From contig JBCAQO010000002.1 of the NCBI GenBank assembly GCA_039111635.1, positions 3,720,001 to 3,784,000 of the forward strand: DNA of 64,000 nucleotides. The letters run 5' to 3'. Each line of letters opens with the position of its first letter. Position 1 is the stretch's first letter. Below are positions 1 to 64,000 of this stretch, piece after piece. The DNA comes from Heterobasidion occidentale. Taxonomy: Eukaryota > Basidiomycota > Agaricomycetes > Russulales > Bondarzewiaceae. The position numbers and the translations under genes are program-made. The notes under the pieces were generated by a model. It searched no databases, had not been told where the DNA came from, and worked only from the letters and a program-made list of their open reading frames with translations.

Positions 1-13
1 TCTTCCCTATTGG

Positions 14-205
14 GTGAACGAGTAACTTGCGCCTTATGGATTCTTCCTGTATAGCGGTTTCTGCCTGTTTAACCGTTATTCCTGCGCCTAGTAGTTTCTT
101 TCCTGCTGATGTCTGTGTCAGCTTCCGTCTCGAGGTTTCTTCCTGTATTGTGGTCTCCGCTTGTTTGACCGTTAAACCTGCGTCGAGTAGTTTCTTCCCT
201 GCCGA
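14..205 (-). repeat. two tandem 96-bp units at the pol C-terminus
   Basis: Read on the minus strand, 205-110 and 109-14 each encode a 32-residue unit beginning S-A-G-K-K-L-L and ending in R-R-K-L. A third copy begins (P-I-G-K) at the window edge. Element C has a single related unit after its chromodomain (H-P-I-G-K-K-L-L). The units look alpha-helical and charged. Confidence 0.85.
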
Positions 206-3200
206 GGTCTTCATTAACCGAATTTGTCTGTCGCACAGTTCCACTATCTGGTTCCTGTCGAGTGCGAGTTGTAATTCCCGAGTAGACGGCTCCATGCCTC
301 GGACTGCCAGTGGGTATTTCCTGTGGAAGTCACTAACTTCCTCTTTTGCGTTCTTGACCGCGTCCGCTGATTCCCATGAGTTGTCGGATTCCGGGTACCC
401 TTTCCATTTGACTAGGTATTGTAGGGTCTTCCAACGTCCAAAGCGGCGGGATGCTATAATTCTTTCGACCTCAAATTCTTCCTGTCCTTCGATGAGGTCG
501 GGTGGAGGTTTCCTATAGTTTGGACCGTGAGTGGTGTTCTCCTTGTACATGGTTAACCGTGAGGCATGGAAGACGTTGTGTATCTTCCTCCAATTCTTCG
601 GCAACTCCAGCCGATAGTTAACCGTTCCTATGGTGTCCAAAATCTTGAATGGCCCAAATCTTTTTGGCCTTAACTTCTCCGAGGGGTGATCCATGTGTAT
701 GTTCTTTCCGTCGAGCCATACTTGATCGCCTTTCTTGAATGGGGGAAGTTCTACCCCAAACTTGTCGTGCTGAGTCTTCATGGATTCTGCTGCAATTTCC
801 AAACTGGCCTTTGCTTCTTGCTGTGCTCTCTTTAACAGTTCTAGGCGCTTGTCGGCAGTGGGTACATTTGTGTTTCCGACGATTGCAGGGTAAGCTCTTG
901 GTTGGTATCCATGAAGGAGCTCGAACGGCGAGATCTTTGTCACCGAGTGCTGGTGTGAGTTGTGGGCATATTCTGCATAGGGAATAAGTTCGGCCCAGTC
1001 GTCCTGTGTGGAGCTGCAAAATGCCCTGAGGTATTGCTCCAGTTCCTGGTTCATCCGTTCCGTTGCTCCATCCGTCTGTGGGTGGTAAGCCGTGCTAAGG
1101 GATGACTTGATCCCTAATTCTTCTAGTAGCGCCTGTGCTACTTTAGACGCAAATTGCGTTCCGCGGTCCGAAATTATCTTGTCCGGTAATCCGTACCGTC
1201 GCCATGTGTGATCTAAGAGTAATTTCGCCGTTCCGTCGGAATCGATCGTCTTCTTGCAAGGGGTGATGATCGTTGTCTTCGTTAACCGATCCGTGACCAC
1301 GTGTATTGAGTCGTATCCTTTTGACTCCGGGAGATCTGTAATAAATCCATTGTGATTGTTCCGAATGGTCGGTCCGGTATCTCCGTAGGCTGTAACGGCA
1401 CCATTGTCGGGTGTGTGTCGTTCTTCGTTGATTGACATATTGCGCATCCTTCCACGTATTGTTGTACCGTGTTAGACATTCCGGGCCAAGTATAGTCTTG
1501 ACCGACTGACGCCAGGGTACCTCTAACTCCTGGATGTCCCGCTGTTCGGTTGTCGTGATGCCGTTTGATTATGTCCCTTCGTAGTTCTCCGTTTGACGGT
1601 ACGTAAACCTTTCCGCGATGTAGTACGAGGCCGTCCTCTTCGTTCCATTCCTGCAAGCCTTTCTTGAGGGATCTTGGTCCGAGTTCATTGACCTGTTTCA
1701 GTATTTCCAATAGCCAGGGGTCTTCCCTGTTTCCTGCTATGATGCGGTCCCTAAGCTCCGTCTCGATCATGGTAACCGCCGTTCTTCCCGTTGCCCTAAG
1801 GTGGAAGATCTTCTGTGGATCGAGAGGTTCTATCAGATCTGTTGCGCCGAGATGGACAGATCTGATGTTTGTTGCTTCTGTGAAGGGGGTCCGGGAGTTT
1901 GGCTGGGTTGTTTTATCGAAAATTTCCGGCCCGAGGAGGACTTCTCCCGAATTGTCTAATTCCACCCCCTCTTTATGGTCTGGCCTCCGAGACAGACCGT
2001 CTGATTTATTCGTGGTCCCCGCCTTGTGTGTGAGTTTGTAGTCGAAGCGTGACAAATAAAGCGACCACCGGGCTTGTCGACGATTTAGTTTCTGTGATGT
2101 CCTGAACCATTCCAGATTCTTATGATTGGTCCAGACGTCGACCTGGTGTGTGGCGCCTTCCAAGTAATGTCTCCATGCTTCGAACGACCGTACTACCGCC
2201 AGAAGTTCCTTGTCGTATATGGGTAGTTTCGTTCTGCGGGTGCAAGGGATTTCGATATATAGGCACATGGGTGCCACTTGCCGTCCTTGGCCTGTTGCGA
2301 GAGTACTGCACCTGTAGCAAAATCAGAGGCATCGCATTCGATGCGGAATGGCTGTTCCGTATCCGGCATGATTAGTACAGGTGACTCGGTGAATGCCTTT
2401 CTAAGCTGTTGGAAGGCCTGCTCGCATCCTGGGGTCCATACCCAGGCGTGTTCCTTCTGTGTTAACTCGAATAGCGGTCGTGCTACTTTCGAGTAATCCT
2501 TTATAAATCTGCGATAAAAATTGCAGAATCCAAGGAAGGACTGTACTTCCTTGACGCGAGTGGGCGTCGGCCACTGCGCGATTCCTTCTACCTTGACTGG
2601 ATCCATTTCCAGGTGTCCATGCGATATGACGTACCCCAAGTACGTCAGTTTCCTTGTGGAAATGGCATTTCGATGGCTGCAGGTAGAGATCGTTGTCCTT
2701 CAATATTTGGAGGACCTGCTGTACGATTCGGATGTGTTCTTCCATGGTCTTGGTGAATACCAAGATATCGTCCATGTAGATTGCAACCTTCCCCGAGTAG
2801 ATGAGGTCCTTGAAGAGCGAGTTCATCATGGTTTGGAAGGTGGCCGGCGAGTTCGTTAATCCGAAGTACATGACGAGGGGTTCGTACATTCCTAGATTCG
2901 TTAGGAATGCCGCCTTGTGAATATCCTTCAAACATCTTTATGTTGTTGAAACCTGTGTCAACATCCATAAGCGAGAGGTATTCCGCATCCTTGAGTAGGT
3001 CTAAAAGTTCTTGGATTATCGGCAGGGGGTACTTGTTTTTCACGGTTATTTCATTTAACCGTCGATAATCCATGACTGGCCGCAATTTTCCGTTCTTCTT
3101 TTTGACGAAAAAGAAGGGTGATGCGATGTGCGATTTGGATTCCCTGATGAATCCCTTGGCCAGATTTTCCTCTATAAATTTCTTGAGCTCGGCCTGTTCG

Positions 3201-3419
3201 ATAGGACTTAGACTGTAGAGTTTGGGGCATAATGAGTGTTCCATGCCCTCCTTGATGTCAATATGATGGTCCCATGGTCTTTCCGGTGGGAGCCGTCCTT
3301 TGGGTCGTCCGGTGAATACTTCTTTGTAGTCCCAGTATTCCTTTGGTACAATTTCCTCGAATGATAACTCCGGCTTTCCTTTTGCGGCTTCTTCCGCTAA
3401 GCGCTGTGAGTTAGTATGC

Positions 3420-3640
3420 TTCGTCTGTTTCTTTGGTTCCGGCCCGGGCGGGTCTTCGCGCTTGCCCCTAGGCCGCGACTTATTCTTGAATTCTTTGCGT
3501 GCGCCCCAAGGCTGCGGCTGATTTTCCTTGTCTTCACGCGTGCCCCTAGGCCGCGATTTGTTTTCGCGCGTACCCCAAGGTCGCGACTTTTCTTCGCGCA
3601 TGCCCCAAGGCTGCAACTTTTCCTGGGTTTCGGCTCTGTG
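3420..3640 (-). repeat. short in-frame tandem repeats between protease and RT of element A
   Basis: Five to six degenerate units of about 33 bp encode S-R-P-(R/W)-G-x-R-E blocks. Element B lacks this array at the equivalent place, so it is a local expansion in a linker. Confidence 0.75.
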
Positions 3641-5433
3641 GATGTCTACTCCTTCCTCGGAGTCGTTGTATAGTTCCAGTGCTTCTAGAGCTCCCGTTTC
3701 TAGGTACCTGACGAGGTATACTCCATCTTCGTCTAGGTTCGTGGAGGAAAGTGCGGACTTGCCGCTACCGTCTTCTGTTGCATCTTCTTCGGCCCATGTG
3801 GGGGCTTCCATTTGTTTGGCCCGAGCGCGAAGATGCGCATTCAACCTTCGGGTTGTGAACCCCGGATCTTTAGGTATTGTCCGCGGATGTGGTACTGTGG
3901 TGTTTCCCACTTTCCGGCCTGTCCTAGGTATTCCCGCCTTTTGTGATGGGATGCTGTAGTCCCGGCGCTGATAGCCCTCGGCCTCTATCCTGTTCTCTTC
4001 GAGGGTGGGGAATATTGTTTTCTTCCTAAAGGCTCTTTTGGCCTTGACCGGCCCTCCTTGTATTAGACAGGAGGGTGGGCATCTCGTGAGGTGCAGCCCG
4101 TAGGCATGCCAGTCGACTTCTGGGTTGTGCTTTAACAACCAGTCGGTTCCTAGAATCACGTCCTCCTTTCCTATGTCCGAGACAAATAGTAAGGTTCGTT
4201 CCTGGTGCGTTCCGCGATTTTCTCCGTGAATGCGAACGCCTATGTTTACCCGTGCGGTAATGTTTCCTAGTGATTCTCCTCCCACGTGATTTATGGGGAT
4301 GGGTCGAGTGGGAATAGTCGCGACTCGATGTTTCTCTACGAACCGGCGATTAATGAAGTTGCCGGTTGCTCCGCTGTCGATTAACGCAGTGGTTCTTGCC
4401 GTCCTATTGGATCCTACGAGATCTATTTCAATTCGAAGTGATGGTGCCCCTGTTCTTACAATCTGAGAGATTGAAGAGATCGAGATGGCTGGTCTGGGAT
4501 CTTCTTCGACTTCTACTTCTTCGCACAAGTGTGCGATTGGCGAGAACCGATTGCTTGTCGGAATAGGTGTTGGCTGGCGCCTATCCGAGATCCGTTCCAA
4601 GAGATGCTGTATCTCCGAAGCTTCCGCGAGCTTCTTTTCCTGGTATCGGTTCCGTTCTGGGGTTCCTTGCATCCTTTCCCATAGGGTCTTCTTTGGCTTC
4701 TTGTTCCTTCGGTTTGGGCAGTTCCTTGCCCAGTGTCCTGGTTCACTGCAACTAAAACAAATGTCGTTGTCAGTACCTTCACGCTTCCTTTTCCTTCCTT
4801 GGTATGGCGATAGGATTGGTCTATAGGCTTCTTGAAAAGCTTCTTCTTCCATTGACTCCGCGTGCTTTCCTGTTTGAGTTATTAGATCTTCAAAACGATC
4901 TGGTACTCCGTCCTGAAGGACTCGCACGGCGAGTTCTTTCTTGAGTCCTCTCAGGTAGTATTTCTTTTTGAGTTGGTCGTCTGTTCTGGCTAGGAGGGTG
5001 ACCGCCCCGAACCTCTGTGTGTACTGGACCCAATTTCTGTTTCCTTGGGTGACTTTCAATAGTCGGTCTGGTACGCTGGGCAGTTGAAAGGCTTTGTCCG
5101 GGGGTTCCGGTTCTGGGGTCTTGGTGGTACTCATCTTCACTGGCTGGGCGAAGGTTGGAGTAGTGGGGCGTGATCCGGATGGAGATGGGGAACGTAACGT
5201 ATCCGTCCCTTTCGAGTCGGTATCGGTATGGGGGGTGATGGAGTAGCGGTCTGAACAAACTGTCGGTGATTTGGTTAAGCGCACTGCTAATGACCTCGGG
5301 TGGTTCTGCTACAAGGGTGATGGAGAGTGTGTGCGTTCGGCGTAAATCGCCTTCGTGTAGATGGAAGGTGATGACACCGACGATCTCGGTATTTGGGGAG
5401 GGTAGTCCGTCCAGAGTGAGGCAGGGGCAGGTG

Positions 5434-5443
5434 AGCTCGTTCA
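5434..5443 (-). promoter_or_regulatory. self-primer binding site of element A
   Basis: Two bases after the LTR end the sense strand reads TGAACGAGCT. This is the exact reverse complement of AGCTCGTTCA inside the LTR at 5917-5908. The arrangement matches Tf1 of fission yeast, where the 5' end of the transcript folds back as primer. No TGG-type tRNA primer site is seen. Confidence 0.75.
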
Positions 5444-5491
5444 AGTGTTAAGACCTGGTCTTCGCACGTGATGTGCCAGGAGGCTCCTGGG

Positions 5492-5794
5492 TCACTGAGG
5501 GACGTGCCAAATCCAAGTACGTCCGATAAAGGCACCAGCGGCTACTTGTGTGCGTAATTCGGGATGCACAAGGGATTCGTGATGGTATCGCGTCTCCAGG
5601 AATGCACAAAGGTTTTCCCACAGATGTGCGGGTACGACCTGATGCGGACCTGGATGGCAGTAGATATGCTGTCCACTAAAGTCGAGATAGAATACTGCTA
5701 GTCCTGTGTAGAACTCAGCCAGTATTGAGATGACGACTGAGTGGTTGAGGATGATGGTAGAGAGAAGCGCAGGGCAAGTCAAACCGATGCTCAA
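5492..5794 (-). CDS. AUG-less ORF inside LTR A1, related to the LTR B ORF
   Basis: An ORF of 100 codons in the R-U5 part of the LTR. It begins after an in-frame TAG and contains no ATG. The same ORF is intact in LTR A2 (16123-16425) and has a recognisable relative of 108 codons in the B LTRs. The shared core F-Y-T-G-L-A is written TTC TAC ACA GGA CTA GCA here and TTC TAT ACC GGG CTA GCT in B, so all differences there are synonymous. This suggests past selection on the protein. No known domain is recognised, and translation would need a non-AUG start. Confidence 0.45.
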   Translation of the reverse strand: MSIGLTCPALLSTIILNHSVVISILAEFYTGLAVFYLDFSGQHIYCHPGPHQVVPAHLWENLCAFLETRYHHESLVHPELRTQVAAGAFIGRTWIWHVPQ

Positions 5795-5942
5795 GCAGAT
5801 GTTCTATTGACAATCAAGAGTCTGGCCTATTGGCAAAGACTATGATGTAGCAGAGGTATGGCTAGTACCAAAGGTCAAGAGTAAGAACAGGTGGGGAGTA
5901 ACAAAGGTGAACGAGCTGGCGATACAGGTATCTGGCTCGTTC

Positions 5943-5950
5943 TATATATA
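5943..5950 (-). promoter_or_regulatory. TATA box of LTR A1
   Basis: TATATATA on the sense strand lies 33 bp before AGCTCGTTCA, the likely first bases of the transcript. LTR A2 has the same arrangement with a slightly changed flank. Confidence 0.7.
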
Positions 5951-6268
5951 CGTAAACTACTTTAGGGCAAGATCGACAGAAGGTCCGTGCTTCTTAAGGT
6001 ACCGAGGTAAATAGAAGCAAACGATCAACGATTGAAGAATCAACGAACAAACCGTTGGGGCAGGGACAGGAACCAGGAACAGGAACCGTTCAGGTAACTG
6101 TGATGACATGATCGCTGATCAGGGGTAGAAGATAAGATAAGATAACTCAATGTCTGTTGGTGAAGTCAAAAGGTCGGTCACCGGGTATAGGCCATATCCG
6201 TTGGTCATAGACCACGTGTCATATGATCAGATGATCATGTATCATGTGTTATGAGCCGGCTCTTAACA

Positions 6269-7117
6269 GGTAAGTGTTTCATGTATATCATGAATTTGAG
6301 TCTGTGCTGCATAGGTCACCTTGAAGCGAGCCCAAACTGGTCGTCATAACTTCAATTGACTCAAGAATGACCAGTTGTTAGTACGACCAACCTCTTCGCT
6401 AGTAGATGTTCTCATGAAGGTGTGCATTCCATTCTCCGGTAAGTTGGTGGTGCCCTTATAGTGTCATCGAAATCTCCATAAGCGCTCATAGGATGGTCAA
6501 TTCTCGAAGCGCTAACAATAATAGCAGACTTGCAGCGAGTGAAGCGGAAAAAAAGCAGAAACTAAAGAAACCAATCACAAGGGGGTTCTCTACGGTTTTA
6601 CAATATCAGATGGTTGGTTCGCATAGTTGTTCTTCCAGCCTATCTGCTAATCTCTGTATAGGTCGGGAATCGGGAACAGTGATAATCTGGTAACATTTCG
6701 GTGCACTATCACTTCAGACGGGACATAAATGTCGAGAAGGACAACTCACTCACACTCACACCCTATCGTATCTACAATGAGGGCATATCAATATCATGTG
6801 AGCACGGCGCTTTGTTTTGAAGTGTTATGGGCAACTATCCAACCTCGATATGGACCCACATGGACCAACTCAAGTCCATCTAATCTTGCCAAGTGCGTCG
6901 AGCCTCACATGTTGTCCTGCTCATATTCTGAAGAAGATTCCACATAGGTCACGAAACATACATGCTCCATAGGTGGACATTCATTTGACCAATAAAGCCC
7001 CGAAGCTCGTTGTGTGGGCGTTTGATAAGCATCCTCGTGAGTCCACGTTTGCATTATAACTACAATCTCCGAATGCCCGACCGCCTTGTTTCACCCTTCT
7101 CAACTCCCATCCCCCCA
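6269..7117. other. intergenic region between element A and the family member at 7118
   Basis: No gene is supported here; only short low-quality ORFs occur. Near its right end GGGCGTTTGATAAGC (about 7017-7031) is shared with the upstream region of the related gene at 46330 and partly of the one at 26833, so the last 100 bp probably hold the promoter and 5' UTR of the next gene. Confidence 0.6.
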
Positions 7118-7786
7118 ATGCAGAACAACGCAGAGTACCTCGAGAATATTCCTTTTCAAAAGGGTGCCCAAGGTCTAGATATTGATATATGGATCAGCCT
7201 CGTTTCACATCGGAAACCCTACCTTTCTGATGCTACTATCACCAAGGTAGAGCATTACAGGAGCATTAAGAACAATCAAGGATTTCTTGCTATCTATGTT
7301 AACCATCCTATTCGCTCGACCGTCTTCGTCATTGAACGCGCTGTCTCCGCGTCGCCTCGATCCATCATTGAATTCTGTTGCTCACCCTCATCTTCTATGT
7401 GGGGCCCCTCTCAAGCCCAGTTTACCATCTCAATTCCAACCCCTGATGCGAGGCATGCGCTGTCTTCTATCACACGCACACACAAAGATGTCAAGGTTGC
7501 GAGCACACTCATTTTCCCTCCCGACCATCTACCATCCGATTTACAACTGGCAGTACTTCTTCTTGTCATGAAAGATTTTGCACCTCTATCCGACTCCTAC
7601 ACACAATGCGTGTTTGACGTCTTGAAGGAGTTGTTTGGAGGTCGTAAGCAAGTGGGGAAAAATAAAGGTGTCTCCCCAGGAGGTGTTGAGGGGTCAGGAC
7701 AGAGTCTCACGGTTTCGCTTGCCGCCGTCATGCAGAGGTTTCAAGACGTGTGGACAGCGTTTATTCAGAAGAGGACATCACATTAG
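7118..7786 (+). CDS. uncharacterised family protein, member 1 (222 aa)
   Basis: A single-exon gene of a family with six copies in this window, which I do not recognise. Family features are a G-L-D-x-D-x-W-I block (about residue 18), K-V-E-H-Y (about residue 43), F-L-A-I-Y-x-x-H-P, V-F-x-I-E-R, then a second half with T-L-x-F, a P-S-D-x-x-L motif and V-F-D-x-L-K-x-L-F. No signal peptide or membrane segment is visible. It is closest to member 2 at 46330, with which it also shares upstream sequence. The start was chosen because the similarity with member 2 begins at this ATG; an in-frame extension upstream is not conserved. Confidence 0.75.
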   Translation: MQNNAEYLENIPFQKGAQGLDIDIWISLVSHRKPYLSDATITKVEHYRSIKNNQGFLAIYVNHPIRSTVFVIERAVSASPRSIIEFCCSPSSSMWGPSQAQFTISIPTPDARHALSSITRTHKDVKVASTLIFPPDHLPSDLQLAVLLLVMKDFAPLSDSYTQCVFDVLKELFGGRKQVGKNKGVSPGGVEGSGQSLTVSLAAVMQRFQDVWTAFIQKRTSH

Positions 7787-8260
7787 GTTCTCGAGGGTGG
7801 AGGAAGAAATGGTGAGTTTTCTCGCTGGCGATCTCCTGCCTTCGTTATTGACTTTATTACAACGAAATGAGCACAGATGCGCTGCTTCGAGGCACCGGTG
7901 TAACTCGCGGTTGGAAAGATTGGTATGGAACTAACTTCGGTCATCCCGCTACGGTCTAAGGCTTGTCATGACATGACTTGTATACACGTATAAGGTTGTT
8001 GGCCGTTTAAGCTTGAGTATTCTTCAGATATTTCCAGACTCTATGGGTCCTGATAGCATCGGTCTATGTCCCCTGTAGTTCAAGGTGTGGAAGGCATGTC
8101 GGCAGAATGTATGTATTATGTGAGTATTAAGTTATGACGTGTGTACCAGGTGATATACATCTTTACAATTCATGCTTTAAAGCCAAGTCGTCCGACAATC
8201 CAATACACCGCGCAAAATACGGACATTGTCTCATTTAGGACTATGTCCCAAGTGGAGGTG
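7787..8260. other. non-coding flank left of the copia element
   Basis: No gene is supported. The region ends at the left copy (8261-8265) of the CTCAG target duplication of the copia element. Confidence 0.6.
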
Positions 8261-8265
8261 CTCAG

Positions 8266-8566
8266 TATTGAAGGTGCAACTCGCTCGGAGCACTACGGAG
8301 CAGTTTCGGGGTTTACGGAAGTATCGTACCTTACATTTGTTATTCTTTCGGTACCGGAACTGCTATCTTCTGTTATATACTTGCGGTCTCATGTCCGGGC
8401 TTCCTCAGACCTTCGCGTTACTCGTGCGAGGCTGAGGTGAGCCCCATATAGTTTACCTTTCCATATCTATTGCTTACCCTATTGTAGTCAGTTCTACTCT
8501 AGGTGAATATATAGACCTTCGTGTTACTCGTGCGAGGCTGAGTCAGTTCTACTCTAGATTTCTACA
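8266..8566 (+). repeat. 5' LTR of the copia element
   Basis: A 301-bp LTR starting TATTGAAGG (probably TG changed to TA) and ending CTACA. The right 174 bp recur at 26274-26447. Within it the phrase CGTTACTCGTGCGAGGCTGA is present twice. Confidence 0.85.
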
Positions 8567-8578
8567 GGTTATGGGCCC
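8567..8578 (+). promoter_or_regulatory. copia primer binding site for a half initiator tRNA-Met
   Basis: GGTTATGGGCCC directly follows the LTR. It is the complement of the anticodon stem-loop of initiator tRNA-Met (GGGCCCATAACC), the internal site known to prime Drosophila copia. Confidence 0.75.
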
Positions 8579-8636
8579 TGCCTTAATCTGCTAAGCCACT
8601 CTCTACTCGTAACCTTTCGTAACAAGCCTCGATACC

Positions 8637-11600
8637 ATGTCTGCTGTTCCCGTCTCTACCGACACCCTCCCATCAAATGTGCCCAAGCTGGACCCGAAGG
8701 GAACCAACTGGGTCATCTTCTCAATTCACTTCAAGGATGCTATCGCTGCAAAGAAGAAGTGGGGCCATTTTGACGGCACCGCTCCCCGCCCCTCATTCAC
8801 AGTTGCTGCGGGTGCAGCCTTATCCGAGAAGCAACTCGCCACGATTCAGACTTGGGACGATGACGAAGCATCTGCCAAGTATCTTCTCTCACAACGACTC
8901 CCTGACTCAACTGTTATTCGCACCAACAAGATTGCTACAGTAGCCGCACGCTGGGCCTCCATTGTCACCGACTACACTGCGAAGAGTGCATTTGCTCAGA
9001 CCGCACTTCGCAAGGAGTTCCTCGACCTGCGCGTGCCTCGTTCTGGCGATGTCAACACCTTCTTCAAAGATCTAGCTGCGAAGAAGGAGGAGCTTGCGAC
9101 ATGCGGTGTCGAGATTTCCGATCAGGACTATCAGTTGACTGTGATCTGGTCACTCCCGACAAAACTTAGCCAATATGCGAGCGGTCTCCTTGCGTCTGCT
9201 CGTCTTATCGGAGGATCCTCGGCAGAGAAGAAATTTGATATTCAAGTCCTGATGGACCTTGTGGTTGAGGAGTATGAGTGTCTCACGTGCGAACGAGGGG
9301 CAAACACTGGTGGCAGTAACAGCAACTCGAATGCAAACGACGTTGCCTTGTTAGCAACGGGAGGCAGTGGAGGAGGAGGAAAGAGCAAGCGACCATTTCG
9401 GGGCGCGTGCTGGAACTGCGGCGAGAAGGGTCACATTCGGGACAAGTGTCCTAAGCCGAAGAAGACTGACGGCAGCTCATCAAGCAAGTCTGGCTTGAAA
9501 ACCACCGGGTCTGCAAATGTGGCCGTCGACTACGACTCTGACAGCGATGGCTTCTGGATAGCCGAAAGCATGTCTGGTGCATCGGAGGTAGATGACGACG
9601 AAGGCCACGGTTCGATGCCGAGTCTATATTCAGTGTCAGGCAGCGACGCTAGTGACAGCGTGCCTACATTAGATGATGATGAAGGGGGCTGGTTCTCGGA
9701 GATGGAGGAAGATGAGGGCGGAGAGTTCGAGGCATGGGCTGGAGATATGTGTCTGGAAGTGTATGGTGATGTCGCGCGGGACCTGGCCAGTTCCACCAGC
9801 GGCGTCAACCCCGACTCAGTGCACAATGACACCTCCGTCACCAACATGACTGACGAGCCAGAGTTATCCGCTGCTGTTCTTCCAGGTGTCAATAGTGCAG
9901 CCCGCAGCAGGCATCGCCGCGCTATCTTTGATTCCGGTGCCACGCGACACCTCTCCCCGTACTGTGACGACTTCGAGACCTTCACGGAGATCCCCCCAAA
10001 GCCTTTCCAGTCCGCAGCAAACAAGTTTCCAAGCTGTTGGGAAAGGGGAATTAGTCATTGACATTCCGAACGGTGTCGAAGCTTCTCAGCTAAGACTTAC
10101 CAAGGTGCTCTATGCTCCCGAGGTGGGCTACACTCTTGTGTCGGTTGGACGCCTCAATGAGCTCGGTTTCTCGACCACCTTTGTGAACAGCATATGCACA
10201 ATCCGCACACCGTCAGGCAGAAAGGTCGGGGAGGTGCCACGCTCGCAATGTGGTATCTATGCAGTTATGCAGGGGTCAGCTTATGAGGAGGCAAATGAAG
10301 CAGTCGAGAAGCTCACCATTGATCAGCTTCATGCCCGTCTCGGCCACATCTCTCCAAATGTTGCGCGTCGGATGGTTGAACGTGGTTTCGTGACTGGAGT
10401 CCGGCTCGACACCTCAGACACCACACCCTCATTCTGCGAGGCGTGCGTGTATGCCAAGGCTACGCGCAAGCCGGTCCCAAAGCGACGCGATGGGGAACGT
10501 GCGAAAGCACTTGGTGACGAGGTGCACTCGGATCTCTGGGGCCCCGCCCCCGTCGCAACAAGGCATGGCCGCCGATACTGGGTCACCTACACAGACGACT
10601 ACAGCTGTCTTTCGCATATTTACTTTCTGCGCAAGAAGGACGAGACATTCAGCACTTACCAGAAGCTCACCGCGTGGTACAAGACCCAGCACAACGTGAC
10701 AGTCAAGATCCTGCACTCCGACCGAGGTGGCGAGTACACCGGGAAGGAGTTTGTTGCATTCCTCGAAGATCACGGCACGACACAGCGGCTGACGGTCCAC
10801 GACACGCCCGAACACAACGGTGTTGCGGAACGTCTCAACCGTACGATTGCCGAGCGTGTACGCGCGCTGCTGCACGCAAGCGGCCTTCCCCGCTTCCTAT
10901 GGGGTGAGGCAGCTTGTCACGTGGTCTGGTTGAAAATCGGACACCAACGAGCGCGCTGCCCGACGGTGCCACGCCATACGAGATGGCTACGGGGAAGAAG
11001 CCGAGCCTTCGGGGTGTGCTAGAGTGGGGCAAGAAGGTGTGGGTCAAGTCCAAGGCTAAGCCCACATCCAAGTTGAGTGGTAGAGTTGAGGAGGGCAGGT
11101 GGATGGGTGTTGATGAACAATCAGAGGGTTTCCGGGTGTATTGGCCAAAGACAGGGCAGGTAACCATGGAACGGAACCTGTTCTTCGACTCGTCGTCACC
11201 GGGGCTCGAGGGGGAGGAGGTGGCGGTTGAGTTTGACGAGGGAAGCGCAGACGAGCGCCCGTCGACTCCTGGCGTTGAACCGCGGGACGACCCGGCAAAC
11301 CCCGGCGTTCCCAGAACGGACGCGCAGAGCGCGGCGTCTTCCTCAACCACGACCACAACCGCCCACCCTAACGTCCCCACGTCACCCCCATCGCCCAACG
11401 ACGGCGCCACAACCGTCCCTACCCATGGCGCACCCACTCACGACGACGACGCAGCCGGGCACCTACACGAGCCCGACGCCGGACGGCCACGACGCGAGCA
11501 CAAACCGAGCCGCTACGTCCGCGAGCTCAGTAGCGGAGTCGGCCGCACATCCGCGCGGCCGTCTGACGGCCTCTTCACGCGCGGCCTGCAAGCGCCGCCG

Positions 11601-11837
11601 CACCGAGACCGAGTTGAGGGGGAGCTTGCGGAGTTTGCAGAGGGCGGGGTGCTCGACGAGGCCGAAGAGGAGTGGGAGACGGAGTATGCGCTAGCGGCGG
11701 TGACGGCGGACATGGAGGCGTTGGAACCGAGGATGGTTGCAGAGGCGCGCAGGAGGCCGGACTGGCATTTGTGGGAGGTGGCGATCGAAGAGGAGCTGGA
11801 GACTTTGAGGAAGGCCGGTACCTGGAGATTGGAGAGG
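8637..11837 (+). pseudogene. copia gag-protease-integrase, truncated in RT
   Basis: Gag of the copia type (start 8637) carries a CCHC knuckle C-W-N-C-G-E-K-G-H-I-x4-C near 9412-9453 and a protease site D-S-G-A-T near 9930. The reading frame slips near 10023. The integrase then shows H-x-R-L-G-H, a C-x-x-C finger, D in S-D-L-W-G, D in H-S-D-R-G-G and E in V-A-E-R-L-N. A second slip occurs near 10930. The linker to RT is long, acidic and Pro/Ser/Thr-rich. The ORF enters the first conserved stretch of RT and is cut at 11837 by an LTR of another family. It is not functional. Confidence 0.9.
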
Positions 11838-12672
11838 TGTTAGGTCGGAGACCTATCACGTGCACCGATGCACGAAGGGGTCCCTAGGCTAAACCTCCAC
11901 TGGTTCGTATAGTCGTAGACTCCAATGGATGAAGACGATGGATCGTCTTTGAGCTCTTTCGAGGAACTCGGGGTCGCTGTCGGCTTTGTTCTCGAAGAGA
12001 TTGAGAAGGTGATCTTCGAGGTCTTCTCGATGATGAGGAGGAACCGGATGATCTTCTCCTGTCCAACAGATGACACGAGGGGGTGTCCAACTGAGAACGC
12101 GGTAGGCGGCTAACCCGGTATAGAAGCGAATGAGTAGAGGGAGGGGAGGGAAGGGAGACGAGTCCAGTGCTTCGTCAGACCGTGCAAAGAGGTTCTCAGA
12201 TCTGACAGAGATCACGAAGCGTGGGCTAGGAAGGTAGCCAGACGCCGGGTGCAGTGCAGAGATCGAGTGTATTACAGGTGAACGAGCTGAGCTTCTTAGA
12301 AGCTCATCTCGGCTATTTACGTACAGAAGTGTCTAGGGCAGGATCCAGATCTGGTCCGTGCGCTTCTCAGGTACCGAAGTCAACGATCGAGATCCGTAAG
12401 CTAGAATGCCTCATCAACCTGCCATGTAACCAAATATAGTAATCCGAATCACTAATGTCCATCCACATCTTTGATCGATCAAGAACCAGGAACGGGGGTC
12501 AGGAACCAATGTCTGTCCACATCAAGAATCAGGAACAGGAGATCAGCGTTCATGCGTTAGCATGTAAATGGTAAGGAGTCATAGAAAGCGGTCCGAGTCT
12601 GCAACAAGTCCGAAGCACTTGACCAGCCCATCCACTCACGTGCGAAGCACGTGTTAGGACGCGGTCCTAACA
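11838..12672 (-). repeat. LTR B1, 3' LTR of element C
   Basis: An 835-bp LTR of family B on the minus strand, preceded in sense by a polypurine tract (12685-12673). This makes it a 3' LTR. It differs by scattered substitutions from the nearly identical B2/B3 pair. It contains the family B LTR ORF at 12215-11889. Confidence 0.9.
11889..12215 (-). CDS. AUG-less ORF inside LTR B1 (108 codons)
   Basis: Same ORF as in B2 (21225-21551) and B3 (25491-25817), starting from a GTG context with no ATG upstream in the transcript. The middle resembles the LTR A ORF: F-Y-T-G-L-A, a P-x-H cluster, then an F-I-x-x-x-W-like end. No function is known. Confidence 0.4.
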   Translation of the reverse strand: MISVRSENLFARSDEALDSSPFPPLPLLIRFYTGLAAYRVLSWTPPRVICWTGEDHPVPPHHREDLEDHLLNLFENKADSDPEFLERAQRRSIVFIHWSLRLYEPVEV

Positions 12673-12685
12673 CTACCCCCTCTCT
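12673..12685 (-). promoter_or_regulatory. polypurine tract of element C
   Basis: The sense strand reads AGAGAGGGGGTAG directly before the TG of LTR B1. This is the expected plus-strand primer. Confidence 0.8.
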
Positions 12686-13432
12686 ATACAAGTCTTCGGC
12701 GCTTGGCGGGTGCACCGATGGTAGGGGCGGGTCTTCTCAGGTGGACCTCGTCGAAGGTGGGGATGTTCCGAGCGGGATATCCGGTCCAGTTAGCGGTGTC
12801 GATTAAATGGTCTAATGCCTGCTTGTGGTACCCGTATTCCTCAGCCGTCCTATCCATCTGCAGACGAAGGCGCCGGGACTGCATGCGATGCCTATCGTAG
12901 TCTTGAAGAAAGCCGCGCGCCGTAACGTCCGTTCTCTGGCGAATGCCCGTGATTGGACATCCCACGACGAGATGGCCGGCGCGTCCACATTCCCAGCAGG
13001 TACGAGTGGCGGGGTCGGTGGGTGGAGAAGGCGGGAGAGTAGGCGGGTTAGGCCAGACGTTTTCGGAGTCCAATGCGTCTGCAGGCCATCCCTCTTCAGT
13101 TGCGACAGGAACGTCCGGCGACTGGGGGAGGCTTCGTCGACAATGATAGGACGGGTGAGGTTGTCGCCGAGTAGGGGGGGGGATGGGGACACAGCAGGGG
13201 GTGACGGGGGTGGTACCGGTAGCGGCCGAAGTACCTGGCGATCCCGGACGACTTGTTCGGGGTCGTAAGGGGGACTGGTGGGTCGCGTGAATTCGGCGGT
13301 CTCCTCGTCGGTGGGCTGAAAGGGGTCTACCGCCGGGAGATCGGGCTCGGTATCGACCGGGGGATCGACTGCCATGGGTTCCTCAGCGTCGATCTGGTGA
13401 AACCCCTGTTCCTGTATATCCAGTTTGGTCAT
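12684..13432 (-). pseudogene. post-pol ORF of element C with CCHC zinc knuckle, frameshifted
   Basis: An acidic, Pro-rich N-terminal half (ATG at 13432) and, in a shifted frame (from about 13073), a C-terminal half with C-W-E-C-G-R-A-G-H-L-V-V-G-C, a perfect C-X2-C-X4-H-X4-C knuckle. The stop lies next to the polypurine tract. It sits after the chromodomain rather than in gag, an unusual place for a zinc knuckle. It could be an accessory nucleic-acid binding protein. The frame joint is near 13070. Confidence 0.6.
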
Positions 13433-13570
13433 AACCCAGGGCCTAACGTTATCCTCCGGGGTACATCCGCCGGGCCAGTAGCACGCAATGGGGTGAACCC
13501 CTCGACTGTTAAGCGGGAAGGAGTGGGTCGGCAGTAGTCCTTTAGGAACGTACTCTTCGATCTCTAGCCA

Positions 13571-14285
13571 TTATGTCCTGCGAATCGGAACCAACGGATC
13601 GTGTTCTCCTTGTAGCGGATTCGAGCCAGTACATCGAGCCAGGCTGGTATGGCGTGCGCCTGTAGGAGGATGGAGCTGGTGGTGAAGATTCCTCCCAGTC
13701 GGAAATTGATCATGTCGTTGCGGATGGCGGGGAGATTGATCAATCCTTTCATACGGTAGGAGGTGACGGTGAGGTTGGCGAGGAGAATAGCTTGAGTCTG
13801 GTTGAGCGGTCCCGAGAAAACCTGGTAGGCTTGCGCCCAGACTGCTTGCTGTAAATAGAAAAGGAAGGCACGGGGGGTTCAAGCCAGGCTGGTTCAGAAT
13901 GATAGGTGCCTCATCCTCGGCGAGCGTGAGGTGGTAGATGCTATGGTTCGTAGTCAGGTCCTGATCTGTAGAGGCGGATGTCGTAGAGGGGGTTGGGTAT
14001 GGCGCGGATTCGAATGCGAGGGTTTTCGTTGTGAATGGCGAAAGCCACCGGAGGAATGGCGATGTGGGGGTTTGGCATTTCAGCTGGGAACCGGGGGATA
14101 ACAAATTCTGTAAGGGGATCGGCGACTGGGACGCCTTCTGAAGGGATGTCGTCCTCGCTGTCGTAATCTGAGTCCGTGTCGTCAATGAGCGTGGGTGTGG
14201 TGGTGGGCGGAGAGATGGTACGGAGGATGAAGGGGTTGGAGGAGGAGGTGTTGGAGGCGTGAGGAGAGGTGGTAGCGGAAGCCAT
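13571..14285 (-). pseudogene. post-pol ORF of element C, acidic protein, frameshifted
   Basis: From the ATG at 14285 the frame is open to 13941, with an Asp/Ser/Glu-rich N-terminus (S-D-Y-D-S-E-D-D). The sense continues in shifted frames to about 13571. No domain is recognised. It lies between the small membrane ORF and the zinc-knuckle ORF of the same element. Confidence 0.45.
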
Positions 14286-14404
14286 TCTGATGTTACTGAG
14301 AATGTAGCGGGGGGGGTTGTGTAAGAAAAGGTATGCGGGGGCAAGGGACATTCGAGTTGTAGCTGGGATGCTGAGGAATGTTTCCGTCCGATGCAGGGTG
14401 TCTT

Positions 14405-14569
14405 TTATACGATGGAGGAGACGCCAATGGTGGCAGCGGCGTGGAGGGATCCGAGGACAAGGGCGATGGCGATGGAGACAGCGGTGAGAGCAAGAGTCGC
14501 GACGACGGTATAAACGGCTACTGTGGATAGAGTGGGGTCGAAAGGGGTCATAGTCGTTTGCCTGGCCAT
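14405..14569 (-). CDS. small post-pol ORF with one predicted membrane helix (54 aa)
   Basis: Starting at the ATG at 14569, a short polar N-terminus is followed by a run of about 30 hydrophobic residues (V-A-V-Y-T-V-V-A-T-L-A-L...A-L-V-L-G) that could span a membrane. It lies directly after the pol stop of element C. Fungal gypsy elements usually carry no envelope, so a membrane ORF here is unexpected. The small size leaves chance as an explanation. Confidence 0.4.
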   Translation of the reverse strand: MARQTTMTPFDPTLSTVAVYTVVATLALTAVSIAIALVLGSLHAAATIGVSSIV

Positions 14570-14669
14570 GCCAATCCTCGGTTGGTCTGCTTTTGTAGCT
14601 CCTGGTATGCTTGAGTCCGCCAATTAGAGTTGTCCGATCGCTTCTGCTGCAGCTTTGATCGAGACGAAT

Positions 14670-16076
14670 CTATATTGGGCTTCTTTGGCTGCGCTTCTCG
14701 ATCGTTGATCGCCGGTGGTGGCACTTTGATCGAGGAACCAGGGGCGGCCTCTTTAGCTGCGTCATTCGTTTGTTGATCTCTTCCATGATCTGGGGGATAG
14801 CTAATCCTGTAGTGAGAAGCTTCTTTCCGATCGGATGCTTCTCGAGCTTCTTTCTGATTTGATCTTCTTCGGCTACTCTGTTGAGTTCTAATTCGATCAC
14901 CAGGGCCAGAATGGAGGCTTCCATTCCTTTGACTGCTCGAGGGTGCCGGCAGTAGAAGTCCTTTATGGCTTCTTGTGCGTTAGTGACGTTTGCCGCGGCT
15001 TCCCAAGAGTTGTCCGATTCTGGGTAGCCCTTCCATTTGATCAGGTACTGCAGGATCTTCCATCGTCCGAAGCGCCTAGCTCCGACAATGGCTTCGACTT
15101 CGAATTCTTCTTGCCCTTCGATCAGATCCGGAGCCGGTTTAGGGTAGTTCGGGCCATAGACTTCGTTTTCCTTGTAGGGCGTGAGTCGACTAGCATGGAA
15201 GACGTCGTGAATGCGCTTCCAGCTGTTGGGCAGTTTCAACCTGAAGTTGACATTTCCTATGGTGTCAGTGATTTCAAATGGCCCAAAGCGTTTGGGTCTC
15301 AGTTTCTCTGATGGGTGATCGGTGTGGATGTTCTTCCCATCAAGCCATACTTGATCTCCTTTCTTGAAAGGTGGCAGGTCCGTTCCAAAACGGTCGTGCT
15401 TGTTCCTCATGGCTTGGGCTTCAATTTCGAGGCTGGCTTGTTCTTCCTTCCTAGCACGTTGCAGAGCTTCGAGGAGCGAGCGTCGGCGGTGGGGACATTG
15501 TGTTTCCGATAATAGCTGGGTAAGCCCGTGGTTGATATCCATGGAGACGTTCAAATGGTGACTTCTGCGTGGCTGAGTGCTGATGGGTGTTGTGGGCGTA
15601 TTCTGCGTAGGGGATTAGTCCGGCCCAATCGTTCTGTGAAGAGCTGCAAAATGCTCTGTTATTGTTCCAATTCCTGATTCATTCGTTCAGTAGCACCGTC
15701 CGTCTGCGGGTGATAGGCTGTGCTTAAAGCAGATTTGCTTCCTAATTCTTTGAGCAGGGCTTGCGCTACTTTTGAAGTGAATTGAGTTCCTCTATCCGAT
15801 ATGATTTTATCTGGCAGCCCATAGCGTCTCCAGGTGTTTTCTAACAAGATCTTGCTGTTCCATCAGAGTCGATAGTCTTCAGGCATGGGGTTATTACTGC
15901 CGTTTTGGTGAATCGATCGGTTACTACATGTAGCGAGTCGTATCCATTTGATTCTGGTAGATCTGTAATAAAATCCATGGTTATTGTTCCGAAGGGTCGA
16001 TCTGGGATTTCTGTTGGTTGTAGGGGTACCATGGTAGGATGTGTGTCGTTCTTGGTGGATTGACAGATGGCGCATC
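14670..16076 (-). pseudogene. integrase and chromodomain of element C
   Basis: The sense strand begins inside the HHCC finger (C-A-I-C-Q-S-T-K). It contains the first catalytic Asp (T-M-D-F-I-T-D-L-P), the second (S-D-R-G-T-Q-F) and the Glu in A-T-E-R-M-N-Q. After frame changes near 15845 and 15660-15550 it contains the C-terminal integrase and a chromodomain with L-I-K-W-K-G-Y-P-E-S-D-N-S-W-E. A charged helix follows to the stop at 14670. Reverse transcriptase and everything upstream are gone. Confidence 0.88.
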
Positions 16077-16880
16077 TGTTAAGACCTGGTCTTCGCACGT
16101 GATGTGCCAGGAGGCTCCTGAGTCACTGAGGGACGTGCCAAATCCAAGTACGTCCGATGAAGGCACCAGCGGCTACTTGAGTGCGTAATTCGGGATGTAC
16201 GAGGGATTCGTGATGGTATCGCGTCTCCAGGAATGCACAAAGGTTTTCCCACAGATGTGCGGGTACGACCTGATGCGGACCTGGATGGCAGTAGATATGC
16301 TGCTCACTAAAGTCGAGATAGAATACTGCTAGTCCTGTGTAGAACTCAGCCAGTATTGAGATGACGACTGAGTGGTTGAGGATGACGATAGAGAGAAGCG
16401 CAGGGCAAGTTAAACCAATGCTCAAGCAGATGTTCTATTGACAATCAAGAGTCTGGCCTATTGCACAGACTATGATATAGCAGAGGTATGGCTAGTACCA
16501 AGGGTCAAGAGTAAGAACAGGTGGGGAGTAACAAAGGTGAACGAGCTGGCGATACAGGTATCTGGCTCGTTCTATATATACGCGATCCGCTTTAGGGCAA
16601 GATCTACAGAAGGTCTGTGCTCAAGGCACCAAATAGAAGCAAACGATCAACGATCGGAATGATGTAATCTATGATGCGATCAGAGAAGCATGATGCAATC
16701 AATGATGTCAGTGATGTAACTGATCGTTAATCCAGGAACGAAAGATAATATAGATAACTCAATGTCCGCTGGTGAAGTCAAGGGGTCGGTCACCGGGTAT
16801 AGGTCGTATCCGTTGGTCATAGACCGCGTGTCATATGATCAGGTGATCATATATCATGTGTTATGAGCCGGCTCTTAACA
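16077..16880 (-). repeat. LTR A2 (3' LTR of an A-type remnant)
   Basis: An 804-bp LTR closely matching A1. It is preceded in sense by a polypurine tract at 16893-16881, so it is a 3' LTR whose element lies to its right. Its left neighbour is the broken integrase of element C, with no matching 5-bp target duplication across the LTR. Confidence 0.9.
16123..16425 (-). CDS. AUG-less ORF inside LTR A2 (100 codons)
   Basis: The same 100-codon ORF as in LTR A1, still free of stops although the LTR has diverged and carries small indels outside it. See the LTR A1 ORF for the relation to family B. Confidence 0.4.
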   Translation of the reverse strand: MSIGLTCPALLSIVILNHSVVISILAEFYTGLAVFYLDFSEQHIYCHPGPHQVVPAHLWENLCAFLETRYHHESLVHPELRTQVAAGAFIGRTWIWHVPQ

Positions 16881-16893
16881 CCACCCCCTTTCT
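16881..16893 (-). promoter_or_regulatory. polypurine tract of the A-type remnant
   Basis: The sense strand reads AGAAAGGGGGTGG directly before the TG of LTR A2. Confidence 0.75.
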
Positions 16894-17590
16894 AACCTCG
16901 GCCTCACATATAGCGCAATGGGTAATGGTCGGTTGGGTTGTGCGATATGTAGGCCAAGGCAGAAGTCGGGTAGTGCTTTGCAATGATAGAGTGGGGATTG
17001 ACTAGGCGTGAGTCAGGCGAAGGGGAAAGCATAATGATGCGTGGTCCGGGACGTTGGTTTGACTAGCGTCTAGCCGGTGTCGGTGGTCGTGGCATAGGTG
17101 GAACCGGGAGTGACGGTAAAGACGGTGATGAGGAGGACTCAGGACTGGTAGGGAAAACCTGAGGGGATGGTTCCGACAGCGTGTGTGCGTATGTGTCAAT
17201 GTCTTGCAGAGCGCGGAGTGCGAGTTCGAGCATGACTTTGACTGCGTTGTATATGGCAACGCGCGGGTTCCGTTTGTCAGGCATTCTCTTCGGGGGTCAA
17301 AGAGAGATCTTGGTACAGTTCTGGGTTATTGTACCACTTGCTGTCTAGTAGGGGGGGTGCGAGTAGAGGGTGGTCAAGGGAGAGTGGGGAGATTCCGCGT
17401 TGGAGTAGTAGAACTCCATACCAGGAAGAAAGGAAGACAGAGCCGGAGAACGAGACGAGGCGAGACAAGACCAGACGAGAGAAGGAAACAGGAGGATAGA
17501 GGGATCGGAAGCGACACAGGGTTAGGGTCATTGTCGTAGACAGCTTGTAGCACCAGCGCATCAACAACAGACCACCACTGCGCCTTCATT
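16881..17590 (-). mobile_element. 3' tail of an A-type gypsy element with two overlapping small ORFs
   Basis: Before the polypurine tract two minus-strand ORFs are arranged head to tail. The first is 17567-17277. The second, 17284-17063, begins M-P-D-K-R-N, has a helical stretch and ends in a Pro/Ser-rich tail. They overlap as AATGCCTGA, so the stop of the first overlaps the start of the second, as in reinitiation. I recognise neither. The right limit of this piece is uncertain and lies before 17640, where plus-strand element D begins. Confidence 0.5.
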
Positions 17591-18074
17591 TCTGGCTAGT
17601 CCATCTGGTGACAACAGTACCATTCGGACCATCCCACCGTGAACAACACCGAGAACACTGCCGACAAGACCAACACCGAACCATCAGATAAGAACACTGC
17701 CGTCAGAAACAGAACATCACAGTAAAACATCCAACTACCTCACCCTGGCACCCCTCCGAGACAAAGCAGGCCGCTTCCGCTCTGCACCGTCCATAGACAA
17801 CTCCCCACAAAGCTCAGAATTCTCCTTTACAGACATAGATAACAGCCCCCAACCATCCAGCCCCGCAGAAAGCGACATCACATTCCCGCTATCATTCCCA
17901 TCCACCCATACCACGAACACACCCCCTTCCTTCCCCTCCACGGTCATCAACCTCAATTCCCCAATCACCTCGCCATTACCACTACTCACAAACTTACCTA
18001 TACTCACCTACACAAACATCCTCCCACCCCTCACCTCCCCCGACGACTCAGACGACTCGGACTCTGAACGTACA

Positions 18075-19253
18075 ATGTCAACAGCGCTAACTTCCACATG
18101 GTTCTACGGAGACGGCCGCAGCGGCGAGAACCCGGGTGATTTTATTAAACAGGTCGAACAAGGCTTCACAGAAAAAACCACCGACAACCACAAGGTCGAC
18201 AAGGTTGGCCAGTACCTGAAGTCAGGCAGCCCGGCGGAGAAATGGTACGAAGACGAACTAACCCCTAGCGACAGCGCCACCTGGAAAACCTTCAAGACAG
18301 CCTTCTTCGTGCAATGGCCAAAGCTCAAACCCATTCTCAAGACGCGCGCCGAGAAGATCATGGCACTTCAAGCACACAGGTTGACGGAAGCCGAAGCAGT
18401 GAAGAAGATAGAAATGGACGGAACGGAGGAATGGGGGTACATCCGCTGGGCGGATCGGGCCCTAGTCCTCGCAAACGCCGTAGTCGATACCGACGGCATG
18501 CTCATCGAAGGGATCAGGAAGGACCTGCCCTCGAGTGTAGCTACTCTCGTCACTGGAACCTACACAACATGGGCCGAATTCACCAATGCGGTGCGGCAGA
18601 TACGCCCCGATGACCTGCTCCGAGCTCAAGTCAACAATGCTCGCCTAGCCGCTGTAGAGCAGGAGCTTCGACGCCCCAATTCCCGCCAGAACGTACCCAC
18701 CGCCTCTCTCCAACAAATGATGGAACAAATGTCTATCACATCCCCCATCCCCGCTCCGCGAACGACCCCCTACCCCCCAAACCGAGGCGCCCCCCCCACA
18801 CTCCGACCTCAGCGCATCTCCAACACGGAACGCCTAGCGATCGCACACCGGAACCAAGTTCCGCAACATGCTAATACGCCGCCCGGTCTAGCGCTGTACC
18901 AACGACAAATCGCCACTTGGCACACAAACAACCCAAACGGCAGAACCGACGAACACCGCCCCTATCCCCTGACCCCAGGCACCGCACCAATCGCATCTGG
19001 AGAGTGCTGGAAATGCGGAATGTCGGAACCCCGCCACCGAGGCGACGAGTGCACAGGGCGAGCCGTCCCGGAGAATGAGCGCAGGTGGCGCATGATCGCA
19101 TCCACCATCAGCTGCCCACCACCTCCAACTGCTGTGCGGTACGTGTACATCCAGCCCACCGAGTACTACAACCCCTATGAACAGGCGTACGATAACACGA
19201 GCTGGAAAAACACCACAGATGAGTTGGGAAATGGGGACGGGCCGGCAGCTTAG
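18075..19253 (+). CDS. Gag of element D (392 aa)
   Basis: A retrotransposon capsid protein. After the ATG at 18075 comes a capsid-like region (W-F-Y-G-D-G-R ... F-I-K-Q-V-E-Q-G-F) with the W-Y-E and F-x-x-x-F-x-x-x-W-P motifs common in gypsy Gag. A Pro-rich stretch and a knuckle C-W-K-C-G-M-S-E-P-R-H-R-G-D-E-C follow. The knuckle spacing is C-X2-C-X6-H-X4-C, two residues longer than usual. It ends with its own stop at 19253, and pol follows in another frame, so pol would need a frameshift or reinitiation. Confidence 0.8.
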   Translation: MSTALTSTWFYGDGRSGENPGDFIKQVEQGFTEKTTDNHKVDKVGQYLKSGSPAEKWYEDELTPSDSATWKTFKTAFFVQWPKLKPILKTRAEKIMALQAHRLTEAEAVKKIEMDGTEEWGYIRWADRALVLANAVVDTDGMLIEGIRKDLPSSVATLVTGTYTTWAEFTNAVRQIRPDDLLRAQVNNARLAAVEQELRRPNSRQNVPTASLQQMMEQMSITSPIPAPRTTPYPPNRGAPPTLRPQRISNTERLAIAHRNQVPQHANTPPGLALYQRQIATWHTNNPNGRTDEHRPYPLTPGTAPIASGECWKCGMSEPRHRGDECTGRAVPENERRWRMIASTISCPPPPTAVRYVYIQPTEYYNPYEQAYDNTSWKNTTDELGNGDGPAA

Positions 19254-19276
19254 GAGAAGCTCGCACGGCCCGTACC

Positions 19277-20768
19277 ATGGAACCACTCCCCCTTTCTCTC
19301 GTCCCCGGCTGCACAACGGCGCCAACCGGGGACCAATCCACAGCCCCCACATTGCGTATTCCAACGAGAGGGACAGGAACTCAACCGAAGACAGCAACGG
19401 TTATCCTAGACGCACGAATGTATGAACTCACGACGAATCTAATTGATTGCTCGGACATTTATACAGTGGGGGACTCGAGAATCACACCTAGAGCGGTGCC
19501 TTTTGTCCACGGAATACAACTGCATGGCCCACAGGGCGAAATTAACAGAATGAAAAGCATCTTCGATGATGGCGCAATGATCAACGCCATCGACAGTGAA
19601 GTCTATGACGTAATACATCACCGCCTCACTGCCCCCACCCCCTCTCCACGCCAACTTCGTATGGCCAATGGGAAAATTGTCCCATCCCAAGGCCGATGGG
19701 AAGGCCTCGTTACCATCAGCGGTGTCGACATCCTAGCTAGGTTCGAAATCTTCCCAAGCGGAGGATCGTGGTCCGTCCTTATTGGCAAGCCAATGCTGAT
19801 GGCCCTGCGAGCAAAACATGAGTACGCAACCGACACGATAGAGCTCCCATTGCCAGAAGGGGCCATCACCCTCCAAAACGAAGTCATGAAGATGAATGAC
19901 GAGTCACCGGGAGGAGTGTCAGACACCTACCTGACGCTGGATATCAAACAGCGTGCAACGCTACAGGGGGATGATGAATCCCCCTCAAGGCAAGTCACAC
20001 ACTCTCTCACAACCACAATCCCAAGTACCAGTGACAGACCACACACGGTTAATACACAGCCCAGCAAATATGTGCCGCCAACCACACCCGAACCTGCCTC
20101 GTGGAACGAAGCGGCAGACTTACCCGAAATCGACTCCCACGAAGACCACACAATCTACACACGTCACACAGACGCATGGAAAACAGAGCGCACAAAAGAA
20201 CTCCTACAACATATCAAAATCGCCGACGACCTCACCACCGACGAGCATGCCCAAGTAGAAGCGCTAATCATTGAATTTGCAGATTGCTTCGCACTATCCA
20301 TCAGCGAAGTCTCCCCTGTACACAATGCCACGCACCGACTCAACCTTCCAACTGGAACAAAAATCCCATGGAAAGTGCACCAGCAACCGCTGTTCGGTGA
20401 TAAACAAGACTACTTCTTCTCTCATATTGATCTTATGCTGAAAAGCGGGATCATCGCCCCTATAGCTCCCGAAGATGTCAAGTTCTGTGGCAACACCGTC
20501 CTCGCACAAAAGGCCCACACAACCAAAGGCCTAACAGAAGACGAACTCAAACACCGAGTCAACGATGAATGTACAACCCATGGATTCCCACTCAAATATG
20601 ACCTTCCACCTCGCAATCCCGACCCAGCGCCAGCCGAACCAGCAACAAAACAAAACAAATGGCGCATCTGCCAAAGCTTCAAAGCGCTCAACGATCTCAC
20701 GACAGTCCCGCCAATGCCACAAGGCGATATCCGAGCAAAGCAACAAGCACTTGCAGGACATCGGTGGG
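19277..20768 (+). pseudogene. protease and N-terminal RT of element D, truncated
   Basis: A retropepsin-like domain has the site F-D-D-G-A-M-I-N-A (D-D-G instead of D-S-G or D-T-G), with a second conserved block I-G-K-P-M-L. The RT then begins with L-P-T-G and K-W-R-I-C-Q-S-F-K-A-L-N-D-L-T and breaks off at 20768 just before the catalytic D of motif A. The rest of pol is missing from the window. Confidence 0.85.
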
Positions 20769-21602
20769 TGTTAGGACCGCGTCCTAACACGTGCTTCGCA
20801 CGTGAATGGATGGGCTGGTCAAGTGCTTCGGACTTGTTGCAGACTCGGACCGCTTTCCATGACTCCTTACCATTTACATGCTGATGCATGAACGCTGACT
20901 TCTAGTTCCTGATTCTTGATGTGGACAGACATTGGATCCTGACCCCCGTTCCTGGTTCTTGATCGATCGAAGATGTGGATGGACATTAGTGATCGGATTA
21001 CTATATTTGGATACATGGCAGGTCGATGAGGCATTCTAGCTTATGGATCTCGATCGTTGACTTCGGTACCTGAGAAGCGCACGGACCAGATCTTGATCCT
21101 GCCCTAGACACTTCTGTACGTAAATAGCCGAGATGAGCTTCTAAGAAGCTCAGCTCGTTCACCTGTAATACACTCGATCTCTGCACTGCACCCGGCGTCT
21201 GGCTACCTTCTTAGCCCACGCTTCGTGATCTCTGTCAGATCTGAGAACCTCTCTGCACGGTCTGACGAAGCACTGGACTCGTCTCCCTTCCCTCCCCTCC
21301 CTCTACTCATCCGCTTCTATACCGGGCTAGCTGCCTACCGCGTTCTCAGTTGGACACCCCCTCGTGTCATCTGTTGGACAGGAGAAGATCATCCGGTTCC
21401 TCCTCATCATCGAGAAGACCTCGAAGATCACCTTCTCAATCTCTTCGAGAACAAAGCCGACAGCGACCCCGAGTTCCTCGAAAGAGCCCAAAGACGATCC
21501 ATCGTCTTCATCCATTGGAGTCTACGACTATACGAACCAGTGGAGGTTTAGCCTAGGGACCCCTTCGTGCATCGGTGCACGTGATAGGTCTCCGACCTAA
21601 CA
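20769..21602 (+). repeat. LTR B2, inverted relative to B1 and B3
   Basis: An 834-bp family B LTR in plus orientation, almost identical to the reverse complement of B3. It starts with a perfect inverted repeat (TGTTAGGAC / GTCCTAACA) and a second hairpin CACGTGC-TTC-GCACGTG. The left neighbour is the RT of element D and the right neighbour the RT of element B, both broken at about the same domain position. Flanking five-base words do not match, so this is not a simple insertion. Confidence 0.9.
21225..21551 (+). CDS. AUG-less ORF inside LTR B2 (108 codons)
   Basis: Intact copy of the family B LTR ORF, described at LTR B1. Confidence 0.4.
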   Translation: MISVRSENLSARSDEALDSSPFPPLPLLIRFYTGLAAYRVLSWTPPRVICWTGEDHPVPPHHREDLEDHLLNLFENKADSDPEFLERAQRRSIVFIHWSLRLYEPVEV

Positions 21603-23099
21603 CATCCATTAGTGAAAAGTATACGGCTTCGGCCAGAAGGTCCAGTAATTCTTGAATTATCGGCAAAGGGTACTTGTTCTTGATCGTTATTTCATTGAGT
21701 TTGCGATAGTCCATTACTGGTCGTAGTTTCCCGTTCTTTTTCTTGATGAAGAAGAATGGGGATGCCATGTGCGATTTGGATTCTCTGATGAATCCTTTCT
21801 GGAGGTTTTCGTCTATGAATTTCTTGAGTTCCACTTGCTCTCCAGGGCTAAGACTGTATAGCTTGGGTTTGAGCGAGTGATCCATTCCTTCTTTGATTTC
21901 TATTTTGTGATCCCAAGGTCGAGAGAGCGGTAGCTGTCCCTTTGGTCGACCTTCGAAAACCTTTCTATAATTCCAGTATTCCTTCGGTACTATTTCTTCG
22001 AAGGATAGTTCGGGTTTCCCTTTGGCGGCTTCTTCTGCCAGTCTTTGCGAATTGGTGTGCTTTGTTTGTTTTCCTGTCGGTGCTTTGACAGGTTTGCTTC
22101 CTTGAGCCGGTGTGTTGGCGTATGGAAGTTCAGTGGTTTCGGCGCGATGTATATCGACGCCTTCTTCGGAGTCGTTGTATAATTCCAGTGCCTGTAATGT
22201 TCCCGTATCTAGGCATCTAACGAGGTAGACTCCATCTTCTTCAAGATCCTTGGAGGGAAGTGCCGGAAGTCCATCACCGTCCTCCGGAACGTCTTCTTCA
22301 GCCCATGTCGGAACCTTATAATTTCTGGTTCGGGTCTTCAGACGTTCGGCATTCAACCTTCGAGTTGTGAACTCCGGACTTGTAGGTATTGTCCGCGGAT
22401 GTGGTACTGTGGTGTTTCCCACTTTCCGGCCTGGTACTGCTTTTCCCGGCTTTTGCACTGGTATTGAGTAGTCGCCCCTTTGCGGTACTGTTTCCATGCG
22501 CCGTATGCTTGGTTTAGGACGTCCTGGTTTTCTTGTAGCTCTTCTAGCTTTTACCGGTCCTCCTTTTATTTGGCAGGAGGGCGGGCATCTGGTAAAGTGT
22601 AGCCCGTAGGCATGCCAGTCGACTTCTGGGTTATGTTCTAATAACCAGTCGGTTCCTAAAATGACGTCCTCTTTTCCTATTTCCGCGATATAGAATCTTG
22701 CTGATTCTGTATGCGACCCCCCTTTTTCGCCTAAAACCTGTAATTTGAGGTTGGCGAATCGTGTAATGGGTCCTCCCTTGAACTCGGTGTTCTGGACCGT
22801 ACTGACTGGGATAGGGGTGGGGGTTTTGTGTGTAGTGATTCAATGTGTTTCTACGAAACGAGGGTGCATGAAGATTCCAGTGGCTCCACTGTCCACTAGT
22901 GCCTGTGTAGCAGCTTTTCTATTCTTGCCTATGAGCATTGTCTCGAGTCGGAGTGATGGTGCACCATGTGATTTCATTTCCGAAAGATACAATACATCTG
23001 GATGTCCATGCTCTTGGTCAGCATCTTTACTGGCCAGAGGAGCATACCGATTTCCTGCAAGAATCCTACTCTCCACATCCGCTGCCGATGGGAGAGGCC
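21603..23099 (-). pseudogene. protease and N-terminal RT of element B, truncated
   Basis: After the gag stop a retropepsin with A-L-V-D-S-G-A-T-G (near 22900) is followed by G-T-D-W-L-L and a linker, then by RT with K-K-K-N-G-K-L-R-P-V-M-D-Y-R-K-L-N. The frame breaks near 22840 and is restored by 22497. RT stops at S-L-M-D-V, the catalytic Asp of motif A, where LTR B2 begins. The palm (Y-M-D-D), RNase H and integrase are missing. Confidence 0.87.
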
Positions 23100-24119
23100 T
23101 TAAAAATTCTTCGAGTCGCTAAAGGCTCGAACTTCCTCGATTTCTTCCATGCTGAGTCCCATCATCATCTGGCGGATGTGGTTGACTCTGTTTTTTCCTT
23201 CTTCGACGTCTTCATCGTCGAATTGTCCTTCGTCCATTTCTGCTTCGCGCACTGGTCTGCGACGAGGGGGCTGGAATCTTCTCTTGGGTCGAGAAGGACA
23301 GTTGCGCGCCATATGCCCGGGCTTCTTGCAAAAGAAGCACTTGCCTTCTTTGGCAAGTCGATCTCTCTCCGCCGGGGTAAGCTTCTTGAAGCGAGTTCGG
23401 ACAGCGTCGGCCTCCATTTCCGCTGCATCTACATCCATAGGTTCGTATTGGGGCTCCCTATCGTGCCTTGGGGGTGCCCTCTCGTCGTAAAAGGTACGCG
23501 GAGTGTAGATTTGGAATTTTCCTTTTCGGAGGTCGTATGCTCGGTCCCTTGCGATGCGCATTCTTTCGTGTTTTTTGGCCTTCTCGATTAGTTCTTCCCA
23601 TGTCCCGTCTGCAGAGGGATCTTCATAAATTCCTTTTGCCAACTCCCACTTGAGTCCTCGCAGGAAATGGGTTTTCTTGGTTTCTCCGTCTACACCAGCA
23701 AGTGCTGCGAGCTGTTCAAACAGCTGAAGGTAGGTGTTAAATGATTCCTTTCCCTGATTGACTCGGGCTAGTTTGTCACGAGCATCGGCTTCTTTGTTGA
23801 ACTCCTCGAAGTCGGTGGCTATCTTTTTGCGGACGGATGTGAAGCCGACTGTGTCTGCCCAAGTGTATTTGTTCCAATCCTTCAGCGTGTTCCTGGCCTG
23901 CGTAAAGTTTCTTGCCCATATTCCTGCTGAGCCTTCCTTCATGTATGATAGAGCGTAAGCGATTTTGGCGAATTCGTTCGCATAATCCTTCTTCCTAGCC
24001 AGGAACATTAAATCGATTTCGTGGAGGAATTGCTCGGTTCGTTTTCTGTTTCCATTGAAGGTGGTGGGTTTGGCCATAGCTGGTCCCTTGGACTCATTAC
24101 CTCCAGTATCTGCCGACAT
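23100..24119 (-). CDS. Gag of element B (339 aa, complete)
   Basis: The only complete gag in the window. The ATG at 24119-24117 is the first AUG after 1,771 nt of inferred leader. The N-terminal half is a capsid fold (F-N-G-N-R ... F-L-H-E-I-D, Y-A-L-S-Y-M, W-A, F-x-F-N, L-R-G-L-K-W-E). Near residue 265 lies the knuckle C-F-F-C-K-K-P-G-H-M-A-R-N-C, followed by a basic Arg-rich patch and an acidic end. It forms the virus-like particle and packages the element RNA. The stop at 23100 separates it from protease. Confidence 0.88.
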   Translation of the reverse strand: MSADTGGNESKGPAMAKPTTFNGNRKRTEQFLHEIDLMFLARKKDYANEFAKIAYALSYMKEGSAGIWARNFTQARNTLKDWNKYTWADTVGFTSVRKKIATDFEEFNKEADARDKLARVNQGKESFNTYLQLFEQLAALAGVDGETKKTHFLRGLKWELAKGIYEDPSADGTWEELIEKAKKHERMRIARDRAYDLRKGKFQIYTPRTFYDERAPPRHDREPQYEPMDVDAAEMEADAVRTRFKKLTPAERDRLAKEGKCFFCKKPGHMARNCPSRPKRRFQPPRRRPVREAEMDEGQFDDEDVEEGKNRVNHIRQMMMGLSMEEIEEVRAFSDSKNF

Positions 24120-25427
24120 TGTATCGGGCGGGGGCTCTGGATCGTCAGGTGGTTCCGGATTTCCACTTGGTGCTTCAAAATACTCCGGTTCGGGGACAAA
24201 CTCCGGTGTTGTGGCTCGGAAGTCTTCTTGGGGAGTGGTTTCCTGTAAGGGGGATGTAGCGGGCGTGTTTCTTCTAGAGATTCGACTTCCACTGGCTGTG
24301 TCTCTGGGTAGAGTATGTATGTGCGGTCTTGGCGAGTCACGATGCCTATTTGCCGGTGATTCAGGCTTGTCGAAGGTCTTTCTTGCGACGTAGTCCTCGA
24401 CCTTAACAAGGTGTAGGTCGGGTCCTGCGTGGACTGTTTTTTCTGCCCAAGTCGGGTATTCGTATCTGCTTTCTCCTCGTTTATGGAAGAATCCGGTGAG
24501 GATTCCCGCGTAGTAGAAGTGTGCTTTCCTTTCGTCGTAATAAAGTTGATCTTTGTCGACGTCTTCGGGTAAATCTCCGTAGACTTCTGCTTGTTCTGTT
24601 TCTTTATCCGGGATGTTATCCCTCTGCGACTTCGTCCGTTTTCTTTATTCTTTGAAGAAGAAGGGTACTGCCTGTCTTCTTCCTGCCTGTAGTGCTTCCT
24701 GTAAGTCTGGGTCCCTTTTGATAATTTCGTTGATGGAAATATCAATTTGGTCGATGAGCTGGATGATCTCGGAGAATGTGTGCCCGAGATGAGGGTCCGG
24801 AGATGATAAGTTTTGTGGGCGAACTCTCCTCTTCTGACAACAAAAACGATCCCTTCAATTTCTGTTCGGACTGGTGGGAGTTAGGAGCTTCCAGTGTGTT
24901 TTCCTAGGTTGAGGAGAAGGTCCAGTGGATGAGGATTGAGACGTGGTCTCTGTTCTCCTTGGTCTTGACAAGTTCCGCTCTGATTCCGTCTGTGTCGATA
25001 TTCCTTGCGATGGTTCTTCTGAGATCGGGGATAACGGCGACGGGGAAATCGTCTGGTCTTCCGTCGTGTATCTCGACGCAGTTCCTTGCTCTGATGACGT
25101 CGGGCTCTCCGTTGTCTGTGAGGGTGAACGGTGTCTTTGGTTCGTTGATGAAGCAAATCCCGGAAAATCTATATCCAGTGTGGAGGAGGTCTATAAATAT
25201 TTCGGGTGCTTGTTGTAGCCTGAGTGTGGCTATTCCTGAATAAACCTTTCCTGGGTTCCGGTGTCTTGCGACTTCTATAGCTCCGGGGTGGTTTATTCTT
25301 CCTTGAGGAGTCGCTGCTGGGGTGGCCGTTAGGTTTACCCTGTTGGCAATTGCTAGAATGTTGTTGACGGATGAGAGAAAGAGCTGTCGCTGCTGGGGAT
25401 CCAGCTTGAATAGAGTAGGGATAAAAG

Positions 25428-25437
25428 AGCTCGTTCA
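25428..25437 (-). promoter_or_regulatory. self-primer binding site of element B
   Basis: The sense strand reads TGAACGAGCT two bases after the LTR end. It is the complement of AGCTCGTTCA in the LTR at 25890-25881. Same design as element A. Confidence 0.75.
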
Positions 25438-25439
25438 AG

Positions 25440-26273
25440 TGTTAGGTCGGAGACCTATCACGTGCACCGATGCACGAAGGGGTCCCTAGGCTAAACCTCC
25501 ACTGGTTCGTATAGTCGTAGACTCCAATGGATGAAGACGATGGATCGTCTTTGGGCTCTTTCGAGGAACTCGGGGTCGCTGTCGGCTTTGTTCTCGAAGA
25601 GATTGAGAAGGTGATCTTCGAGGTCTTCTCGATGATGAGGAGGAACCGGATGATCTTCTCCTGTCCAACAGATGACACGAGGGGGTGTCCAACTGAGAAC
25701 GCGGTAGGCAGCTAGCCCGGTATAGAAGCGGATGAGTAGAGGGAGGGGAGGGAAGGGAGACGAGTCCAGTGCTTCGTCAGACCGTGCAGAGAGGTTCTCA
25801 GATCTGACAGAGATCACGAAGCGTGGGCTAAGAAGGTAGCCAGACGCCGGGTGCAGTGCAGAGATCGAGTGTATTACAGGTGAACGAGCTGAGCTTCTTA
25901 GAAGCTCATCTCGGCTATTTACGTACAGAAGTGTCTAGGGCAGGATCAAGATCTGGTCCGTGCGCTTCTCAGGTACCGAAGTCAACGATCGAGATCCGTA
26001 AGCTAGAATGCCTCATCGACCTGCCATGTATCCAAATATAGTAATCCGATCACTAATGTCCATCCACATCTTCGATCGATCAAGAACCAGGAACGGGGGT
26101 CAGGATCCAATGTCTGTCCACATCAAGAATCAGGAACTAGAAGTCAGCGTTCATGCATCAGCATGTAAATGGTAAGGAGTCATGGAAAGCGGTCCGAGTC
26201 TGCAACAAGTCCGAAGCACTTGACCAGCCCATCCATTCACGTGCGAAGCACGTGTTAGGACGCGGTCCTAACA
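25440..26273 (-). repeat. LTR B3, 5' LTR of element B
   Basis: An 834-bp LTR. It is followed on the right directly by the copia 3' LTR remnant and on the left by the primer site of element B. The inferred R start is 25890, with only a weak TATA-like GTAAATAG about 30 bp upstream. Confidence 0.9.
25491..25817 (-). CDS. AUG-less ORF inside LTR B3 (108 codons)
   Basis: Intact copy of the family B LTR ORF, lying in the transcript leader of element B. Confidence 0.4.
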   Translation of the reverse strand: MISVRSENLSARSDEALDSSPFPPLPLLIRFYTGLAAYRVLSWTPPRVICWTGEDHPVPPHHREDLEDHLLNLFENKADSDPEFLERAQRRSIVFIHWSLRLYEPVEV

Positions 26274-26447
26274 GTCCGGGCTTCCTCAGACCTTCGCGTT
26301 ACTCGTGCGAGGCTGAGGTGAGCCCCATATAGTTTACCTTTCCATATCTATTGCTTACCCTATTGTAGTCAGTTCTACTCTAGGTGAATATATAGACCTT
26401 CGCGTTACTCGTGCGAGGCTGAGTCAGTTCTACTCTAGATTTCTACA
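26274..26447 (+). repeat. 3' LTR remnant of the copia element
   Basis: 174 bp identical, except for one base, to 8393-8566 of the 5' LTR. It is followed by CTCAG, the right target duplication. Confidence 0.88.
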
Positions 26448-26452
26448 CTCAG

Positions 26453-26832
26453 ACACTATGCCGAATAGCGAAGATATGGAGTACTCAATTTCTTTTGTTA
26501 CTGGCAGAATCTAGACTCCGTCACAATGGTCATTCATCACCAATGTTCGTCATCGAAGGTGCTGCTAAAAAAAACATCCCCTCATGTTTTCCTGCTGTAT
26601 CAGTAGCTTCCCTGCCTGGTATCCCGCTGGCCCTCTACGTCCAGCGAATGAGTCGATGTCATAAACATAGGTAGGACGCCTGCCCATCCCTACATATCTA
26701 AACGCTCACAGAAGCAATTCGTTCTCAGACCCAGAGAGCACTGGGCGTAGGAAGGCGTGCCCACCGATCGTACATCAGGGCGTTTATAAGCCTTAACATT
26801 GCGCTACAGACAGGCGAACCACCCCCGCCCTC
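26453..26832. other. flank between the copia element and family member 5
   Basis: No gene is supported. GGGCGTTTATAAGC at about 26778-26791, 42-55 bp before the next ATG, resembles the shared upstream element of members 1 and 2 and contains a TATA-like core. Confidence 0.55.
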
Positions 26833-27515
26833 ATGGAAAGATACCCAGAAGAAGCTTTCTTACTCAGTCCCAAGAAACACTTGGAGATTGATATCAATAT
26901 CTGGGTAGGCTTTGTCCGTAGTCGACCACACAACCTTGCGGACGCCGCGATCATCAAGATTGAGCGCTGCACACCCGTCGACAGTTCTCAGCACGAGAGC
27001 CTGCTTGTCTATCTCATCCATCCTCTTTATCACGATGATCAGGCTGTCCTCTTAATCAAGCGAACTAATTACAGAAGACACTCCTAGCTCGTATATTCAA
27101 CGCGAATTTCAAACCTCCTGCTTTAGTCGCCCCTCCATCCTCCTTCACAGTTTCGATTCGGCGGTGTCCCGTACGACCCTCCAGCCCATTCAGCCACGAT
27201 ATGCTTCCCAAATACAAGGCCATTCACACCATGTATTTTGAAGGCATTCCTCTGAACGACGTACGTTTAGCTGAACAGCTCAATACGCAATTGAACTCTC
27301 GAGAGGATCAATTCCATGGACTTGAAGCCTCGTTTATTGAAAGCGTATTTGATTCATTGAAGGATACCGTCGGGTGCCGAATAATTGAAGAGCGTCCGCA
27401 AAGGCGTTGGTGCTGGTTGCCGCTAGGACACAGGCAGCCGCTGGGACAGGTGACGACTTTCAGCCATGAAGCAGAGGGTGCAGAGGGCGCAGAGGGAACA
27501 GAAGGAGCAGAGTGA
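26833..27515 (+). pseudogene. uncharacterised family, member 5, broken
   Basis: The ATG at 26833 opens the family N-terminal half: Y-P-E-E, E-I-D-I-N-I-W-V, D-A-A-I-I-K-I-E-R, L-V-Y-L-I-H-P, then V-L-L-I-K-R. A stop follows at 27085. The second half (V-F-D-S-L-K, F-I-E-S) continues in another frame from about 27201 to 27515 and ends in a run of Ala-Glu-Gly repeats made by a 9-bp minisatellite. An unseen intron cannot be fully excluded, but a decayed copy is more likely. Confidence 0.65.
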
Positions 27516-28294
27516 TGAGAGGATGTCTTAACGCTGGCAAGCGAATTACGGGCGAGTAACTTCATCAAGTTATCACCATTTCTCGATAGCTCATACTCCT
27601 TTTATTTAGAGAAGAAACTTCTACCTTCCTGAGCTCGCTGGACTCCTGGTTCATATCGACTTTGTTACCTCCAAGGCATCCTGGGCCCTGGCTCATATCA
27701 AGTGCATAAACGTTTCAGATGCTTGCACAAGTTACTCAGTGTACCAATGTATAGACAGTTCGGTTCACTTACGGGCTGTTGAATACCTATCTTATTTGAC
27801 TGAAGCAATACACGCTCCAAGCTTCTATGAAATTGTGTATGTGAAAGCAGATAAGCACGGACTAGGTCTTGGGATCTTTGTTGAATCTTGATGAACATGA
27901 CGCAGGAAGAAACCAAGACGATGAAGAACAGGTGGTGATGAGCATAAGAGGTACGCTATAGGCTGTTAGAGGGTTTGAAAGTGACACGACGCGAAAACGT
28001 AACATCGTGAATGATCGCAATGTGTAACAAAACACCCTGGGTCATGAATCGTATAGACTTGTGTAAGGCGGTGCAGAGGCGTGTTCTGAGAGAAAGATCG
28101 ACAGAATCAGAAAGATCCAGATGTCCATGAAAACCCAATCTTGTCCTCGAGGTCTTACAACAGACACTGTACGAAGACTGTATGCCTCCTTATCCATACC
28201 AGGCGTTACATCTCTATTTGTGCTCAACTCAAACTAGCGCGATTGGCACTATGGGTCAAGCACACTGCGGTATTGCAGCGAGCAATTGAGACGA
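27516..28294. other. intergenic region right of member 5
   Basis: No gene is supported. It ends at the proposed 3' terminal exon of member 6. Confidence 0.5.
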
Positions 28295-29080
28295 TCAGTG
28301 AACCTGCTCCAAAATTTGTGAAAGTTAATGAAGGGTGCCAACTCGATCATACACATGCAGACTCACTGATTTCTCGCCATTCCTCTGACATATAAACGCG
28401 CTTTTTAGCTCGTTCCACCCATCGCCTTGCGGAAGTTTAAGAGCTCCGAGATACCCGTGTTTGTGCGCATTCTCTGAGGTCTGCTGGCCTCCAAATGAGT
28501 CATATAATGCATCGCACACCAGTCTGGTAAGCCAATATCCCTGATGTTTAATGTCGAACGACGGGCGCTGCGCCGCGGCTACCTCGAGGACATCAGAAAG
28601 ATCCTTGTCCGTCGGGCGCACATCCAGTTGAGAAAAGTCAATGGTAGAGATGAGTATGTGATTCTGGTGCTCTTTATCAATGAATGCGATGGGGTCCTTC
28701 ATGGAGGGCGACGAGATCGAGATGATGTCTGAAGCGGGGACGGGTGAGGTGAAAGGAAGGCAGCTGAGACCGAGCATAGTTGAGAAATCAACGCGCGCAG
28801 TACGTTCGACGAAGAGGACGACCTGACGGTCATCATTCATACACAGAGGATGATCGATATGTGCAGCAAGATATTCTTGCTCGAAGCCGTCAGTACACTT
28901 GTAGTGCTCAATCCTTTTGATAATAGCGCCAGGAACGTCAGCAGAGCGTCTATGTATCATATCGATCCACAGTCCGCTGTCAAGGCACTGAATGCCCTTG
29001 GTGACGATAAAAGACTCTGGGTAGTCTGCAGGGAGAGGGTGAAAGGTAGGCATCGAAGATAGACTTGAGGTAAGGTTCAT
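28295..29080 (-). CDS. uncharacterised family protein, member 6 (about 240 aa, two exons)
   Basis: Exons 29080-28367 and 28303-28295. The long exon carries the family blocks: Y-P-E-S-F, G-I-Q-C-L-D-S-G-L-W-I-D-M, K-R-I-E-H-Y-K-C, L-A-A-H-I-D-H-P, V-V-L-F-V-E-R-T, P-T-D-K-D-L, V-C-D-A-L. It ends at K-S followed by a GTGAGT donor. A 63-nt intron ending in GCAG gives a tiny last exon. Member 4 has the same intron after K-S, which supports the model. Unspliced, the ORF would end at 28325. A start at 29053 is also possible. The sequence is closest to member 4. Function is unknown. Confidence 0.72.
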
Positions 29081-29470
29081 TCTTCCTTTAAAGGAGCAAC
29101 CAGCACTGCCAGGAGAAGTCAAGGCTGTGCGGCAGATTGAATGAACGCCGCTATTAGAGGACCCTGAGGTATGGAAGTTTTGTACGTCTCACCATGTACA
29201 TTAACAGCATCATTTTTGCCAGGAGGGGTAAGTAAAACATTGTTGACAGATCAGCTCTGACATCGCCAATGTACCGAATGGGAATGTGACCTTGTCAATT
29301 AGCTCAAATCCGGTGACAGCTTCCCTCTAAGTGATGTGCACTGCCTTTCGCTTTTAATTGAACAATATTCACTATGCAAGGTGAACTACATGTATGTCAG
29401 CAAGGATCCAAAACGGAACAAAAGAAAAAATACAAAGAACAACGCGCATCCTCGTTGCGAGAAGTCGTTG
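29081..29470. other. spacer between member 6 and VPS11
   Basis: About 390 bp without a gene, between two minus-strand genes. It should hold the promoter of member 6 and the 3' UTR of VPS11. Confidence 0.5.
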
Positions 29471-32400
29471 TCATGTGGCAACTTCGTCCAATCGCGTTGC
29501 ATTTAGCACTCCGCGGCCAAAGCCGGTGGCTACGGCGCTGAACCCATTTTCTTTCACGTCCGCGATAAACACGTCGTGCTGGTCCGCCAGCCGCTCGTTG
29601 TTCCTCCGAATCTCACGTATGACACCGTGCGCACGTGCACAGTTCGGGCACTCTGTCTCGTGGTCCGCAAGGCAACTGTTATACCGATCAGTTAGTATCA
29701 GAAGAACCCATCTAGACGTACATTGTCTAGCGGATAACGGGCGACGGCTAGGAATAATAGGGAGAAGGACATGAAGACGTACCGCTGATGGTAACTATGA
29801 TGGCACATGAAATGAACGCTTGGCAAATCGAGTTGCCCACCGCAGCTCGAGCACTGAGTGACATGGAACACGCGTGGATGGTCCGGGTCGGACAGCTCCT
29901 CGACTTGCTTGAGCTTCGCCTGAGACTCGAGTCTGTACGAGTTGATCAACTGCTGGTCCTGGATGCAAGTCAATACACATGCAGACACATATAATACAGC
30001 ACAAGCGGTGCAACTTACCGTGGAGATCTCCTCCCGCGCCTCCTTGATCCGTCCTAGGAGCCACTCCTTTACGAGCCCGATACTCGTTACGCCATTCCTG
30101 CTCAGCACCTGCACCACAGCCAGAGGCGGCATGATATCCTCCTCATCGATTGCTTCGAGGACCTTCTTGATGTCCCCCTTATGCCTCGACAGCAGCTCCG
30201 GAGACGACGTCAAGAACCTCAGCACGAGCGGGTACAGATGTGGGTGGTCTGCGCCGTACCGCTCCAAACACCGCATCACCTCCGCCGCAGCACTCGCGTC
30301 TGCGCCCTGGCGATCCTTGTCCATCCAGAACCGCAGCACGTCCTCATACATCCCGAGCCGCTCCCACAGGAGCACGAGCCCAGGCGTGAACCGCCGTGTA
30401 GAGCACAGAATCAGCGCGTGCGTCGGATCGTATGGTATCCGCTCGTCCTTGAGAAGCCGTAGCGCCTTGTCCCGCAGCGTACCCTGGCTTTTGCCCCCAC
30501 CCTCATCGCCCCCAATGCCAGACAGCGTCAGATACAGCTCCAGCAGCGTATTCCACACCGCCGCCTGATCGCTCTTCTCCATGGCATCGCCCCCAGGTGC
30601 GTCCGCGCCTGATTCTGCTATCACCCCATCATCCCGTACATCCAGGCTCTGCCCCCACCTTTGCAGCGCGACCGTCTCCAAGAACGTCACGAAGTGCTCG
30701 CGGTGGCCGGCAAAATTCGCAAAGTAAAGGCGGGGTGACGGGCGCTTGACTGGTGCGGGCGCCACGCGGAGTTTAGTAGTCAGCGGTGCTGACGGGGGTG
30801 GAGTGCTAGTGCGCGAGCTGTCTTGGACCGAGTCGCGTCGGTTAGGTGGGTCACGCTCGCCAGGTCGGACGGTTGTCGTGGACGTCGATGAGGGCAGGGG
30901 GGTATCGGATGGTGCTGTGGAGGTGCGGTTGAGGGCGAGGTAGGAGAGATAGGACCCGCCTGCACTGCTTTGTTTCACTGGGGAAGCGGGCTGATCTTCG
31001 GGCTCGAAGGTCAGAGGGCTGGAGCTCGAACAGATGTCGATGAGAAGCTGGGTGGTGTCGTCTGGGAGACTATCGAGCATGGCACGTCCGTAGCGCGCGA
31101 GACTATGCTCAGCCTGTGCGCCCATTGGGGTCGATCAATTACACGTGTCAGTTTCGGCAATTTGAGGACCACGTACGGCCTCGTGCCCTAACCTCCGCAG
31201 ATACGCAAGAGCATCCTTGAAATTCCCTGCGTCCTCGATCTGGATGCGTAGATAATCCTCGTGCCGCCCCCAGCGCTTCGCAAGGTAGGACGCGTGCTCG
31301 AAATATCCCGCCTGGCGACACACGCGGATCGCCGTGTCGAGGTCAAATGGCAGCTCGTCCTTGTCCAGCTCGCTCCCCTCTGCGCTTGCGCGTCGCGACT
31401 CAGTCTTGATGAAACTGTCAAGGCGCGCGACATCTTTCAATTTCGTGTACGTGTTGAGGAGGAGCGTCGTGTGGTCAGAATTGGCGACGCCGAGGGAGTG
31501 CAGCTCTTGCAGATACGTGACAAGGTTGTGGATGCGCTGGGCGTCCAGGAACTGCGAAGCCGCTAGCGTTAGAATACAGTTGTCGAATTTGAAACAAGCG
31601 CTTGCCTTGCGAATGACATAGCTCGGTTGTATGTTTCCAATCGTCTTGATGTACTGCTGCATCGCACTGTCGTAGTCGGCCTTGCCATAGAGGTGATCGC
31701 CATATTGCCGATGGATGTCGGCAACGCTCGACTCATCCAAGCGCTGGGTCTGTGCGAGGCTGAGCGCAAGCGTGTACTGCGACTTGCGGTACAACATCTC
31801 GAGCTTCTGCGACGTCGGCTTTTCCTCGAGGCACACAAGCTACGCACGACAAGCAACAAAAGCCGGCAAGCACGAAGCAACAGGACCAATATCAATACCG
31901 GCTCGATCATATTGAGCTGTGTGAAGAAATACCTGTCCGTTGTTAGATAATACGAAGAGCTGATCCCACTGCGATATGACCTCGCGCACACCCTCGGCGA
32001 ACGTCCCGGAGTACGCGAGGAACTTGTTCTCGAGGTCGAACACCGCGAGCCTGGTAATCTCCTCCCTTGCTGTCGTACCGCCCCGCGCAACAAGGTTGCG
32101 CACCGTCGCGGACGCGGAAGACATGGAGGGCTGGAATGGCGGGGACACAATCACAAGGTAGTTGAGATGCGTGTGCACGGACGATTTATGCCCTGTACCG
32201 AGCGCCCAATGCAGACAACAGAATAGCATCTAGTCATCACACCCTGCGGCAGAAAATCAGAGAAAAGACTCACCCTCATAAGCGAACGATGCGCCGCGCC
32301 CCTCCGTTCCGCATACATATACCGCCTCGTCCCGCGCGACGACTAAATCCCGTGCATGCCAGTCCATCACCGCACACCCCAGCGCCGCACCCACCTCGTC

Positions 32401-33320
32401 AACCTCGGTCGCCGCGCCACCGCTCCCCCGGCCAGACGCCTGGTGTACGAGAACGCGGTTTGTCGTCGCGATGAATAGGTGCAGGTGCGGACTCTCGGTG
32501 GTGGCCTCCTTGAACCCGAGAGCCGTGATGGGCTCGGTGGGCGACTCATGGATGACGCGCGGCTTGGGGAGCGCAGTGAGCGAGGAGGAGCCGGAGAAGA
32601 GGGACTGGTCGAGGTGGCGGTAGAAGAGAACGGTGCCATCGCCGAGGCCGATGGCGAGGTAAGAGAGCGCGGCGGAGAGGGCTATACTCGACACCTATGT
32701 GTGGTTTCGTGAAGCTTTGAATTGGGGCGGGAAGAAAGAGGGGTGCGTACGGGATGGGGTCGGTTACTGTGCTGTATTTTGAGCGAGCGCAATAGAATTG
32801 GGAATCCATTCTTGTCCGTCTTTTCTAAATGCCATATTTTTAGCAGCGGGTAACGCACTGCATCTTCTTCCTATCATATCGTATGAATTAGGTAGAAAAG
32901 GAGAAAATTTAGCGATGCTTACTCCGAGTGTAACGAGGACACCGCGACGCTCGACCATGTGTGTAACGCGTCCTGCGACATGAGCGATCCAGCTCGTAAC
33001 AGACTCAAACTCGCGGTCGACAACGTGTACACTTCCATGAATATCGGCAACAAGGACACCATACGATGACGAGGAGACAGTCGAAATTTCATGCGCACTC
33101 TACTCCGATGTCAGAGAGTGCGGGTATACGGAGGCGATGTAGACGCACGCGTAATATGTGTGGGCTTCCTGCGAGATCGTGGGCATCCCTGACCGGCACG
33201 ACGTCGAAGAAGGAGAACTGTTTCCCCTGCGCAAGATGAGCTGATGGTTCGTTGGACTTTATATGTCATACTGCTCACCGCTGGAGCAGCTGGAAGTCCT
33301 GCTGGTGTGCCAGTGGACAT
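29471..33320 (-). CDS. VPS11: Vps11, core subunit of HOPS and CORVET tethering complexes (about 1060 aa)
   Basis: Predicted exons: 33320-33279, 33226-33149, 33099-32923, 32870-32751, 32694-32274, 32192-31933, 31839-31606, 31551-31177, 31113-30019, 29958-29783 and 29675-29471 (3,183 nt, frame intact). The N-terminus has the family block Q-F-S-F-F-D-V-V-P-V, then a beta-propeller. Clathrin-like helical repeats include P-S-Y-V-I-R-K-F-L-D-A-Q-R-I-H-N-L. A low-complexity Ser/Thr/Pro insert lies near 30900-31050. The C-terminus is a RING-H2 finger (C-S-S-C ... C-H-H-S-Y-H-Q-R-C-L ... C-P-N-C). Vps11 links the two halves of the tethers that act in endosome and vacuole fusion. Most introns are GT-AG; the seventh (31605-31552) is GC-AG. 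It is divergent to ATP18, 289 bp away. Confidence 0.92.
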
Positions 33321-33609
33321 TGTGCACGGCTCTCAAAGTCAGTCTATATTTCGCTGATTCCTGATCCAAGCACTAGGACAATATAAATGTGAGTGAAGCA
33401 CTTAATATGAGCGCGGACCATGCAGCGTAGGAGTCGCAGGGACGGTATGTCGGCCACGGGGATGACGGACGCGAGTGCGTTCGCCCGACTTTCCCAGGAC
33501 CTCTTCACCTTCCTTCCCAACACACACATCCAGTCAGTCCAACCTCACTGTATCACGCTCACCCCTCCTTATCCAGTGTCTTTCGTAGCCCCTCCGTCTT
33601 CTATTCACA
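33321..33609. promoter_or_regulatory. divergent promoter region between VPS11 and ATP18
   Basis: 289 bp separate the two start codons. The right half is CT-rich (CCTCTTCACCTTCC, ACCCCTCCTTATCC), as is usual just upstream of fungal starts. Confidence 0.55.
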
Positions 33610-33995
33610 ATGGCTTTCCTCGGTCTCCGCAAGTGGCCCACTCCCGTGCGTAACAGCGCTCTCTGCGACACGACACGACCTAACTGACCGCATTCTCGTT
33701 ACTGTATTGATTCTTGTATGTCGGTCTTTGCGTTTTATGTCTCCATATACACAGGTTCTCAAGCCCATGTGGCCTTTCATCGCCGCGACCGGCCTCACTT
33801 ACTTCCTCGTCGCAAAAATGCAAGACATGGGTGTCAGATGTGCGCTCTTTTTCTCCTCTCCTCCCTCTCGTTCCTTCATAGTTATCCTTCACTGACCTGC
33901 ATTGCTTGACTTCTGCTCGCTCAGCCGAGGCATTCGCAAAGGACCCGCGCAACCCGTACGCGGCCCAGATCGAGAAGGAGTCGGCGCACCATTAG
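33610..33995 (+). CDS. ATP18: mitochondrial ATP synthase subunit j (Atp18-like, 63 aa)
   Basis: Exons 33610-33645, 33755-33839 and 33925-33995 give 63 residues. The N-terminus W-P-T-P-V-L-K-P-M-W-P-F matches the P-T-P-I-L-K-x-Y-W-P-F start of yeast subunit j. One membrane helix follows (F-I-A-A-T-G-L-T-Y-F-L-V), then a polar tail with D-P-R-N-P. The protein sits in the Fo part in the inner mitochondrial membrane and helps form dimers. The gene is too short for ordinary ORF finding because of its two introns, with donors GTGCGT. Confidence 0.88.
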
Positions 33996-36900
33996 GAGCA
34001 TCCTCCCTGTCCCTCATGCTGGACATGTCCTGCTGTTCGCGCAATAGATGAATTCCGCTTCATGTGCTTACAGCTTCGTCTGTGCGCCTGCTTGCGACGC
34101 GAATTTATGATCCATATTGCATGCTTGTATGGTGCTGGCCGCCGGTATCACCCGACTGTGACGGTATGTCAAGAGTTGCCCAAAACCTTCACTATACAAT
34201 CCTGCAAGAACAAATTTATTTCAGCTTCGGGTTCAATAGTAGTGTCGGTCCTGTCATTTTTTTCACGTTTATCTGACGTTGAACTGGCTGCGCGACTTGG
34301 ATATTTTGACGATCCTGTGGCTGCGAAAACCCTAACCCGACACGCATAGCACGATCACATGACAAGATGTTCACGGTTTCTGCTTTCGGGGTTGCTCTTT
34401 CCTCCTCGCGACGTGACTTTCAACGTCCAGGGAACCTACGTTCGATGTACTTATCCGTGCATTGAGCGCGAGCGCACACACCGCAATCCCTTTATCGCCG
34501 ATCTATTTTCAGCCTGTAGAGACGGGCGAAGAACGATGGCTCTACGAGCACCATCATCGCGACAGTGACGATTGCCCCAGCCGCGCGTCAACGCGTACAT
34601 CAACGCCCTCAATCCAACCCACCGTATACTTGCCTCCCTCGCCTCCATATCACCGATGAATACGACTGCCGATAAGTGCTGTCCAGCTGACAATGACATC
34701 ACCGACACACAAATTGACAATAACAATAGAAGAGACTTTTCAGACGTCGTCACGGCCTGTCAGGGATCTCATCGCGCGCTCACAGGTGCTGCAATACTGA
34801 TACGGCGCGCTTCGACCGGCACAGGACATAGCGCTCGATCAGCGTGCGTGCTCCTCGTTCCGCATGAAGCGTACATCCGTCCGACGCCTCTTTTGTGAGC
34901 AACACCATATTGATCTTACTTCACCTAGGTCCTTTAGGCACGATGCCTACCGAAGTCGTCGTCGCGTGTTCGCAAGCACTGGAAATTTTCGACGTCGCCC
35001 CTTGAGAAGATCAGGACCCAGCGCTTGAAGAAGCATCCCCGCCCCATGTTCTGTATGAGAAGTTTGTCCGTCCTGTGAAGATCTCTTTGTTGCCCTGACC
35101 TCGTCCAGGATCTTTATCTCCGATCGAGGCTCGAGGTCGGTCTACGCCGTCCTCGATATCTTGACGAGCCCTTAAACGCGCATATATGCATGTTTTGGGG
35201 ATGCAGAGCGTCAGTCATCGAACGCGCGCGACCTCATCTATCTATTTGCGAGACGAAACGCGTTGGTGCGCGCTCCGTACCGCTTTGTTGTTGAAGCCTC
35301 GGCCTTCAGAGCGGGTGTGTCGATGCGTCTAATCACCGATGATGGGATCCGTCCCACAGAGCAAGCCTTCTCACTGTTCCCAGATAGGCAGCAGGCACTC
35401 GATGTTCGCACTTTCTCTCAGTCATCGCCCGCGTCTCGACACCGTCTCGACGCGCCTCGTTTCGCGGTCTGATAGACTTTGCTCAATCTTCACCGGCATC
35501 TGCGCAGCCCCCTGTCCGACTCTCGCCGACTTTCGCGAGCACACGATGCGGTGCAATGCAGATCAGGCAGTCGATACGCATCGCAGGGCTGGCCGCTTAG
35601 CGCTTAGGAACCGAGTTTGGGGTTTTGCATACCCAAATGCCTCCGCTTCTGCCATGGGGCTTTGCCCAGGAGCTGAAGGAGCGCGGCGCGACGTCACTTT
35701 CGGCACACAGACTGGCACAAATTCATTTTCGTGTCCGGATTGATCGAACACCTCGTGAACAGGATTCAAATCAATGGGTGGCGAGGGTACCGTCTGTAAT
35801 GGCCGTGCGCAGGGGCTCAATGTTGGAGACCGCCGCACCGTGCCGGGTGTATGAGCTCAGGCGACTCTGCGGACCGAAATGCGAGTGCACTGTGCGTGCG
35901 CGGTTCACCGTTCACGGTGCGCACATCGCTGCCGCGTCTGCATCCGTGTGCGCAGTGTGCTGTCTGGCGCTTTGACCCATTCCCCGTCCTGCCGTCCTTG
36001 CCTGTTCGAGTTAACGTGTCTTTGCGCCGTTCCCGCGACGGATCGATCCTCTGGCAGTGGGTTTCCCTTTCTCAGCGCGGGCCCGTGCGCGAAGGCGTGC
36101 TCGTGCCCGTGCTTTCGTGGCTCCTGGGCCGGAATCCGAGCTCTGTTTCCGTTTCCCGTGGGCCGACACCTGTCCATCTGAGCTTGCGGTGACGTGGCCA
36201 TGGGTGTGGACTGCGTCGCACGTCCGCATCCGGTCTGCATGCGTGAACGGCGTGGTGGGTCGTGTGCCCCTCTTCTGTCCTGGCATTTCCCGCTGCTCGC
36301 GGCTCGTGCTCTGTCTCCGGTGCTTTGAAGCCTTCCCCGCAGGCCTTTCCGATCGGGTATCGCCGACGTGCGGTCGATGCAGACCGTGATCATCTCTTGT
36401 CTACGCGCGGTATTTATGGCATTATCGTCATGCTATGCTCTGCGGGTGGTCATTGTCAGGGATTTCCGACGTGTGGGGGTCATTGGTACGTAGGGTCGTT
36501 GGGGTGGGCTTTGCCTCGAGGGCGGCATGACGAGCGTGCACGAGTGCGGTGGTGGGTGGCGTGTGGCGTATGGGGATCCGGACGCGAATTCGGGGATCAG
36601 GGTGTATGCCGAGGGTGCGGCGTGGGAGGTCAGCTGGCCTGCTCGGTGCTGGGGACGTTGACGTCGTCCTTGTCATCGTCGTCTTGGACGGCCATCGACC
36701 TTGGTTACGTGCTGTGCGTTTGGTCGTGTGTCGCGCGGTCCGGGCGGGATTCGTGCGATGAGGACGCAGGAGGGGATGGGTACGCTCTGCGGATGCTTGT
36801 GCCGCGTCAGGGGACGGGCGAGGAGTTGGGGAGGGAAGCGGGTCAGCTGGGACGTTGACGTCGTATATTTGTCTGTCTGTTTGTCCTGCCTCGCGTGCGT

Positions 36901-38706
36901 ACCCTTCCTCCGTCACTGAGCTGGCCTGATCGTGTCGTGTGCTGTTCTGTGCCGATGCAAGGGTGGGGGAGGGTCATGGGGCCGACCTCGGGGCGGGTGG
37001 GGCGAAAGGGTTGGGTGGATGTGGTCTTTGTCGGGTAGGGCGTGGGTGATGGGTGATGGGGTGATGGGGTGATGGGATGGGGATGGGGATGTGCGGTGAG
37101 TGGGCTGGCTGGTTGGCTGCAGAGTGCGAACGCGGATACGGAGTTGGGGCGTATGTGTATGTGTATCTGTGCGGCAGGTTGACTTGGTGCGATGCCGCGG
37201 CGGGGGAGCGATAAGGTTCGTGTTCGTGTTCCGTGTTCGTCGACGAGTGTTTTTTGTTTTGGAGTTTTGGCGATGACGAGGAGAGGTCGTGGTGTATCTG
37301 ATTGCGAGACGAGACGAGGCCAGCGCAGTTGTATATACATACGTACGTACATACATGAGTGCGCAGGTGCTACTGTAGTGCAAATAATCTGGGTTGCGCA
37401 TCTGCCGCAGACAGGTATCTTTCCTATTCGGAGTGAGACCGGAAGCCGAAACGCTGAGGCATGGCAGCGGACGTCGGCAATGCCGTCGAGCGGTGCGCAC
37501 GCGCCGCCGGTGGTTCGTGCGAGTATGTGCGCTGCGCAGAGACAGGCGGCGAGGCACGTCCTCGGAGGGGGGGGGGGGGGGCGAGCTCGAGCTGCTGAAG
37601 CGAGTCGGCGGAAGCGGGGTGACCGGGGTCTAGTGACCGGGAGGGTATTACGCCACGAACGAGGGGGACATAAGCTGGTGTAAGTCAGTGAGAATGCCGG
37701 CGGGCGGGGCGTTTCTGAGGTGTTTCTATGTGCTGTGTGTCGTCGCGGATGGCAACGCAACGCGATGCGATGCGATGCGATGGGTGGAGACAGATGGAGA
37801 GCTACGGAGACGTGGCGTGGAGGGGTAAAAGGCAAAACGGGGGGGTGCGTTCGAGAAGCGGCGTCGTGAGGAGGGTTGAGCCGCCAGGAAAGACGCTTGG
37901 GCATACGTTATTGATTGTCGTCCTGAGAGGGGAGGAACGATACGTGAAGCGTGCGTAGGATGAAAGATAAGTTAGAGGGGTTGCGGATGACGCGTGCGGT
38001 TACGCAGAGGAGGAGGGATCAGGCACCGGAGGAGACATGTCGTTCGGCGGGCGGGTGCAGCAAAGATGTTGCAGGAAAGCGGTGCTGGGCCGGGCGCGAG
38101 CCGAGGGAGTGCCGAGGGAAGGCAGGAATCTGGCAGGGTTCGCAGTGGGTTCGCGCGGACGGGAGAAGGGGCGCGTGGGGGGGCTCGGCGGGCCTGGGCC
38201 TGATGTGCGTGGGCGGAGCGCTGCCGGCGCTGCTTCGGAGGGGCGTGTGTGTGTGTGAGCGAGGGCGACGGGCGGAGATGGGGGAGCGTTCGCTGGGCGA
38301 CAGCGCGGGGGAGTTTTTTGGCGAGGAGGAGCGGCGAATTGGTAGTGGCTGGGTCTGGGCGGGCGAAGGCACGGTCTAGGCTGCCGTGGACCGCGCGCGC
38401 GTTCCGAGGGCGTCCGGGGCGGGCCCCCGGGCACTGTGGGAGGGAGGGTTGCGGTGGGGTGGGGTGGGAGTGCAGGGGCATGGGAGGGGAGAGAAAAATA
38501 GGGGGAAAAGGGGGGTGGGAGGGGGGAGGAAAGGCAGCAGAGACGGGCACCGAAAGAGGGGGTCGAGGACGGAGAGAAGAGGCGGGAGTGAGCGCGGGAA
38601 AAAGATGTGGGGCGGGAAGGGGCGGGAGGAGGGGTGGCGGGTGATTTGAGGGTGGCTGGACGTACATAAGAGTTTGGAGAGAGCGGCTCGGAGACACACT
38701 GCACCC
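33996..38706. other. 4.7-kb region without a convincing gene
   Basis: Many overlapping ORFs occur on both strands, but their protein sequences are compositionally biased and show no domain. The right part is strongly G-rich on the plus strand. It includes a GGGGTGAT-type microsatellite (about 37043-37096), 15 Gs at 37567-37581 and purine-rich tracts around 38460-38640, all upstream of SKN7. It may hold the long promoter and 5' UTR of SKN7; a non-coding RNA is possible but not supported by anything seen. Confidence 0.5.
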
Positions 38707-41700
38707 ATGGACTCGTCTGGCCCGTATTCTGGCCCGCTGCACTCGTCCGCTCATCAGGCCCGCAACCTCTACAGCTCTCCCCAGCTCCCCCCGCCCTCAC
38801 AGCTCCACCTCCCAATCGCCTCCTCCTTCGCACGCAACAACACCCTCCCGCCCATCCCAAACCTGGCGCCCACCCCCATCGCACGCTACCCTCCAGCGTC
38901 CTACCACCCCTCCCTCGCTTCCTCCTCCCTCCCCCCCTTGCCCCCGCCCTCCGCTCCCTCAAATCAGCTCCCATGGCCAAACCATCGCACCTCCGCATCC
39001 CGCGACGACCTCTACCCCCCGCGCCAGCTCGACCCTCCAAAGCCAAAGTATCCAGACCCAGACCCGCCTCAGCAGCATCAGCATGACCACAAGGACACAG
39101 AGGACGGCATGCCCCCCACATCAGACTTTGTCAAGAAGTTATACAAGTGCGTCGCTCGCTCGCTCCTTCCTTTCTTCTTCCCCTGAGCTCTCTCCTCACC
39201 TCTTTCTCGCAGGATGCTCGAGGATCCGTCCTTCCACGACGTCGTCTCATGGGGCCCACACGGCGACTGCTTCGTCGTCAAGGTACGCTTCCCTTCCGAT
39301 CCCCCTTGTGGCCCCACCGATCCTCACCCACAACTCGCTTTGTTATTTTTATTTTTTCATCCTCTCAGGACATGAACGAGTTTACAAAGTCCATCCTCCC
39401 TCGCATGTTCAAACACTCCAACTTTGCCTCCTTCGTCCGCCAGCTCAACAAGTACGACTTTCACAAGGTCCGTGCCCCGCCTCGCTCCACCCGCTTCTCG
39501 TATTGACCCTCCCCGCGCCTTCCGCCATCCCAGGTCAAGAACACGGACGATAACCAGTTTGGCGAGCACGTGAGTCCCCCCTGCCTTTCCCCCGTCCCGC
39601 CCCCCGCTCATCGCCCCCGCGATCGCCCTTCTCGCTCCCTCCAGAGCTGGACGTTCCGCCACCCCGATTTCCACGCCGACCGCCGTGATGCCCTCGAGAA
39701 CATCAAGCGCAAGGTCCCCGCCGCCCGCAAGTCCCTCCTCGGCGCCCGCAGCGCCGCGGCGGGCGGCGGCGGCGGTGGCCCCGGCGGCGGCTCGCCGTCG
39801 CCCGCGTCGACGACGCTCGACGCCCTCCAGGGCCAGGTCGCCGCCCTGCTGCAGACGCAGGACGACATGGCCGCGCACATCCGCAACCTGGAGAACAACT
39901 ACCAGAACGTGCTCGCGGAGATGGTCAACTTCCAGCGGAACATGGCGCAGCAGGACGGGCTCATGCAGAACCTGATCGGCTACTTTTTGCAGTTGGAGAA
40001 TGGTCAGTAGCGTGTCGCGTTGTTGTTGTCTGTTTCGGCCCGCGGGCTGTGTATTCGTATCGTCGGGGTCGCTATGCGGGGTTTTTCTCCTTCATCGGGT
40101 TTTTTTCGTTTCTTTTTTGGGTGGGGGCGGCGGCGACGGCGGCGACGGCGTTGGAGGACTCGGATGGACTTCGTGTTTCGCATTCTCCACTCTCCCCTAC
40201 ACACATGCACGCACACACACACACACACTAGTCTCGTCGCGCGTAGATGTTGCAAAGCAGAAAAGATGAACAGCAGCCGCGCCTCGTCCCCTCCCCCCCA
40301 CCCCACCTCTTTTTCTCTTTCTCTTTTTCTCTCTTTTTCTCTCTCGCGTCTTTCTCACTGCCTGCCTCTCCTCCCGTCGTGTGCATCCAATCTATTTTAT
40401 TTGTCTGTCGTGCTCTCATCTTTTATATATGACACGGGAAGCTGACTTGCTCTCTTCCCTCCTGCGCTCCCTCTTGCATCGCCCTCCCGCCGCCGCCGCC
40501 GCCGCCGCCCCGTCGCGTTCGCTCGCGTGCCCGCGTTCCCGCCCGCGCAAAACGCAAACGCAAACACACCTGCAACCGCAACCGTGACCGCACACCTGAA
40601 CGGACATCCGCGCGCGCGCAGGAAAAATGAAAGACGACCTGTCCGCCGCGGCGCCGCTCGCGCCCGACCCGAACCCGTTCCTGCCCACGCAGGAGGCGCA
40701 GCGCATGATGGGCGCGTACCACGAGACGGACGTCGCGCGCGCGTCGCTCTTCCAGATGAGCGAGATCTCCCGCCGCGCGGAGGTCGCGGGCATGTCCTTC
40801 GCCAACGCCACCGGCGCCGGCACCGCCAACGCGGGCGCCAGTGCGTCTGGCAGCGCGGGCACGGGCGCGTCTGGGAGTGCAGGTACGAGCATGGGCACCG
40901 GCTCGAGCAGCGCAGACGGCAGCCCGACCCCGGCGACCGCGCGCCCGCCGAGCAGCGCGTCGCGGATTATGGCGGCGGCCGCGGGGCTAATGGCGCCGCC
41001 GCCGGGCGCCGCGGGGGAGGCGGGGGAGGCGACGCTCAGCCGGCAGGACGCGCTCGCGGCGATGGAGGAGCTCAAGCGGCATCGGCCGCGGAGCGCACAG
41101 GCGGGCGGGGCCGCGGAGGGGGTGGCGGACGGCGGCGCGGCTCCGGCGGCTTCTGCGGGGGCGGGGGCGGGGTCGGCGGGGTCGGAGCCGTTTATTATGC
41201 CCAGTACGCCGGAGGGGGCGTTGCAGCCGTACCTCGCGTCCGCGAGCAGTGGCAGCGGAGGTGGGGGCGCGGGGAGCGGCGGGAGCGGGGGCGCGCTCGC
41301 GCATGAGGGCCTGCAGGTGTTTACACTGGGGCACCTGCTGCCGCGGTCGAGTGTGGAGGACGAGAACGGGAACTGGAGCTTCGACGCGCGCGCGCTGAAC
41401 GGGCTGCTGCCGCTGCCGCTTGGGGAGGGCCAGGGGGACGAGCAGGGGGAGTACCGGATGCAGGATCCGCAGCAGGACTTTGGCGCCGCCGGGCCGAGCG
41501 GGGCGGGCGCCGCTGGTGCCAGTGGTAGTAGCAGCGGTGCCGGTGCTGGTGCTGGTGGGGCGAGTGGGGAGGGGATGGCGCGGCCGTCGTCGGCGCAGAC
41601 GCTGCGGGTGCGGCGGTCGGCGTTCGTGCCGGGGTGGGCGGTGCCGCCGCGGGTGCTGCTGGTGGAGGACGACGCGGTGAGCCGGCGGCTGTCGAGCAAG

Positions 41701-42769
41701 TTTTTGCAGGTGTTTGGGTGCACGATCGACGTTGCCGTGGACGGGGTGGGTGCGGTGAACAAGATGAATTTGGAGAAGTACGATTTGGTGTTGATGGTGC
41801 GTGTTTCGTGGCTTGCTCTCGTGGATCGTGGGGCGCTTTGTACGAGTGTGTCGTCTTTGCTGACCCCGCTCGCGTTGCGGTTGCAGGATATCGTGATGCC
41901 GAAGCTGGACGGGGTCTCCGCGACGTCGCTCATCCGGCAGTTCGACCACATGACGCCCATCATCTCCATGACGAGCAATTCGAAGCCGAACGAGATCATG
42001 ACCTACTATCACTCGGGTGCGTCTTCTTTTTTTCTCCCTTGGTCTTCAGGTGCGCGCGCGGGGGTCGCGTTGCTTGCTCTGGGCCGTTCGAGGAGGGTGG
42101 TGTTGATGGTGATGATGGGTTGCTGACGACCGGGGCTTTTTGGTTTGGCGTTTGTTTGTGTAGGCATGAATGATATCTTGCCGAAGCCGTTCACGAAGGA
42201 GGGACTGTTGGAGATGCTTGAGGTACGTTTGCCCCTCGCCCCTCGCCCCTCGTCCCTCGCCCTTCTCCGCATTCTCGTTCCTTCCACCTATGTCTCCCTC
42301 GCGCGCGACGACCGCACGCTGACCCCCCGCGCGCACACGCACACAGAAACACCTCATGCACCTCAAGGTCATTCAGCAGATGTCCAAGTTCCCGCGCACG
42401 GTCGGAATCCCGCCGCTCTCGGACGCGGGGTTCGACGAGGCGCTCACGGTGCAGCCGTCCGCGAATCCGCTGCCGCCGCAGAACGGGGACGACGACGGGA
42501 AGATCAACCCGCTCGCGGGGATGGGGCTCACGGACGAGCAGTACGCGATGATCCTGCAGGGGCTCGTCAGCGGCGATGTGGGGCTCGTGGGCATCGACGG
42601 CGGGATGAGCCCCGGCGTGGGCGTCGGCGTGGGTGTCGGGGTCGGCGTGGGTGTCGGCGGGAGCCTGAGCGGCGCGCTGGGGATGAGCGTGTCGGAAAAG
42701 CGGGGGCTGGAGGATGACGGGGAGGACGGGCGCGATGGGAAGCGGGGCAGGTTCGAGATTGTGGAGTAG
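38707..42769 (+). CDS. SKN7: Skn7-type transcription factor with HSF domain and response-regulator receiver (about 929 aa)
   Basis: Predicted exons: 38707-39146, 39213-39282, 39369-39467, 39534-39569, 39645-40002, 40622-41796, 41887-42016, 42164-42222 and 42347-42769 (2,790 nt, frame intact). A Pro/Ser-rich start is followed by an HSF-type DNA-binding domain (F-V-K-K-L-Y-K-M-L, F-K-H-S-N-F-A-S-F-V-R-Q-L-N-K-Y-D-F-H-K), a coiled coil, a Gly/Ala-rich linker and a receiver domain. The receiver shows the acidic pocket E-D-D, the phospho-acceptor Asp in L-M-D-I-V-M-P, S-M-T-S-N and the Lys in P-K-P-F. Near the end is a (Gly-Val)n repeat. Skn7 acts in oxidative, osmotic and cell-wall stress downstream of the His phosphorelay. 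Intron 5 (40003-40621) is 619 bp and looks promoter-like; two separate genes are the alternative. Confidence 0.85.
40003..40621 (+). other. 619-bp intron of SKN7 with promoter-like composition
   Basis: Donor GTCAGT and acceptor GCGCAG join the frames at N-G-K-M-K-D-D. All other introns of the gene are about 60-125 nt. It holds a CA repeat, a long CT-rich tract (about 40308-40360) and TTTATATAT (40422-40430) about 200 bp before an ATG (40627). If the donor is not used, the first ORF ends at 40010. Confidence 0.6.
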
Positions 42770-43838
42770 TCGACGTGCGCCCGACGCCGCGCTTGGTGGC
42801 CTTTTTATTCGCTCTTTTTTTTCTGTGTTTTCTTATCGTCTTTTTTTCTCTACTTCAAGCGCATCCCGTCGCTGTTGTTCTGCTCTTCTGCCCCTTCCTG
42901 CGTCCAGTCCCCGCGCCCACCTCTCTTGGCGCCCGTCGTCACCTTCGGCTTCTGCCCCACCGCCACGTCCTTTCCCCCTTTTCCTCGTTGCTATTGTTGG
43001 TCCGCCGATCATCCCATTATCATCCTTTTTTTCTCCTCTCGTCCTCTTCTCTTCTCTTCTCTTTGCTCCTCGCCCTCTGTCGCGCTTGTCATTGTTCCCC
43101 ATCATGCTTCCTTCCCTCCGCGCTCCCGCCGCACGGCGTCTCACCCCCTCACCCCTTTGCCCTTGCCCCTGCCCCCGCCCCTTGTCGAGCCCCTTGTCCC
43201 AATTCCCACTCCCTCATCACGATCCCCTTTGTACACGTACCTACTACGTGCCCAGTTGCCTATCGCGGCTGGGCTCGCACCGCACAGCATCTCTTGCTGT
43301 AATCTTTTGCTCGGAGGGTCCGGGGGCTCTGTCAACGATGCTGCGGTGGGCGAGCCCCGCCGTGTGCACGCTGCCCCCTGAGGCCTTACCGAGGCTTGAG
43401 GGCAGGCCGCGGTGTCCCTGCATACATACATACATATATACGCGAGGAAGGCTGTGTATCTATTAAGTGTACGGCGCGTGTATTTGCGCGGAAAATATCC
43501 ATCGACCAAACGATGCAATGTAGACATCATAGATATGTAGACCATATACAAGTGAATATCTGCGTGCTCTGTTTGTCGGGTCTTGCGGGCTACTAGGAAG
43601 GATATGGTCTCTTAGACTCTTCCACCACCGTCTGCCATTTTGCGTCGGGTTGTTCCTCACGCTGATTTCCTCTGCCTTGGGTTCTGCGAGCCGGCGTGTG
43701 CCGGCACTGGCATCCGCCTGTTTGCCGCGTATTACTCGATCTTGTCGCGTCATCTTTGCTCGGGTCACGGTGAACCAGCACACGCGCAGTATCCGAATCA
43801 CTTCCGCAGCGCGCGTGATCGACTTGCAGTCGGCGAGG
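42770..43838. other. intergenic region SKN7 to APN1
   Basis: No gene is supported. The first 500 bp are pyrimidine-rich and probably hold the SKN7 3' UTR. A TACA/TATA-rich stretch lies at about 43420-43440. Confidence 0.5.
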
Positions 43839-45697
43839 ATGGTGTCTGTTACGAGGTCGTCGACGCGTCGAGCCAGCGGCGGGGGACGCGATGATGGCCC
43901 CACCCGTCCTGCGAAGCGCGTCAAGGTTGCAAGCGTGGACGACGAAGGTGTGTGGCGACGAAGTCTTGCACGAGCCCAGGCCATCAGATCTAGATCACGC
44001 ATCCCTCAGATACTATTACCGCCGTGCCGTCGTCGGGGCACGCGGAGGGGCCGCCGTCACACGCTGCGCGGACGAAGAAGAGCGGAGGGCGGTCTGGTCC
44101 AGGGCGCGAACCGAGGCCGAGCGATTACCCCGCCCGGCGCGTCCAGACGCCGTGGAAGGTCGGCGCGCACGTCTCCGCCGCGGGCGGGGTGGAGAACGCG
44201 ATCCTGAACGCGGCAAAGCTTGGGTACGCCGCCGCCAGCGTCTGCTCGTCTCCTTTGTGCCTTTACTGACTCCCCCAAAAAACAACGTCTAATCTCCATT
44301 CGGAGCACAGCGCCAACGCGTTTGCACTCTTCCTCAAGTCCCAGCGTAAATGGACCGGCCCTCCTCTGAGCGAACAGTCGATATCGACGTTTCGCGCGCG
44401 TCTCGCCCAGTTCAACTACGCTCCGGAGCATATCCTTCCACACGGAAGCTATCTGGTCAACCTGGGCAATCCAGACGCGTGAGTGTCTCGCTCGGGGGTT
44501 CTTGTTTCTCTCTCTAGACTGTTCAGCGCTCACGGTCTGATCGACATCACGGCGTCAGCGAGAAGCGCCAAAAGTCGTATTTGTGCTTCTTGGATGAGCT
44601 GAAGCGGTGTGAGCAGCTCGGCCTGCTGCTGTACAATTTTCAGTGTGTGCGTTTCCTCGTCTTTGACGTGCTGTGATCACGATCTGTCTATTTCAAGCCC
44701 AGGATCCACCGTCGGAGCGGCGACTGTTGACGAATCGATAGCGTTCATTGCACAGTGTCTCAATGACGCTCACAAGGACACAAAGACTGTCGTCGCGGTC
44801 ATAGAGAATATGGTCGTGTATTGCGTTGCCTTCACGTCTGAGTGAGATGAACTGATGAGCACCGCAGGCTGGTGCAGGGAACATTGTCGGTGGAAAGTTT
44901 GAGGACATTGCAGGCATCATTGATAGAGTGAAGGACAAATCTCGCGTAGGTGTATGTCTCGACACTTGTGAGTTGTTTATTTCTTTCGATTGGATTTAAA
45001 TTAAATATGATTTTCGTCGTAGGCCACATGTTTGCAGCGGTCAGTCCTTTCCGTGTCATCCGTGACTATCCTTCAACATGTTTCACAGGGATATGACATC
45101 AGGACGCAGGAGAGCTGGGAGTAAGCTTCGTCTCCTCAAATGCTCGTCGTTGTTCATCATATTGATATGTCATGAAAGTTCCACTAGTGGGTGACAGCGT
45201 CAAACTCGATCGATTTCTCACAAAGTTCCAGTGAAGCAGTTCGACAGCGTGATTGGACTTCAATATCTTCGGGGCATGCATCTCAACGATTCCAAAGAGT
45301 CCCTCGGTTCGAAGAAGGATCGTCATGAGAATATTGGGCTGTGAGGACGACGTTTTCTGATCAAATTCCCTTCCTGACCTCGATTTCTGTGGAACCGGAA
45401 AGTGGCGCCCTGACTATCAACGCATTCTCCCATGTTCTTTCAGATTCACGTACGCAAGGGATCCCCTTGATTCTCGAGACGCCCGCACATGACCTCGATG
45501 CGGTCTGGAGCACCGAGATTGCCGCTTTGAATCACCTGTCTTCTACCGACTTTGACCTACAGAAAGCCGAAAGCGACATCAGGGCTGTAGTCCAGATTCA
45601 TGGAAAGAAGACCGTGAAAAAAAAACTTGTAGGTAGAGCGAAGGGAAAGAAAAGCAAAAGTCGAGAGCAGGATGATCATAAAGATGACTCATGTTGA
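43839..45697 (+). CDS. APN1: AP endonuclease of the endonuclease IV family (about 416 aa)
   Basis: Predicted exons: 43839-43947, 44010-44223, 44311-44478, 44559-44642, 44698-44812, 44868-44967, 45023-45039, 45089-45120, 45179-45186, 45232-45340 and 45403-45697 (1,251 nt, frame intact). After a basic N-terminus (nuclear signal-like R-P-A-K-R-V-K) a TIM barrel shows the zinc ligands in [51 protein letters not shown] and L-E-T-P. A Lys-rich tail ends it. The enzyme cuts the backbone 5' of abasic sites in base excision repair. Exon 7 is 17 nt and exon 9 only 8 nt; both are needed to keep the frame and the conserved barrel. Confidence 0.88.
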
Positions 45698-46329
45698 CAT
45701 CGTTTGCGTCGATCTTTTATTGCTTGAGATATCCTCTCATTATTCTGGTATAACATTCTTTGCCCTTCCAGAATGCATTGACTGACCTCATTGACAACTC
45801 GGAAGGTCGGTGGTAGATAGGGTCTATCGGATTTCCTCCATTTGCCTTGGCACCCCGTAATCTTCTCGTGAGCACCCATAAGAGTCTACAATGTTTCAGA
45901 GAACAACAACCTCCTGACCATACCCGTGTTCTTATCTAGTCACATAGCTTGATCAATACCAGATCGATATGTCATGTGAGCAGTTTGTTTGTTCCAGTGT
46001 TAAATCGCTGAAAAAAATGTCGGTCTACAGGTCTTGCATTATACAACTGTTAGCATAGGTTTAAGTCGCACGAAACTTCTCTCGACGTCGCAAGCATCGA
46101 GAAATTTCTTTGTTTGCTGAAGAAGTCCCTGGTCTGAGCCTTCAAGTCGGTGAGTTCATAAGTTCACCTTCCTCTAATGATACTCTGGAGCGCAGTCTGT
46201 AAGCGTACACTTCTTTGCCCGTATGATTTCGAAGTTCGTTCCATGGGCGTCCGATAAGCATCCTCATGGCCTCACGCGCTATGACGGCGTTCGTTGTTTG
46301 TCCTCTGCGCTCCATCTCCTCTTCCCACA
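45698..46329. other. intergenic region APN1 to member 2
   Basis: No gene is supported. GGGCGTCCGATAAGCATCCT (about 46246-46265) near its right end is shared with the region upstream of member 1 (7017-7035). Confidence 0.6.
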
Positions 46330-46989
46330 ATGCAAAGCACCCAAACGTACCCAGAGGCCATCCCCTTCAGAAAAGGTGCCCGAGGCCTGGACACCGACAT
46401 ATGGATCAGTCTTGTCCTCAATCGACCATTGGACCTCGCTGACGCTGCAATCACCAAAGTCGAGCACTATCAGAGTCTCAAAAATCATCAGCGAGATTTT
46501 CTTGCCATCTACGTTACCCATCCCATCCGCCCAACGATCTTTGTGATCGAGCGCAGAAAGCCCGCAGCCGGCTCCCCCGAGCCATTCCTTTCCCTCCTTC
46601 ACGCATCGTCTTCTTCCCTCTGGGCGTCTCTCCCCGAATTTACCATCTCGATCCCCACTCCCGAAGCGAAAAACCCACTCTCTTCAATCACACAGAGCCG
46701 GAAGGACCGCCGACTACTGCGCACGCTTGATTTCCCCAGTGGGACTTCACCGTCTGATATGCAGCTAGCTGTACTCCTCCAGACCATGCACGACACCTCG
46801 TCCCTCCTCGATTATTATGCTCGAAGCGTGTTCGACCTTTTGAAAGCGCTATTCATGGGCCGTGAGCGAAGCGAGGGAAGTCAAGCATTAGTCAAGGGCA
46901 GCTCGGAAGTTGATTCAGCACTGTTTGCTGCTGCCGTCGAGAATTTCCGAGTTGGCTGGGATGATTTAACAAAAGAGAAAATGGATTAA
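46330..46989 (+). CDS. uncharacterised family protein, member 2 (219 aa)
   Basis: Single exon. The family blocks are clear: Y-P-E-A-I-P-F, G-L-D-T-D-I-W-I-S-L-V, D-A-A-I-T-K-V-E-H-Y, F-L-A-I-Y-V-T-H-P-I, I-F-V-I-E-R, E-F-T-I-S-I-P-T-P, T-L-D-F, P-S-D-M-Q-L-A-V-L-L, V-F-D-L-L-K. It is closest to member 1 along its whole length, including the I-S-I-P-T-P block, which others lack or vary. Function is unknown; no secretion or membrane signal is seen. Confidence 0.78.
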   Translation: MQSTQTYPEAIPFRKGARGLDTDIWISLVLNRPLDLADAAITKVEHYQSLKNHQRDFLAIYVTHPIRPTIFVIERRKPAAGSPEPFLSLLHASSSSLWASLPEFTISIPTPEAKNPLSSITQSRKDRRLLRTLDFPSGTSPSDMQLAVLLQTMHDTSSLLDYYARSVFDLLKALFMGRERSEGSQALVKGSSEVDSALFAAAVENFRVGWDDLTKEKMD

Positions 46990-47942
46990 TCTGCGATAGC
47001 AGATCACAATAGGTAAGATCGCCCTTAAGGGTTTCCTGTATATTCTGCTCATGACTATTTGGCGTTTTGGACGAAAAGGTAGTCTTTGCGAGTGGAGACC
47101 GATGTAATGCCACTGAAGTATCCGTATTATTTCCATGGTCGCGCCTGTAGCTCGTTGTGGCATATCATTACTCCTTGCCTTCGTTACAGGGCTTCGTTAC
47201 AGGGCTTCCTTTTATTGTTCTTGGACACGCTGATGTGGGCTGTTGGCACGCAGCAACGCATCTACACGATCTCGTCTGCATTCCATAGCTCATACAATTG
47301 TGGCACAGCTCTGCGACCTGCTAAATGTCTACCAACTAGTTCTGCGTAGTGCATACGCTTCAGATCAGTGATACTGTCTGTGTTTTCCCGGAGTTCACAG
47401 ACTCTGTTTCCATTGTCATGAGCAGAGTCCTTCTGTGGCAAAATCTATCCATCGGCGCTCTCTGTCTGATCTAAGAGGACAACATGTGAGTTCATCGGTC
47501 CGAGATTGCTTCATAACAATTACACTGATGTCTAGTTTGGGTTTTGTAGAGAAGTCATGGGCGCTGTGCGTAAATGTGACGTTATTTCTTCAAGTCCATC
47601 GACTTCCACTGATTGATCGAAACATCGCGACATGCTGGTGTTTACTCACCCCGCTGGGACGTTCAGCGAATGAGATGGTGTTCTGTTTATACTTATGACG
47701 CCTGACTCCGTCTGCACGCTTCTGCACGCACAGATAGGCGCTTGGAGAATCGCCGGCTTCAAACTCAGGCAAAGAGGTGAGTCAGACGCCTCATTTTCTA
47801 CCAGAATGACCTCTGACAAGCTCGTCACCATATCAACAAGATCACTGAGATAGGGGTAGTTTCCGATGCAGTAAGTAGGTGACACCCTCTATATATAACG
47901 GAGAGCATTACTTACTGAGGATCCATCTTCCTCTCCCTCTCG
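46990..47942. other. intergenic region between members 2 and 3
   Basis: No gene is supported. CTATATATAACGG at about 47889-47901, some 45 bp before the next ATG, is a good TATA box for member 3. Confidence 0.55.
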
Positions 47943-48551
47943 ATGGAGTATCCCGAGAAAATTCTTTTTCAGCGAGATCAAGGAAAACCTCTTGGTCTTG
48001 ATCTATGGATCGATTTCGTCCGGACTCGACCGTCTGGCCTTTCGGATGCGGTCGTACACAAGATTGAGCACCGCAAACAACTCGACCATTCACGACGCGA
48101 AGTCCTCGCGGTCTATCTCACGCATCCTCTTCATGATGGTCAGACCGTTTTCATCATCGAACATTCGATTCCACAGAAGGCGTTTCTCGCTCGTCTGTTC
48201 TCTTCGAAAGTAACATGCCCTACGAGGATGACTTCTTCCCCATCACCCGTTACAATCACGATACTCCCACAATCCAACCACGCGAGAAATTGTGTCCACC
48301 CCTCATTCAGCCAGGAGAAGGGAGAGCCCCTTCGCACACTCTCCTTTGAACCCAGTCCACTAGACAGCAATTTGGCCACTATCCTTGGAGATCAGCTTTC
48401 AGTTCTCGAGGCAGCTCTCGAGACAGATGAAAAGGGATATCTAGCCTATAGATCTTTTGCTGCAAGGGCATTTAATGCGTGCAGCGATCGCATCCCCGGG
48501 TCCAAGATCAGCGACGGTGATCCGCGTCCGGATCGCAGGCGGTGGTTCTGA
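47943..48551 (+). CDS. uncharacterised family protein, member 3 (202 aa)
   Basis: The ATG at 47943 is followed by Y-P-E-K-I-L-F, L-G-L-D-L-W-I-D-F-V, D-A-V-V-H-K-I-E-H-R, L-A-V-Y-L-T-H-P-L, V-F-I-I-E-H, L-R-T-L-S-F and a variable end. The last 60 residues do not match other members well. A second frame (to about 48620, ending before a GTGAGT) reads more like the family, so a late frameshift or an unrecognised intron is possible. It is the most diverged of the intact members. Confidence 0.7.
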   Translation: MEYPEKILFQRDQGKPLGLDLWIDFVRTRPSGLSDAVVHKIEHRKQLDHSRREVLAVYLTHPLHDGQTVFIIEHSIPQKAFLARLFSSKVTCPTRMTSSPSPVTITILPQSNHARNCVHPSFSQEKGEPLRTLSFEPSPLDSNLATILGDQLSVLEAALETDEKGYLAYRSFAARAFNACSDRIPGSKISDGDPRPDRRRWF

Positions 48552-51043
48552 TACCTCACCTGGAGGAAAGTCTGTTGAGTTTGGAGCGAGTGAAAAAGGC
48601 AAGCCTAGAGAAGAATTTCTGGTGAGTAATCTGGCCCATTGAGGTGTAAAATCGCGACTTAAGAGCTTCCCAGAGGCAAGGGGATGCCGAGAGCTCGAGA
48701 TCCCAGCAGAGATATGTACGGTCGCTCCTATGACGCATGTGTCAAAGGTAACATACTCCTTTTTGCACGTACCATGGTGAAGGATGTTACAATTGTCGTG
48801 TGGACTGCGATCATTAGTGTTGACATGTCTTCGAGACTGTACGGTCGGCTCTTAGATTGTTTCGTAAATGCTGACATTCATACTGCAATGACCTGTGAGG
48901 CATGAGGAATCGGACGGGCCGGACGAGAATCGGAGACGTTGTGAAGGGCATAACCACCACGCTATACGAAATGCCTGATGGAGATAAGTGCTGGGGGGCT
49001 GTAACAATGAGTCGCTGGCTGTAAATTCCTGTTCAATTCATCTACGATCAAGGTAAAGAGTCTGTATATGCACTGTATAGTGCTGGATCGGGGGGAAATA
49101 TGGACTATTGGCATAGTATGTCGACAGTAGTCTTGAGCAAATAGTAAGATGCCGTCTGCGATGAGGCTATTAGTATCGTACCAAATGATTTTGGGCCGCC
49201 TCAATGGTAGTCTCCCGAAAGCCTACAACACTTGCGACCCCCCCGCGTCTTCTGATATGTGTATCAGTCCTCAGTGGCTGCTGCAACGCGGCCTTTGACC
49301 GTCGGAGCCGACCCGAATCGGAGAGGCTGGGCAGGAAAGAATTGAATGACCGTCAATTGCTCGGATCAATTGAAACTCCGTTACTACCTGTCCGAAACCT
49401 TAGCCCATCACTATCAGTGGGATGGCAGCGGAGAGTCGTGATGCAAGCTAGTTAATCTGACTCGAGATAAGCTGAGGACGATACCGTCTCGGTATGGAAT
49501 CCAAAGTTTGTGAAGCGGTCTCGTCTTAATTCCATAATATTATGTCTGATCCGCCGCTCTCAGAAACGTATACCCATCCGGAGTCCGGACATCGTTCTTA
49601 CTACAGCTTACTACCTCCATACGTTCACGCTTGCTAGGCACAACGTACTTCTTTGTCGGAATGCAACGTGTTTGTGCCCTGGCGAAAGAACGTGAGTCCA
49701 TGTCCCCTTGAATTCATTCTTCGGATGATATAGTATCGTTGCACCGGCTTGCGCGCTCTTGCGATCCTGTGCATCATGTCATGGGCCTTTTCGTGACGTC
49801 GAGCCGATTGACTTTGTCCTATCTCGGAGGCATTTTTGGCTGCCTCATTTTGTTAAAATGCTGACCTCTTCTCTTGACACGTCGTCACTATGCTTTACTC
49901 ATGAAACGATCAACACTGCTTCAATCGAGATTTACTTCCAAGATGCGAGTATCAGTGAGTTCCGAAGATCAATCAATGGCGACGACACCTCACTTGGATT
50001 AGTATATGCGGTGACAGACATTACGACAAACATTCAAGTCAGGCTTCGGAAAATCAGGCTTCGGAAAGGCCAAGGGTTGTACTGACGGCTCAAATCAGGA
50101 TAAATGCTCGGAGAACGTGTTCAACTTCACAGGTTTCTCGGGCTGATGTGATCTCCTTGTCTTATAAGTCCCAGGTGGCAAATTGTTTACCATAATTGAA
50201 TAACCAACCATGAAGAGGCGCTAATGCCTTACGGGGCCACTTAGGAAAAGTCATTTGTCTGATCTGGATTTACATGATATTTACATTCTAACGCCACATC
50301 ACTTATTTAGATATTTTTTTCGCATCTACCTGGAAGAGCAACACGCGCGGAACTGATGTGACGACAGTGCAGCTCTCTCCTACCTCTCTCCTACGAGGAT
50401 ATTCAAACGTCGTCCGCGCGAATATTCCGCGATCAGGGTTTCAATTCGATCTTTAGATCGCAGTGCCGTTCACCCGCTTTATACTGTCTAGATGGGCGAC
50501 ATATCAATTGGCATCGCATAATACCAATACAGCACTCGCTAGCGCTTGCTTCTCTCCATATTCGTCGACACAGGAACACCTACGTCAATACGAACAGGAT
50601 TCCGCACATTTCCATATTATCATGGATTACACACATGTTCTAATTGTTCGTCTCCACCATCAGGTACGCCAGCTATGCCATAGATGTGTGGTATCGTACT
50701 GCGCTTCAGCTCAAATTGGGCAATGCTATTGCTTCCTGTCTAGCAGAGGCTATCCACTATCTTGATTTTTGCAATACACAGTGTATCTCGATTCAATTCG
50801 CCGCGCAGGATTTCTGCATGCGACTCGAACACAAGCGAGTTGAATCAGTTTCAATATCTTCCTGACACTTGACAATGGCGGGACCCCGTGTGGAACTATT
50901 TCATCCATTAGCAAGCCACGTAGGTCTGACAGCTCCATGCATTTGCAGGACACTGCTCCTCCTGTAGTCTTTGATTTAAATCGAATGAGAATAGTTTGCG
51001 ATGGCACAATCCACAGACCACTCGCCCGCTGATCGCCCCCTCG
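48552..51043. other. 2.5-kb region without a supported gene
   Basis: Only scattered short ORFs without recognisable sequence. AT content is higher than around the housekeeping genes. No repeat ends were seen. Confidence 0.5.
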
Positions 51044-51814
51044 ATGTCTCGCTCCCTTTCTTCCTATCCCGAGTTCATCCTCCTGAAGAAGGGTGTGCAG
51101 GGCCTCGACAGTGAATTCTGGGTCGACATGATATCCAGACGCTCTCAAGAAGCTTCCCCCGCCCGTATCAAGAAGGTCGAGCACTATAAGTGCACGAACG
51201 GTTTCAATCACGAATTCCTCGCAGTGCATCTTGACCACCCCGCCATCAATCAACCCATCGCCAATCCCCCCGCCTCCGAGGAACCCCGGCGTGATCGCCA
51301 GATAGTCCTTTTCATCGAGCGCACCGCTCAACCTGATATCTTGACCGTGCTTGGCTTCAGTAGCACCTCTTTGGTCGCACCCATCCCTGCTTCAGACCTA
51401 GTTTCAATTGCATCTCCCAAGTTCAAAGATCCCATTTCCCACATGAATGAGAAGCACAAGGAGCACGTACTTCTCTCTACCCTCGAATTTTCTCGGGAGA
51501 ACCGCCCCACCGACCGTGATCTTTCCTCCATCCTACAATTTGCCACCACAAAGCACCCGAAGTACGACATAGAATACCAATGTTTTTGGTATGCCGGCCT
51601 AGTCTTTGATGCGTTGATGGACAAGTTTCGTGGTGAGAAGCGCGACAAGAAGGATGCGGATAGGCGAGGCTATTTCAAAACCTTCAAAGCACCGATCGGT
51701 AATGGGTGGACCGAGCTCAAGAGCGAGTATGAGAAATGGAAGAAATCTGTGAGTGCATGCTGCGCATTGTTTCACCTTGACAGCTGAGTTTGACTTTCCA
51801 TCATCTAGAAATAA
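51044..51814 (+). CDS. uncharacterised family protein, member 4 (about 236 aa, two exons)
   Basis: Exons 51044-51748 and 51809-51814. Blocks: Y-P-E-F-I-L-L-K-K-G, G-L-D-S-E-F-W-V-D-M, K-K-V-E-H-Y-K-C, F-L-A-V-H-L-D-H-P, I-V-L-F-I-E-R-T, P-I-P-A-S-D-L-V-S-I-A-S-P, P-T-D-R-D-L, V-F-D-A-L-M-D-K-F. The long exon ends at K-K-S before GTGAGT. After a 60-nt intron (TAG acceptor) the second exon is just AAA TAA. Member 6 shares this arrangement and the A-S-D block, so these two form a subfamily. Function is unknown. Confidence 0.75.
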
Positions 51815-52600
51815 ACTGAGCCGTCAGTATCGTTAGGGGCAGCTAGCATATACGAGCTTCTTACATCTCTAGAGTTGTGGGCTGGCGCGCCCCTTTGACC
51901 GCTCACTATAATCATGCCGTACCTTCATTTTTATCCCTATACTGAGACCCGATGTCTTGACAGCGTCCTTGTATGATACCTAGCAGCAGAGCACCCCTTA
52001 TGTCTTCTTGATTCAGTCGCATTTCGCACTGTAGTGTCATGTTTGCTTTCCAGTTGTAAGCCCAGCAAAGTGCAGTTGAATGTTATTTTGTGAAGCCTAT
52101 TACATGTGTGCGATAGCTACGCGGCTCTTCGAATTGCGTTCCGTCGCCTATTCGAATCAATCGCTGCAATCAAACAGATGATGGCCCGATGAAGATCGGA
52201 GAAGGCCGAGACTCACCAAGTACTCGTGCATCCCAGCGGCACTCGCGGGACATAGAGATCAACTTAGCAACTAGAAGGGAAGACGATCACGCAAATCTCT
52301 AACCAGAGAACCAAGAGACACAGCCCCAAGAAGGACGTTTTCACACGTGCTGATGTTAAGATCTTTAAGATCCAAGCTATTCCCACTGCCCATGAATCGC
52401 AACGTACAGGAACTGACGTGTATACGCTCCGGCCGTCTGCAGGATCAGATAGACGTGACGCACGAATTGACCTCAATGGCATAACAGAATAGCCAAAGCT
52501 GCCTTTGACCTAAACAAAGAGTGATAAATGACGCTTGTTTCGCTTGCACAGCATCCTGCTGTATACATCTAATATACAACCTGAAAATATATTGATTTCA
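51815..52600. other. intergenic region member 4 to RPN6
   Basis: No gene is supported; short ORFs only. The two flanking genes converge here. Confidence 0.5.
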
Positions 52601-54437
52601 AGTCACAGCTCTATGCTATTTTTACCGTCTGGATGAGACGGCAAACATGTATCAGTTTTGGGATGAAGAGAGGGTGAAGACGAACAAACCTTGGCATACA
52701 ACGAATCGACGACCTTGCTGACCTGCTCTAGCGTATCGATTGCGGCACCATAGGTATTCTGTGCCAAAGACATATTTTCAAGTATGGTAAGGTAGAGAAT
52801 AAACATGTCAGAATCAAACAACTCACATCCGCTTCTGGTTCATCAAACACAAGCAAGCACCCACGGCCCTGATCAAGCACACCATGGAATACTTTGTCCA
52901 AGATCATCTGTGATAGCCTGATTGACCGGGCAGCCGGGCATGAAACACCAGTAGTGTAAGAGGGATAGAATGAAAACGTACTTTGCCTCAACTGCCTGTC
53001 GACCTTGGCCGACCTGCTGCGCGACATATTCAACTTCAACAACGGAGTAAGGCTCTACGATTCGCAACAGGTTTTGTTCTAGAAGGGTATCATAGAGAGC
53101 CGCCAGATGCGAACGGATCGTCGGATCGGAAGAAAGTTCTGTCATGGGCGGTTAATCAAGTCAGCCAATAGTGTCTTTTTGACGCCTACCTTCCCGATAG
53201 TCACGCAGCGCCTTCTCGAAATCCGCAAGGTTGCGATTCTGATGTGCGCGTGCAACCGCTCGCATACTCTCAACATCACGTAGCTGGGCGTATTTGAGGG
53301 CAAATTTGACAGAAAGAAGAGAGGTGACATCCTCAGGCTGATTACTGTATGTCAAGTGGGGCCCGCTGAAAAGTCGTAGTGAAGAACTGACCAAGTTCAG
53401 CATTACTTTGCAAAGGAGCATGTACTTCAGTGCGCCAAGGGCCGAAGGGTCATCCTGGGCGCTCAAGTTCTCGAATGTTTCAAAGAAATATGAGTACGCA
53501 GTGGTGTAGTCGTGATCCTCAGCGTGGAGAATACCGGAATGAAGGTCGAGAGCAGCTTGGAGGTGGGGTGGGCAGTAAATGGAATTGGCGGCAGTGCGAG
53601 CCGACGTGAGTGCGGCCTACACGATCAGGTTTATATGTCGATGCAGACGCACAAGAAATAGCTTACTTTGGCTTTGGGAAAGTTCCCAATGCCGCGATAT
53701 ACGCGTGATTCTAATAGGTGAACTTCTGTCAAGATCATCTTGTCGTCTAACCGCTTCAATTCTGTTAGGAGACTGTCGATGAGTGCGAGTGCGGCCTTGT
53801 ACTGCTGTATATCGAGTTGGCTTTTGACGTATAAACCACAAGAGTTTGAGTCAGTAGTGTCTATGATGCGGGTATACAGCATCCTTACAGGCTGGCAAGG
53901 CGCGTCTGAAGACTCTGTTTCAAAAAGATACGCTTCTCGTTCTTTGCCCACTCAATATTCTCATTAAGCACAGCTATTTGCGTTTGTTGGCTGTTGGGGA
54001 TGTGATTGAAGAAGTCGAGCAGGGTGCGGACTGGTATCATCCCGCAATTGGCCAGACGCGAGGTAATTGAGCATCTAGATGGTTATGGGACACGAACTAC
54101 ACGCACTCAGTTTGGCGGTTTTCGCCTTGGCAGTCGATGACATGAACGAGCGGGATAGTGTGATGACTTCGGCCAAGCCTGCTGCATTCCTAGGAAAGCC
54201 TTGTGAGAAAAGCAGCAATGAAGGCGTAGATACGTACTGGTTGTCGCGGTAAAGTTCTCCAAGCTTCACCAATGCAGTCTCCTGGTCTCGCAAAGACTGA
54301 TCTCGTTCCTCCGATACATGGTTGGAAGCGGTGGTGGCAGCTGCACCAAGAATATCTTTGTATATTGCCTCTGCGCGCTTCGAGTCCGTCGATGCAGCCG
54401 ACTGCGCTTCTTCCAAAAGCTGTTGGGTGGTAGACAT
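52601..54437 (-). CDS. RPN6: 26S proteasome lid subunit Rpn6 (428 aa)
   Basis: Predicted exons: 54437-54238, 54189-54107, 54030-53889, 53820-53667, 53616-53392, 53337-53190, 53138-52982, 52917-52827, 52758-52690 and 52618-52601 (1,287 nt, frame intact). N-terminal helical repeats include L-L-D-F-F-N and N-E-N-I-E-W-A. A PCI domain carries Y-M-L-L-C-K, K-Y-A-x-L, A-L-x-D-Y-R and [18 protein letters not shown]. The C-terminal helix ends V-D-S-L-Y-A-K. The length matches human PSMD11 (422 aa). Rpn6 clamps lid to base and core of the proteasome. It shares its promoter with RPN7. Confidence 0.92.
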
Positions 54438-54584
54438 GGCGGGGAAAGAAAGAGATGAGAGGGATTGGATGTGCGACTGTGAGTGGACGTGAATAGCGAA
54501 GGTGACGCGTCGGAGACTTGATCGGGTTAGGGTCCAAACACACACTGACGCGTCGCGTCAAGACCGCTCGCAACGTCGACCACC
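54438..54584. promoter_or_regulatory. 147-bp bidirectional promoter of RPN6 and RPN7
   Basis: The two start codons are 147 bp apart. The spacer holds two exact copies of TGACGCGTC (54503-54511 and 54546-54554), each with the palindrome ACGCGT. In yeast ACGCGT is the MCB site bound by Mbp1-Swi6. No yeast-type Rpn4 site (GGTGGCAAA) is seen. Confidence 0.75.
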
Positions 54585-55986
54585 ATGGCCGAGGAAATAG
54601 TTCTCCCCATCCCAAACCTGACCCTCCCACAAGAACACTATGTTCTCTTACAGCCTCCTTTGTCTAACCTCCACGAACAATCCCGACGTACCCTCTTGGA
54701 AGGCATACAGGCCGACCAAATGGCACCCTACTACCGCCTCGTCGCGGCCACCAACGCATTGCCCCTAGACCAGTCTCTCCTCGACAAGATGGAGAAGGAA
54801 AATCTAGAGGAGCTTGAACGGCTAGACAAGAGATTGAAGGAAGCTGAAGAGATTGAAGGCGAGAGCGAGATTGGGGACGCGCTGCGAGCAAGAGCAAGCT
54901 ACTTGACGAGAATCGGGGAAAAGGTGAGTCGTTTCTGACACTAGTAGAACAGTACTGAGTGTAATATACCTTATGGTCTAGGATAAAGCCGTTGAGGCGC
55001 AGCTACTCGCTTTCGAGAAGACGCCAGGAGTCGGGTCACGAATCGATATCACGCTGACCCTCATTCGCATCGGGTTCTTCTTCGGCGACAACCAGCTCAT
55101 TACCACTTATCTCTCGAAAGCAGAAGAACTGATTGAAAAGGGGGGATTGGGACCGCCTCAATCGTCTCAAAGTCTACCGCGGCCTTCATCTTCTATCCAT
55201 CCGCCAATTCAAGCCCGCAAGTGACTTTTTCATAGACGCACTTTCCACATTCACCGCGACCGAGCTGCTTTCCTACAATGACTTTGTCGCATTGACTGTC
55301 ATTGCGGGGGCCCTCACCCTCAATCGGGTCGATCTCAAGAAGAAGGTGCGTTCAAAGGCGATCGCCATTCAGTACAGTCTTCCATAATTTCCCCGCAGAT
55401 CATTGCAGCGCCAGAGGTTAATCAGGTTCTCCCCGAGTTGCCAACATTAGCGGACTTAACCAAAAATCTGTACGACTGCCATTATGATAAGTTCTTTGTT
55501 GCTCTTGGTGCGTTCAAAATTCAAGGCTCGCGCTGCATGTCTATATACGAACAGCCTCTCAACTTCTGACAATCTTGCAGCCACTCTTGAGCAAACACAT
55601 CTCATTCCATCCCGCCTCCTCGCACCACATACACGTTTCTATGTCCGAGAAATGCGCATTCTGGCATATACCCAACTCCTTGAATCCTATCGTTCCCTCA
55701 CGCTCGAGAGCCTCAGTGCTGCGTTCGGTGTCAGCGTCGACTTCGTAGACAAGTAAGTCTATCACCTAACTTCCTTCCTCTGGATGCTTCCTTACGCACT
55801 GTCTCGTGTTGTAGCGAGCTTTCACGGTTTATTGCCTCTGGGCGATTGCATGCGACGATCGACAAAGTGCACGGTGTTGTTGAAACAAACCGGCCTGCGA
55901 TCAAGAGCGCGCAGTGCGACACTGTCGTGCGCAAAGGGGATATCTTGCTCAACAACGTCCAGCGGCTGAGCAAAGTTTTGTATTAG
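54585..55986 (+). CDS. RPN7: 26S proteasome lid subunit Rpn7 (about 385 aa) with an apparent frameshift
   Basis: Predicted exons: 54585-54923, 54982-55345, 55399-55507, 55581-55752 and 55815-55986. Blocks known from PSMD6 are present: [23 protein letters not shown], the PCI stretch [31 protein letters not shown] and the end L-S-K-V-L-Y. In exon 2 the frame breaks at a run of six Gs (55140-55145): E-K-G upstream and D-W-D downstream are out of register, needing one G less or two more. As Rpn7 is essential, an assembly error in the homopolymer or a dead allele of one nucleus is likelier than true loss. The downstream exons are intact. Confidence 0.87.
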
Positions 55987-56216
55987 CTTCATCACCATGT
56001 CATTGTCAATGTAGCATATTTCTATTGGTATCGTGTGTCGGACGATGATCGATTCTACCCCAGCCCTACGAGAGCTTCCAGCAAAGTTCATATTTGTAGG
56101 CGCCTCGACCAAGATGATTGCAGGGCCAGATGTCTAATAATCTTCGTGGGACTTGTCTGATGTTGGATGTGTAAGCCCATACGCATTGCTATGCACAAGC
56201 GGGGTGCTGCAGACTA
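55987..56216. other. 3' flank of RPN7
   Basis: 3' UTR and spacer, ending at the TA target site of the MITE. Confidence 0.5.
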
Positions 56217-56609
56217 CAGTGACTTGCATATCATTCTGCAGGTCAAGCCTCATAGTTTTTGTTTGTAGTAGCCAAACAGTCACGGCCAGTCACATATGAT
56301 GTCAGCAGGCGCGCTCGTTGCTAGTTCGTTGCTCCACTAGATTTTGCGCTGTCCAGCACCAAGGATGGTCATGGAGACCTCAGTATTTTCTTGGAGGGTC
56401 AGATTTCTACCAATTAGCGAGCGTTATGGCGGAACAGTCGAGGGAATAGGTCAATGTTGGCGCGCAGAGCAGAGCGCGGGCAGATGGATGTTCAAAAGAA
56501 GCACGGGCAGTTCGGGGTGACAGCACGATGGGCGTCGAATGTCACGTATTTGGTTAAGACAAACAAAGACTACAGAACACCGACCTGCAGAATGATATGC
56601 AAGTCACTG
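56217..56609. mobile_element. 393-bp MITE of the Tc1/mariner type
   Basis: Perfect 28-bp terminal inverted repeats (56217-56244 and 56582-56609) begin CAGTGACTTGCATATC. Similarity between the arms continues imperfectly for about 40 bp more. Both ends are flanked by TA. CAGT ends with TA duplication are typical of Tc1/mariner/pogo. There is no transposase ORF, so it must be mobilised in trans. Confidence 0.85.
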
Positions 56610-57113
56610 TAACGTGCTGCACGGGAGCCAATACGATCATCTGACATTGTATGAGTTTTGATTAGGACTGGAAAATTATGTCCAGACTGCACCGCCTTCC
56701 AATTAGTCTGCTGCGCCCCTTGATCCCATCCATCCATAAATAGAGGGCGACAGTGGAAAATTGTGGCGCTGGGCCGGCGGCTCACGTCGCGTGTCTTCGC
56801 TTATGCTCGCGTGGGCCACGTAAGAAACCACGCGAGACCACTGTCCCATAGGCTTCGGGACGCGAAACGGAGCGTGTCGGAGCTCGAAATGGAGTTGGTC
56901 AGCGCGCGCGTGCCCGGGGCTGCTGCGAGCCTTGCGATATAGCTGATCTCTGCCATCAACCATCATCATCTCTGTCCCAGACCCTCATCTGTGCTCTCCT
57001 CTGCTTTATTCCTCACTGGCTTTTCTCTCAAACTCTACTCTGCTCTACTGGGTGTCTCTGAGCACGGATTCTGCTTAGAAAAAGCCTACAGGGTGTGAAG
57101 TCTACCAGCACGG
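56610..57113. other. spacer between MITE and element F
   Basis: No gene is supported. CT-rich stretches occur around 56960-57040. Confidence 0.5.
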
Positions 57114-57733
57114 TGTTATGACTTGACCGATCGGGGCCCTTCGCGGCCGGTCTAACCGATGGATCAAGCATCACATGCTAGGCGGCTCCACTACGGAGCG
57201 TACACCAAGGTATTCGGCATGTCCTTAGGAGCCGACAAGACCGATGGTTCTTCAAGACATCGGTAAAGGCTATATTGGAGGGACACGAGGCTCACAGAGT
57301 TCACACAGTGACAAAGAGACGTATTCACATGCCATGGGTTTAGGGCTTATGGGTAAGCACCTCGTCGCACCATGATGGATCAGTGCGACTGGAGAAGTAC
57401 AAGAGTAGGCGCCGATGGGAAAGACGGCGGCCACAGCTCTCCTAGGATGGAAACCTGGAGAAGCACACGGACTCTTACCCTATACCTATACAGTATATAA
57501 GGCCCATAGAATAGGCTGAGGATCTTCAGTCTATTCTCTTTCGTTCATTCGTATCTTCGAATACGAAGCTCTTCGTTCCCCCTGTATCTACGCATACAGG
57601 ACTCTTAGAGCCAATCACTATCCCTCCTGTATCAATGTCTGATACAGTCGAGACTCCGTCCACCACTCAGTCCATCGTGCGACCTAGGGAAGAACCTGTT
57701 ACTCTTGGGTTACTGAACGAGCAGTTCGTAACA
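57114..57733 (+). repeat. 5' LTR of element F
   Basis: A 620-bp LTR with TGTTA...TAACA ends. TATATAA lies at 57494-57500. The last 25 bp fold on themselves (GTTAC.GAAC / GTTC.GTAAC). Confidence 0.85.
57494..57537 (+). promoter_or_regulatory. TATA box and inferred transcript start of element F
   Basis: TATATAA at 57494-57500 and, 34 bp after its first base, AGTCTATTCT (57528-57537). The latter is the complement of the primer site and so probably marks the 5' end of the RNA. Confidence 0.7.
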
Positions 57734-57742
57734 CTAGAATAG
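57635..57742 (+). CDS. short U5 ORF of element F, in frame with gag and ending in the primer site
   Basis: The only ATG of the 677-nt leader (57635) opens 35 codons that end at the TAG at 57740-57742, inside the primer binding site. The same frame then stays open for 154 codons up to the gag ATG at 58205. Readthrough of this one stop would produce an extended Gag. No domain is recognised. Confidence 0.4.
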   Translation: MSDTVETPSTTQSIVRPREEPVTLGLLNEQFVTLE

Positions 57743-57745
57743 ACT
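57736..57745 (+). promoter_or_regulatory. self-primer binding site of element F
   Basis: AGAATAGACT lies two bases after the LTR and is the exact complement of AGTCTATTCT at 57528-57537. The sequence differs fully from the A/B site, but the design and the CT spacer are the same. Confidence 0.75.
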
Positions 57746-58204
57746 CGCTTTTGCCCCTACCTTGCACCACACTCTGCTTGCTGCCACACTCTTTCTCACA
57801 ACCCTCATCGGTGGCATAGACCCCCACCGAAGAGAGTTACTTCACACACCCTGGAGCAAGACCTAGGCCTAGGATTTCCACCAGGCACTAGACGAACCCA
57901 TAACCAACTTCGACAGAACAATCGTCCTATCCATCAAAGAGAAAATCGCTGGTATTACTCCGACACCAATCGGCCAGCACCCCCAAACTTTGATAACTGC
58001 TCGTACCGAGAAGGACAATACTTCTTCACAAGAGAAGACGGAACAGAAGCTGAGTGGGCTTGGGACGAAACAGCAGAAGACTGGGTAGAGCCACCCCAGT
58101 ACAGGAACCCCGAACCGGAAATCCCGGACACATCGGAGGAAGAAGAAGGAACATCCGAGTCCGAATCCTCGGATATTCAAACACCGATCAACACCCGAAA
58201 CATT

Positions 58205-58687
58205 ATGTCAAACCCTACAGACCCCCCCGTCTCATCGGGAAGGGGCAAGCTCAAGCTCCCTGATAACTTCGAAGGGGACCGAACACAATCACAGAAATTC
58301 ATCATGAATTGCCTCCTCCTTTTCACAGCAGAACCAGACCGATACAAGACGGATTCAGACAAAGTTTCCCTCGCCCTCTCGTGCATGAGATATGGGACGG
58401 CCGGCGTATGGGCAGAGAGCTTCCTAAAGAAGACAGTGGGGGCGACCCCGCCCAAGACCGTAGGAACTTGGGACGACTTCCTTGTCAGGTTTAAACTCCA
58501 GTTCAAGGAAACGAACCTTACGGACAAGGCCCGAAGCGCCCTCATGTCTTTCTCGCAGGGGAAGATGACGGTGGATGAATATTCAAACCAATTCATCCTT
58601 ATCGCCGCCGACGCCGACATCACCGATAGGGAAATTCGTCAAAGAGCACCTTTCCAGAGGAACAATACGTCGGTCAACAGCACATAG
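58205..58687 (+). pseudogene. Gag of element F, N-terminal part, deleted
   Basis: From the ATG at 58205 a capsid-type region includes L-P-D-N-F-E-G-D-R, V-S-L-A-L-S-C-M-R-Y-G-T-A-G-V-W-A and W-D-D-F-L-V-R-F, ending near T-D-R-E-I. The zinc knuckle, protease and first RT block are missing; pol sequence joins near 58630-58640 in another frame, after which this ORF ends by chance. Upstream the frame is open without ATG to 57743, with an acidic Ser/Glu-rich stretch just before the start. Confidence 0.82.
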
Positions 58688-61379
58688 CGCGGCCTCTTTC
58701 TTTTTCATAGGCAAAAAAGATGGGAAGCTCCGTCCGGTACAAGACTATCGCCACCTTAACGAACACACTATTCGAGATGTCACCCCCCTGCCATTGATCC
58801 AAGAACTATTGGATATCATTAAGGGCGCAACGGTGTTCTCAAAGCTCGACGTTCGGTGGGGATATAACAACGTGCGCATCAAGAAAGGAGACGAGTCCAA
58901 GGCGGCCTTCGTCACACCCTTGGGACTTTTCGAACCCACGGTGATGTTCTTTGGGCTCTGTAACTCCCCAGGAACCTTCCAAGCCATGATGAACATGATC
59001 TTCCAAGAACTCATCCTGGCCCGGAAGATAACGGTATATATGGACGACATCCTCATCTTCACGAAAACCACAGCGGAACACATTGTGATTCTTCGGCGAG
59101 TCCTCCAAATCCTACGCGACAACGATCTCTACCTCAAACCAGAGAAGTGCGAGTTCCACAAGGAAAAGTTGAACTACCTTGGATACACGATCTCAAAGGA
59201 CCACGTCGCTATGGAAGACTCGAAGATTGAAGCTATCCAGGAATGGCCCACTCCTCGCACAGTTCGCGACATCCGCTCTTTCTTAGGCTTAGGGAACTTC
59301 TACCGACGATTCATTGATAAATTCTCTCTGATCGCTCGGCCCCTGCATGACCTCACAAAGAAGGATGTGAAATGGGATTGGACCACGGAGTGCCAACAGG
59401 CGTTTGATCGACTGAAGAAAACCTTCACCAGCCGACCCGTCCTGTTGTACCCTGACCCGATGCGCCCTTACCGGCTTGTTACCGACGCTTCCCTCGCAGC
59501 ATATGGTGCAGTCCTCTTACAGGAAGGACCTGATAATGACTGGCACCCTGTTGCATACCTCTCAGGATCGTTCTCTCCGGCCGAACGAAATTACGACGTG
59601 CATGATCGCGAACTCCTCGCCATCATCAAAGCACTAGAACACTTTAAAACAGCGCGCGACCTGTCAAGGCGACAAGCGCGCTGGAGTCTGTTTTTGTCCC
59701 GATTTGACTTCCAGCTCAGTTACAAAGCTGGAACTACTAATCATGCGGATGCTCTGTCCAGGCGTCCAGACCTTAGTGAGGGGGTGGAATCTGATAACAA
59801 GGCACAGACTCTACTCCCGTCCAGACTTTTCACCGAGTCCAGCGAAACTCTAGTAGAGCCAAGCGAAGGCATACACGTCAAAGCAACGGAACTCGTATCC
59901 TCGGACATCCTCTCCCTTATTCGACACTCGCGCTCGGAACACGATTTGCTGGTTGATGTCGCCCTCAAGAAACTGCTGGAAAAAGGTCCAAACACAATGA
60001 AGGGCGACCTAGGAAAATGGACACATGAAGAGGGCATCACAAGGCGCAACGGTTACATATGCGTCCCAAAGGACGACCTCCTTCGACGAATGATTGTCAA
60101 AACGCACCATGATACTATGGCTACAGGACACCCGGGCCGAGCAAAGACCTTAGAATTGGTCCAACGCCATTACTGGTGGTCAAGCATGACCAAATTCGTA
60201 CACGCGTATGTGGACGGATGTGCAGTCTGCCAATCTACCAAGAACCTTCCCCATAGGACCCATCCACCGATCCAACCGTTGGAAACCACAAACGCCCCTT
60301 GGCGCTTTATCTCCACCGACTTCGTAACAGACCTCCCAGAAAGCAGAGGCTACGACTCGATCAACGTGGTAGTCGATCAGGGTCTGTCAAAAGGAATAGT
60401 CATAACTCCGTGCAAGAAGACAATCACGGCCGAAGAAACCACGACGCTCTTCCAGGACAATGTGTTCAAACGATATGGTTTGCCAACCAAAGTGGTGTCC
60501 GATAGAGGTCCTCAATTTGCTGCAAAGTTCACAAGGGAACTATGGAAAGGAATGGGAATCACCCCTGCCCTCAGCACGGCCTATCACCCCCAAACGGACG
60601 GAGAAACAGAACGGGTAAACCAAGAGATCGAGCAATTCCTGCGAGTTTTCTGCAACTACCATCAAGATAACTGGGTAGACTTGATCCCCTTCGCAGAATT
60701 CTCCCACAACACCCGAAGACACTCCGCCACTGGGAAGTCGCCGTTTGAAGTCCTTTACGGGTTCAACCCACCATATTCGGTCGACTCAGCTCTGGAGACC
60801 AAGGTGCCCGCAGTAACTGAACGTTTGCGACTAATCAAAGAAGTCCAAGAGGATGCGGCCGCAAGTCTACAAATAGCAGCGCAGCACGCCAAGGACCGGG
60901 ACCTACACAGGAAACTTCCGCAATGGGAAGTAGGAACCCAAGTTTGGTTAGAAGGAACCCATATTCGGACGACTCATCCGAAATTCAAGCTGGCACCTAG
61001 ACGCTATGGCCCCTTTTCAGTGACTGAAAGAATCGGTCCTCTGGCTTATCGGTTGGAAATACCCGAAACATGGAAGATACACCCGGTGTTTCACGCCTCC
61101 ATACTCACGGAATATCATGAGACAGAGGCCCACGGAAGGAACTTCCCCAGACCTGCCCCAGAGATCTTGAATGAAGAAGAACACTACGAAGTGGAGGCCA
61201 TTCTAGATTCAAGACGCCAGGGACGAGGGACCAAGTACCTTGTCAAGTGGGTCGGATACTCCGAGGCCGATAACACTTGGGAACCCTTTGCCCTCCTCAA
61301 AGATACGGCCGACGAGGCGCTTCGTGAATTTCACGAAAGCTACCCAGACAAGCCCCGACCAGCGGCGATTAGGCTTTAG
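58630..61379 (+). CDS. Pol of element F: RT, RNase H, integrase, chromodomain (long open frame, internally deleted)
   Basis: One frame stays open for about 915 codons. RT shows K-K-D-G-K-L-R-P-V-Q-D-Y, S-K-L-D-V-R-W-G-Y-N-N and V-Y-M-D-D-I-L. In RNase H, A-L-E-H-F is followed at once by K-T-A-R-D-L-S-R-R-Q (near 59640). About 24 residues including the usual T-D-H-K-N-L block are therefore deleted without changing frame. The integrase has an HHCC finger (H-H-D-T-M ... C-A-V-C-Q), D in T-D-F-V-T-D-L, D in S-D-R-G-P-Q-F and E in E-T-E-R-V-N-Q. The chromodomain has L-V-K-W-V-G-Y-S-E-A-D-N-T-W-E. Protease and the start of RT are missing, so it is probably non-autonomous. Confidence 0.9.
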
Positions 61380-61437
61380 AAAAGATATAAAAAGGGAGGC
61401 ATTCCCCCTCTTTCAAAGCAAGAATCCTCCCCAACAC

Positions 61438-62814
61438 ATGTCCAACCACTCCTCCCTGGAATACTCCCCTGGACGTGCCATGCTCATCGATGACGGAACT
61501 ACCTCCTCCCCTTCAAGAAACCCCTCGCCAGACATCATTCTGGCCGTGGCCAACCCCGACACTGGACGCCCTAGCCGAAGCAGCCGCCCAACGACACCAG
61601 GAGGAACTCCTGTACAAATCAGTGTCCACCAAACCGCGCTCACCGTCGAAGATCGAACGAATCCCCGAGCCTCACCACGGTTTGAGAGAGCTCATGACGA
61701 GCACGATGAAAGACGTCAAGCAGAAGGAAGGCATGCTCCGTCAACGCCTCCGCGACCGACGACAGCGTTGGCTCAAGGAGACGCAAGACAGGAGGCGAGA
61801 GGCGGAAGAAGACCAGGAAACCCTTCGAACCTGGCATCGCCTACAACTGTTGAGGCAGGTATACAAGAACCAGCAACGGCTGGTACATCAGCTGCCAGGA
61901 CCAGAGGACCCCCTACCAGTAGTCGAGATCTGCACCCCGGAGAGTTGGAAGGGCTAGGAGACGCACTACTCCAGCGCACCACCATCTCCGCGGTAATTCA
62001 GATGGCCACAGCGCTGGCCTTACAAAGGCTCGCTAACTTCTTCGCAGGACAACCAGGAAGCGAGAGCGACGACATACCCCGACGCCTCGCTGACGCGAGC
62101 GACCAGGTCAGGCTTCTGGCCTATGCAGATGATCACAGGGCCGCCTCCTGGTATGCCCGAGGAAATAATGGGGCTTACGCCCTACTCATTCATCCGGACG
62201 AGTTCTCCTCCTTCATCAATCTGGAGCTCTTACCCGCCCTCATCTCGCGCACCGACACAGGACATTCAAGTCACGCCCGTCCCGTTCGGACTGACCCATT
62301 CCGCGTCCAACCATGGAGCGAAGCTAGCAGAGCGGTACCGGCTACAAGCAGTCGAGACGCGACCACCCAGACCGAATACGTCTGGGCTACGGTCCAACGA
62401 CAGGCCCGAAGAGACCGAGAGGCCCTTCCTCCCATATCGGCAGGACAATCCACCGGGCAGGACGCAGGAGGCAGCAATGAGGAGCATCCTCCAAGGTACA
62501 GGAGGAATGAGGGACGAGGGAGCCAGAGAACAAGGGCAACCCTCCAGCCCAGGCGAAGCAGTCCTAGAAGAACTCGACCAAGAGATTCGCCGACTTCAAA
62601 CCGTCCTCGAGATAATCGAGCTGAAGGAGCACATCCGCACATTGGTAGAAGAGCTCCAATCCGCCAGCGCCCGACTCAGCGAACTACTTCCTGGACTCGA
62701 GCGGAACTAGACGCCTGGGACGAGGTCGAAGGCGATAACTACGACGACACCGACCCCTACTACAGACCAGACGAAGGGTACGGAGATTATGGAGACATTG
62801 GCGGAGGATACTAA
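61438..62814 (+). CDS. post-pol ORF of element F (about 458 codons), overlapped by two other open frames
   Basis: After the pol stop an ORF from the ATG at 61438 runs to 62814 and ends in a Tyr/Asp/Gly-rich tail. In a second frame, 61475-61957 encodes a strongly charged coiled coil (K-Q-K-E-G-M-L-R-Q-R-L-R-D-R-R-Q-R-W) and 62123-62710 another helix (E-E-L-D-Q-E-I-R-R-L-Q-T-V). The most protein-like segments alternate between the two frames, so either the ORF has decayed by a few indels or both frames code. It resembles no known retrotransposon protein. Elements C and A also carry ORFs at this place. Confidence 0.5.
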   Translation: MSNHSSLEYSPGRAMLIDDGTTSSPSRNPSPDIILAVANPDTGRPSRSSRPTTPGGTPVQISVHQTALTVEDRTNPRASPRFERAHDEHDERRQAEGRHAPSTPPRPTTALAQGDARQEARGGRRPGNPSNLASPTTVEAGIQEPATAGTSAARTRGPPTSSRDLHPGELEGLGDALLQRTTISAVIQMATALALQRLANFFAGQPGSESDDIPRRLADASDQVRLLAYADDHRAASWYARGNNGAYALLIHPDEFSSFINLELLPALISRTDTGHSSHARPVRTDPFRVQPWSEASRAVPATSSRDATTQTEYVWATVQRQARRDREALPPISAGQSTGQDAGGSNEEHPPRYRRNEGRGSQRTRATLQPRRSSPRRTRPRDSPTSNRPRDNRAEGAHPHIGRRAPIRQRPTQRTTSWTRAELDAWDEVEGDNYDDTDPYYRPDEGYGDYGDIGGGY

Positions 62815-64000
62815 ACCAGGGAGTTGAGGAACCCCTGGTTTTAACATGATGACGGAGAGGAAAGGACCCTCCGCATCACAGGTACCGGTTTCATGCACAG
62901 GACGCCGGAACGAACGTCCTGCATGACGTTAAACTGTGAAAAGATAAGAAGGCAGGGGAAGTACCTGACCATTTCGCGTTGCAGCCCTCCGGTCTCAAGA
63001 TGAAGGACAAGCATTCAACACTCTCGTTGTCAAGAGGTATTCTGACAAGCGAATCGGGCGTCCCGCTTGGATCCCCAGTTTTACAGGGCCCTTTCCGCAT
63101 TAGGAGGCCCTTAGGATTCACAACATAACCGACTGGTACATGAATGATGCATGAATATTGGTGGGAAATCGTGTTGCATACCCACCGTTGGGGAACGGTG
63201 GACCAACCTCGCTGTCAAGGTCTGACAGGTGTCTTGGACGTCCCACTTTGGATCTCCAGTTTTACAGGGTCTTTTCCGCATTAGGGGACCCTATCAGCGA
63301 TGCAGGAACTGATGGCCGCACTCCATTAGTACCCAAAACGGAGAAAGAACATCCGCAACGATGTAAAACTACGAAAGGCTTGGTCCGCAATGACGATAAA
63401 CTAGTTACCGTCCGGAACGACGCTAAAGCTACCAAGACCCTCGGAGCGTGGTTGCATTCTGGCAGACGGTGGAAGTGAGGGCCTCCACCGTTGCAGAACC
63501 CTGCCGACTAGGTCGAGGCGCTTCCATATTCCATACGCCCTACAGTAAAAGAATATGGGGTCGACACGGTTCAATTCCGTGCGAGGGGTTTGGGGACATG
63601 GAACGGGTTGTCAGTCTTCCGACGACAAGACCACGACTACTCCATGGTACGCCCATTCTACCCTTGAAGTCCGAAGCAAGGATTCCGCTTCAAGGGCCAG
63701 TCAAGAGGCAACTGGGACCGTGCCTCGTGTTGCGATCATCCGCAACGATGTAAAACTACGCCCGTCCGCAAAGACGTTAAACTACCACTCCTTTCAGCAT
63801 AGGAGATGTCGATCGACATCGTTGTTGACACCACGATGTTGATCTAGTCCGCAATGACGATAAACTATTTACTCCTTCAAGTATAGGAGACGTGGTTGAT
63901 GGTCACGACCTTGACCATCAACTAGTCCGAAATGACCTTAAACTACCCTCACCCCGGAGGATTAAATCTATCGAGGCTCGGGAGGTTCAAGCCAGGCGAT
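62815..64000 (+). repeat. hairpin array with a repeated 20-base motif in the tail of element F
   Basis: No ORF. At least eight degenerate copies of TCCGCAATGACGATAAACTA occur at about 62917, 63352, 63384, 63411, 63739, 63765, 63848 and 63926. Between them are perfect hairpins: 62898-62921 (7-bp stem), 63182-63201 (8-bp stem, GGGG loop), 63212-63228, 63466-63491, 63805-63820 (16-bp palindrome) and 63895-63922 (10-bp stem). Two further hairpins, 63085-63111 and 63266-63292, share a loop and differ by a compensated base pair. Confidence 0.75.

What the first reader, a model, noticed from the sequence alone, without database searches (positions are those of the whole stretch)
24120..25890. 1.77-kb retrotransposon leader without a single AUG
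From the inferred transcript start of element B to the gag AUG the sense strand has no ATG in 1,771 nt, checked line by line; about 28 are expected by chance, and the opposite strand has many. The leader spans R, U5, the primer site and more than 1.3 kb of pre-gag sequence that still contains long open frames. Such strand-specific loss suggests selection for scanning ribosomes reaching gag, or leader peptides made from non-AUG starts.
Basis: partly seen in the sequence, partly recalled or inferred. Interest (0 to 1): 0.75.

Follow-up and report, generated by a model that had tools for sequence, protein, structure and literature searches.

The report
AUG-free coding leader of fungal retrotransposon
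A fungal jumping gene has a 1.8-kb message start with no normal start codon, yet that stretch holds several protein-coding frames apparently begun at the substitute codon CUG, so ribosomes could make these proteins and still travel on to the main gene.

Summary
On the minus strand, from the inferred transcript start (25890) to the gag AUG (24119), there is no ATG in 1,771 nt. Dinucleotide shuffles give 10.6 (0 of 3,000 reach zero), not 28; the other strand has 27. It is a family trait: 24 of 43 copies with a complete leader have none, two of them 87% identical to the window copy. ATG-creating mutations are as common as expected when private (14 seen, 15.0 expected) but depleted when shared by three or more copies (5 against 13.4). 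The leader is coding, not spacer: a 92-codon frame in the LTR, then 166- and 83-codon frames and an extension, in line with gag in 23 of 44 copies and parted by stops that are kept. Three of these frames are under amino-acid constraint. Each has near its 5' end a CUG with purine at -3 and G at +4, unchanged in 39/39, 40/40 and 41/41 copies scored. The transcript's first 10 nt match the primer site, as in self-priming Tf1. Best reading: leaky scanning through CUG-started genes to gag, as known from rice tungro bacilliform virus, here in an LTR retrotransposon. Translation is inferred, not shown.

The parts
25440..26273 (-). 5' LTR (834 nt, TGTTAGG...CCTAACA) of element B; U3 about 26273-25891, R-U5 25890-25440
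   Evidence: Perfect inverted copy at 20769-21602; 41 matches over at least 831 of its 834 nt plus one fragment in the window's own genome, the two window copies included (40 of 527 candidates scored); 5-bp direct flanks at copies such as L006, L012, L013
25881..25890 (-). Inferred transcript 5' end / self-primer (AGCTCGTTCA)
   Evidence: Exact complement of 10 nt just inside the LTR; transcript start and primer site both in the common form in 37 of 45 copies, 2 of the other 8 without data there
25428..25437 (-). Self-priming primer-binding site (TGAACGAGCT)
   Evidence: Pairs with 25890-25881 in the minimum-energy and centroid folds
25491..25769 (-). LTR ORF, 92 codons, candidate start CTG 25769-25767 (GCACTGGAC), stop TAG
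   Evidence: w 0.45 for all variants, 0.10 for variants in 3 or more copies (N/S 3/12); in this frame N/S is 21/6 upstream of the CTG and 38/39 downstream (Fisher P 0.013); CTG in 41 of 43 copies with data, stop TAG in 42 of 43. Against: ORF intact to its stop in only 25 of 43, 17 frame-breaking indel events, 3 of them shared
24904..25404 (-). ORF1, 166 codons, candidate start CTG 25404-25402 (AAGCTGGAT), stop TAG 24906-24904; intact in this copy
   Evidence: w 0.43 all, 0.36 shared; homologue P0001 at 65% identity over 97%; 150 scored matches in the genome, fragments included; CTG in 44 of 44 copies with data and a stop at its end in 45 of 45 (43 TAG, 2 TAA); ORF intact in 33 of 44
24645..24894 (-). 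ORF2, 83 codons in intact copies, candidate start CTG 24894-24892 (ACACTGGAA), stop TAA 24647-24645; broken in this copy by private 1-nt deletions
   Evidence: w 0.48 all, 0.18 for shared variants (N/S 10/23), but 1.36 for private ones; CTG in 44 of 45; intact in 30 of 45; private deletions of this copy near 24879 and 24783
24120..24644 (-). Extension in the gag frame upstream of the gag AUG; candidate start ACG about 24639-24637; overlapped by a +1 frame that is constrained over about 24383-24034 and ends at 24008
   Evidence: Extension plus gag frame without internal stop in 41 of 84 scored matches (counted); w 0.64 in its first half for shared variants; in its second half the +1 frame has w 0.34
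24008..25178 (-). Overlapping +1 frame (390 codons in intact copies) with a strong-context CTG at 25178-25176; product uncertain
   Evidence: CTG in 44 of 45 but the frame is intact to its stop in only 19 of 45 copies; its last 111 codons are open in 35 of 44
23100..24119 (-). gag from its AUG (339 aa; Retrotrans_gag, CCHC knuckle)
   Evidence: Pfam PF03732 3.9e-07 and PF00098 8e-06 on the 514-aa frame; w 0.11-0.18; ATG in 42 of 45 copies; three Heterobasidion irregulare proteins start at the matching Met
21553..22839 (-). Protease and partial reverse transcriptase frame, cut off by the inverted LTR
   Evidence: Frame; no Pfam match for the window's own frame, but frames of a longer copy that hold the same protein text give gag-asp_proteas and RVT_1
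20769..21602 (+). Second LTR copy, inverted, its U5 end joined directly to reverse-transcriptase sequence

Best explanation
The region is the 5' part of a self-priming Ty3/gypsy-type LTR retrotransposon in a fungal (by its protein relatives basidiomycete) genome, and its long leader is a polycistronic coding region kept free of AUG in all frames. Ribosomes load at the 5' end and scan. At each of several CUG codons in strong context a minority start and make a leader protein (LTR ORF, ORF1, ORF2, possibly more); the rest scan on, and because no AUG intervenes they reach the gag AUG 1.77 kb downstream. An AUG arising in the leader would capture most ribosomes and starve gag, so it tends to be lost from lineages that go on transposing. 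Shown here: absence or scarcity of AUG across the family, depletion of shared AUG-creating mutations, amino-acid constraint in three leader ORFs, near-invariance of their CUGs and stops. Inferred: the transcript start, scanning, use of CUG, and the proteins themselves.
For: 0 ATG against 10.6 expected, 0 of 3,000 shuffles. Of 43 copies with a complete leader, 24 have 0 ATG, 16 have 1-4, and three decayed ones have 10-16. L066 and L067, 87% identical to the window copy, have 0 and keep the gag ATG. ATG-creating variants among 41 copies: private 14 seen, 15.0 expected; in 3 or more copies 5 seen, 13.4 expected (Poisson P 0.008); in gag private 5 seen, 8.2 expected, shared 11 seen, 7.4 expected. 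Shared-variant w: LTR ORF 0.10, ORF1 0.36, ORF2 0.18, gag 0.11, against 0.78 or more in the other frames of the same stretches. In the LTR, constraint starts at the CTG. A frame-shifting insertion shared by 5 copies lies 4 nt upstream of the ORF1 CTG. Random synonymous recoding of leader ORFs gives 7.6 (L034) and 8.9 (L033) out-of-frame ATGs where 0 are seen; gag is near its expectation (10 against 9.0, 14 against 10.9). Stops closing ORF1 and ORF2 are kept (ORF1 45 of 45). No GTRNG splice donor in L031, L033, L034. Neurospora and Cryptococcus are reported to use near-cognate starts, CUG included (passages of PMC5487733, and PMC7049704).
Against: No RNA, ribosome-profiling or protein data. The constraint test counts variants against a majority base; it is not a tree-based dN/dS. 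Depletion of shared ATG-creating changes may partly reflect amino-acid constraint, although gag, which is more constrained, shows no depletion. Strong-context CTGs are only mildly in excess: 4 seen, 1.6 expected, reached by 42 and 36 of 600 shuffles in L034 and L031; 5 against 1.5, 10 of 600, in L066. ORF1, ORF2 and gag often share one frame parted by single stop codons (23 of 44 copies), which also fits readthrough. Leader ORFs are broken in many copies: LTR ORF in 18 of 43, with 3 shared frame-breaking events, ORF1 in 11 of 44, ORF2 in 15 of 45; L041, L042 and L043, which may descend from one source, all lack an intact CTG-started ORF1. Three ATG positions are present in 3 copies each (25064, 24511, 24635), perhaps recurrent CpG changes. 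The most diverged copies L070 and L072 do not keep the LTR CTG, and L070 not that of ORF2 (alignment there is uncertain). The +1 overlapping frame is intact in only 19 of 45 copies.
Confidence: 0.65

Rival explanations
1. Stop-codon readthrough: one protein starts at ORF1 and a fraction of ribosomes read through TAG and TAA into the gag extension and gag, giving an N-terminally extended Gag; the AUG at 24119 makes the main Gag.
For: ORF1, ORF2, extension and gag are all in one frame in 23 of 44 copies with data, and the stop after ORF1 is present in 45 of 45 copies. L066-type copies have an in-frame 3-nt deletion next to TAA that keeps the stop.
Against: Each stop is followed within 6-9 nt by a near-cognate codon with A at -3 and G at +4 in the majority sequence (CTG in 44 of 45 copies, ACG in 41 of 45), which readthrough does not need. 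The second half of the extension is constrained in the +1 frame rather than the gag frame. It does not explain the absence of out-of-frame ATGs.
Confidence: 0.15
2. The leader is a decaying former coding region and AUGs are absent mainly because the ancestral protein had no Met and the region is A/C-rich; no present function.
For: The leader is A/C-rich and poor in TG and GT. The extension shows weak constraint (w 0.75-0.82 in the gag frame). Many copies have broken leader ORFs.
Against: Out-of-frame ATGs are absent too. Shared variants in LTR ORF, ORF1 and ORF2 are constrained. Shared ATG-creating variants are depleted while private ones are not.
Confidence: 0.08
3. Splicing removes most of the leader, so gag is translated from a short leader and the AUG deficit has another cause such as escape from nonsense-mediated decay of the unspliced RNA.
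For: Fungal genes commonly have introns; NMD is a plausible reason to avoid upstream AUG (general knowledge).
Against: No GTRNG donor in L031, L033 and L034, one each in L032 and L066; shuffles give 3.4 (L034), 3.5 (L031) and 3.8 (L066). Non-consensus donors were not excluded. Introns would not need to be AUG-free or coding.
Confidence: 0.07
4. Internal entry or a ribosome shunt: the 5' end paired with the primer site brings the cap close to the ORF1 CUG, so ribosomes jump most of R-U5.
For: The 10-bp duplex is predicted in both folds, z -2.5 for 491 nt; the ORF1 CUG lies 24 nt beyond it. RTBV shunts before its leaky scanning (passages of PMC5902531).
Against: R-U5 is itself AUG-free and holds the constrained LTR ORF, which suggests that it is scanned.
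Confidence: 0.1

Closest known systems
Rice tungro bacilliform virus (Caulimoviridae): AUU-started ORF I, then ORFs II and III by leaky scanning
   Same: Long stretch (about 900 nt) of coding ORFs without internal AUG; first ORF at a non-AUG codon used by about 10% of ribosomes; the rest scan on (passages of PMC5902531).
   Different: RTBV is a plant pararetrovirus with a structured, shunted leader and one AUU start; here an LTR retrotransposon of a fungus, about twice the length, with several CUG candidates, one of them within R-U5.
Tf1/sushi-type self-priming Ty3/gypsy retrotransposons (Tf1 of S. pombe; Tcn1 of Cryptococcus proposed)
   Same: First bases of the RNA complementary to the primer site (passages of PMC7175516).
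   Different: 10 nt matched here, 11 in Tf1; long AUG-free coding leader before gag. That Tf1's frame starts soon after its primer site is recalled, not checked.
Neurospora cpc-1 and other fungal near-cognate starts
   Same: Conserved reading-frame extension of more than 700 nt upstream of the main AUG, started at conserved near-cognate codons such as CUG and ACG (passages of PMC5487733).
   Different: cpc-1 has AUG uORFs and one extended protein; here no AUG at all and several separate frames.
gag proteins of Heterobasidion irregulare (HETIRDRAFT_326778, _316098, _329954)
   Same: 72, 67 and 74% identity to this gag, matching starting Met (3 of the 5 Heterobasidion hits were read).
   Different: Their leaders could not be read with the tools at hand.

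Membership tests
Ty3/gypsy-type LTR retrotransposon | LTRs with TG...CA ends and short target duplications | tested here: met
   834-nt LTR, TGTTAGG...CCTAACA; 5-bp direct flanks at L006, L012, L013, L015, L019, L020, L023 (7 of 30 loci, of which many are LTRs of longer elements). The window copy itself shows none
Ty3/gypsy-type LTR retrotransposon | Order gag - protease - RT - integrase | tested here: met
   Retrotrans_gag and zf-CCHC; gag-asp_proteas, then RVT_1, then Integrase_H2C2 in L073, in that order. RNase H was not seen
Chromovirus | Chromodomain at the integrase C-terminus | tested here: inconclusive
   No chromodomain hit in the three frames of L074 scanned; that copy is frame-broken and not all frames were scanned
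Tf1/sushi self-priming group | 5' end of RNA complementary to the primer site next to the LTR | tested here: met
   10 nt exact; paired in the predicted fold; common form in 37 of 45 copies. The RNA 5' end itself is inferred
Tf1/sushi self-priming group | Cleavage of the primer from the RNA 5' end by RNase H | not testable with these tools
   Needs biochemistry
RTBV-like leaky-scanning polycistronic RNA (mechanism, not descent) | Upstream coding ORFs free of internal AUG in all frames | tested here: met
RTBV-like leaky-scanning polycistronic RNA (mechanism, not descent) | Upstream ORF started at a weak non-AUG codon, most ribosomes passing on | not testable with these tools
   Candidate CUGs conserved; initiation not measured

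The most novel reading that the evidence does not exclude
An LTR retrotransposon whose genomic RNA is a true polycistronic message: three to five separate proteins, one of them encoded inside the R-U5 repeat, are all started at CUG or ACG codons in an RNA purged of AUG for 1.77 kb, with gag as the first AUG gene; the self-priming duplex between RNA 5' end and primer site may switch the same RNA between translation and reverse transcription.
Probability: 0.38. Interest if true: 0.85.

Novelty: new variant of a known kind. Interest (0 to 1): 0.74.

Why it matters
If true, it moves leaky-scanning polycistronic expression, which the passages read describe for plant pararetroviruses, into LTR retrotransposons of fungi, and shows leader genes that annotation by AUG would miss. 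With 150 scored ORF1 matches in one genome it offers a natural mutation experiment: private changes show what is tolerated after insertion, shared ones what transposition allows. It also predicts that ordinary gene finding in such fungi overlooks conserved retrotransposon proteins.

Tried and rejected
Gag-frame extension as the whole story: first suggested by the 514-aa open frame, rejected because the window copy carries three private 1-nt deletions and in other copies ORF1, ORF2 and extension are separate frames in line with gag. P0001 as evidence for an AUG start of ORF1: its first Met lies where this family has TTG in the primer site; I suspect that the gene caller wrote Met for a TTG start, but its DNA could not be read, so it is used only as an ORF1 homologue. 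An early idea that the ACG after ORF2 had become ATG in three copies was wrong: it is ATG in L062 only. A family relation between LTR ORF, ORF2 and ORF1: none found by pairwise comparison. Relatives of P0001 in viral contigs: none confirmed. Homologues of the extension: none of 249 candidates. No Pfam or PDB match for P0001; no Pfam match for ORF1, ORF2, LTR ORF or the +1 frame. Literature: the listings show no paper that, by title and shown abstract start, describes an AUG-free coding leader in an LTR retrotransposon; this covers open-licence papers only, and only passages of four papers were read.

Full report
What was checked. The element lies on the minus strand. Between the inferred transcript start at 25890 and the gag ATG at 24119 there is no minus-strand ATG; the next one upstream begins at 25909. 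Dinucleotide-preserving shuffles give 10.6 ATG on average and none of 3,000 gives zero; ATG is the most depleted of all 64 trinucleotides on the sense strand, while the other strand is at its expectation, 27 against 25.3. The upper limit is sharp: U3 has 12 sense ATG in 383 nt, R-U5 none in 451.

What the element is. The perfect inverted repeat 20769-21603 / 25439-26273 is an 834-nt LTR with 41 matches over at least 831 of its 834 nt in the window's own genome of 45 Mb (a capped search), 5-bp direct flanks at seven of the 30 loci fetched, and several pairs about 9.55 kb apart. The window holds only LTR, leader, gag, protease and part of RT, then an inverted LTR. Pfam finds Retrotrans_gag and CCHC in the gag frame and protease, RT and integrase in this order in a longer copy; the window's own protease-RT frame gave no match. 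The gag is 67-74% identical to three annotated Heterobasidion irregulare proteins that start at the matching Met. The 10 nt from 25890 are the exact complement of 10 nt just inside the LTR and pair with them in the predicted fold.

Family-wide scarcity of AUG. I aligned 45 copies from transcript start to gag: 30 of the 84 gag matches (the best 30 by score), six more from the LTR search, two from the ORF1 search, and seven picked as more diverged, two of these (L066, L067) also for a stop-free gag. Seven loci were dropped beforehand as second fetches of the same copies. Two copies (L056, L059) lack the 5' end. Of the other 43, 24 have no ATG, 16 have one to four and three old copies (L070-L072, whose 5' ends were cut only approximately) have 10-16, about the chance level. 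L066 and L067, 87% identical to the window copy, have none and keep the gag ATG. Among 41 copies, mutations that would create an ATG were compared with expectation from the observed spectrum with CpG taken apart: seen in one copy only, 14 against 15.0; in three or more copies, 5 against 13.4 (Poisson P 0.008; Fisher against private P 0.017); in gag, private 5 against 8.2, shared 11 against 7.4. So ATGs arise freely after insertion and are under-represented in what is passed on. Amino-acid constraint may add to this, but gag, which is more constrained, shows no such deficit. Three ATG positions are nevertheless present in three copies each.

The leader is coding. The window copy misled at first because it carries three private 1-nt deletions near 24879, 24783 and 24641. 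In intact copies such as L033, L034 and L066 the region after the primer site is one frame with gag: ORF1, TAG, ORF2 region of 86 codons, TAA, then 513-514 codons made of an extension and gag (five copies read; in L041 and L067 ORF1 is frame-shifted). Over all copies the starts of ORF1, ORF2, extension and gag are in one frame in 23 of 44 with data; the stop after ORF1 is there in 45 of 45 (43 TAG, 2 TAA) and TAA after ORF2 in 41 of 45, the other four having a gap in the alignment at its last base. Variant counts by frame give, for mutations in three or more copies, a nonsynonymous-to-synonymous ratio relative to expectation of 0.36 for ORF1, 0.18 for ORF2, 0.11 for gag, and 0.10 for a 92-codon frame inside R-U5 (small numbers there, 3 against 12); other frames of the same stretches have 0.78 or more. 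The extension is weakly constrained, and its second half is constrained in the +1 frame instead (0.34), which runs on into gag to 24008. ORF1 has a homologue, P0001, at 65% identity over 97% in a public record; both are without internal Met. The method is a count against the majority base, not a tree-based estimate. Against the reading, many copies have broken leader ORFs: intact are LTR ORF in 25 of 43, ORF1 in 33 of 44, ORF2 in 30 of 45, and the LTR ORF has three shared frame-breaking indels.

Where translation may start. In the majority of 41 copies the leader has four CTGs with purine at -3 and G at +4. They lie near the 5' ends of the LTR ORF as defined by its constraint (unchanged in 39 of 39), ORF1 (40 of 40), ORF2 (41 of 41) and the +1 frame of 390 codons (40 of 41). 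With the four further copies the counts are 41 of 43, 44 of 44, 44 of 45 and 44 of 45. The extension has an ACG in the same context, 39 of 41. In the LTR frame the constraint begins at the CTG: N/S 21/6 upstream and 38/39 downstream (Fisher P 0.013; 0.002 for variants in two or more copies). Just upstream of the ORF1 CTG frame-shifting indels are shared by groups of copies, one of them by five, so the frame there is not kept. The mere number of such CTGs is only mildly high, 4 against 1.6, reached by 36-42 of 600 shuffles in two copies, and 5 against 1.5 (10 of 600) in L066. The +1 frame is intact to its stop in only 19 of 45 copies, so its first part is doubtful.

Mechanism. Absence of AUG in all frames, not only in the coding frame, points to ribosomes scanning the RNA. 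Together with conserved ORFs this gives leaky scanning: a few ribosomes start at each CUG, most go on to gag. Rice tungro bacilliform virus is the documented parallel: about 10% start at AUU of ORF I, the others scan about 900 nt of AUG-free ORFs (passages of PMC5902531). Fungi are reported to use near-cognate starts, CUG and ACG among them (passages of PMC5487733 and PMC7049704). Splicing is unlikely: no GTRNG donor in three of five copies tested and one in each of the other two, against 3.4-3.8 expected. Readthrough of the two stops remains possible because the ORFs often share one frame.

Standing. Shown by computation: the observation, its spread over the family, depletion of transmitted AUGs, coding constraint in three leader ORFs, conservation of their CUGs and stops. 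Inferred: transcript start, scanning, start codons, protein products. Novelty: both ingredients, self-priming and leaky scanning through AUG-free ORFs, are known; their combination in an LTR retrotransposon, with a gene inside R-U5, was not found in the searches named in Tried and rejected.

Noticed in passing
window 20769-26273: The copy in the window has two LTRs in opposite orientation, the U5 end of the left one joined straight to RT sequence and no 5-bp duplication seen at its outer ends, as auto-integration of the element's own cDNA might give.
   Followed up: partly
L016, about 1-1503 and 1501-2333: A second copy with reversed gag joined directly to the U3 end of an LTR that is itself followed by a normal leader; with an inverted LTR about 8 kb away (L022) it looks like another such product.
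   Followed up: partly
L074:1363-3350: Between integrase and 3' LTR of a full-length copy lie about 2 kb with open frames, one with a weak CCHC knuckle (E 0.08, below Pfam's cut-off), in the position where other elements carry env-like genes.
   Followed up: partly
window 24120-25890: The leader also lacks the splice-donor pattern GTRNG on the sense strand in this copy (0 against 3.5 expected, 9 of 600 shuffles; 18 on the other strand), as if purged of splice sites as well as AUG. L066 has one (65 of 600 shuffles).
   Followed up: yes
window 24034-24383, minus strand: Constraint switches from the gag frame to the +1 frame just before gag and back soon after the gag AUG; frameshift, separate start or overprinting cannot be told apart.
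   Followed up: partly
window about 24639-24637: The ACG after the ORF2 stop is ATG in one copy, L062; a CpG four bases further on gives an ATG in L052, L059 and L062 (24635).
   Followed up: partly
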